A stretch of DNA of 47,664 nucleotides, taken from the NCBI GenBank assembly GCA_903894995.1, contig CAITSG010000081.1, positions 1 to 47,664 of the forward strand. Reading direction: 5' to 3'. Below the pieces are notes generated by a model. That model did no database searches. It was not told the origin of the DNA and saw nothing but the letters and a program-made list of their open reading frames with translations. Position numbers and translations under genes: made by a program. Origin of the DNA: an uncultured Burkholderiales bacterium. GTDB taxonomy: Bacteria; Pseudomonadota; Gammaproteobacteria; Burkholderiales; Burkholderiaceae_C. This document shows, piece by piece, positions 1 to 47,664 of the stretch (positions within the stretch are counted from its first letter, which is position 1; every line of letters begins with the position of its first letter).

Positions 1-833
1 ATGCCGAAGGTCGGAATCCCGGTTTCAATCAACTCGGCAGTTGCCGCAATCGCGTAATCGCAAGGCTGAGGGTCGCCAGGGCCGTTGGACAAAAAGATGC
101 CGTCAGGCTTGTGTTGAAGCACCTCAGCCGCAGGGGTCTTGGCTGGCACGACGGTGACCTTGCAACCGCGCGCGGCCAACATGCGCAAAATGTTTTTCTT
201 CACGCCAAAATCAAAAGCGACCACATGGAACTTCGGCGCAGTCAAGTTGCCGTAACCTTCGCCCAATGTCCACTCGGTTTGTGTCCATTCGTAGGGCTGG
301 GACACGGTCACTTTTTGTGCCAGATCAAGGCCCGCCATGTTGGGTGCCGCTTGGGCGGCAGCCACCGCCTGGTCAATCATGGCTTGCGTGATTTCTTGGC
401 CTTTGGCCAGACCCACGATCGCCCCATTTTGAGCGCCTTTGCTGCGCAAGATGCGTGTGAGTTGACGGGTGTCGATGTTGGCAATGGCCACGGTGCCCGC
501 ATCGACCAAATAGGACGACAAGGTTTGGCTAGAGCGAAAGTTGCTCGCGATCAAAGGCAAATCTTTGATGATCAAGCCAGCGGCATGGACTTGGTCGGCT
601 TCGATGTCTTCCACGTTGACACCGTAGTTGCCGATGTGCGGATACGTCAAAGTGACGATCTGCTGGCAATAGCTGGGGTCGGTGAGGATTTCCTGGTAGC
701 CGGTGAGAGAGGTGTTGAACACCACTTCGCCGACGGTGGAGCCGGTGGCTCCAATCGAGTTGCCGATAAAGACCGTGCCGTCTGCGAGCGCCAAGATGGC
801 GGGGGGGAAAGTTCCCTGAAGAGACAAAAGCAC
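1..833 (-). CDS. carA: Carbamoyl-phosphate synthase small subunit (partial, C-terminus outside window)
   Basis: Reverse-strand translation from a GTG at 833: (M)[54 protein letters not shown]...[16 protein letters not shown]; typical CarA N-terminus and glutaminase region. Confidence 0.93.
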
Positions 834-1030
834 TGGGTTCTCCGGAATAGTTCGGGTACGCCTCAGCACTCACCAGAGATGTGATCTCTTTTTGGCTGCT
901 TGTTCGAGGATTGGGCCTGAGTTGGACTTTGGCGTACAGGTTGATGCGGGAAAGCCCACTATTATAGCGGACCACTGCTCGTAAACCCTGAACAAACGGC
1001 GCGTCAAGTGTCTTCACCCTGGCTTGTGAC

Positions 1031-1804
1031 TTATAGCGCAACACTCGCACTGGCATACAAACAAATGGCGGCAGCAGTGGCCACATTCAAAGACTCTTCC
1101 CCACCAGGTTGCGCAATGCGCACTGACAACTTCGCCATCGACATCAATGCTTCACTCACACCCTGCCCTTCATGACCAAACACCCAAGCGCATTGGCCAG
1201 GCAACTCGCCTCGCCGAAGCAGTTCGTGAATAAATGGGCCTTGATGCGAACTGGTGGTCAAAATAGGCACTTGCAAAGCGGACACATCGGCTTGGCTGAC
1301 CGACTCCACCAGCTTTAAACCGAAGTGAGCCCCCATTCCAGCCCGGAGGACCTTGGGCGACCACAATGCAGAAGTGCCTTTGATAGCCAAGACTTGACGG
1401 TAACCAAATGCGCAGGCGCAGCGCAAAATGGCCCCCACATTGCCGGCATCTTGCAATCTGTCGAGCACCACAGTGGGCACATCGGGCAAGATCTGCTTTT
1501 CAGCCGCCCAAGGCACCACAAACCCCATGTGAGCAGGCGATTCTAGGCCGCTCAAACCGGCAAACAAGCCATCAGGTAAGACAAACAACTGACCCGTCAA
1601 TCCCGTCCATTGTTCGCCATGTTCGGACCAGAAAGACTCGGTCAGCACCACCTGCAGCGGCCGAACACCTCGCAGAAGCGCCGCACGGCACAAATGGTCC
1701 CCCTCTAGCCAAAACTGCCCTGCTTTGCGGTAGGCCGTGGTTTCTTGGGCCAAACGCCGCCAAGACTTCACATGGGGGTTGTCGCGTGATGTGATCAGCT
1801 GCAT
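1031..1804 (-). CDS. TrmH/SpoU-family RNA 2'-O-methyltransferase
   Basis: ORF 257 aa; SpoU motifs ([44 protein letters not shown]). Confidence 0.85.
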
Positions 1805-2418
1805 TGCACACTCCTTGCCACCGGAGCGAATGTCATTCTGTGGCAGTCAGCTGGGCCATGCGCTTGCAAAGCAGCCATGTGCTGAGCGGTGCCATACCCT
1901 TTGTGCTTGTCGAATCCATAGATGGGGTAACGCTCGTGCATTTCTGCGCACAAACGATCGCGGTGCACTTTGGCCAAGATCGAGGCAGCCGAGATAGCCG
2001 GCACCAAAGCATCGCCTTTGACAATGGCCTCGGCCTGCATGGCCAAAGTTGGCAAGCGGTTGCCGTCGACCAAGACCAGCTTGGGCACAAGCCGCAAGCC
2101 TTCTACAGCCCGCCTCATGGCCAGCAGAGTCGCTTGGAGGATGTTGATTTGATCGATTTCATGAACAGACGCTTGGGCGATGGAAAAACACAGTGCACGG
2201 GCGCGTATTTCGTCAAACAAGGCATCACGTCGCTTGACTGTGAGTTTTTTGGAGTCATTCAATCCGCGAATGGGTTTGAGCTCATCCAGAATCACAGCCG
2301 CAGCGACCACCGGGCCAGCCAATGGACCGCGGCCAGCCTCATCCACTCCCGCCATCAGACCCGAGACTTGGAAACGCAAAGCAGACTGATCAGCGCGAGA
2401 GGACTTTTTCGAGGGCAT
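1795..2418 (-). CDS. rnhB: Ribonuclease HII
   Basis: [52 protein letters not shown]; start set at [11 protein letters not shown], overlapping the lpxB end. Confidence 0.95.
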
Positions 2419-3568
2419 GGGTAGACAAATCAGCCGTTTGGCGCTGTAAAGACAAATGCATTTGTTGAAAACGGGACTGGATGGCCTCCACCCTGTCCGG
2501 AGCAGACAACCAAGCCAAGCAGGCTTTGGCCAAAGCCTCAGGGGTGCAACGGTCTTGCAGCAATTCAGGCACCACAAAGTCCTGACTGAGGATGTTGGGC
2601 AAACCCACCCAAGGCTGAAGTTGTTGGCGCTTCATGATCTGCCAACTGAGCCAGTTCATGTGGTAACCAATCACCATGGGACGTTTGAACAAAGCCGCCT
2701 CCAGAGTGGCCGTGCCACTGGCAATCAAAGTGACATCACAAGCAGCAAGAGCTGCATGGGATTGACCATTTAGCATCAACAAACCCGGTAAACCGCCCTG
2801 CGCTTGCACCATGGCCTCAAGTCGAGGAAAAAGACGCGGAATGGCTGGCAAGACAAATTGCAGCCCAGGGTTTTGTCGCTGCATGATTTGCGCCGCCTGA
2901 ACAAAACGCGGCGTCAGGTGCTCAATTTCCGATTGGCGACTGCCAGGTAACAAGGCCACCACGGGCCTTTGGGTATCCAAACCCAGCGACACTCGGGCAG
3001 CCAACGGGTCAGGATTCATCGGGATCGTTTGCGCCAAAGGATGCCCGACATAAGTCGCCTCAATCCCAGCTTTGGCCAACAAAGCGGGCTCAAATGGAAA
3101 GATGCACAACATGTGATCGACACTTTGTCGGATTTTTTCGACGCGCTCCGGACGCCAAGCCCAGATGGACGGACAAACAAAGTGCACCGTTGGGATGCCC
3201 GACTGCTTGAGCTTGGCTTCCAGATCCAGATTGAAATCAGGTGCATCGACACCGATGAACACATCCGGCGGCTGATTGAGCAAACGCTCTCGCAACTGAT
3301 TGCGAATAGCCACAATCCCTCGGTAATGGCGTAACACCTCCACATAACCGCGAACAGCCAATTTGTCGTGCGGCCACCAAGCCTCAAAGCCTTGGGCCTG
3401 CATGCTTGGCCCACCAATCCCGTATCCACGAGCCTGCGGCCAGCGCGATTGAAGCCCCTGAATGAGCAAACCCGCCAGCAAATCTCCCGAAGCCTCACCC
3501 GCGACCATGGCAAAGGACAAAGCCCCCGAGGGGGCTTGTGTCAAGGCAACAGACTCCGCCGCTGTCAA
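2390..3568 (-). CDS. lpxB: Lipid-A-disaccharide synthase
   Basis: 392 aa; [76 protein letters not shown] start overlapping the lpxA stop. Confidence 0.95.
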
Positions 3569-4359
3569 CGCACAATCCCGCGTTGAGGTGAGGCCGCTTT
3601 CAAAAAGTCCAGCATCATGGTCACATCAGCCAGCGATTCAGGCTTGTCATGGGCCAAGTCTTCAATACGCACCATGGCATCACTGAGCGACAAACCATCA
3701 CGGTAAAGCGCTTTGTGCATGGCCTTGACTGCAGCAATGCGTTCGGCTGAAAAACCTCGGCGACGCAAACCCTCAAAGTTCATCGAACGTGCCTGCGCCG
3801 GTTGACCTTGAGCCATGACAAATGGGGGCAGATCGGCAAACAGCAATGAGTTCATGGCTGTAAAACTGTGCGCACCGATTCGACAAAATTGGTGGACCAC
3901 CGTGAATCCACCCAATATCACCCAATCGTCCACCACGACGTGGCCCGCCAACTGGGTGTTGTTAGCAAAAATCGTGTGGTTGCCCACTTGGCAATCATGG
4001 GCCAGATGCACATAAGCCATGATCCAGTTGTCATGGCCAACGGAAGTCACGGCGCGGTCGCCGGGAGATCCAATATTGAAAGTGCAAAACTCTCGGATGG
4101 TGTTGCGGTCACCGATCACCAGCTCACATGGCTCGTTGTTGTATTTTTTGTCTTGGGGCACCGCACCCAGTGAGTTGAACTGAAAAATTCGGTTGTCGCG
4201 CCCAATGGTCGTATGGCCTTCAATCACACAGTGGCTGGCCACCGTGGTGCCTGGACCAATGCGCACATGAGGGCCGATCACGGAATAAGGCCCCACGGAC
4301 ACCGAGCTGTCAAGCTCGGCACCCGGACTGATGATGGCCGTTGAATGGATGTTGCTCAT
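3565..4359 (-). CDS. lpxA: Acyl-[ACP]-UDP-N-acetylglucosamine O-acyltransferase
   Basis: Left-handed beta-helix hexapeptide repeats; [57 protein letters not shown]. Confidence 0.96.
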
Positions 4360-4364
4360 GGCAT

Positions 4365-4811
4365 TCAAGCCTGCGGAATTTTCCGCATGGTGCACATCAA
4401 CTCGGCCTCGGTCGCAATGTCATCGCCCACCTTGGCGCGCGCTTTGAACTTGAAAATTCCGGACTTCATGCGATCGAGTTCAACTTCCAGGATCAACTGG
4501 TCTCCAGGCTCGACTGGTCGCTTGAAACGCGCACCATCAATGCCCGCAAAGTAATACACGGTCTGGTCATCAGGCGTTTCGCCCAAAGTATCGAACGCCA
4601 ACAATGCCGCTGCTTGCGCCAAAGCTTCGAGCATCAAGACACCCGGCATCACTGGGCGGTGAGGAAAATGACCTTGAAAATGAGGCTCATTGATGGACAC
4701 ATTTTTCAGCGCCTTGATGCGCACGCCCTTTTCGATCTCAAGCACGCGATCCACCAACAAAATGGGGTAACGGTGCGGGAGTTGCTTCAGAATTTGGTGG
4801 ATATCCATCAT
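4365..4811 (-). CDS. fabZ: 3-hydroxyacyl-[ACP] dehydratase FabZ
   Basis: [51 protein letters not shown]. Confidence 0.97.
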
Positions 4812-4813
4812 GT

Positions 4814-5806
4814 TCAGGTTTCCTTGTTATTTTGAATGCCGCTCTCTAGGGCCTTGATTCGCTCACGCAAGCGGGAAAGTTGTTTCAGGCTGGCGGCGTT
4901 CTTTTCCCAATTGGCGTTGCTGTCCAGCGGAAACATCCCGGTGTAGTGTCCAGCTTGATGGATTGAGCGGGTGACCACAGAGGCGGCCGAAATGTGCACA
5001 TGATCGGCCAAACTCAAATGCCCCAGAACAACCGCTCCACCTCCCACCGTGCAATGGGCACCGATTCGTGCACTTCCGGCAACCCCGACGCATCCGGCCA
5101 TGGCCGTGTGATCACCGATGTGCACGTTGTGTCCGATTTGGATCAAGTTGTCGAGTTTGACGCCGTCGCCAATCACGGTGTCGTCCAGTGCACCGCGATC
5201 AATACAAGTGTTGGCGCCAATTTCGACATCGTCGCCAATTCGAACGGCTCCAAGTTGTTCAATTTTTTCCCATTGACCATGATGCAAAGCAAATCCAAAA
5301 CCATCTGCACCAATGACCACCCCCGAATGGATGATGCAACGGGCACCAATGCGGCAACCTTCGCCCAAAGTGACTCTCGATGTGAGTAAGCTTGCAGCAC
5401 CCACTTGAGCGCCGCGCTCGATCACACACAAAGGGCCAATCACCGCATCGTCTGCAATCAACGCCAAGGGATCAATGATCGCCGATGGATGGATCCTAGG
5501 ACCTGGGCTGACAGGCCGACAACATTGCTTCCACAAGCGCGTTAAACGTGCAAAATAAAGGTAGGGGTCGTCCACAACAATCGCAGCAAGACGCTCAACC
5601 ACTGCCGATTCAAAAGCAGGAGAGACGATCACACAGCCTGCTTGGCTTTGGCCTAGCAGGTGGGTGTATTTGGAATGACTGAGAAAACTGATTTGGTCTG
5701 GCCCGGCCGATTCCAACGGCGCGAGACCCACGATTAGAAAATCGGGGCTCCCAAGCAAGCGACCGCCTAGCCGCTCAACAATAAAGCCCAGTGTGAGCAC
5801 GGCCAT
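4814..5806 (-). CDS. lpxD: UDP-3-O-(3-hydroxymyristoyl)glucosamine N-acyltransferase
   Basis: 330 aa hexapeptide-repeat acyltransferase; [48 protein letters not shown]. Confidence 0.96.
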
Positions 5807-5827
5807 GGGCTAACGGTCAGCAACCGA

Positions 5828-6346
5828 TTATTTGCCAGCTGAAGCGTTGAGGGCCTTGATCACTTTTTCAGTGATGTCGTGCTTGGGATGGATATAAACA
5901 GCTTCCTGAAAAATCACATCGTATTTTTCTGACTCAGCAACTTGCTTGACAGCACGGTTGGCGCGCTCCACCACAATTTGCTGCTCTTCGTTTTTTCGAG
6001 CGTTCAAGTCTTCCTGAAATTCACGGCGTTTGCGCTGGAATTCACGGTCTTGGTCAACCAATTGTTTTTGTCGTGAGGTCCGCTGTGACTCGGCAAGAGT
6101 TGGCGCTTCTCGCTCAAATTTTTCGGAGGCCAATTTCAGGTTATTGCCTGTGTCGACCAATTCTTTTTCACGACGCGAAAACTCCTGCTCCAACTTGGCT
6201 TGCGCCTGCTTGGCCGTAGCAGCCTCGCGGAAAATCCGCTCTGTGTTGACAAAACCCAGCTTGAAATCTTGAGCCTGAGCCAGGCCGGTAAAGGCAGCCA
6301 CACAGGCCAGCAAGGTCACGGAAAAATATTGACGCAAGGTTTTCAT
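5828..6346 (-). CDS. skp: OmpH/Skp-family periplasmic chaperone
   Basis: Signal peptide (MKTLRQYFSVTLLACVAAFTGLAQAQ), FKLGFVNTERIFREA, charged coiled-coil body; located between lpxD and bamA. Confidence 0.92.
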   Translation of the reverse strand: MKTLRQYFSVTLLACVAAFTGLAQAQDFKLGFVNTERIFREAATAKQAQAKLEQEFSRREKELVDTGNNLKLASEKFEREAPTLAESQRTSRQKQLVDQDREFQRKRREFQEDLNARKNEEQQIVVERANRAVKQVAESEKYDVIFQEAVYIHPKHDITEKVIKALNASAGK

Positions 6347-8649
6347 TAGAAAGAAGTTCCGATTTGGAATTGAAGTCGCTGGATTTTATCGCCAGTCTGC
6401 TGACGCAAAGGTTTTGCCAAAGAAAAACGCAAAGGACCCATGGGAGAAATCCAGCTCAAACCCACACCCGCAGAAGCCCTGAGATCACTCAAAGACACGG
6501 TTTCGTTTTGACCAAAAGCACGACCAACGTCCGTGAAGCCAAAAAGTCGCAATGTTTTATCGTTGCCAGCACCGGGAAAAGGTGTGATGAATTCAGCGTT
6601 CAAAACAATTTTTTTCGGACCTCCAAGATAGATGCCGGAAGTGGTTGAAGCAGGTCCCAAAGTGGACTGCTCAAAGCCACGTACGCTGCCCAAACCACCC
6701 ACATAGAAGTTTTTAAACAAGGGATAGTCTTGCCCCTTGAGGCCCTCACCCCAACCCAAGTCTGTGTTCAGAGCCAAGGTGTATTGTTTGGTGAGCGGGA
6801 AATACTGCTGAAATTGGTAATTGGCACGCACATAACGAACGTCGCCCGCCACACTGACATCGGCATTGAAACGCTGCAAAGAACCACGCGAAGGCACCAA
6901 TGCACTGTCACGGCCGTCACGCGCCCAACCCACGGTCAAGGGCAAAGCAGAACTCTTTTGGCCAAATTTATTGGCATAGTCTTGATACTCAACTGGCAAA
7001 CCAGTCCCCGCTTTGATTTGGGTTTGCTCTGCGTTCACACCCAAAAACACGGTATCGGTTTCAGTCACCGGCACCCCAAAGCGCAAGCCCACGCCAGAGT
7101 TGATCAAACTGTAGGCATCAATGGCCCCCAAGTAAGGACGGGTGGTACGGTGAAAAAGATCCACCGTGCGAGAAATACCATTTTGAGTGAAGTAGGGATC
7201 TGTGGTGCTGAGCACCAAATTTCGGTTGTACTTGCTGGTGTTGACCTCCACGGCGAGGTAATTGCCCGAACCAAAAGCGTTTTCTTGACGAATGCCAAAG
7301 CTCAGCGCAATTTTTTCTGCCGAGGAGAATCCAGCACCTAAAGAGATGCTGCCAGTGGGTTTTTCTGCGACCGTGAACAGCAAATCCACCTGATCAGGCG
7401 CACCCGGTATCTCAACAGTTTCCACATTCACTTCGGTAAAGTAACCCAAACGGTCGACACGGTCACGCGACAATCGAATCTTGTCACCGTCATACCATGC
7501 AGCCTCGAGTTGCCTGAACTCTCGCCGAACCACCTCGTCTCGGGTTCGATTGTTTCCCGCAATCTGAATGCGCCGAACGTAAGCGCGGCGAGAGGGTTCG
7601 GCTTGCAAAACGAACTGAACCCGGTTGTTTTGGCGATCAATCTCAGGGACAACTTCAACACGCGCAAAAGCGAATCCAAATTTTCCAAAAAAGTCTGTAA
7701 ATGCCTTGGTGGTTTCGGCCACGGTCTCGGCGTTGTAAGCCTGACCCACCTTGATTTTCACCAAGGCCTTGAATTCATCGTCTTTTTCCAAGTAATTACC
7801 TTGAAGTTTGACGCCTGAAACCACAAATCGCTCGCCCTCAGTGACGTTGATGGTGATCGACATGTCTTGCTTGTCAGGGGACATCGCCACTTGTGTCGAG
7901 TCAACCTTGAACTCCAGGAAACCGCGGGACAGGTAAAAAGAGCGCAACGCTTCCAGATCTGCGTTGAGCTTTGTTCGGGAATAACGATCGGACTTGGTGT
8001 ACCAACTCATCCATCCACCGGTGTCTAAGTTGAAAAGGTCACGCAAAACTTGGTCAGAAAAAACCTTGTTGCCCACAATGTCGATTTGACCAATCTTGGC
8101 GGGGCCGCCTTCAGTGATTGAAAAAGTCAGATTAACGCGATTGCGATCCAAGGGCGTGGCGGTTGTGACCACCTGAGCGCCGTACAAACTGCGTCCAATG
8201 TATTGACGTTTGAGTTCTTGCTCTGCCTTGTCTGCTAAGGCCTTGTCATAGGGGCGCCCCTCGGACAAACCAACATCTTTCAGGGCCTTGGTCAGAACAT
8301 CTTTGTCAAACTCCTTGAGCCCCAAGAACTCCACCGAAGCGACCGAAGGACGCTCTTCGACCACCACCACCAAGACATCGCCTTGCGTTTCGAGACGTAC
8401 ATCCTTGAACAGGCCCAATGCAAACAAAGCACGAATGGCTGCTGCACCTTGTTCATCAGAGTAACGGTCACCGACCCTGAATGGCAGTGAAGCAAAAACC
8501 GTTCCGGGCTCAATCCGCTGCAACCCTTCCACGCGAATGTCACGGACAGTAAAGGGTTCAACAGCCCAAGCTGGAATGCTGACCAAAGCGCACGCCATCA
8601 ACTTAAAAGCTGCTGGCTGCAAAAGTGAGCGGATGTCAGAAAAATTCAT
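6346..8649 (-). CDS. bamA: Outer membrane protein assembly factor BamA
   Basis: POTRA repeats (FTVRDIRVEGLQRIEPGTVFASLPFRVGD), C-terminal barrel with VRGFEQ and GPLRFSLAKPL...FQIGTSF. Start set at MNFSDIRSLL (8649). Confidence 0.96.
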   Translation of the reverse strand: MNFSDIRSLLQPAAFKLMACALVSIPAWAVEPFTVRDIRVEGLQRIEPGTVFASLPFRVGDRYSDEQGAAAIRALFALGLFKDVRLETQGDVLVVVVEERPSVASVEFLGLKEFDKDVLTKALKDVGLSEGRPYDKALADKAEQELKRQYIGRSLYGAQVVTTATPLDRNRVNLTFSITEGGPAKIGQIDIVGNKVFSDQVLRDLFNLDTGGWMSWYTKSDRYSRTKLNADLEALRSFYLSRGFLEFKVDSTQVAMSPDKQDMSITINVTEGERFVVSGVKLQGNYLEKDDEFKALVKIKVGQAYNAETVAETTKAFTDFFGKFGFAFARVEVVPEIDRQNNRVQFVLQAEPSRRAYVRRIQIAGNNRTRDEVVRREFRQLEAAWYDGDKIRLSRDRVDRLGYFTEVNVETVEIPGAPDQVDLLFTVAEKPTGSISLGAGFSSAEKIALSFGIRQENAFGSGNYLAVEVNTSKYNRNLVLSTTDPYFTQNGISRTVDLFHRTTRPYLGAIDAYSLINSGVGLRFGVPVTETDTVFLGVNAEQTQIKAGTGLPVEYQDYANKFGQKSSALPLTVGWARDGRDSALVPSRGSLQRFNADVSVAGDVRYVRANYQFQQYFPLTKQYTLALNTDLGWGEGLKGQDYPLFKNFYVGGLGSVRGFEQSTLGPASTTSGIYLGGPKKIVLNAEFITPFPGAGNDKTLRLFGFTDVGRAFGQNETVSLSDLRASAGVGLSWISPMGPLRFSLAKPLRQQTGDKIQRLQFQIGTSF

Positions 8650-8859
8650 GGTGCAATCATTAAAAAAACCGGTGTGTGGCGTGGCATCAGTACCGGTCTT
8701 GACCAAACAGTTTTAGTGTCCAATTCTGGGATGACAAACAAGGCATACAGCCTTGATCGACAGAGGGTGCTCACGAACACATTCAAACAACTGAAGATAA
8801 TACATCAGTCCTTCAGTCTCTGAACACCGAGAAATACAGCCTGACATCAGGCCTCAGGC

Positions 8860-10053
8860 TCATGTCAAACGACTGACCCTGCTTTGGGCCACCGCACGAC
8901 TGCGCGTGTCAAGCTCGATCAAGTCATTCAAAGTTTGTGGTGCAGTTGCCGTCCATTCATCCAAGGTCTGACGGTTGACTTGGTGTATTTGATCAAACCT
9001 GATAAGACGGTTCAAAAAGGCCTCAACAGCCACCTCATTGGCCGCATTGAGGACAGCACAGCTGCCAGGTGCCCCATTGAGGGTCTCCCAAGCCAGTTTC
9101 AGGCCAGGAAAACGCTGCAAGTGCTGTTCATCGTCCATGGCTTCAAACGTCATGGCAGGTAAGGAGCGAAAGTCCAACGCTTTGGCACCCGAAACGATCC
9201 GCTCAGGCCAACTCAGACCATAGGCAATGGGAACGCGCATATCGGGCGTTCCCAGTTGGGCCACCACAGAATGGTCTTGAAATTGAACCATGGAATGAAT
9301 CACACTTTGGGGGTGAATCACCACCTCCAATTGCTCCGGCATCACACCAAATAGATAACGTGCCTCAATGACTTCAAGGGCTTTGTTCATCATGGTGGCC
9401 GAATCAACCGATATTTTTCGTCCCATGACCCAGTTGGGATGGGCGCACGCTTGTTCGGGAGTGACATCTCGGAGCGTCTGGGGATCGCGTGTACGAAAAG
9501 GTCCTCCAGAGGCCGTCAAGATGATTTTTTGAACTCGCTGCGGCCAAGTCTTGGGATCTTCGGGCAATGACTGGAAAATAGCGGAATGCTCACTGTCGAT
9601 GGGCAACAAACGTGCCCCTCCTTCTTTGACCGCTGCCAAAAAAACCTCGCCGCCAACCACCAAGGCTTCTTTGTTCGCCAACAGGAGGCGCTTGCCAGCA
9701 CGGGCCGCCGCAATACAAGGCGACAAACCGGCTGCGCCCACAATCGCAGCCATCACGGCATCAACCACAGGGTCACAGGCCACATCAAGCAAAGCTTGCG
9801 CACCCCAAAGTACTTGAACAGGCAAACCTTCGGCCTTGACTCTTTCTGCCAGTTGTCGCCCCGCCGCTTCCTGCGCCATGACGGCAACGGCAGGCTTGAA
9901 CTGTGCGCACTGAGACAACATCAAGTCGACTTGCGTAGACGCTGTCAAGGCATGCAGTCGGAAGGAATGGGGATGCCGACTCAAGACATCCAGCGTGCTG
10001 GTACCAATTGAGCCTGTCGAACCCAAGATGGTGATGATTTGCGGATGGGTCAT
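8860..10053 (-). CDS. dxr: 1-deoxy-D-xylulose 5-phosphate reductoisomerase
   Basis: ITILGSTGSIGTSTLDVL, LLPIDSEHSAIFQSL, LTASGGPFR, HPNWVMGRKISVDSATMMNKALEVIEA, IHPQSVIHSMV. Confidence 0.97.
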   Translation of the reverse strand: MTHPQIITILGSTGSIGTSTLDVLSRHPHSFRLHALTASTQVDLMLSQCAQFKPAVAVMAQEAAGRQLAERVKAEGLPVQVLWGAQALLDVACDPVVDAVMAAIVGAAGLSPCIAAARAGKRLLLANKEALVVGGEVFLAAVKEGGARLLPIDSEHSAIFQSLPEDPKTWPQRVQKIILTASGGPFRTRDPQTLRDVTPEQACAHPNWVMGRKISVDSATMMNKALEVIEARYLFGVMPEQLEVVIHPQSVIHSMVQFQDHSVVAQLGTPDMRVPIAYGLSWPERIVSGAKALDFRSLPAMTFEAMDDEQHLQRFPGLKLAWETLNGAPGSCAVLNAANEVAVEAFLNRLIRFDQIHQVNRQTLDEWTATAPQTLNDLIELDTRSRAVAQSRVSRLT

Positions 10054-10069
10054 TTCATGTTCTCCTGAT

Positions 10070-10918
10070 TCAAAGCCAAACCATCAGCATCATGGCCAAA
10101 GGCAAGGTGGGCAACAAGGCATCTACACGGTCGAGTACACCCCCGTGACCGGGCAGCAAACCCGAACTGTCTTTCATCTTGGCACTGCGCTTGACCAGTG
10201 ATTCCACCAAATCCCCGACCACGCTCATAGCGGTCATGAACAGCAACGCGGGAATGGCGACGCCCCAGCCTTTCGCCCAGAGCAAGGAGTAAAAGCTGAG
10301 CGCCTGAATTTCAAAATGCCGATCAATGGCCACCCAAGTAAAGGCCACCAGAAACACGCCCAACATGCCCCCGAAGACGCCTTCCCAGCTTTTTCCGGGA
10401 CTGATGCTGGGTGCCAACTTGAACGATACCCATCGACCGCCCAAAGCACGACCAAAGAAGAATGCAAATACGTCAGCAGCCCAAACCAAGACCAGCACCG
10501 ACAAAAGGAAATTCACGCCCCTTTGATGGGCTTGTGCCAAGGCCATCCAGGCCAGCGCCAACAAAAACAGACCCACCAGCCAACGCAACGGACGAGGCCA
10601 AATCGCCCAACCGGCAACGCCTCGCTGGATCATCCATGCACCCAACAACACCCACATGGAGCCAGAGAGCCACCACACCCATGCGGGGGTGGATTGAACC
10701 CAGCCTAAATGCTCAGCTAGCGCGCACATCAGTAGGCAAAGTATTGCACCAAGCCATTGCATCCCTGAATTTAAGCCGTTCAAACGCCCCCACTCCCAGG
10801 CGCCAGCCATGATCAAAAGCAAACTCAAGGCCCAAAAAGGCCAAGGTATGGTGGCAAACATGGCGGGCAATAACAAGGCCAACAAGACCAAGGCTGTGAT
10901 GATTCTTTGCTTGAGCAT
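10070..10918 (-). CDS. cdsA: Phosphatidate cytidylyltransferase
   Basis: Multi-TM protein with APSISPGKSWEGVFGG and MSVVGDLVESLVKRSAKMKDSSGLLPGHGGVLDRVDALL; start MLKQRIITALVLL. Confidence 0.95.
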   Translation of the reverse strand: MLKQRIITALVLLALLLPAMFATIPWPFWALSLLLIMAGAWEWGRLNGLNSGMQWLGAILCLLMCALAEHLGWVQSTPAWVWWLSGSMWVLLGAWMIQRGVAGWAIWPRPLRWLVGLFLLALAWMALAQAHQRGVNFLLSVLVLVWAADVFAFFFGRALGGRWVSFKLAPSISPGKSWEGVFGGMLGVFLVAFTWVAIDRHFEIQALSFYSLLWAKGWGVAIPALLFMTAMSVVGDLVESLVKRSAKMKDSSGLLPGHGGVLDRVDALLPTLPLAMMLMVWL

Positions 10919-10927
10919 GCTGACTCC

Positions 10928-10954
10928 AAAAAAAAGGCCGCCAAATGGGCGGCC
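10928..10954 (-). terminator. Intrinsic terminator-like hairpin between frr and cdsA
   Basis: Minus strand: GGCCGCC-CATTT-GGCGGCC-TTTTTTTT, perfect 7-bp stem plus 8-T tract, directly upstream of the cdsA RBS (GGAG). Confidence 0.85.
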
Positions 10955-10992
10955 CGTCATGCCATGGAAACGACCACGGCTACACAAGGCAG

Positions 10993-11553
10993 TCAGACTG
11001 CCATGATCTCTTGCTCTTTGGCCATGACCAGTTGATCAATTTCAAGCATGCGCTTGTCGGTCGATTTTTGCACATCCGCTTCAGCACGCTTTTGATCATC
11101 TTCCGAAACCAATTTATCTTTGACCAATTTTTTCACCGACTCATTGGCATCGCGTCGTAAATTACGGATCGCAATCTTGGCGTTCTCGCCTTCGGTTCGG
11201 GCCAATTTGGTCATTTCTTTGCGACGCTCTTCGCTCATGGCCGGCATGGGGACACGGATCAACTCCCCCAAAGATGCAGGATTGAGACCCAATTCACTTT
11301 CGCGGATGGCTTTTTCAATCTTGGCGGCCATGCTTTTTTCCCAAGGCTGCACACTGATCGTGCGAGAGTCCATCAAAGACACATTGGCCACTTGAGAGAG
11401 CGGCACCAGCGAGCCGTAGTAATCGACATGGATGGTGTCGAGCAAGGCCGGATTGGCTCGCCCAGTGCGGATGCGGGTGAGGTTATTTTTGAACGCAGAG
11501 ATGGATTGCTCCATCTTGGTCTCGGTTGTTTTCTTGATGTCTGAAATAGTCAT
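10993..11553 (-). CDS. frr: Ribosome recycling factor
   Basis: [64 protein letters not shown]. Confidence 0.97.
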
Positions 11554-11577
11554 GGGGTTCTCCTCGTCAGAACGGTG

Positions 11578-12300
11578 TCAGGCATGAACCAAAGTGCCTT
11601 CGTCTTCACCCAGAACCACGCGCTTCAGAGCGCCGTTCTTGATGATCGAAAAGACTTTGATCGGCAATTTTTGATCGCGGCACAAGGCAAACGCAGTGGC
11701 ATCCATGATGCCCAGATTCCGTGAAATGGCCTCGTCGAAACTGATGTCGCTGTAACGTGTGGCGTTAGGATCTTTTTTGGGGTCGGCCGTGTAAACACCA
11801 TCCACCTTGGTGGCTTTAAGAACTATTTCAGCACCAATTTCGGCACCGCGTAAAGCCGCAGCCGTATCGGTGGTGAAGAAGGGGTTGCCGGTGCCTGCTG
11901 CAAACACCACCACCTTGCCCTCTTCCAGGTATTGCAAGGCCTTGGGGCGAACATAAGGCTCAACCACCTGGTCAATGCCAATGGCCGACATCACACGGGC
12001 CGTCAAACCGGCCTTGTTCATGGCATCCGCCAAAGCCAATGAATTCATGACTGTGGCCAACATGCCCATGTAATCGGCTGTGGCCCGGTCCATACCGACC
12101 GAGCCGCCAGCCACACCTCTGAAGATGTTGCCACCCCCAATCACCACCGCCACTTGCAACCCCAAGCGGGTGATCTCAGCGATCTCTTCGGCCATGCGAA
12201 CGATGGTGGCGCGGTTGATGCCAAAAGCATCGTCCCCCATCAAAGCCTCGCCGGACAGCTTGAGCAAAATACGCTTATAGGCTGGCTTGGCTGAAGACAT
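11578..12300 (-). CDS. pyrH: UMP kinase
   Basis: [62 protein letters not shown]. Confidence 0.97.
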
Positions 12301-12360
12301 AGGGGACTCCTTGATGATCAATGTGAAAGGTGAAATGGCAAATCAACAAGACAATGGGTC

Positions 12361-13257
12361 TCAGACTGCTGCGCCTTGGGCGGCAGCCACTTGGGCAGCC
12401 ACTTCGGCAGCGAAGTCGTCGACCTTTTTCTCAATGCCTTCGCCCACAACGTACAAAGTGAAGGCGCTCACGGTGGTACCAGCGGCCTTGAGCATTTGCT
12501 CCACAGTCTGCTTGTCGTTTTTGACGAAAGATTGGTTGAACAAAGACACTTCTTTGAGGTACTTTTGAACCGAACCTTCAACCATTTTGGTGGCGATGTC
12601 GGCAGGCTTGCCGGATTCGGCGGCCTTGGCAGCAGCGACCGAGCGCTCCTTTTCGATCAACTCAGCGGGCACTTCGGCGCTGGTCAAAGACACGGGCTTC
12701 ATGGCAGCAACGTGCATGGCCACATCTTTGGCAGCAGTTTCGTCACCTTCGTACTCGACCAACACGCCAATGCGGGTGCCGTGCAAGTAATTGGCAATCT
12801 TGGCACCACCGGCTGCGCGCTTGAAGCGGCGAAAGCTCATGTTCTCACCGATTTTGCCAATGAGACCTTTGCGAACTTCTTCCAGAGTGGGGCCGAAACT
12901 GTCTTGGCTGTAAGGCAACTCGCCCAAAGCAGCCAGGTCAGCGGGGTTGTGCTCGGCGACCAGTTTAGCCGCCGCATTGGCCAAAGCCAGGAAGCTGTCG
13001 TTCTTGGTCACAAAGTCGGTTTCGCAGTTCACTTCGATCATGGCACCGGTGGTGCCGCTCACGAAACTGGTCACCACGCCTTCGGCGGTCACGCGCGAAG
13101 CAGCCTTGCCGGCCTTGGTGCCCAGCTTGACACGCAACAGCTCTTCAGCTTTGACCATGTCGCCTTCGGCTTCTGTCAGGGCTTTTTTGCACTCCATCAT
13201 GGGAGCGTCGGTTTTTGCACGCAGTTCAGCGACCATGCTTGCGGTAATTACAGCCAT
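12361..13257 (-). CDS. tsf: Elongation factor Ts
   Basis: [42 protein letters not shown]. Confidence 0.98.
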
Positions 13258-13289
13258 TTGGTTTCTCCGTATTCAGTCAAAAAGTTAAA

Positions 13290-13319
13290 TTAAAAAAAAG
13301 GGGCCACAAAGCCCCTTTC
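13290..13319 (-). terminator. rpsB-tsf intercistronic terminator/attenuator
   Basis: Minus strand: AAGGGGC-TTTGTG-GCCCCTTTTTTTT hairpin with T tract. Confidence 0.8.
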
Positions 13320-13335
13320 AACGAGTTTTGGGAAC

Positions 13336-14085
13336 TCAGGCAGCAGCGTTGTCTTCTTCGACAAACTCATCTGCACCTTCGGTGACAGCCTTGACGACAT
13401 CGTTGAGCGCGTTGGCACGGCCTTCAATGATGGCGTCAGCAATGCCACGGGCGTACAAAGCCACGGCCTTGGCCGAGTCGTCGTTACCGGGAATGATGTA
13501 GTCGATGCCTTCAGGCGAGTGGTTGGAGTCCACCACACCAATCAAGGGAATGCCCAATTTTTTGGCTTCCGAGATAGCGATTTTGTGGTAACCGACGTCG
13601 ATCACGAAAATCGCGTCAGGCAAAGCAGCCATGTCTTGGATGCCACCGATGTCTTTTTCGAGCTTTTCCATCTCGCGCTTGAACATCAGTTGCTCTTTTT
13701 TGCTCAGGCTGTCGAGGCCGATTTCTTGCTGAGCCTTCATGTCCTTCAGACGCTTGATCGAAGTCTTCACGGTCTTGAAGTTGGTCAGCATGCCACCCAA
13801 CCAGCGCTGGTCGACAAAAGGCACACCAGCACGCTGTGCTTCGGCAGCCACCAGCTCACGGGCTTGGCGCTTGGTGCCGACCATCAGGATGTTGCCGCGG
13901 TTGGCAGACAACTGTTTGGCGAACTTGATCGCGTCCTGGAACATCGGCAACGATTTTTCCAGGTTGATGATGTGAATTTTGTTGCGGTGGCCAAAGATGA
14001 AGGGGGCCATCTTGGGGTTCCAGAAGCGGGTTTGGTGACCGAAGTGGACACCGGCTTCCAGCATTTCGCGCATGGTAACGGACAT
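13336..14085 (-). CDS. rpsB: 30S ribosomal protein S2
   Basis: [46 protein letters not shown]. Confidence 0.98.
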
Positions 14086-14266
14086 ATTGAATACTCCAAA
14101 GGTTGGGTCTAAAACCAGTCCACAGATTGCATGACGTTAAACAAACGGCATCCAACACCTTGACGGGACTGATTCGCGGTTGAACTTTGATGAGACAAAA
14201 AAGACTGAATTGACGGGTATCAAAAGACACACAAAAGACAGCTGCTGCACTCAGCAAAGCCTTAGG

Positions 14267-14272
14267 ATTATA
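14267..14272 (-). promoter_or_regulatory. Candidate -10 box (TATAAT) of the rpsB promoter
   Basis: Perfect TATAAT on the minus strand about 180 nt upstream of rpsB; the -35 is not convincing. Confidence 0.4.
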
Positions 14273-14304
14273 GCATCCCGCCTCACCCGAAAGTTGCTTG
14301 ATCT

Positions 14305-15687
14305 ATGAAAACAGACCTGATTGCCACCCGCCAAGCCATCGCACAAGGCCTGACTCACCCTCAAGCTGTGGCCGAAGCCTGTTTGGCTCTCGCAAACGGC
14401 AAGGCATGTGAGCACGCCTTCATCCAACTGACCCCAGAGGCATTGCGAGAAACAGCCCAACAAACCCATGTCAGCCAACAAACACTGGCTGGTTTGGCCG
14501 TCTCCATCAAGGACCTGTTTGACGTGCAAGGTCAAATCAGCACAGCCGGCTCGGTGGTGCTGCAAAACCAGCCTGCCGCGCGGCATGACGCGGTGGCCGT
14601 GGGTCGGTTGCGAGCGGCAGGCGCAGGCCTGATTGGGCGCACCAACATGGTTGAGTTTGCTTTTTCGGGTGTGGGTACCAATCCGCACTACGGTACACCT
14701 GCAGCCTGGGACGGCTTACACGATTGCGCTGTGGGCGCATCAGGCCAGACCCACGTTCCAGGAGGCTCCAGCTCTGGGGCTGCAGTGTCGGTGGCCACAG
14801 GTGCCGCTTTCATCGGACTGGGCTCTGACACAGGCGGTTCCATTCGAGTCCCCGCGGCTTTGAACGGCATTGTGGGATTTAAAAGCACGGCACGGCGGGT
14901 GCCCACCGCCGGGGCGGTTCCCTTGTCCACCACCCTGGATACGGTCTGCGCCATGACGCGCAGCGTGCGCGACACGATTTTGGCCCACGAAATCCTGTCC
15001 GCCCGCCAAGTTCCCAAGGCTCAGCGACCCCTGTCGAATTACCGTTTGGCCGTTTCACGCAGCCTGATGCAAGAAGGTATGGACCCGACGGTCACACGGG
15101 CCTTTGAGCGCAGTTTGAACACATTGCGTGACGCTGGCGCCCTCATTGAAGAAATTGACCTGCACGAGTTGAATGAGTTGACCGCCATGATGAGCACGGG
15201 GGGCTTCAGCCCGGCAGAAAGCTTTGCATGGCACCGCCAACGCATCGCCCAAGATGGCGAACGCTACGACCCCCGTGTGGCCCAACGGGTCTTGCGCGGC
15301 CGGGACATGAAAGCCCACGAGTACATGGATTTGATTCAAGCGCGTCAGCATTGGATTGGCCGGGTAGAAAGCACCTTGCTCGGCTACGATGCTGTGCTTT
15401 CGCCTACTTGCCCAATCGTCGGCCCCTGCATCAGCGACATGGCCCCAGGAGAGCAGCGCGATGCTGAATTTTTCAGAACCAACGCATTGCTGTTGCGCAA
15501 CACCAGCGCGGTCAACACGCTTGACGGCTGCGGCATCAGTTTGCCTTGCCACGCCCAAGGCGAGTTGCCCGTAGGTCTGATGGCCTGGCACGCCGCCATG
15601 CACGACGACACGGTCCTGCAACTGGCTTTGTTGCTCGAACCCTTGTTGATGGAGCCCCTGACTCAGGCCTCGACATGCAAGCCTTGA
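14305..15687 (+). CDS. Amidase (amidase-signature family, GatA-like)
   Basis: VSIKDLFDVQGQISTAGSVVL, GGSSSGAAVSVATGAAFIGLGSDTGGSIRVPAALNGIVGFKST: Ser-cisSer-Lys signature. Confidence 0.92.
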   Translation: MKTDLIATRQAIAQGLTHPQAVAEACLALANGKACEHAFIQLTPEALRETAQQTHVSQQTLAGLAVSIKDLFDVQGQISTAGSVVLQNQPAARHDAVAVGRLRAAGAGLIGRTNMVEFAFSGVGTNPHYGTPAAWDGLHDCAVGASGQTHVPGGSSSGAAVSVATGAAFIGLGSDTGGSIRVPAALNGIVGFKSTARRVPTAGAVPLSTTLDTVCAMTRSVRDTILAHEILSARQVPKAQRPLSNYRLAVSRSLMQEGMDPTVTRAFERSLNTLRDAGALIEEIDLHELNELTAMMSTGGFSPAESFAWHRQRIAQDGERYDPRVAQRVLRGRDMKAHEYMDLIQARQHWIGRVESTLLGYDAVLSPTCPIVGPCISDMAPGEQRDAEFFRTNALLLRNTSAVNTLDGCGISLPCHAQGELPVGLMAWHAAMHDDTVLQLALLLEPLLMEPLTQASTCKP

Positions 15688-17162
15688 AGCCCTTGAGCGG
15701 CTGGCCTTTGCTCAATGCAGACGCTGTTCGGCAACTGGAGCCCCAACTGCAAGCGCTCAGCCAACGGCCCTTGATGGAAAGCGCAGGATCTGCTGCCGCC
15801 CAACTGGCCATGGCCATCGCCCCCCATGCAAGGCTCATCTGGATAGCCGCTGGACCCGGTCACAACGGTGGTGATGGACTGGAAGCTGCACGTCTTTTGC
15901 ACCAATGGGGCAAAGAAGTCATCGTCAGCTTGATAACACCTCTTCATGAGTGCTCCCTACAACTCAAAGCCACGCTGCAGCGAGCTCAAGAAGATGGCGT
16001 GCGGATTCAAAAAGAGCCACCCGAGATCTGGCTACAACAGATGGACGAGCGGGATTTGTGCGTTGATGCCCTGCTCGGCATTGGCTCAAACAGACCCTTG
16101 GGGCCAGACATGAGGCACTGGCTTGAGCTCATGCAATGTTGTCCGGGTCAAGTGCTGGCCATTGACGTCCCTACAGGCCTGAATCCCCAGTCAGGCCAAT
16201 GGATGGGCCATGAGGACTTGAACGATCCGCCCATACAGGCCCACCATACTTTGTGCCTCATTGCGGCCCAAGCGGGTCTGTTCATGGGCCATGGGCGCGA
16301 TGCCTGCGGACAGATATGGCTTGAGGACTTGGGCTACCGCGCAGAGTCATTCCCGGTTTCACCACCTGCTTGGCTCAATACGCCCTACACCCCTCAACCC
16401 AAACAACATGCCAGCCACAAAGGCAACCACGGGGACGTGGCGGTGATCGGCGGTGAAGCCATGGCGACACACGGCATGGGCATGACAGGCGCGGCCGTTT
16501 TGGCGGCAACAGCCGCCTTGCATGCGGGTGCGGGTCGCGTCTTTTTGAGTTTGCTTGGCGGACTGGCCATCGACACCGCCCCGCAAGATGTGATGCAGCG
16601 CCCATGGACGCACCTTGATCTGGAGAAAACAGCTGTGGTGTGTGGTTGCGGCGCGGGGAAAAGCGTCATCGAAGTTTTGCCTGAAGTTTTGAAGCGCAGC
16701 GCACGGCTGGTGCTCGATGCCGATGGACTCAATGCGCTGGCGCACGACAAAGCTCTGCAAACTTTGCTGCGTGCTCGCGCCAAGGACAGTACGGTGATCA
16801 CCCCTCACCCACTGGAGGCAGCCCGCCTGCTGGGCACCCAAACCTTGGACATCCAAAGCGATCGCCTCAAAGCCGCGCAACAACTGTCAGACCAATTGGA
16901 ATGCACGGTGGTCCTCAAGGGCTCTGGCACCGTCATTGCCGCCCCTGAATGCACGCCGCGCATCAACCCGACAGGCAACGGACGTTTGGCCACGGGGGGC
17001 ACAGGCGATGTACTGGCTGGACTGATCGGTGCACGCATGGCGCAAGGATTGAGCGGTTTTGAAGCCGCCTGCTCGGCTGTTGCACAGCACGGCAAATTGG
17101 CAGACGACTGGCCCGCAGACCAAACCCTCACCGCCAGTCGCCTGGCCCAGCGACTGACCTGA
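15675..17162 (+). CDS. nnrD: Bifunctional NAD(P)H-hydrate epimerase / ADP-dependent NAD(P)H-hydrate dehydratase
   Basis: N-terminal YjeF-N motif (IAAGPGHNGGDGLEAARLL), C-terminal YjeF-C (LVLDADGLNAL, VITPHPLEAARLLG, NPTGNGRLATGGTGDVLAGLIGA). Start at MQALKPLSGWPLLNADAVRQLE. Confidence 0.93.
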   Translation: MQALKPLSGWPLLNADAVRQLEPQLQALSQRPLMESAGSAAAQLAMAIAPHARLIWIAAGPGHNGGDGLEAARLLHQWGKEVIVSLITPLHECSLQLKATLQRAQEDGVRIQKEPPEIWLQQMDERDLCVDALLGIGSNRPLGPDMRHWLELMQCCPGQVLAIDVPTGLNPQSGQWMGHEDLNDPPIQAHHTLCLIAAQAGLFMGHGRDACGQIWLEDLGYRAESFPVSPPAWLNTPYTPQPKQHASHKGNHGDVAVIGGEAMATHGMGMTGAAVLAATAALHAGAGRVFLSLLGGLAIDTAPQDVMQRPWTHLDLEKTAVVCGCGAGKSVIEVLPEVLKRSARLVLDADGLNALAHDKALQTLLRARAKDSTVITPHPLEAARLLGTQTLDIQSDRLKAAQQLSDQLECTVVLKGSGTVIAAPECTPRINPTGNGRLATGGTGDVLAGLIGARMAQGLSGFEAACSAVAQHGKLADDWPADQTLTASRLAQRLT

Positions 17163-17168
17163 ACTTCA

Positions 17169-19412
17169 TCAACGGCGAGGCTTGGTCGTTCTGGGGCTCT
17201 TTTTCTTGGTCGCTGCTTTTTTGACCGATGCTTTGAGCGCCTGAATTGGAGAGCGGTTGCGCTCAGCATCGGCCAATTTGCGGTCGTTAGCTGCCTGCTT
17301 TTTGCCTCGACCTGGTTCAGCTGACACCGGAATGCCTTTGTCGCGCATGGCGCGTGGCACCAAGTCGTCTGCGGCATTGACCAAACGAAAATCTATTTTG
17401 CGCCCATCGAGATCCACCCGGCTAACTTGCACTTGCACCCGGCTGCCAATGGCATAACGAATGCCGGTGCGCTCGCCGCGCAGCTCTTGGCGCAATTCGT
17501 CAAAGCGGAAATACTCACCACCGAGTTCGGTGATGTGCACCAGCCCCTCGACATACAAAGTGTCCAAAGTCACGAAGAGGCCGAAGCTCGTGGCCGCAGA
17601 CACCACGCCGCTGTATTCCTCACCCAGGTGCTCACGCATGTATTGGCATTTGAGCCAAGCTTCCACATCGCGGCTTGCCTCGTCGGCGCGGCGCTCGTTG
17701 GCGCTGCAGTGCAGGCCAGCGGCCTCCCAGGCACGTTGGTCGGCGGCCGACATGCGCACCCGTGGCGCAGACGATTCGGATGCATCGCCCTTGGCCGCGC
17801 GGCTTTTCTCCAGCCGCTTGCTCAGCTTGGCATGCGCCTCGCCCGGTACGGGCAAGCTGGGCAGCGTGTATTTGCGGTCCAACAAAATGGCTTTAATCAC
17901 CCGGTGTACCAGCAAATCCGGGTAGCGCCGGATCGGGCTGGTGAAGTGGGTATAAGCCTCGTAAGCCAAACCAAAGTGCCCACTGTTCACAGGCGTGTAC
18001 ATGGCCTGCTGCATGGATCGCAGCAGCATGGTGTGGATCTGCTGCGCATCCGGACGGTCTTTGGTCGCAAGCGCAATTTTCTGGAACTCGCTGGTGTGAG
18101 GATCGTCGCTGATGCTCATCCCCAAACCCAGCGCCTTGAGGTAATTGCGCAGGATGTCTTTTTTCTCGGCTGTGGGGCCTTCGTGCACCCGGAACAAACC
18201 CGGGTGCTTGCCTTGATGGATGAAATCGGCGCTGCAGACGTTGGCCGCCAGCATGGCTTCTTCAATCAAACGGTGCGCTTCGTTGCGCACACGCGGCACG
18301 ATTTTTTCAATGCGACCGCTTTCGTCGCAAACGATCTGGGTTTCGGTGGTTTCAAAGTCCACCGCGCCGCGCACGGCACGCGAAGCCAGCAAGGCCTTGT
18401 ACACATCCTGCAGGTTCATGAGATCCGTCACACGCGCTTGACGTTTGGCCGCCTCCGGTCCCCTGGTGTTGGCCAAAATGGCGGCCACATCGGTGTACGT
18501 AAAGCGCGCATGGCTGTGCATCACCGCCGGGTAAAACTGGTAGGCATGCACATCGCCCTTGGCGTTGACCAGCATGTCGCACACCATGCACAAGCGGTCC
18601 ACATCCGGGTTCAATGAGCACAGGCCGTTCGACAATTTTTCGGGCAACATGGGGATCACGCGGCGCGGGAAATACACGCTCGTGGCCCGGTCATAGGCGT
18701 CGATGTCAATGGCGGTGCTGGTTTGCACGTAGTGGCTCACGTCGGCAATGGCCACCAACAAACGCCAACCTTTACCCCGGCCTACTTTGGCCGGTTCGCA
18801 ATACACCGCATCGTCAAAGTCACGGGCGTCTTCACCGTCAATCGTGACCAAAGGCACATCACGCAAATCCACCCGATCCTTAAGGTCCTTGGCCAGCACC
18901 TTGTCAGGCAAACCCTTGGCCTGTTCAAGGCAAGTAGCTGAAAATTCATGCGGCACGCTGTACTTGCGCACAGCGATTTCAATTTCCATACCGGGATCGT
19001 CAATTTCACCAAGCACTTCCTTCACGCGACCCACGGGTTGCCCGAACAAGGCTGGGGGCTCGGTCAACTCAACCACCACCACTTGACCCGGTTTGGCCGT
19101 GCCTGTAGCCCCTTTGGGGATCATCACATCTTGACCATAGCGCTTGTCTTCGGGTGCCACCAACCACAGACCACCTTCGTGCAACAAGCGACCAATCATC
19201 GGGGATTCGGGTCGCTCCACGATTTCAACGATGCGCCCTTCAGGTCTACCTTTGCGATCCTGGCGGACAATGCGGACTTTGATTCGATCGCGATGGAGCA
19301 CCGCACGCATCTCATTGGGCGACAAGTAAATGTCTGACTCGCCGTCTTCGCGAATCAGAAAACCGTGGCCATCTCGGTGACCTTGCACCTGACCTAAAAT
19401 TTCGTCCAGCAT
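17169..19412 (-). CDS. rnr: Ribonuclease R (RNB family exoribonuclease)
   Basis: VQGHRDGHGFLIREDG, VTIDGEDARDFDDAVYCEP, FTSPIRRYPDLLVHRVIKAIL, S1 domain (GLVHITELGGEYFRFDELRQELRGERTG). Start placed at MLDEILG; an upstream in-frame start would lie inside tRNA-Leu. Confidence 0.92.
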   Translation of the reverse strand: MLDEILGQVQGHRDGHGFLIREDGESDIYLSPNEMRAVLHRDRIKVRIVRQDRKGRPEGRIVEIVERPESPMIGRLLHEGGLWLVAPEDKRYGQDVMIPKGATGTAKPGQVVVVELTEPPALFGQPVGRVKEVLGEIDDPGMEIEIAVRKYSVPHEFSATCLEQAKGLPDKVLAKDLKDRVDLRDVPLVTIDGEDARDFDDAVYCEPAKVGRGKGWRLLVAIADVSHYVQTSTAIDIDAYDRATSVYFPRRVIPMLPEKLSNGLCSLNPDVDRLCMVCDMLVNAKGDVHAYQFYPAVMHSHARFTYTDVAAILANTRGPEAAKRQARVTDLMNLQDVYKALLASRAVRGAVDFETTETQIVCDESGRIEKIVPRVRNEAHRLIEEAMLAANVCSADFIHQGKHPGLFRVHEGPTAEKKDILRNYLKALGLGMSISDDPHTSEFQKIALATKDRPDAQQIHTMLLRSMQQAMYTPVNSGHFGLAYEAYTHFTSPIRRYPDLLVHRVIKAILLDRKYTLPSLPVPGEAHAKLSKRLEKSRAAKGDASESSAPRVRMSAADQRAWEAAGLHCSANERRADEASRDVEAWLKCQYMREHLGEEYSGVVSAATSFGLFVTLDTLYVEGLVHITELGGEYFRFDELRQELRGERTGIRYAIGSRVQVQVSRVDLDGRKIDFRLVNAADDLVPRAMRDKGIPVSAEPGRGKKQAANDRKLADAERNRSPIQALKASVKKAATKKKSPRTTKPRR

Positions 19413-19462
19413 CCCGCTGGTTGGAGTTAACTTTTTGATATAAGATCCTTGGATTGTGAGAC

Positions 19463-19547
<85 letters not shown>

Positions 19548-19570
19548 TCTTAAACAGATAACATCCATCA

Positions 19571-19602
19571 AAGCCGAAGCCCAAATGTCTTCGGCTTTTT
19601 TC
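19571..19602 (+). terminator. Rho-independent terminator after tRNA-Leu copy 1
   Basis: AAGCCGAAG-CCCAAATGT-CTTCGGCTTTTTTC. Confidence 0.85.
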
Positions 19603-19690
19603 ATGGTGATCACTTTTACAATTGCCAGAACACGGCTTAAAAATTTCACTTCTTTTTCAGCACCCAAGCCTAAGGGCAGCTCCAGCCCTC

Positions 19691-19696
19691 TATAAT
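19691..19696 (+). promoter_or_regulatory. Candidate -10 box (TATAAT) for tRNA-Leu copy 2
   Basis: TATAAT 17 nt upstream of the tRNA 5' end. Confidence 0.55.
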
Positions 19697-19712
19697 AATG
19701 ACTTCCTGAGAT

Positions 19713-19797
<85 letters not shown>

Positions 19798-19835
19798 AAT
19801 TTATGCGATCGTTTAAGTCGATCAAAAACGTCCGA

Positions 19836-19866
19836 AGCCGTTGATTTATAATCAACGGCTTTTTTG
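19836..19866 (+). terminator. Rho-independent terminator after tRNA-Leu copy 2
   Basis: AAGCCGTTGAT-TTATA-ATCAACGGCTTTTTT; perfect stem plus T tract. Confidence 0.9.
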
Positions 19867-20043
19867 TTGTCCCCAAGCCCTTGTGGGTCCCACCCGAGGC
19901 CTTATCACTTTGCCAACTTTATGGGCAAAAGCACTTGTCAAAAAAATGGACAAGCCCCATGAGCTTGTCCACCGCCAGCGTTTACAAAATGGGTGTCAAA
20001 CACCCTGTCAGGCCCCAGCAGCTTAGCTGGTGACACTGAAACA

Positions 20044-21453
20044 TCAAAAGGGCAACCCCACCAAATCATGACCTTCCACGCTCACGATGCGAGCGCGGGT
20101 GAATTCCCCCACTTTCAGGGTTTTGCTCAATTTTTCAGGCGGCAACAAGCGAACAAGGCCATCGATCTCCGGGGCATCCCCAAAGCTGCGCCCCACCCCG
20201 CCTCGCCGTCCCATGGCCGGCGCACTGTCGATCAAAACCTGCATGGTCGTGCCCACACGCTGCTGCAAACGCGCGATCGATACCTCTTCGGCCACCGCCA
20301 TGAAGCGGGCACGCCGTTCTTCGCGCAAGGCTTTGGGCAGCATGCCGGGCAATTCATTCGCCTTGGCACCTTGGACCGGGCTGTAGGCAAAACAACCCGC
20401 ACGGTCAATTTGCGCTTCACGCAAAAAGTCCAGCAAGTGCGCAAACTCTTCTTCTGTCTCGCCGGGGAAACCGGCAATGAAGGTGCTGCGGATGACCAGC
20501 TCGGGACACAGTTCGCGCCAGCGCTGAATGCGCTCCAGGTTTTTCTCGCCACTGGCCGGACGCTTCATGCGTTTGAGCACATCGGGGTGGCTGTGCTGGA
20601 AAGGCACATCCAGATAAGGCAGCACCAGGCCCTGCGCCATCAAAGGAATGATGTCGTCCACACTGGGATAGGGGTAAACATAGTGCAAACGCACCCAAGC
20701 ACCGTGCTCGCGGGCCATCTCACCCAGCGTCTGCACCAATTCCAGCATGCGGGTTTTGACAGGTTTACCGTCCCAAAACCCAGTGCGGTATTTCACATCC
20801 ACGCCATAGGCAGAGGTGTCTTGGCTGATGACCAGCAATTCTTTGACCCCGCCTTGAAACAAGGCCTTGGCTTCTTTGAGCACGTCGCCAATGGGGCGTG
20901 ACACCAAATCACCGCGCATGGACGGGATGATGCAAAACGTGCAACGGTGGTTGCAACCTTCGCTGATTTTCAAATACGCATAGTGGCGCGGTGTGAGCTT
21001 GAGGCCCGCTTCACCAAATCCACCGGGCACCAGATCCAAAAATGGATCGTGCGGCTTGGGCAGGTGCATATGAACCGCGTCCATCACCTCCTGTGTGGCG
21101 TGTGGCCCGGTCACCGCCAGCACACTGGGGTGCAATTCAAGGACCATGTTGCCGCCGCCCGCGCCGGTTTTGGCCCCCAAACAACCGGTCACGATCACTT
21201 TGCCGTTTTCGTTCAAAGCTTCGGCAATGGTGTCCAGACTCTCTTTGATGGCTTCGTCAATGAAGCCACAGGTGTTGACGATGACCAGGTCAGCGCCTTC
21301 AAAGGTTTTGGAAGTTCGGTAACCCTCGGCGCTCAATTGCGTCAAGATCAACTCGGAGTCCGTCAGCGCCTTAGGGCATCCAAGACTGACAAAACCGACT
21401 TGCGGGGTTGTGGGGGTTGTGGGTACAGCTGCAGTTGGGATCATTTCACTCAT
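20044..21453 (-). CDS. rimO: Ribosomal protein S12 methylthiotransferase RimO
   Basis: [37 protein letters not shown], radical-SAM [16 protein letters not shown]-terminal TRAM domain. Confidence 0.95.
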
Positions 21454-21510
21454 CCCTGCATTGTCCCCGCAAACACGAACCGGTTGGGAAAAAGGGTTGC
21501 CCGACAAGTC

Positions 21511-22119
21511 TCAAGTCTTCAATCCCAGCACACCCAGCAACTGCTCAGTGTTTTTCTGGATCTGTTTTGTCATTTGCTCTTGCATCTGCGTCATCACCTG
21601 ATGCGACGGATCGGCCAAACCAGAAAACATATTGTGCATCAAGGGCGTCTGCCATTGCATGAACTGCGACCAGACTTCCGGGCTCAAAGCCGGGCTTGAT
21701 TCGCCCAACTTGCTTTGCCAATCCATGAAGGACTGCACATGCGACTCCAAATAGGAGCCCATGTGTCCCTGCATGGCGTGACCATAAAAACGGATGATGT
21801 TGGACAACACCGCTTCGGTGAACATGGGCACACCCGCAGACTCCTCTTCGAGAATGATCTGCAACAAAATGGTCCGCGTCAGGTCTTGGCCTGTTTTGGC
21901 ATCCACCACCCGCAGGGGCGATGCGGCCATGACCCATTTTTTAAGCTCGGCCAAAGTCACGTAACTGGAATTCTGCGTGTCGTACAGGCGCCTATTGGGG
22001 TACTTCTTGATGGTCCGAAATGTACTGGCGAAAGAGGCTGATTCGTCGCCAGGCTCCGCCTTGGCAGCACGAGATGATCTGGAGGGTTTGATCGACTGGA
22101 CGGGGGGCTTGACCGGCAA
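21511..22119 (-). CDS. phaR: Polyhydroxyalkanoate synthesis repressor PhaR
   Basis: RTIKKYPNRRLYDTQNSSYVTLAELKKWV (PHB/PHA accumulation regulator DNA-binding domain); TTG start preceded by CAGGAG. Confidence 0.9.
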   Translation of the reverse strand: MPVKPPVQSIKPSRSSRAAKAEPGDESASFASTFRTIKKYPNRRLYDTQNSSYVTLAELKKWVMAASPLRVVDAKTGQDLTRTILLQIILEEESAGVPMFTEAVLSNIIRFYGHAMQGHMGSYLESHVQSFMDWQSKLGESSPALSPEVWSQFMQWQTPLMHNMFSGLADPSHQVMTQMQEQMTKQIQKNTEQLLGVLGLKT

Positions 22120-22314
22120 AGAAAACTCCTGGTGACAGGCAGCCCATGAAAAATCTGCTGCAATGCACCATTCTAGGCACACACTCGGACCCCTGTCGCC
22201 TTGGTTAACCCTGAGGTTTTGGAGAAGATGCCCACCCACTGAGACACCTGGAGTTCTGCATTTTTTGATGCACAACCCCTGATCAAACCACATTACCTGC
22301 GAAAATCAACCGAT

Positions 22315-22953
22315 ATGTTCACTGGAATCATCACCGGCTTGGGGCGAATCGTCGCCATTCACGACCTGGGTCGCTCTCTACAACACGGCAAGCGCCTCAC
22401 CATTGAGGCACCGGCCGGATACCTTGACGATGTGGGCTTGGGCGACAGCATTGCCCTGAACGGCGCTTGCATGACCGTCACCACCTTCAACCCTGAGAGG
22501 CGTCAGTTCACCATCGACATCTCAGCCGAATCGCTGGACAAGACCAGCGGCCTGGACCAAGAAGGCACTGTCAACCTCGAAAAAGCGCTGCGGGCCAATG
22601 ACCGACTGGGCGGGCACATCGTTTCTGGCCATGTGGACGGCGTGGGCAACATCAGCCATTTCGAGCAAATCGGTGAGAGCTGGGAGTTGCGCGTTCTGGC
22701 ACCGCGCACCTTGGCCAAATACCTCGCCTACAAAGGCTCCATCACCGTCAACGGCGTGAGCCTCACGGTCAACCGCGTGGCCGATCTGGCCGATGGCTGC
22801 GAGATCAGCATCAACCTGATCCCCCACACCGTGGACAACACGGCTCTTGGCTGCCTCCAAGCAGGCAGCCGGGTCAACCTCGAAATCGACACCGTCGCCC
22901 GTTATGTTGAGCGCATGCTCAGCGCAGGCCTCCTTCAGAAAGACTCCGCATGA
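22315..22953 (+). CDS. ribE: Riboflavin synthase (alpha subunit)
   Basis: [17 protein letters not shown], duplicated lumazine-binding domains, [14 protein letters not shown]. Confidence 0.95.
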
Positions 22954-24077
22954 ACGCCCCAGCGCAATTGATACCCGTGGCGATCTCGCCCGTCGAAGAG
23001 ATCGTGGCCGAGATGAAAGCAGGCCGCATCGTGATCCTGGTCGACGAAGAAGACCGAGAAAACGAAGGCGATCTGGTGCTGGCGTCTGACCATGTCACGC
23101 CTGAGGCCATCAACTTCATGGCCCGCTTTGGCAGGGGTTTGATTTGCCTCACGCTCACCCGCGAGCGCTGCGAATTTTTGAAACTCCCGCCCATGGCAGC
23201 GCGCAATGGCACCGTCTACAGCACGGCGTTTACCGTGTCGATCGAAGCGGCCGAAGGCGTGACCACCGGCATCTCGGCCGCTGACCGTGCGCGCACGGTG
23301 CAAGCAGCCGTGGCCAAGTCCAGCCAACCCACCGACCTGGTGCAACCCGGTCACATCTTCCCGCTGCAAGCGGTGGATGGCGGAGTGCTCATGCGTGCTG
23401 GCCACACCGAGGCCGGTTGCGACCTGGCCGCCATGGCAGGCTGCTCACCGTCATCGGTGATCTGCGAGATCATGAAAGACGATGGCACCATGGCCCGCCT
23501 GCCGGACTTGCAAATCTTCGCGGCCGAGCACGGTCTCAAAATCGGCACCATCGCCGACTTGATCGAGCACCGCAGCCGCAACGAATCGCTGGTTGAACGC
23601 ATTGGCAGCCGCCCTCTGCAAACTGCGCACGGCGAGTTCACCGCCCACGCCTTCCGTGACCAAACCAACCAAGCTGTGCACTTGGCCTTGGTCAAGGGCG
23701 AATGGACGCCCGAGACCGAAGTGGCGGTCCGCGTGCACGAGCCGCTGTCGGTGCTCGACGCCCTCGAAGTCAACCGCGCCATGCATTCTTGGGGCCTGGA
23801 CGCCAGCCTGAGCTACATCAACGCCCAAGGCTGTGGCGTGGCGGTGCTGCTCAACTGCGGCGAATCGGCCGACCAATTGCTGGCCCAATTTGAAGGCCGT
23901 GCCCGCTCAGCCCAAGCACCCGAGCGCGGCAAGATGGACCTGCGCACCTACGGCGTGGGTGCACAAATTTTGCGCGAATGCGGCGTGCACAAAATGCGCC
24001 TCATGGGCCAGCCCCGCCGCATGCCCAGCATGACCGGCTACGGCCTCGAAATCACCGCTTACATCCCCAAGGAATGA
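22950..24077 (+). CDS. ribB: 3,4-dihydroxy-2-butanone-4-phosphate synthase fused to a GTP cyclohydrolase II-like domain (RibBA/RibBX type)
   Basis: N-terminal RibB motifs ([55 protein letters not shown]); C-terminal domain resembles RibA but lacks its catalytic motifs. ATGA overlap with ribE. Confidence 0.9.
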
Positions 24078-24577
24078 ACATGCTCGAAGCCAACAAAGGC
24101 CAAGCCGAAGAACTCGACGGCCAATTTCTGCACATCGGCATCGTGCAAGCCCGTTTCAACGAAGACATCACCAACGCCCTGGCCAAAGCCTGCATCGCAG
24201 AACTCGAAGCGCTGGGCGTGACCAGCATCGACCACGTCATGGTGCCTGGCGCTCTGGAAGTGCCTGTGGCCCTGCAAGCCATGGCCGAGCGGGCCGAGTA
24301 CGACGCGCTGATCGCGCTGGGCTGCATCATTCGCGGCGAGACCTACCACTTTGAGTTGGTGGCCAACGAGTCGGGTGCGGGCGTGAGCCGCGTGGCACTC
24401 GACTACAACCTGCCGATCGCCAACGCGATTTTGACCACCGAAAACATGGAACAAGCCATCGTGCGCCAGACCGAAAAAGGCCGCGATGCAGCCCGCGTGG
24501 CGGTCGAGATGGCCTGCATCATGGACGACCTGTCGGCTGACCTGGCCGAAGAGTTTGACGACGAAGAGAACACCTGA
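24074..24577 (+). CDS. ribH: 6,7-dimethyl-8-ribityllumazine synthase
   Basis: [60 protein letters not shown] overlap with the upstream gene. Confidence 0.95.
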
Positions 24578-25101
24578 TGAACGACCTGAACAGCACGCCA
24601 GAGCCAGAAGCGGCAAACGCATCGCCAGCAGCAGCTGGCACGCGCAAGTCGTCTGCCAAGCCGGCACGCAGCCGTTCGCGCGAATTTGCGTTGCAGGCGC
24701 TGTACCAGCACATCGTGGGCAAAAACGAAGCTTCCGACATCGACGTGTTCACCCGCGACCTGTCTGGCTTTCACAAAGCCGATTCGGCCCATTACGACGC
24801 CCTGCTCTACGGTTGCACCGAACAAGCTCAGGCTCTGGACGCCTTGATCGCGCCCAAGCTCGACCGCAGCTTTGCCGAGATTTCGCCCATCGAGCGCGCC
24901 ATCATGTGGATCGGCGTGTATGAAATGCAGCACTGCCTGGACGTGCCCTGGCGTGTGGTGCTCAACGAATGCATCGAGCTGACCAAGGACTTTGGCGGCA
25001 CCGACGGGCACAAGTATGTGAACGCCGTGCTGAACGGCCTGGCCCCCGAACTGCGCAGCGCCGAAGTGCAAGCCGACCGCCAGTCCGGCCGCATCAAATA
25101 A
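24577..25101 (+). CDS. nusB: Transcription antitermination protein NusB
   Basis: [60 protein letters not shown]. Confidence 0.94.
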
Positions 25102-25111
25102 GCCAGACACC

Positions 25112-26299
25112 ATGCGCATCTCTGAGCGAGCCGAGCGGATCGAGCCCTTTTGGGTGATGGAAGTGGCCAAGGCCGCTTCGAAAAAAGCCCGAGAGGTCGC
25201 GCACACCGACCGACCCGTGGTCTTTCTGAACATCGGCGAGCCCGATTTCACCGCCCCACCCCGCGTGCAGCAAGCGGCCCAAGCCGCCATTGAACACGGT
25301 CAAACCCAATACACCCCCGCGCTGGGCCTGGACGCCTTGCGTCAAGCCATCAGCCAGTGGTATGCGCAGCGCTTTGGCGTGCAGGTGCCCGCCAGCCGCA
25401 TTGTGGTCACCGCAGGTGCGTCGGCGGCTTTGCAACTGGCCTGCCTGGCGTTGATTGACCAGGGCGACGAAATCCTGATGCCCGACCCGAGCTACCCTTG
25501 CAACCGCCACTTTGTGAGCGCGGCCGAAGGCACAGCCGTGCTGGTGCCCACCACTGCCGAAGAGCGTTTTCAATTGAGCGCCGCCAAAGTGGCCGCCGCC
25601 TGGGGGCCCAACACCCGAGGCGTCTTGCTGGCCTCTCCCTCCAACCCCACGGGCACCTCGATTGACCCGGCCGAGCTGGCCCGCATCATCGAGGTCGTAC
25701 GCGATCAAGGTGGCATCACCCTGATCGACGAAATTTACTTGGGCCTGAGCCACGACGACGCTTTTGGCCAAAGCGCCCTGGCCTTGGGCGATGACGTCAT
25801 CAGCATCAACAGCTTCAGCAAATACTTCAACATGACCGGCTGGCGTCTGGGCTGGCTGGTGGTGCCCGAGGCCCTGGTGCCCGTGCTGGAGCGCCTGGCG
25901 CAAAACCTCTTCATCTGTGCCAGCACCGTAGCCCAACAGGCGGCCCTGGCCTGCTTTGAGCCCGAGAGCCTGGCCGAATACGAGCGCCGCCGCGCCGAAT
26001 TCAAGGCCCGGCGTGACTATTTTCTGCCGGCCCTGAACGACTTGGGCCTGACCGTTCCCGTCGCCCCCGATGGGGCGTTTTACGCCTGGGCTGATTGCTC
26101 GTCAGCGTGCCAAAAGCTGGGCATCAAAGACAGTTGGGACTTCGCCTTTGCCGCGCTGGAACACGCCCATGTGGCCGTCACGCCGGGTCGCGACTTTGGC
26201 ACCGACCAGACGGCTCGCTTTGTGCGCTTTTCCACCGCCAACTCGATGGCAGAATTGCAAACTGCCATCGCCCGCCTCAAAGCCTGGTTGCAACCATGA
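25112..26299 (+). CDS. Class I/II PLP-dependent aminotransferase
   Basis: NIGEPDFTAPPRVQQAAQAAI, DPSYPCNRHFV, ASPSNPTGTSIDPAEL, INSFSKYFNMTGWRLGWLV (Schiff-base lysine). Confidence 0.93.
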   Translation: MRISERAERIEPFWVMEVAKAASKKAREVAHTDRPVVFLNIGEPDFTAPPRVQQAAQAAIEHGQTQYTPALGLDALRQAISQWYAQRFGVQVPASRIVVTAGASAALQLACLALIDQGDEILMPDPSYPCNRHFVSAAEGTAVLVPTTAEERFQLSAAKVAAAWGPNTRGVLLASPSNPTGTSIDPAELARIIEVVRDQGGITLIDEIYLGLSHDDAFGQSALALGDDVISINSFSKYFNMTGWRLGWLVVPEALVPVLERLAQNLFICASTVAQQAALACFEPESLAEYERRRAEFKARRDYFLPALNDLGLTVPVAPDGAFYAWADCSSACQKLGIKDSWDFAFAALEHAHVAVTPGRDFGTDQTARFVRFSTANSMAELQTAIARLKAWLQP

Positions 26300-26721
26300 G
26301 CGCACCCAACTCCAGCGTTTTCGAGCACCCCATCCGCATCTATTGGGAAGACACCGACGCGGGCGGCATCGTGTTTTATGCCAACTACCTCAAGTTCTTT
26401 GAACGTGCGCGCACCGAATGGCTGCGTGACCTGGGCTTTGGCCAACAAGTGTTGCGCGATGAATCGGGCGGCATGTTTGTCGTGGCTGAAACCGCTGTCA
26501 AATACCACTCGCCTGCCCGCCTGGATGACACGCTGGTCGTCACGGCCGAGTTGCAAACCGGCGGCAAAGCCAGCCTCAGCATTGCCCAGCGCGCCTACCT
26601 GCGCTCACCGGACCAAGCCGACCGACTGCTGGCCGAAGGCAGCATTCGCCTCGGCTGGGTCGACAGCACCACCTTGAAACCCGGCCGCATCCCGGCCCCT
26701 GTTCTGGAAGCCCTGAAATGA
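26296..26721 (+). CDS. ybgC: Tol-Pal-associated acyl-CoA thioesterase YbgC
   Basis: [38 protein letters not shown]. Confidence 0.94.
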
Positions 26722-27422
26722 ACCAAGACATGTCCATCGTCTCGCTGTTGCTGCATGCCAGTTTTGTGGTGCAGTTGGTGGTGCTGATTTTGCTCGGCAT
26801 CTCGGTGTCCAGCTGGGCGGCCATTGTGCGCAAGCTCACAGCCATCAAACGCATCAAAACCCTGAACGATGAGTTTGAACGCGTCTTCTGGTCGGGCACC
26901 AGCCTCAACGAGCTGTTCAACGCAGCCAGTCAGAACGCCAAACTCTCCGGCCCCATGGAGCGCATTTTTGCCAGCGGCATGCGCGAATACCAAAAACTGC
27001 GCGAGCGCCGCATCAGCGATACTGGCACCTTGCTCGACGGCGCGCGCCGCGCCATGCGCGCCAGCTTCCAGCGTGAAATGGACGTGGCCGAATCGCAACT
27101 GGCCTTTTTGGCCTCGGTCGGCTCGATCTCGCCCTACGTCGGCTTGTTTGGCACGGTGTGGGGCATCATGCACGCCTTCACCGGGCTGGCCAGTTTGCAG
27201 CAAGTGACGCTGGCCACGGTGGCCCCGGGCATTGCCGAAGCGCTGGTGGCCACCGCCATCGGTCTGTTTGCCGCCATTCCCGCCGTGCTGGCCTACAACC
27301 GCTTCTCACACGACGTAGACCGCATCGCCATCAAGCTCGAAACTTTCATTGAAGAGTTCTCCAACATCCTGCAGCGCAGCCTGGGTGGTGCAGGCGCAGG
27401 CCAGTCGGCCTCCGGCCACTGA
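26718..27422 (+). CDS. tolQ: Tol-Pal system protein TolQ
   Basis: ExbB/TolQ family; [52 protein letters not shown]. Confidence 0.96.
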
Positions 27423-27436
27423 AGGGAGCCGAGCGC

Positions 27437-27856
27437 ATGCCTGCCACATCATCACGCGGTCGTGGACGCCGCACCATCGCTGAAATCAACATGGTCCCCT
27501 TCATCGATGTGATGCTGGTGCTGCTGATCATTTTCATGGTCACCGCCCCCATGATCACGCCCAGCATGGTCGACCTGCCCAGCGTGGGCAAAGCCGCCAA
27601 GCAACCGGACCAAGTCATTCAAATCGTGATTCAAAAAGACGAGCGGCTGAGCTTGTCTGGCGATGGCAAAACCGACAGTGCCAATTTGAGCAACGTGGCC
27701 GCCAAGGTCAAGCAGCGCGTCGGCGAGCACAACAACACCGCCGTTGTCATCAGCGCCGACCGCAACGTGAAATATGAAACCGTGGTCAAAGTGATGGACA
27801 GCTTGCAACGCGCCGGCATTGCCCGCGTCGGCTTGTCGGTCCAGCTGGCCCCCTGA
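27437..27856 (+). CDS. tolR: Tol-Pal system protein TolR
   Basis: ExbD/TolR family; IAEINMVPFIDVMLVLLIIFMVTAPMI. Confidence 0.96.
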   Translation: MPATSSRGRGRRTIAEINMVPFIDVMLVLLIIFMVTAPMITPSMVDLPSVGKAAKQPDQVIQIVIQKDERLSLSGDGKTDSANLSNVAAKVKQRVGEHNNTAVVISADRNVKYETVVKVMDSLQRAGIARVGLSVQLAP

Positions 27857-27867
27857 GAGCCGCTCCT

Positions 27868-28833
27868 GTGAACGCCAAGTCCGTCCCGCATCTGGAATTT
27901 GCACCCCCGCCTCAGCCTGGGAATCAGAGCGCTTGGTGGATTGCAGGTTTGGCGCATGGGGCGCTTTTCTTGGCATTGGGCTTGGCCACGGCATGGAAAA
28001 CCCAAATTCAAACTGTCCAAGCCGAAGCCGAATTGTGGTCAGCCTTGCCCCAAGCTGCAGCCCCTCGAGCGCAAGAACCAAGCCCTAGCCCTGCAGTACC
28101 GACGCCAGTAACTGCACCGCAAAAGACAGCCCAATCCAGGCCGCCGCCTGCCCCCGATCCAGAGTTGGAGCGACGCGACGCTCAAATCGCCCTCGAGAAG
28201 AAAAAGCAACTGGAAAAAAAGAAAGAAGCTGAAAAACTCAAAGCCGAGCAGCTTCGCAAAGAGCGAGAAAAACAAGAAAAAGAGGCCCAAGACAAAGCGG
28301 CCAATGACAAAGCGCTGAAAGAAACAGCCCTCAAAGAGAAAAAGGCAAAAGAAGAGCGCGACCGGAAAAAAGCCGAGGACAAAAACAAAGCCGATGCCGA
28401 ACAAAAAAAGCGCAAGCAAGAACAGGCCCAAAAAGCCGCTCAGGACAAGGCGGATGAAGTCAGTGCCGAGAACTTGCGCAAGGAAAATCTACAACGCATG
28501 CAAGGCATGGCGGGGGCTTCGGGTGGCTCCAACGCCACAGGCAGTGCCCTCAAATCATCGGGGCCCTCGGCGAGCTATGCAGGACGCTTGGTTGGCCGCA
28601 TCAAACCCAACATCACTTACCCCGGCGAAGCCATTGGCAACCCGCGGGCCGAGGTCGAAGTCAAAGTCAACCCTGACGGCACCATCTTGAGCCGTCGCAT
28701 CGTGCAGTCCAGCGGCAACAAGGCCTGGGACGACGCAGTGCTGCGGGCCATCGACAAAACCGAAGTCTTCCCCAGAGACAGTGACGGGCGCGTGCCCCCC
28801 TTGATGGTGTTGGGCTTCAGGCCGCTGGACTGA
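27868..28833 (+). CDS. tolA: TolA / TonB C-terminal domain protein
   Basis: GTG start; N-terminal TM, long K/E/A-rich helix, C-terminal YAGRLVGRIKPNITYPGEAIGNPRAEVEVKVNPDGTILSRRIVQSSGNKAWDDAVLRAI. Confidence 0.93.
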   Translation: MNAKSVPHLEFAPPPQPGNQSAWWIAGLAHGALFLALGLATAWKTQIQTVQAEAELWSALPQAAAPRAQEPSPSPAVPTPVTAPQKTAQSRPPPAPDPELERRDAQIALEKKKQLEKKKEAEKLKAEQLRKEREKQEKEAQDKAANDKALKETALKEKKAKEERDRKKAEDKNKADAEQKKRKQEQAQKAAQDKADEVSAENLRKENLQRMQGMAGASGGSNATGSALKSSGPSASYAGRLVGRIKPNITYPGEAIGNPRAEVEVKVNPDGTILSRRIVQSSGNKAWDDAVLRAIDKTEVFPRDSDGRVPPLMVLGFRPLD

Positions 28834-29018
28834 CAAGGACATGGCCCGTTCGTCTTCACAAACCTCAACGGCTTGCGAGCATGGATGAGTTAACAGACTC
28901 CACTACAAAGATGGCCTGTCTGTGTCAAGCTTGGTCTTGAACTGTCGATACACAAGACAAGCCATTTTTATCGTCGGCCTGCGGGCAGGCCTGATCCACC
29001 GCACTTTGGACACACAAC

Positions 29019-29813
29019 ATGCTGAAAATTGTGGGTATCTGTTTCACAACTGCTGGTCTCGTTCTAGGTGCGGGGCCAACATGGGCTCAAGGCAGTCAAT
29101 CCAAAGGCTGTTTTGTGGCCCATTTCAAGTCACTGGCCTTAAAAACCCACAACCCACAACAGCGTGCTGTCTTGGCAGAGCAGTGGCTGCAACAAAACAC
29201 CCCCAACTGCACCAAGTCCCAACTGTCCTCCTTGCAGGCCAACAGCCCCAATTGGCTGGGCAGCTCCTTGACCCTCGAAATCTCATCCATCCTAGAAGGT
29301 GCCATTGAAGCCAGTATCTCAGGCAACCCTGAATTGATGGGGCGACTTTACGAGTCATTGGGAAAGGAGGGGACCAGCGGCAACGTCACCCTGACCAACC
29401 CGGTTGCACGGGCCCCGGTGGTTCAACCCATGGTCAACAACGGCGTGATCCCGGGCAGTGCGAACTTCGGCACCATTTCGGGCAACACCAACTTGAACCA
29501 AACCACCAACAACCTGAGCAATGCCAACAGCAATGCCAAAACGACAGCCAGCAGCACCCTCAACCCGACCAACCCGGTTGCAAGGGCACCGGTGGTTCAA
29601 CCCATGGTCAACAACGGCGTGCTCCCGAGCGGTGCGAACTACGGCAACATTTCGGGCAACACCAACCTGAACCAAACCACGAACAACCTGAGCAATGCGA
29701 ACAGCAACGCCAGAACGACAGCCAACAGCTCCGTCACCGACGCCAGTAAAACGGCAATCGGCCAAGGCAGCCCTGCTGCAAACATTCAGGGCAAACCCCA
29801 GGCAACGCGTTGA
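29019..29813 (+). CDS. Putative secreted protein with two 58-aa N/T/S-rich direct repeats
   Basis: 264 aa; signal peptide MLKIVGICFTTAGLVLGAGPTWAQ; repeated block TNPVARAPVVQPMVNNGV(I/L)P...SGNTNLNQTTNNLSNANSNA(K/R)TTA. Confidence 0.75.
   Translation: MLKIVGICFTTAGLVLGAGPTWAQGSQSKGCFVAHFKSLALKTHNPQQRAVLAEQWLQQNTPNCTKSQLSSLQANSPNWLGSSLTLEISSILEGAIEASISGNPELMGRLYESLGKEGTSGNVTLTNPVARAPVVQPMVNNGVIPGSANFGTISGNTNLNQTTNNLSNANSNAKTTASSTLNPTNPVARAPVVQPMVNNGVLPSGANYGNISGNTNLNQTTNNLSNANSNARTTANSSVTDASKTAIGQGSPAANIQGKPQATR
29394..29741 (+). repeat. Two tandem 174-bp in-frame direct repeats in the secreted-protein gene
   Basis: ACCAACCCGGTTGCA(C/A)GGGC(C/A)CCGGTGGTTCAACCCATGGTCAACAACGGCGTG begins at 29394 and again at 29568 (174 bp = 58 codons apart). 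Confidence 0.85.
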
Positions 29814-29914
29814 GCCCTCAGCGTCAAGGGTTTTCCATCAGAACACTGATCCCAAACCAGAAAGCAGACATCGGCATCACAGCCGAGTGAACTGCCATCC
29901 ACTGAACATACGAC

Positions 29915-32900
29915 TCAGTCGTACACGATCCGCGATTGACCCTGATCAGCCTGCGCCATCCAGCTGGCCAAGGCCGCGTCGGTGGGGAAGAATTTGGCGG
30001 CATCGCCCAGCGCCAGCTCGGCGCGGGCGGCCATTTCGTCCTTGCGCCGCTCCAACACCAATCGCACGGACAAGCCTCGCACCAGATCGCCTTGTTCGGT
30101 CTGCTCGCGCTGCGCTGGGAACTCGCGCACCAAGCGAGCAATGTCGGGCGCACGGCCATTGACCGCCACACGCAGGTATTTGCCGTAGCGGCAACGGGCT
30201 GTCCCCAAATCCATGATCTGCTCGATCTTGAGACGGAACCCGCCTGAGAAACGGTCGGCCTGCATCTTGGCCGTGACGATGATGAGTTCGTCGTCTTTGA
30301 GCAAATGCTTGGCCGAGTTGATCAAGGATTCGTCGGCCGTGGCCTCCATCACACCCGATTTGTCGTCGAGCTTGAAGATGGCCACCTTGCCGCGCTGGCC
30401 GTTGATGATGCGCAAATCGCTCACGATGCCCGCCAGCACCATGGACTCGCGGCTGTCGATCAGCTCGTCGATCTTGCGGCGTGCGAACTGGCGCACTTCG
30501 CGCTCTACCGCGTCAAACAAATGACCCGACAAGAAAAAGCCCACGGCGGTTTTTTCCAGCAACAAGCGCTCTTTGATGCCCCAAGGCATGACCTCCACCA
30601 AGTCGGGCTCTTGGGTACTCGATCCGTGCGAATCGTCTCCCAGCATGTCAAAGAGGCCGCCTTGCTTGGCGTTGGCCACAGAGGCCGCTGCAAACTCGAA
30701 AGCCTTGTCGATGCTGACCGACAAGGCCGCCCGGTTCATGTGCAAAGAATCAAAGGCACCGGCTTTGATGAGCGCATCCACCGTGCGCTTGTTGATGCGG
30801 CTGCGGTCCACCCGCACAGCAAAGTCAAACAAGCTTTTGAAAGGCCCCCCTTCTTTTCGGGCCGCCACAATCGCCTCAATCGCTTGCTGGCCCGTGCCTT
30901 TGATGGCACCCAAACCGTAACGGATGATTTTGTCGGTCACCGGTTCGAAGCGGTGCGTGCCCCGGTTCACGTCTGGCGGGTCAAAGCGGATGCCGAACTT
31001 GAGCGCGTCTTCGTGCAAGACTTTGAGCTTGTCGGTGTCGTCCATCTCCACCGTCATGTTGGCGCAGAAGAACTCGGCGGTGTAGTGCACCTTGAGCCAG
31101 CCCGTGTGGTAAGCCAGCAGCGAATACGCAGCCGCGTGCGACTTGTTAAAGCCGTAACCCGCGAACTTTTCCATCAGGTCAAAGACTTCGTCGGCCTTGT
31201 CTTGCGCGATGTTATGGGTTGAAAGAGCGCCTGCGCGAAACTTCTCGCGGTGCTCGGCCATTTCTTCGACCTTTTTCTTGCCCATGGCCCGGCGCAGCAA
31301 ATCAGCGCCGCCCAGCGAATAACCGCCCAAAATCTGCGCAGTCTGCATCACCTGCTCTTGGTAAACCATGATGCCGTAGGTCTCACTCAGCATCTCGGCC
31401 ACCGCCGGGTGGGGGTATTCCACCTCTTCGCGACCATGTTTACGAGCCACAAAGCTGGGGATCAGGTCCATGGGTCCTGGACGGTACAAGGCGTTCAGCG
31501 CAATCAGGTCTTCCAGGCGGCTGGGGCGGGCGTCGCGTAACATGCCCTGCATGCCCCGGCTTTCAAACTGGAACACGGCCTCGGTCTTGCCGTCTGCAAA
31601 AAGTTTGTAAGTCGGCGCATCGTCCAGCGGGATATTCTCAAAGGCGAATTTGTCCTGGCCTTTGTGCCGCTTCATGATGAACTCGCGGGCGATCTCCAAA
31701 ATGGTCAGCGTGGCCAGCCCCAAGAAGTCGAACTTCACCAGCCCCGCAGACTCCACGTCGTCCTTGTCGTATTGGCTAACCGCCGATTCGCTGCCAGGCT
31801 GCTGGTAGAGCGGGCAAAAGTCGGTCAACTTGCCCGGCGCGATCAACACGCCACCGGCGTGCATGCCAATGTTGCGGGTCATGCCTTCGAGTTTTTGCGC
31901 CAACTCGATCAAGGTCCTCACATCCTCTTCGCGCTCAATGCGCTCGGCCAGGATCGGCTCCATGGCGATCGCATAGTTGTTTTTGTCGCCCTCTTTGGGC
32001 GTGGCGGGCGGGTACTGCAGCGTGACCGACATGCCTGGCTTGTTGGGGATCAGCTTGCTGATGCCGTCACAAAAGGTGTAGCTCATGTCCAGCACACGGC
32101 CCACGTCGCGGATCGCCGCACGCGCGGCCATGGTGCCGAAGGTGGCGATCTGACTGACCGCGTCGCGGCCATACTTGTCCTTCACATAGTCGATCACCCG
32201 GTCGCGGTTGCCCTGGCAAAAGTCGATGTCGAAGTCGGGCATGGACACCCGCTCGGGGTTCAAAAACCGCTCAAACAGCAAGCTGTATTGCAGCGGGTCC
32301 AGGTCGGTGATTTTGAGTGCATAGGCCACCAGCGAGCCCGCGCCTGAACCCCGGCCTGGCCCCACGGGGCAGCCGTTGGCTTTGGCCCACTGGATGAAAT
32401 CACCAACGATCAGGAAGTAGCCCGGAAAACCCATCTTCAAGATGGTGCCCAGTTCAAACTCAAGCCGCTCCATATAGCGCGCTCGCTCGGCATCGCGTTT
32501 GGCATCATCGGGGTACAGGTGCTGTAGGCGTTCTTCCAAGCCTTCCAATGAGACATGGCGAAAATAATCATCCACCGACATGACCACGCCCTTGACCGGC
32601 GGAATCGGGAAATTGGGCAGCTGCGGCTTGCCCAGCACCAGGCTCAGGTTGCAGCGCTTGGCAATCTCCAGGGTGTTGGCAATCGCGCTGGGCACGTCGG
32701 CAAACAGCGCACACATTTCTTGTGAGGACTTGAAATACTGGTCCCGGGTGAAACGCCGCACACGGCGCGGGTTGGCCAGAATTTCGCCTTCGGAAATGCA
32801 CACCCGCGCCTCGTGCGCTTCATAGTCTTCGGTCGCCAAAAATTGGACCGGGTGCGTGGCCACCACCGGCAAGCCCAAGCGTGCGGCCAGCGCCACAGCC

Positions 32901-33442
32901 CCGGCCACCTGCGGCTCGTCTTCTGGGCGACCAGCCCGCTGCAATTCCAGGTAAAAACGGTGCGGAAAGATGGACGCCAGTTGCAACGCCATGTCGGCGG
33001 CTTTGTCGCTATCGCCTTGCACCAGGGCCTGCCCCACCGGGCCTGCCTGTGCGCCAGACATGAGGATCAGGCCTTCGGCCAGTTCCATGAGCCAAGTCAG
33101 CCTGACCACAGCCACGTTTTTGACCACGTTCTGTGTCCAGGCCCGGGCCAGCAGTTCGCAAATATTCAGATAACCCTGGTGGCTTTGCACCAGTAGAGCC
33201 ACTCGACTGATGGCCCCCAGATCACCGCCCAGACCTTCGAGGTTGATTTCTGCGCCCAAAATGGGCTTGACGCCTTTGCTCCGACCTTCCTTGTAGAACT
33301 TGACCCCACCAAACAGGTTGTTCAGGTCGGTGAGGGCCAAAGCCGGTTGCCGATCTTGGGCCGCTTTTTGTATGACTTCGTCAATGCGGCAGGTCGAGTC
33401 AACGACGGAAAATTCGGAGTGCAAGCGCAGGTGAACAAACAT
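29915..33442 (-). CDS. dnaE: DNA polymerase III subunit alpha
   Basis: 1175 aa; PHP domain MFVHLRLHSEFSVVDSTCRIDEVI, GRGSGAGSLVAYALKITDLDPLQYSLLFERFLNPERVSMPDFDIDFC. Confidence 0.97.
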   Translation of the reverse strand: MFVHLRLHSEFSVVDSTCRIDEVIQKAAQDRQPALALTDLNNLFGGVKFYKEGRSKGVKPILGAEINLEGLGGDLGAISRVALLVQSHQGYLNICELLARAWTQNVVKNVAVVRLTWLMELAEGLILMSGAQAGPVGQALVQGDSDKAADMALQLASIFPHRFYLELQRAGRPEDEPQVAGAVALAARLGLPVVATHPVQFLATEDYEAHEARVCISEGEILANPRRVRRFTRDQYFKSSQEMCALFADVPSAIANTLEIAKRCNLSLVLGKPQLPNFPIPPVKGVVMSVDDYFRHVSLEGLEERLQHLYPDDAKRDAERARYMERLEFELGTILKMGFPGYFLIVGDFIQWAKANGCPVGPGRGSGAGSLVAYALKITDLDPLQYSLLFERFLNPERVSMPDFDIDFCQGNRDRVIDYVKDKYGRDAVSQIATFGTMAARAAIRDVGRVLDMSYTFCDGISKLIPNKPGMSVTLQYPPATPKEGDKNNYAIAMEPILAERIEREEDVRTLIELAQKLEGMTRNIGMHAGGVLIAPGKLTDFCPLYQQPGSESAVSQYDKDDVESAGLVKFDFLGLATLTILEIAREFIMKRHKGQDKFAFENIPLDDAPTYKLFADGKTEAVFQFESRGMQGMLRDARPSRLEDLIALNALYRPGPMDLIPSFVARKHGREEVEYPHPAVAEMLSETYGIMVYQEQVMQTAQILGGYSLGGADLLRRAMGKKKVEEMAEHREKFRAGALSTHNIAQDKADEVFDLMEKFAGYGFNKSHAAAYSLLAYHTGWLKVHYTAEFFCANMTVEMDDTDKLKVLHEDALKFGIRFDPPDVNRGTHRFEPVTDKIIRYGLGAIKGTGQQAIEAIVAARKEGGPFKSLFDFAVRVDRSRINKRTVDALIKAGAFDSLHMNRAALSVSIDKAFEFAAASVANAKQGGLFDMLGDDSHGSSTQEPDLVEVMPWGIKERLLLEKTAVGFFLSGHLFDAVEREVRQFARRKIDELIDSRESMVLAGIVSDLRIINGQRGKVAIFKLDDKSGVMEATADESLINSAKHLLKDDELIIVTAKMQADRFSGGFRLKIEQIMDLGTARCRYGKYLRVAVNGRAPDIARLVREFPAQREQTEQGDLVRGLSVRLVLERRKDEMAARAELALGDAAKFFPTDAALASWMAQADQGQSRIVYD

Positions 33443-33508
33443 ATTCCTTATTGTAGAAGGCCAGAGGTCACAGCACGGTGCAATTTGCAGCCTTTGCGTG
33501 ACCTCACC

Positions 33509-34204
33509 TCAATCACGCAGCACATGCAAAACTTCGGAACGAAACTCACGCCCATACAAAATCAGCACCACCAAAGCCGTGGCCATGACCAGGGCCAAAG
33601 GGGAAAAAAACCAGGCCATCGCAGCAAATGAAAAGTAATAAGCCCGCAAGCCATCGTTGAAGGTTTCAGCGGCAGCACTCACCAAATTGCCCGCCCGCTC
33701 GGCAAAGTGCTGCCGGTCAAAGCGTTCGTCTACAAATTGTTCGGGCGGGGGCATCGCACCAATGACCAAAGCCACAAAAGTGTATTGGCGCATGGACCAA
33801 GAAAACCGGAAAAAGGCATACACAAAAATCGCCACCAAAACCAGCACCTTGAACTCAAACACCAACATCGGCGTGGGTTGGGCAAAGGGGATTTCAAGCA
33901 CCAATTCGGCCGCCTTGTCGGTGGTGCCCAGCAAAGCAAACAAGCCGCCGATGATGATGATGCTGGTCGACGAAAAAAATGCCGGCGTTTGGGACAAGGT
34001 TTGGGTGATCAGGCCATCGAGCATGCGTGGATCACGCCCTGTGGCCTGAACCATCCAGAGCTGACGATAGCGGTTGGTGGTGGCAATCAGGCTCAAGTCT
34101 CGCATGCCACGCACCTTGGCCACCCAAGCATAGCCCACCCACAACCCAAGAAAACAAACCAAACCCAGCCAATCGGCCCAGGGCAACATCGAAATGATCT
34201 TCAT
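33509..34204 (-). CDS. DUF599-like family membrane protein
   Basis: Predicted multi-TM; WLGLVCFLGLWVGYAW, RDPRMLDGLITQTLSQTPAFFSSTSIIIIGGLFALLGT, FRFSWSMRQYTFVALVIGAMP. Confidence 0.75.
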   Translation of the reverse strand: MKIISMLPWADWLGLVCFLGLWVGYAWVAKVRGMRDLSLIATTNRYRQLWMVQATGRDPRMLDGLITQTLSQTPAFFSSTSIIIIGGLFALLGTTDKAAELVLEIPFAQPTPMLVFEFKVLVLVAIFVYAFFRFSWSMRQYTFVALVIGAMPPPEQFVDERFDRQHFAERAGNLVSAAAETFNDGLRAYYFSFAAMAWFFSPLALVMATALVVLILYGREFRSEVLHVLRD

Positions 34205-34483
34205 AGGTTTGAGTCGTAACAAATAAGCGGGCACACCTGGAGTGACCGGGCACTTGAGCATACATCTTCAACAGCCGTCCAAGTGGCTCTTAAAGGATTA
34301 AATGAAGAGTGAACAAATGTAGAGTTGATTTAAATTAAAGTACATTTATTTGAATTTAACCACTACCTTATCCAATGAACTTGATTCATTTGAATGCATT
34401 GATGCCCTCTTGCCAATCGAATCAAGCCACGGTCGATGGCGCTTGATCCCTCGCGCCCATACAGGCAGTGAACCAGATCCACC

Positions 34484-36667
34484 ATGGTCAAAACACCGAC
34501 TTTGCCGCGCATCGGATTGATCCTCACCGAAGACGCCATCTCCATGGACAACCCCAAACTCATGGGACGGCAATCGGCTGGACATGGTTTTTTGAGGGCC
34601 TGCCTGAACCACGCCCCTTTGCGCGAGCGCATCACCTTGGTGACCCCCAACGCCAAATCACGCGAAGCTGTGCGCAAAATCGTGCAACAGTGTCTGCCTG
34701 CCAGTGCCAAAGACAGCAGTCTGCCCGAATTGACCCTGCAAAAAGTGTCCGCCTGGAACACGCTTGATGTGCTGCACATGCCCGCGCCCATCAGCAGCCA
34801 ACAATTGGTGCAAAGGGGCGTTCACCGTCTGGACGGTCTGAGCCTGTCCGGGGTGACCCACACCATCAGCTCGGCCTCGGTGGTGCAGCAGTTGAGCGCC
34901 TACGTGCGAGAGCCTACCCGCCAAAGCGATGCCCTGATTTGCACCTCTCAATCGGTGCGCACCGCCATTGAACGGCTGTGGCATGTCGAACAAGCCGTCT
35001 TGCAGCGCCGATTTGGACCGTTTCAACAGACCCCAGCCTTGCCCGGATTGCCCGTCATTCCCTTGGGTATTCACACACGCGATTTCGCCTTCACGGACAT
35101 GGACCGCCTGGCCGCCCGAACCACCTTGGGCTTTGCTGCCGACGAACTGGTGGTGCTTTTTGTGGGGCGTCTGAGCTTTCATGCCAAAGCCAACCCCGTG
35201 GCCCTGTACCGCGCCGCAGGCGAGGCGGCCAAACGCACGGGACAAAAATTGCGCATTCTCGAATGCGGCTGGTTTGCCAACGAACCCACTGAAAACGCAT
35301 TTGACGAAGCGGCCCAACAATTTGGCATCACCGTCCAAAGGGTCGATGGCCGCACCGCCGTGCAGGTGCAACGCAGCTTTGCCGCAGCCGACGTGTTTTG
35401 TTCTTTGTCAGACAACATCCAAGAAACTTTCGGACTCACGCCCATCGAGGCCATGGCCTCTGGCCTGCCCTGCATCCTGAGCGACTGGAATGGTTACCGC
35501 GAAACCGCCATTCATGGCGAACACGGCTTTCTGATCAAGACACAAATGCCCAGCCGCACCGGTTTCGAAAGCATCGAACAACGTTTTGCAGACGACACGC
35601 TCAACTATGACCATTACATTGGGCACATCCATGCGCTGACCTCGGTGGACATCGACAGCGTTGCACAGGCCCTGTCCACCTTGATTGAACAACCCGCATT
35701 GCGCCTGCGCATGGGCCAAGCCGGACGCAGCCATGCCCGTCAACAGTTTGACTGGGAGCACGTCATCCGACGTTACGACGCGTTATGGTGCGAGCAGCAG
35801 GCACAACAACAAACCCACAAGGGGCCGCGCCTGCCGCGAATCCACAGCACAAGGCTGAGTCCTGCCGACTTGTTTGGCCACTACCCCAGCCAAAAGCTTC
35901 AACCCGATACCCCCTTGTTCCGGCAAGAATGGCCGGGCGTTTGCAACGTCAAAGCCCCCATTGCCCAAGCTCGAGAAATTCGGCAATGGAGCATGTGGAG
36001 CTTTTTAACCAACGGCTGGTTGCCGACCGCTGACAAGATCGCCCAAGCTCTGCCCGCGCTGCACGCCACACAAGCCCACAGCATTGAGCAGTGGGGACAG
36101 TCGCTCAAACTCACCTTGCCTCAAAGCCTGCGCTTGGCCGGCTGGTTACTCAAAATCGGATGGGTCCGTAGCCAGCCACAAGCGGCCCACAGCCCGCAGC
36201 GCCTGATCCACCTGGTCTGCCCCCCTACCGATCTGGCCCAGCGTCCCGATCTGAAAAACCTGCTCACCGACGAACGCTGGGTTTTGCAAGCCGCTGACCC
36301 GGCCTTGTCCAACGGTCAGCGACTGACAGCCCAACTGAAGCAGATTGCCCAACAAGGTGGACACGCGCTGCTGCTTGATCCACAAGCCCTCATACAGGAC
36401 TACTGGCTGGCCGAGCGGCTGCATGACGCTTGGGCGCATCTGGCCTTGGTCGAGCAACTGCCAAATGCCCTGGCCGTGCGCCACGATTTGTTGGCGCAGG
36501 TCTGCCAAAGCCTTCAAGACCACCATGAGGCGGCCGAACTGGCCACATGGGCCAAGTTGTTCGCCGCCACAGCCAGTGCTCGGGGCATGGCCTCCGGTCA
36601 ATGGGACATGGCCATAGCCAGCCCTGAAAAAACGCCAGTCACCGCCCCACAAGAGGTCAGCACATGA
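34484..36667 (+). CDS. Glycosyltransferase family 4-type protein with an extra ~270-aa C-terminal region
   Basis: GT-B fold: VVLFVGRLSFHAKANPVALYRA, VQRSFAAADVFCSLSDNIQETFGLTPIEAMASGLPCILSDWNGYRET. C-terminal part (from about PRLPRIHSTRLSPADLFG) not recognised. Confidence 0.85.
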   Translation: MVKTPTLPRIGLILTEDAISMDNPKLMGRQSAGHGFLRACLNHAPLRERITLVTPNAKSREAVRKIVQQCLPASAKDSSLPELTLQKVSAWNTLDVLHMPAPISSQQLVQRGVHRLDGLSLSGVTHTISSASVVQQLSAYVREPTRQSDALICTSQSVRTAIERLWHVEQAVLQRRFGPFQQTPALPGLPVIPLGIHTRDFAFTDMDRLAARTTLGFAADELVVLFVGRLSFHAKANPVALYRAAGEAAKRTGQKLRILECGWFANEPTENAFDEAAQQFGITVQRVDGRTAVQVQRSFAAADVFCSLSDNIQETFGLTPIEAMASGLPCILSDWNGYRETAIHGEHGFLIKTQMPSRTGFESIEQRFADDTLNYDHYIGHIHALTSVDIDSVAQALSTLIEQPALRLRMGQAGRSHARQQFDWEHVIRRYDALWCEQQAQQQTHKGPRLPRIHSTRLSPADLFGHYPSQKLQPDTPLFRQEWPGVCNVKAPIAQAREIRQWSMWSFLTNGWLPTADKIAQALPALHATQAHSIEQWGQSLKLTLPQSLRLAGWLLKIGWVRSQPQAAHSPQRLIHLVCPPTDLAQRPDLKNLLTDERWVLQAADPALSNGQRLTAQLKQIAQQGGHALLLDPQALIQDYWLAERLHDAWAHLALVEQLPNALAVRHDLLAQVCQSLQDHHEAAELATWAKLFAATASARGMASGQWDMAIASPEKTPVTAPQEVST

Positions 36668-37452
36668 GCCTGTTGCACCGCCCCCCGGTGGTCTTTGTTT
36701 GCGCCACCCGCCTGAGCGTGGCCGACTTTTGGCTCAAAGCCCCACTGGGCCAATCGCTCACCCGCTTGCAACAACAAGGTGTGGCCTTTTCCCTTGAACT
36801 GGCTGACCAAAACGCCGCCCCTTTGGCCACCTTGTACAACCGTGCCATTGCACACTGCGCGGCAGAGCAAATTTTGGTGTTTGTGCACGACGACGTGCGC
36901 TTGGATGACCTCTTCATCACCCAGCGCTTGCTCGAAGGACTGGCGGTGTTCGATGTGATTGGCGTGGCGGGCAATCGCCGCCTCAAAGCACGGCAAGGCG
37001 CATGGGCGTTCGCTGAAAAAATGGGCCAATGGGACCACGCGCACAACTTGCTGGGCGGCATCAACCATGAACTGCCCCACCGACCCAATGGCTTCAACCG
37101 CTACTGCCCCACTCGCACAGCCGCACGCGTGCTGGATGGCGTCTTTCTGGCCGCACGGGCCACAACACTGCAAGTCAACAAAGTGCAGTTCGCCCCCGAA
37201 CTCCCCTTTCACTTGTACGACATGGAGTTTTGTCAGCGCGCTCACCGCGCCGGACTGCGCCTGGGGGTTTGGCCCATCGCCATGACCCACTACAGCAGCG
37301 GTCAATACGATTCAGACAGCTGGAAACAGGCCTACGCAACATACTGTCAAATCAATTGGCCCACAAGCAACCCTTCGGCCAAGGAAACGCCCCCTGGCAA
37401 GGCCGACGAAGCCCCTGCCCCTGCAAGGACTGTCGGTGTTCAAGCCCCATGA
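36664..37452 (+). CDS. Putative GT-A-type glycosyltransferase (family 2-like)
   Basis: APLATLYNRAIAHCAAEQILVFVHDDVRLDDLFITQRL, followed by DGVFLAARATTL and LPFHLYDMEFCQRAHRAGLRLGVWPIAMTHYSSG; ATGA overlap with the upstream gene. Confidence 0.7.
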   Translation: MSLLHRPPVVFVCATRLSVADFWLKAPLGQSLTRLQQQGVAFSLELADQNAAPLATLYNRAIAHCAAEQILVFVHDDVRLDDLFITQRLLEGLAVFDVIGVAGNRRLKARQGAWAFAEKMGQWDHAHNLLGGINHELPHRPNGFNRYCPTRTAARVLDGVFLAARATTLQVNKVQFAPELPFHLYDMEFCQRAHRAGLRLGVWPIAMTHYSSGQYDSDSWKQAYATYCQINWPTSNPSAKETPPGKADEAPAPARTVGVQAP

Positions 37453-38672
37453 AAATCCTGTTCATCCACCAGAACTTTCCGGGCCAATACCGTGCGCTGG
37501 CCCCTTCCATGGTCAAACTCGGCCATGAAATCATGGCCATCTCCAGCCGCAAGGAAACCAGCATCCAGGGCATCCCCAACATCTGCTACGAAAGTCCCCG
37601 CAGCTCCAGCAAAAACATCCATCCTTGGCTGCAATCGACCGAAGCGGCCATCATCCGGGGTCAAGCAGTGGCCCGCTCTGTTGCGCTGCTCATGAAAAAC
37701 GGCTTTGTGCCTGACGCCATTGTTGGCCATGCCGGCTGGGGCGAAATGCAATTCGTGCGCCAAGTGGCACCGCAAGCCCGGATCACCAGTTTCTGTGAAT
37801 ATTTCTACCATGGCCAAGGCAGCGATGTCGACTTCGACCCCGAGTTTCCCGCAGCCCCGGACGCCATGCTGCGCTGCCATGCCCGCAACCTGCACCTGAC
37901 CTCGGCCCTGGTCGATTCTGACGTGGGCCTGTCGCCCACCGAATGGCAAGCCAGTCAGTTTCCCGACTTTTTGCGTCAACGAATCAAAGTCTGTCACGAC
38001 GGCATCGAAACCGACCGCCTGACACCCCACAAAGAAGCTTGGATCAAGCTGGGACGCGACAACATCAAGGCCCAGCTGGGCGATGAAATCATCACCTTCA
38101 TCAACCGCAACCTTGAGCCCATGCGCGGCTACCACAGCTTCATACGGGCCCTGCCTCACATCCTGGCCGAGAGATCCAAGGCCCGCGTGATCTTGCTCGG
38201 TGGCAACGAGGTCAGCTACGGCCCGGCACCGGCCACCGGAGGCGGTTACAAAGCCCAATTTTTGCGCGAAGTGCAAGACAAGATTGACCTGTCACGGGTG
38301 CACTTTGTCGGTCAAGTGCCCTACGGCACCATGGTCAACATGCTGCGCGTCTCGGCCGTGCATGTGTACCTCACCGTGCCCTTTGTGCTGTCGTGGTCCA
38401 TGCTGGAAGCCATGAGCTTGGGTTGTTGCGTGGTCGGCTCATCCACCCCTCCGGTCCAGGAAGTCATCACCCATGGCCAAAACGGCCTGCTGGTCGATTT
38501 TTTCAATCCCAAAGCCATTGCCCAACAAGTCTGCGAAGTACTGGCACGCCCCAAAGACCATCAAGAACTGCGCCGGGCCGCCAGAGCCCATGTGGTCCAG
38601 CACTACGACTACCAAAGGGTTTGCCTGCCCCGCCACCACAGCATCATCACCGGGCAGTCCATGCCTGCATGA
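37449..38672 (+). CDS. Glycosyltransferase family 4 protein
   Basis: MKILFIHQNFPGQYRALAPSMVKLGHEIMAIS, FINRNLEPMRGYHSFIRALPHIL, VPFVLSWSMLEAMSLGCCVVGSSTPPVQEVITHGQNGLLVDFF; ATGA overlap with the upstream gene. Confidence 0.9.
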   Translation: MKILFIHQNFPGQYRALAPSMVKLGHEIMAISSRKETSIQGIPNICYESPRSSSKNIHPWLQSTEAAIIRGQAVARSVALLMKNGFVPDAIVGHAGWGEMQFVRQVAPQARITSFCEYFYHGQGSDVDFDPEFPAAPDAMLRCHARNLHLTSALVDSDVGLSPTEWQASQFPDFLRQRIKVCHDGIETDRLTPHKEAWIKLGRDNIKAQLGDEIITFINRNLEPMRGYHSFIRALPHILAERSKARVILLGGNEVSYGPAPATGGGYKAQFLREVQDKIDLSRVHFVGQVPYGTMVNMLRVSAVHVYLTVPFVLSWSMLEAMSLGCCVVGSSTPPVQEVITHGQNGLLVDFFNPKAIAQQVCEVLARPKDHQELRRAARAHVVQHYDYQRVCLPRHHSIITGQSMPA

Positions 38673-41600
38673 ATCCATCCCTAAAGCTGCCCATGTCCGA
38701 AAGCATTCAAGCCCAAGCGCTCTTTGCGCTGGGCATCCAACTGCACGCCAATCGCCATCTCGACGGCCAGCAAGCGCTGGCGGTGTTTGAGCAAGCCCGG
38801 CAACTGAGCCCCAACAACGCCGACATCCTGAACGCCTTGGGGGCGGTGCTCTCGCGCATGGGGCGTGATGAGGCCGCCATGGCCTATTTTGAACAGGCCT
38901 TGGCCCAAAAACCGCAGCACCCTGATGCCTTGGACAATCTGGCCGGTCTGCTGCACCGAACCCGTCGCTACGCCCAAGCGGCCGAGCATGTAGAGCGCTG
39001 GTTGTCTCAGGTCCACAACCCGGCCCAAGAGTCCCCCTATATGCTCGGACGGCTGGCTTATACACGCCGCCTCATGGCCGACTGGACCGACGACGAACAA
39101 AGGCAACAAGAACTGCGTTTGACGCTGCGCACCAGCGAGCGCAGCGCCTTGCCGTTTGAATTCCTGGGCTTCAGCGACGAACCCGCCGAACACCTCAACT
39201 GCGCCCGCCAGCTGGTGCAAGACCGTCACCCTCCTGGCGTGCCCCTTTGGACACGCGAGCGCTGGAAAAACCCGCGCATCCGCGTGGCTTACTTGTCCAA
39301 CGACTTTTGCAACCACGCCACCGCCGTGCTGCTGGCGCGCGTGCTGGAACTGCACGACAAAGAGCACTTTGAAATTTTCGCGCTGTCCTGGAGCCCCTTG
39401 CAAGACACCATGCAAGCGCGCATTCGTGCAGGGGTCGAGCATTTTGTCGACATCTCGGCCCAAAGCGACGCCCAAGTGGCCCAGTGGATGGCCGGGCAAC
39501 GCATCGACATTGCCGTCGACATCAAAGGCTTTGCCAGCAACTACCGGCTGGGCATCTTCGCGCACCGCCCCTGCCCCATCCAGGTCAACTACCTGGGTTA
39601 CCCCGGATCGCTGGGTGCGCCCTACATCGACTACCTGATCGCCGACCCCCACGTCATCGCCCCAGCCGACCGACACCATTACAGCGAACACTTGGTGCGC
39701 CTGCCACACAGCTACCAAGCCAATGACCCTTTGCGCCAAGTGGACACGGCATGCCCCAGCCGCGCCGCACTGGGCTTGCCCGACAAAGGTCCGGGCACCC
39801 AGGGCTTTGTGTTTGCCTGCTTCAACAACAGCTACAAAATCACCCCTGAAGTGTTTGCGCAATGGATGGTCATTTTGCAAGACACCCCGGGCAGTGTGCT
39901 GTGGTTGCTAAAAGCCAACGACCAAGTCGAGGACCGCTTGCGCCAACACGCTGAAAAATTGAACATGGACCCGGAACGCCTGGTGTTTGCCCCCCGAGTG
40001 CCGACACCCGAACACCTGGCCCGACACGTTCATGCCGACCTGTTTTTGGACACTTTTCCAGTCAACGCCCACACCACCGCCGCAGACGCCCTGTGGATGG
40101 GTGTGCCGGTGCTCACACGCTATGGGCGCAGCTTCTCCAGCCGTGTGGCCCTGTCCTTGCTGCACGGCTGCCAACACCCCGACACGGACGCAACGCCAAG
40201 CGTCGATCTGGTCAACACCTTGGCTGTCGACAAGGCCGCAGACTACGCCACCCGCGCGGTGGGACTGGCCCAAAATCCTGCACTGCTGCACAGCCTGCAG
40301 CGGCACCTCAAGACCCAGCGCGAACGCCTGCCCCTGTTTGATGCAGCCTTAACGTGTCAACACCTCGAATCGGGCTACATCGCCATGTGCCAACGCTGGC
40401 AAAACGGCTTGTCACCGGCCGACATCACGGTCGCAGCAACACCCGTGCATCGCCTGCAGCACACCGTACCCGACAAGACCCTAGCCCAGTGGCACATGCC
40501 CCCCGCCCGTGTTCTGGCCGCGCCTTCAATCCCCGCTGAAGCTTCAAAGCCTGTGCCCGAGTTGCACACCGACGAACCACATCAGTCCGAGTCGCACAAA
40601 CCACCGCCCGTGCCCAGCCCGATGGCCACGCCACAGCAACTGCAAGCCGAAAGTTTGAGTCTGCTGCAAGCGGGCCAAACCGACGCCGCACTGCGCGTGT
40701 TTGACCTGGCCCTCAACCAACGCCCGCAAGAATCGGCTCTGTGGCAAGCACGCGCCCACACCGCATTGCGCCTGCCCCAAGCCCAAGCACGCGAACAAGC
40801 CCTGAGCGATTTACAACACGCTCTTGAACTGGCCCCGGACAACGAACGCCTGCGCTACGAACTGGCGCTCACCCTTGAGAAAACGGGCCAAGCCCTGGCC
40901 GCCTGCGAACACCTGAGTCAACTCGAAAGCCTGAGTCCGCACAACCACGAGTACCCCCTGCTGCACATTCGACTTCGCCGCCAATTGGCCCAATGGCCCC
41001 AAGCCCTGGCACTGTGCCAAGCCTGGACCACACGGCAAGCCCAGCACAGCACGGCTTGGGTGCAACAAGCCTCGGCCCACCTGGCTTTGCAACAAAACGA
41101 GCAAGCCATGGCCTGCACCCTGCAAGCCCTGGCCCTGCAAAAAGACAACGCCGAAGCCCTGAACCTGCGCGGGATGCTGAGCCGGGCCAACGGCCTGCCC
41201 ACCCCACAAGCCCTGATCGACTTCGAACAAGCCCACGCACAAGACCCCGACAACCCGTATTACTTGTCCAACATCGCCATCACACACGACGAGCTCGGAC
41301 ATCTGGCACTGGCCCTGCCTTGGTGGCGTCGCTTGCTGGACTTGCCAGCGCCCCCCGGCGGCCATGCACCACCCGTCCTGCTGCTGCAAGCCCACGGGGC
41401 ACAACAAGTTGACGACTTGCCACGTCAGTTGCAACTGCTGCAAGAAGCCACCCAGCGCCTGCCAAACGACTTTGAGGCTTGGCTGCAACGCGGCCACTGC
41501 TGCACCGCATTGGGCCTCGACCTGCAAGCCCAACAAGCCTATACCCAGGCCCTGAGCATCGCGCCTGACAACGTCCACGCCCTGTCGGCGCTCATGCGGG

Positions 41601-42940
41601 CCGAACGCTGCGTGGCCGACTGGCAGCACCACGATGAACGCTTGGCACAAGTGCTCCAAGCTGCCACCGACAGCGAGACCCCGGTCAACCCCTTTTTGAT
41701 GACCATCATCAGCGACGACCCGCTTTTGCTAAAGCGCGCCAGCGTGCTCGAATCGGCGCAAATCGGCCAACACATCAAGCCCTGGGCATTCCCGAAAAGC
41801 ACCACCGGCACTACCCCCAAAGAACGGCTGCGCATCGGCTACTTTTCGGCCGATTTTCACGACCACGCCACCAGTTACCTGATGGCGCAAATGCTCGAAT
41901 CACATGACCGCCAGCGGTTTGAAATATTTGTCTACAGCTTTGGCCCCAACGCGAAACAACACGCCTACCGCCAACGCTTAGAACGCGGGGTGGAGCACTT
42001 CTATGAGGTCAGCGCTCTGGGGGCACGCACCATTGCACGCCTGGCCCGATCACACGGCATCGACATCGCCGTCGACCTCAAAGGCCACACCCGACAAGGA
42101 CGGCCCCAGATTTTTGCCTGGCGTGCGGCACCGGTGCAGGTGAGTTACATCGGATTTCCGGGCACCTTGGGATCGCCCTGGATTGACTACGTGGTGAGCG
42201 ACACCAGCGTCATCCCCCCGGGGGACGAGGTGCACTTCACCGAACAAGTGGTTCGCCTGCCCGGTTGCTACCAGGCCAACGACACCCAACGAAGCGTGGC
42301 CGCCCCTGGCATGACCCGGGCACAAGCGGGACTGGCCGACAAAGCACTGGTGCTGTGCTGCTTCAACAGCACCTTCAAAATCAGCCCCGACCTGTTTCAG
42401 GTCTGGCTGCGCATCCTCGGTCAAATTCCTCATGCCGTGCTGTGGCTGTTTGACAAAAACCGCCAAGTGCAAGACACGCTGCGGCAATACGCCCAAGCCC
42501 AAGGCATTGCACCCGAAAGGTTGGTCTTTGCAGAATTTGCCCCCTTGGCCGAGCACCTGTCACGCTACCGATTGGCCGACCTGTTTTTAGACACCGCGCC
42601 CTACAACGCGCACACCACGGCCAGCGATGCCCTGTGGGTCGGCTTGCCGGTGATCACCCTCAGCGGACGCAGTTTTGCCTCTCGCGTCGGTGCCAGCCTC
42701 TTGACGGCGTTGGACATCAAAGAGCTGATCACACACAACTTGAACGACTACGAAAACCTGGCCCTGAAACTGTGCAAGGACCCCAAAGCCTTGAGCCAAC
42801 TGCGCCAACGCGTGACCCACAGCCCCAAGCGATCGGCCCTGTTTGACGGCAGACTCCTGGCCCGTCTGATGGAGTCGGCTTACACCCAAATGGCTCACCG
42901 ACAAGCCCAAGGCCTGCCTCCCGAAAGTTTTCAGGTCTGA
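38669..42940 (+). CDS. TPR protein with two GT41 (SPINDLY/O-GlcNAc transferase-like) domains: TPR-GT41-TPR-GT41
   Basis: 1423 aa from ATG at 38669 (ATGA overlap). Domain 1: RIRVAYLSNDFCNHATAVLLARVLE...NYLGYPGSLGAPYIDYLIAD...FNNSYKITPEVFAQWM...LDTFPVNAHTTAADALWMGVPVLT. Domain 2: RLRIGYFSADFHDHATSYLMAQMLE...SYIGFPGTLGSPWIDYVVSD...FNSTFKISPDLFQVWL...LDTAPYNAHTTASDALWVGLPVIT. Confidence 0.92.
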   Translation: MNPSLKLPMSESIQAQALFALGIQLHANRHLDGQQALAVFEQARQLSPNNADILNALGAVLSRMGRDEAAMAYFEQALAQKPQHPDALDNLAGLLHRTRRYAQAAEHVERWLSQVHNPAQESPYMLGRLAYTRRLMADWTDDEQRQQELRLTLRTSERSALPFEFLGFSDEPAEHLNCARQLVQDRHPPGVPLWTRERWKNPRIRVAYLSNDFCNHATAVLLARVLELHDKEHFEIFALSWSPLQDTMQARIRAGVEHFVDISAQSDAQVAQWMAGQRIDIAVDIKGFASNYRLGIFAHRPCPIQVNYLGYPGSLGAPYIDYLIADPHVIAPADRHHYSEHLVRLPHSYQANDPLRQVDTACPSRAALGLPDKGPGTQGFVFACFNNSYKITPEVFAQWMVILQDTPGSVLWLLKANDQVEDRLRQHAEKLNMDPERLVFAPRVPTPEHLARHVHADLFLDTFPVNAHTTAADALWMGVPVLTRYGRSFSSRVALSLLHGCQHPDTDATPSVDLVNTLAVDKAADYATRAVGLAQNPALLHSLQRHLKTQRERLPLFDAALTCQHLESGYIAMCQRWQNGLSPADITVAATPVHRLQHTVPDKTLAQWHMPPARVLAAPSIPAEASKPVPELHTDEPHQSESHKPPPVPSPMATPQQLQAESLSLLQAGQTDAALRVFDLALNQRPQESALWQARAHTALRLPQAQAREQALSDLQHALELAPDNERLRYELALTLEKTGQALAACEHLSQLESLSPHNHEYPLLHIRLRRQLAQWPQALALCQAWTTRQAQHSTAWVQQASAHLALQQNEQAMACTLQALALQKDNAEALNLRGMLSRANGLPTPQALIDFEQAHAQDPDNPYYLSNIAITHDELGHLALALPWWRRLLDLPAPPGGHAPPVLLLQAHGAQQVDDLPRQLQLLQEATQRLPNDFEAWLQRGHCCTALGLDLQAQQAYTQALSIAPDNVHALSALMRAERCVADWQHHDERLAQVLQAATDSETPVNPFLMTIISDDPLLLKRASVLESAQIGQHIKPWAFPKSTTGTTPKERLRIGYFSADFHDHATSYLMAQMLESHDRQRFEIFVYSFGPNAKQHAYRQRLERGVEHFYEVSALGARTIARLARSHGIDIAVDLKGHTRQGRPQIFAWRAAPVQVSYIGFPGTLGSPWIDYVVSDTSVIPPGDEVHFTEQVVRLPGCYQANDTQRSVAAPGMTRAQAGLADKALVLCCFNSTFKISPDLFQVWLRILGQIPHAVLWLFDKNRQVQDTLRQYAQAQGIAPERLVFAEFAPLAEHLSRYRLADLFLDTAPYNAHTTASDALWVGLPVITLSGRSFASRVGASLLTALDIKELITHNLNDYENLALKLCKDPKALSQLRQRVTHSPKRSALFDGRLLARLMESAYTQMAHRQAQGLPPESFQV

Positions 42941-43151
42941 ACGCGAATGACCACAAACCGCATCGCTTGCCACCATGGCAACGGTGCGGCCTGTCACGTT
43001 GCAATCAAACCCACCTTGCTGGCAGGGCCCATGACTGCCCTCAAGCTCTTCGTTAACTTTGCGACACATCCACTCGTTTTTGCACGCTATGCTCCATCAC
43101 ATGGTTGGCAAATGCACCGACGCCGGCTCTCTCCAAGAAACCTTGAACACC

Positions 43152-44624
43152 ATGACCACATCCCCCCTCGCCCTGCTCAACGACCCTACTTTGCTCAAGA
43201 CCGACGCCCTGATCAACGGGCAGTGGGTCGCAGGCAGTCATCGTTTTGAGGTGACCGATCCGGCCACAGGCGGGCATTTGGCCAGCGTGGCCAACCTGGG
43301 GCCTGCCGAGGCCGAAGCCGCCATTGCCGCCGCCAACGCCGCCTGGGGCCCCTGGAAAACCAAAACCGCCAAAGAGCGCAGCATCATCTTGCGCAAATGG
43401 TTTGACCTGCTGATCGCCAACACCGAAGACCTGGCCCGCTTGATGACCGCAGAAAACGGCAAGCCGATTGCCGAGTCGCGTGGCGAAGTGGCTTATGGCG
43501 CGAGTTTTGTGGAGTGGTTTGCCGAAGAAGCCAAGCGCGTGAACGGCGAAACCCTGCCCCAGTTCGACAACAACCGCCGCCTGCTGGTGCTCAAGCAGCC
43601 CATTGGCGTGTGCGCGGCCATCACGCCATGGAACTTTCCGCTGGCCATGATCACCCGCAAAGTGGCCCCGGCCTTGGCGGCAGGTTGCACCGTCGTCATC
43701 AAACCCGCCGAGCAAACCCCGCTCACCGCGCTGGCCGCCGCCGAGTTGGCCATTCGCGCGGGCATCCCGGCCGGGGTGTTCAACATCATCACTGCCGATG
43801 GCACGCAAAGCGTCGCCATTGGCAAGGTGCTGTGCGCCAGCGACGTGGTGCGCCACATCAGCTTCACCGGCTCGACCGAAGTGGGCCGCATTTTGATGGC
43901 GCAATCGGCCCCCACCGTCAAGAAAATGTCGCTGGAGCTCGGCGGTAACGCGCCCTTCATCGTGTTTGAAGACGCTGACATCGACAGCGCTGTGGAAGGC
44001 GCTTTTGCCAGCAAATACCGCAATGCAGGCCAGACCTGCGTGTGCACCAACCGTTTTTATGTGCAGGAGTCGGTGTACGAAGAATTCGCCGCCAAGTTCG
44101 CGGCCAAAGTCAAAACGGCCAAAGTGGGTAATGGTTTTGCCGACGGCGTGAACCAAGGCCCACTGATCGAGCCCTCGGCCCTTGACAAGGTCGAACGCCA
44201 TGTGAATGACGCCATCGCCAAAGGCGGCCGTGTGCTGGCGGGTGGCAAACGCCTGGATGGCCAGTTTTTTGAGCCCACCGTGATCGCCGATGCCAGCGCC
44301 GACATGGTTTGCGCCAAAGAAGAAACCTTCGGCCCGTTTGCGCCCATCTTCAAATTCAAGACCGAGCAAGAAGCGGTGGATGCGGCCAACAACACCGAAT
44401 TTGGCTTGGCCAGCTACTTCTACAGCCGCGACGTGGGCCGCATCTTCCGCGTCAGTGAAGCGCTCGAATACGGCATGGTAGGCATCAACGTGGGCATTTT
44501 GGCCACCGAGCATGTGCCTTTCGGTGGCGTCAAACAGTCGGGCTTGGGCCGCGAAGGCTCACACCATGGCATGGACGATTACGTGGAAATCAAGTACCTC
44601 TGCATGGGCGACATCCTGAAGTAA
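43152..44624 (+). CDS. gabD: NAD(P)-dependent succinate-semialdehyde dehydrogenase
   Basis: Aldehyde dehydrogenase motifs ITPWNFPLAMITRKVAPALAAGCTVVIKPAEQTPLTALA, FTGSTEVGRILM, LELGGNAPFIVFEDADID, NAGQTCVCTNRFYVQ. Confidence 0.93.
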   Translation: MTTSPLALLNDPTLLKTDALINGQWVAGSHRFEVTDPATGGHLASVANLGPAEAEAAIAAANAAWGPWKTKTAKERSIILRKWFDLLIANTEDLARLMTAENGKPIAESRGEVAYGASFVEWFAEEAKRVNGETLPQFDNNRRLLVLKQPIGVCAAITPWNFPLAMITRKVAPALAAGCTVVIKPAEQTPLTALAAAELAIRAGIPAGVFNIITADGTQSVAIGKVLCASDVVRHISFTGSTEVGRILMAQSAPTVKKMSLELGGNAPFIVFEDADIDSAVEGAFASKYRNAGQTCVCTNRFYVQESVYEEFAAKFAAKVKTAKVGNGFADGVNQGPLIEPSALDKVERHVNDAIAKGGRVLAGGKRLDGQFFEPTVIADASADMVCAKEETFGPFAPIFKFKTEQEAVDAANNTEFGLASYFYSRDVGRIFRVSEALEYGMVGINVGILATEHVPFGGVKQSGLGREGSHHGMDDYVEIKYLCMGDILK

Positions 44625-44637
44625 ACTACACAGCTTC

Positions 44638-44711
44638 GCGGGTGTCGTTTAATGGTAGGACTTTTGCTTCCCAAGCAAATAACGAGGGTTCGATTCCCTT
44701 CGCCCGCTCCA
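44638..44711 (+). tRNA. tRNA-Gly(CCC)
   Basis: GCGGGTGTCGTTTAATGGTAGGAC-TTTTGCTTCCCAAGCAAA-TAACGAGGGTTCGATTCCCTTCGCCCGCTCCA; loop TTCCCAA gives anticodon CCC. Confidence 0.95.
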
Positions 44712-44745
44712 AGGTTTCAATCAGCCTCTTTCAAGCTCAGTCAAC

Positions 44746-44775
44746 GAAGGCCCCGCAAGGGGCCTTCGGCATTTT
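44746..44775 (+). terminator. Intrinsic terminator after tRNA-Gly
   Basis: GAAGGCCCC-GCA-AGGGGCCTTC followed by GGCATTTT. Confidence 0.7.
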
Positions 44776-44813
44776 CACACCCGCTTGCCTGCGCCCTCCC
44801 CGGCCAACCTCCC

Positions 44814-45539
44814 ATGCAAATCACCGTCAACGAAGAACTCAAAGCCTACATCGACCCGCTCACACCCGACGAGCACGCGGCGCTGGAGCGCAGTCTCCTG
44901 GCCGAAGGCTGCCGCGACGCGCTGGTCCTGTGGGGCGATGTGCTGGTAGACGGCCACAACCGCTACGGCATTTGCCAAAAGCATGGCCTGCCCTTTCAGA
45001 CGGTGCAAAACACACGCTTTCAATCGATGGCAGACGTGCACCTGTGGATGATCGATCAGGACCTGGGGCGGCGCAGCGTGTCGGATTTTCAGCGCGGCGT
45101 GCTGGCCCTGCGCAAGCGCGAGATTCTGGCCGAGCGGCGCGCGCTAACCATCGCTGCCACGGCAAAGGGGGATGACGCCACACTGGTCGAGCCTTACCCT
45201 GCGCCCCAGAGCAGCGCTGCGCCGGAGCCCAACCCGTTCAAGAGCCGAGCCGACATCGCCAAGCTTGCGCGCCTGAGCAGCAGCCAGGTGGTGCAGATCG
45301 AAAAAATCCAGAAACAAGCCGCCCCCGAATTGGTGGCCGCTGTCAAAGCCGGCACGATTTCACTCAACGCAGCCGCTGCAGTGGCCAGCTTGCCCGCCGA
45401 AGAGCAAAAGAGCGCAGCCCTGGGCGGCAAAGACGAACTGAAGCAAGCGGCCAAGCGCGTGCGCGATGTCCATCGCAAAACGCCGCCAGACACCCAGCCC
45501 TCTGGCGAATCGGACAGCACTGATGCAGCCCCCACATAA
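44814..45539 (+). CDS. ParB/KorB-like nucleoid/partition-domain protein
   Basis: ParB-N-like LLAEGCRDALVLWGDVLVDGHNRYGICQKHGLPF and HTH-like SRADIAKLARLSSSQVVQIEKIQKQAAPELVAAVKAGTISLNAAAAVASLP. Confidence 0.78.
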   Translation: MQITVNEELKAYIDPLTPDEHAALERSLLAEGCRDALVLWGDVLVDGHNRYGICQKHGLPFQTVQNTRFQSMADVHLWMIDQDLGRRSVSDFQRGVLALRKREILAERRALTIAATAKGDDATLVEPYPAPQSSAAPEPNPFKSRADIAKLARLSSSQVVQIEKIQKQAAPELVAAVKAGTISLNAAAAVASLPAEEQKSAALGGKDELKQAAKRVRDVHRKTPPDTQPSGESDSTDAAPT

Positions 45540-45737
45540 CTGCAAGCCCTGCGCGAACAGGTCGCCGCCTTGAACGCAGAAAACCATGCTTTGCGTGCTC
45601 AGGTGGCGCAGTTGCAGGCGCAATTGGCTGTTTGAATGTTGAGGGTTTGAGCCCGCCGACGCCCAGCCGCCCTTTAAGGACTGCAAACCCTGAGTCTGCG
45701 ACTTGTCAGAGCTCACCCTGCACAAACCAGCCCTGAG

Positions 45738-45805
45738 TGAGGCGCTCACCGGATCGGGCGATTTGGCGAGCGACGCGAGTATGAGCCCGACCGGTGAGCG
45801 TCTCA
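45738..45805. repeat. Long imperfect inverted repeat (possible REP-like palindromic element)
   Basis: Arms TGAGGCGCTCACCGGATCGGGC (45738-45759) and GCCCGACCGGTGAGCGTCTCA (45785-45805) are complementary apart from one bulge and one wobble/mismatch; 25-nt loop. Confidence 0.8.
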
Positions 45806-45842
45806 CACAGGGCGACCCCAGACAATGCAATGGTTCCACCAA

Positions 45843-45871
45843 GACAAAAGGCCCTCAACGGGCCTTTTGTC
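45843..45871. terminator. Bidirectional terminator between the ParB-like gene and the CoA-transferase genes
   Basis: GACAAAAGGCCC-TCAAC-GGGCCTTTTGTC; perfect stem with A/T flanks for both directions. Confidence 0.85.
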
Positions 45872-45898
45872 ACGAGCAATCACGAGCAAAGCACCTGA

Positions 45899-46540
<642 letters not shown>

Positions 46541-46541
46541 A

Positions 46542-47261
46542 TCAGACTCCCGCCTTTTCAGTGATGGTGCGCTTTTCAATGCGTTTTTCAGGGTGCTGGT
46601 TCAGCACAATGCGGTGCACATAAATGCCCGGCAGGTGCACGCTGTCAGGGTGCATCTCGCCGGTCTCAACGATCTCCTCGACCTCGACCACACAAATCTT
46701 GCCCGCCATGGCCACCGCAGGGTTGAAGTTGCGCGAGGTGTAGCGGAACTGCAGGTTGCCGGACTTGTCGGCGCGGTGAGCTTTGACCAGTGACACGTCG
46801 GGCACCAAGGCGCGCTCCATCACGTAGGTCTCGCCATCAAATTCGCGCAGCTCTTTGCCTTCGGCCACCAAAGTGCCCACACCGGTCTTGGTGAAGAAAG
46901 CGGGAATGCCAGCGCCGCCCGCACGCAGCTTCTCGGCCAGCGTGCCTTGGGGTGTGAACTCCAAAGCCAGCTCGCCCGCCAAATACTGGCGCTCGAACTC
47001 TTTGTTTTCGCCCACATAAGAAGAAATCATCTTCTTGATCTGGCGGGTCTGCAGCAAGATGCCCAGACCAAAGTCGTCCACGCCCGCGTTGTTGGAAATC
47101 GCGGTCAGGTTTTGCACGCCGCTGTCGCGCAAGGCGGCAATCAGCGCTTCGGGGATGCCGCACAGGCCAAAACCGCCTACGCCAAACAATTGACCGTCAG
47201 CCACGATGCCCTTGAGGGCCTCGGCTGCGGAGGGATAAATCTTGTTCACGCCAAACTCCAT
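46542..47261 (-). CDS. scoA: 3-oxoacid CoA-transferase subunit A
   Basis: [101 protein letters not shown]. Confidence 0.93.
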
Positions 47262-47283
47262 TCAGGAAAGAGACCGCTACGAT

Positions 47284-47305
47284 ACTACGTAATCCGATAC
47301 GTAGT
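47284..47305. promoter_or_regulatory. Palindromic candidate operator ACTACGTA-N6-TACGTAGT
   Basis: Perfect 8+8 inverted repeat in the scoA/PAS-regulator divergent intergenic region; each arm contains TACGTA. Confidence 0.65.
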
Positions 47306-47344
47306 TTTTCGTAGAGGGCAGCCCTTAGCCCCATTTCCCCGGCC

Positions 47345-47664
47345 ATGAACACCGAGATCGACTACCGCCTCGCCTTTGACCTGGCCCCCATCGGCCTGGT
47401 GCTCTCGCGCAACCGCGCCATCATGGACTGCAACCAGCGCGTTTGCGAGATGTTTGGCGTCGACCGCGAGCAACTCATCGGCCAAAGTTTTCAGCTGCTC
47501 TACCCCAGCGCCGACGAATACGAACGCACGGGCCAGCGCATCGCGCCCATCCTGAACGCCAAAGGCGTGTATGCCGATGACCGGGTGATGAAACGGGTGG
47601 ACGGCCGCTTCAAGGGCGAAACCTTTTGGTGCCATGTGACCGGCCGGGCGCTCAACCGCGACGC
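47345..47664 (+). CDS. PAS-domain regulator/sensor (partial, runs off the window)
   Basis: MNTEIDYRLAFDLAPIGLVLSRNRAIMDCNQRVCEMFGVDREQLIGQSFQLLYPSADEYE...: PAS fold signature; no stop before the window end. Confidence 0.8.
   Translation, partial: MNTEIDYRLAFDLAPIGLVLSRNRAIMDCNQRVCEMFGVDREQLIGQSFQLLYPSADEYERTGQRIAPILNAKGVYADDRVMKRVDGRFKGETFWCHVTGRALNRD

Follow-up and report, generated by a model that had tools for sequence, protein, structure and literature searches.

The window, the whole 47,664-nucleotide stretch that was analysed (contig CAITSG010000081.1 of assembly GCA_903894995.1, from an uncultured freshwater Burkholderiales bacterium of the genus Limnohabitans), carries a gene for a ParB-like protein directly after a tRNA-Gly(CCC) gene (Table 1). 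The reading frame runs through ...STDAAPT to an in-frame TAA and continues through the open codons LQALREQVAALNAENHALRAQVAQLQAQLAV to a TGA; both the coordinates and the sequence given for this arrangement in the initial annotation are confirmed. The mechanical gene start, ATG 44652, lies inside the tRNA gene and homologues start at the position of ATG 44814, and the start was therefore corrected to the latter, which on alignment is the start of the gene. A search of the source genome for a second copy of the gene found none. Between the gene and a convergent ORF (45899-46579) there is a 23-nt inverted repeat (45730-45752 and 45791-45813; 91% complementary, 38-nt spacer). Parts of this region match four other sites in the source genome, and it may for that reason be a REP-like dispersed repeat.

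Table 1. Features of the ParB-like locus in window coordinates.
Feature	Position	Strand	Remarks
tRNA-Gly(CCC)	44638..44711	+	Immediately precedes the ParB-like gene on the same strand in most Limnohabitans relatives
ParB-like gene body: predicted ParB-N domain, helix-turn-helix domain, linker	44814..45536	+	241 codons before the stop; homologues share the start Met
H83D codon	45060..45062	+	GAC, against CAC/CAT in 89 other sequences (homologue alignment)
TAA at residue 242, probably premature	45537..45539	+	Nearest relative has GAA here; sole stop in the column (90 rows)
C-terminal leucine-zipper tail, probably severed	45540..45632	+	31 codons; in-frame fusion in relatives; L011 helix model
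Terminal stop TGA, probably ancestral	45633..45635	+	L011, L012, L013 and L002 terminate with TGA at the equivalent position

The AlphaFold model of an intact orthologue, that of Limnohabitans sp. WS1 (L011/G104), has a mean pLDDT of 86 and consists of an N-terminal mixed domain, helical middle domains, a low-confidence linker (residues ~227-238) and a single helix (residues 239-272). A Foldseek search with this model returned pNOB8-like ParB-N, Spo0J, Noc and KorB with a probability of 1.00, and the predicted succession of a ParB-N (ParB/Srx) fold and a helix-turn-helix (HTH) domain is that of ParB-like DNA-binding proteins. The protein also matches PHROG 4715, 'ParB-like partition protein' (E = 9e-13). 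The ParB-like body had no match among Pfam models, ParB_N included, or among those of NCBIfam. A search of the source draft genome with ParB_N (PF02195) yielded no hit above the curated cut-off that would represent a canonical chromosomal ParB; two weak matches only (G000 C519:13943-14149 and C527:2014-2220) fell just under it.

The tail beyond the TAA had been described as a coiled coil, and its sequence is indeed that of a perfect heptad leucine zipper, with L, V, N, V and L at the a positions and L, L, L and L at the d positions. The family profile gives a weak match to GCN4 zippers in the PDB (E about 0.01), and the equivalent helix of the L011 structure model has a pLDDT of about 83-95. 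A chance open frame was rejected on the ground of homology, as the same zipper is fused without a stop in relatives, and not on the ground of openness, which is itself ordinary: when the long ORFs were tiled across the window, 14 of 41 stayed open for 31 codons or more past their stop. Since openness after a stop is this common in the window, the open frame alone was not used as evidence.

A contig scan of genomes supplied 80 loci with homologues, and searching 60 relatives added 10 genomes, the window's own among them. The resulting alignment has 90 rows, with some genomes entered twice (84 distinct sequences), and covers Limnohabitans, other Comamonadaceae and Stenotrophomonas/Xanthomonas. 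The ParB-like protein of one record labelled Bacillus subtilis (L051; JAHREJ010000007.1) closely resembles its Stenotrophomonas counterparts, and the record, judging from this sequence, is probably mislabelled or contaminated. In every intact copy examined, from Limnohabitans, Hydrogenophaga, Variovorax, Acidovorax, Stenotrophomonas and Xanthomonas, the zipper is fused in frame to the ParB-like body with no stop between them; the alignment of homologues, suggested earlier as a check for a stop-free fusion of the coiled coil, thus gave a positive answer. The column of the window stop contains GAA in 27 rows, GAG in 12, GAT or GAC in 25 and other sense codons in the rest; TAA occurs in the window copy only, and 0 of the 89 other rows have any stop there. 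GAA is found at this codon in L012 and in the nearest relative, the WS1 orthologue L011, which is 87% identical to the window protein, with the same length, the same zipper and the same tRNA-Gly(CCC) neighbour, but which differs in having GAA at codon 242 and His at residue 83.

Because GAA is the commonest codon in the column and is also that of the nearest relative, and a stop occurs in none of the other rows, the change at codon 242 was most probably from GAA to TAA, and a recent nonsense mutation of this kind in a dispensable ParB-like gene is the reading we favour (probability roughly 0.7). The initial annotation had offered a recent nonsense mutation among its options, and its GAA variant agrees with the column. 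A stop absent from the orthologues, with homologous codons beyond it, is the pattern expected of a pseudogene arising by nonsense mutation. In addition to the stop-free zipper of all intact homologues, this reading is favoured by the substitution H83D (CAC to GAC), found in the window copy and the only change at His83 among the 90 rows, and by independent damage to the same gene in at least two other Limnohabitans genomes, one with TAG at W40 and one with a half-gene remnant.

The divergence between the window copy and L011 bears on the age of the stop. Their bodies differ by a dS of 0.42 and a dN of 0.07, and their 31-codon tails by three synonymous and three nonsynonymous changes. If the stop dated from the split from L011, a tail evolving neutrally ever since would be expected to have gained ~15 nonsynonymous changes on the window branch, against a total of three between both sequences; neutrality gives P of about 3e-4 with the body dS and is not significantly contradicted with the smaller tail dS. 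The paucity of tail changes therefore means that the stop is recent, or that the tail is still translated, or that the stop is not real. The body gives pairwise dN/dS values of 0.11-0.17 between the window copy and its relatives, like other pairs, and the private body changes on the window branch (eight synonymous and eight nonsynonymous) equal those of L011; this comparison of the two branches gives no clear sign of a general relaxation of selection on the body.

A stop that is not real would reflect a miscalled base, a misassembly or a minor allele, with GAA in the actual genome and a full-length protein of 273 residues. Such an error would look identical to a nonsense mutation in a draft of 558 contigs with an estimated contamination of 2.8%, and the TAA is one substitution from the family consensus. 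The barely diverged tail would be explained, and with H83D the gene carries another single-base change that is seen nowhere else in the family. The neighbouring ORFs (521 residues upstream, 226 and 239 residues downstream) are open, however, and decay of the same gene by nonsense mutation and deletion in other Limnohabitans genomes also speaks against an error, which we consider the main rival reading, unlikely but far from negligible.

Continued translation of the tail had been proposed in the form of stop-codon readthrough yielding two isoforms. The frame open past the TAA, the nearly intact tail beyond it and a C as the base after the stop are what this proposal has in its favour. Against it, the stop is conserved in none of the other 89 rows, anticodons TTA, CTA and TCA occur in 0 of the 35 tRNAs detected (a strong but not absolute result in a draft that is 96.6% complete), many shuffled sequences fold as well as the RNA surrounding and following the stop (z = -1.2), and other long ORFs of the window also end in TAA. 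Programmed readthrough was rejected on the first three of these grounds. A ParB-like protein made with and without its zipper, whether by readthrough or as a two-isoform system in vivo, is thus very improbable, and the particular case of two isoforms produced by readthrough of a recently acquired TAA is slightly more improbable still.

The zipper-less protein could also be the selected form in this lineage. In favour of such an adaptive truncation, the body is open up to the stop and has dN/dS values to relatives like those of other pairs. Against it, the stop is known from a single genome and is too recent a change to reveal selection, H83D alters a residue that is the same in every other sequence, and canonical ParB needs its C-terminal domain for dimerisation (PMC8367383). 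We give this explanation scarcely any credence.

A nonsense mutation would be in keeping with the fate of the gene elsewhere. Of 90 Limnohabitans genomes, 23 have the gene (18 of the 56 of good quality); it is dispensable in the genus. Its W40 codon is TAG in G016 and L015, which are probably the same genome, and an in-frame stop at codon 40 is likewise listed for L003. In G092 what is left next to the tRNA-Gly(CCC) gene is roughly half of the ParB-like gene, and it contains a TAG. A Stenotrophomonas maltophilia MAG (L070) has TAA at codon 151; this stop and that of L015/L003 show signs, in their sequences, of being independent events of sporadic decay or MAG errors. From the damaged copies in other genomes it follows that loss of the ParB-like gene is a recurrent and ordinary event. 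A literature search on Limnohabitans pseudogenes found nothing relevant.

From the sequences compared, tRNA-Gly(CCC) appears to be a hotspot for insertions in Limnohabitans. In L173 (G068) some 7.7 kb separate the tRNA from the ParB-like gene; this stretch includes one Phage_integrase and one resolvase ORF, and a repeat of the tRNA 3' end bounds it. In L174 (G028) an IS3-like transposase pair occupies this position; and in L175 (G083) a group II intron reverse transcriptase ORF adjoins a tRNA 3' fragment.

Under the favoured nonsense mutation, the ancestral product would have been a 273-residue ParB-like protein comprising ParB-N, HTH, a disordered linker and a C-terminal leucine zipper, whose gene closely follows tRNA-Gly(CCC) in Limnohabitans. 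The single-base change from GAA to TAA at codon 242 would terminate translation ahead of the zipper. By analogy with the C-terminal domain of canonical ParB, the zipper would dimerise the protein, and the truncated form would lack its primary dimer contact. The window copy may, on the same analogy, be an early-stage pseudogene or a hypomorph, and some function could survive the truncation. In annotation, the gene is best marked as probably a pseudogene or a truncated allele, with the possibility of an assembly error noted; beyond this it has little significance. The wider family, with a ParB fold and a GCN4-like zipper beside tRNA-Gly(CCC) and repeatedly lost in Limnohabitans, could merit a Pfam/NCBIfam model of its own because no existing model matches it.

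The closest structural relatives, pNOB8-like ParB-N (PDB 5k5d, 5k5a), Spo0J (1vz0) and KorB (8qa9), share the ParB-N and HTH arrangement (Foldseek E of 4e-6 to 7e-4), but at only 13-18% sequence identity, and the Limnohabitans family differs from them in having a short GCN4-like zipper for a C-terminal domain. By sequence, the ParB-like body is 68% identical to a 'plasmid replication/partition related protein' of Mitsuaria plasmid NZ_CP011515.1 and 40% identical to one of Methanoculleus virus Blf4; these are plasmid- and virus-borne, whereas the window gene adjoins a tRNA-Gly gene on a chromosomal contig. The ParB of Caulobacter (C. crescentus) dimerises primarily through its C-terminal domain, which acts with the CTP-operated N-terminal and DNA gates to entrap DNA (PMC8367383). 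Compared with such a canonical ParABS ParB, relatives of the window protein have a leucine zipper in place of the C-terminal dimerisation domain, and the window copy would have lost this part through the stop.
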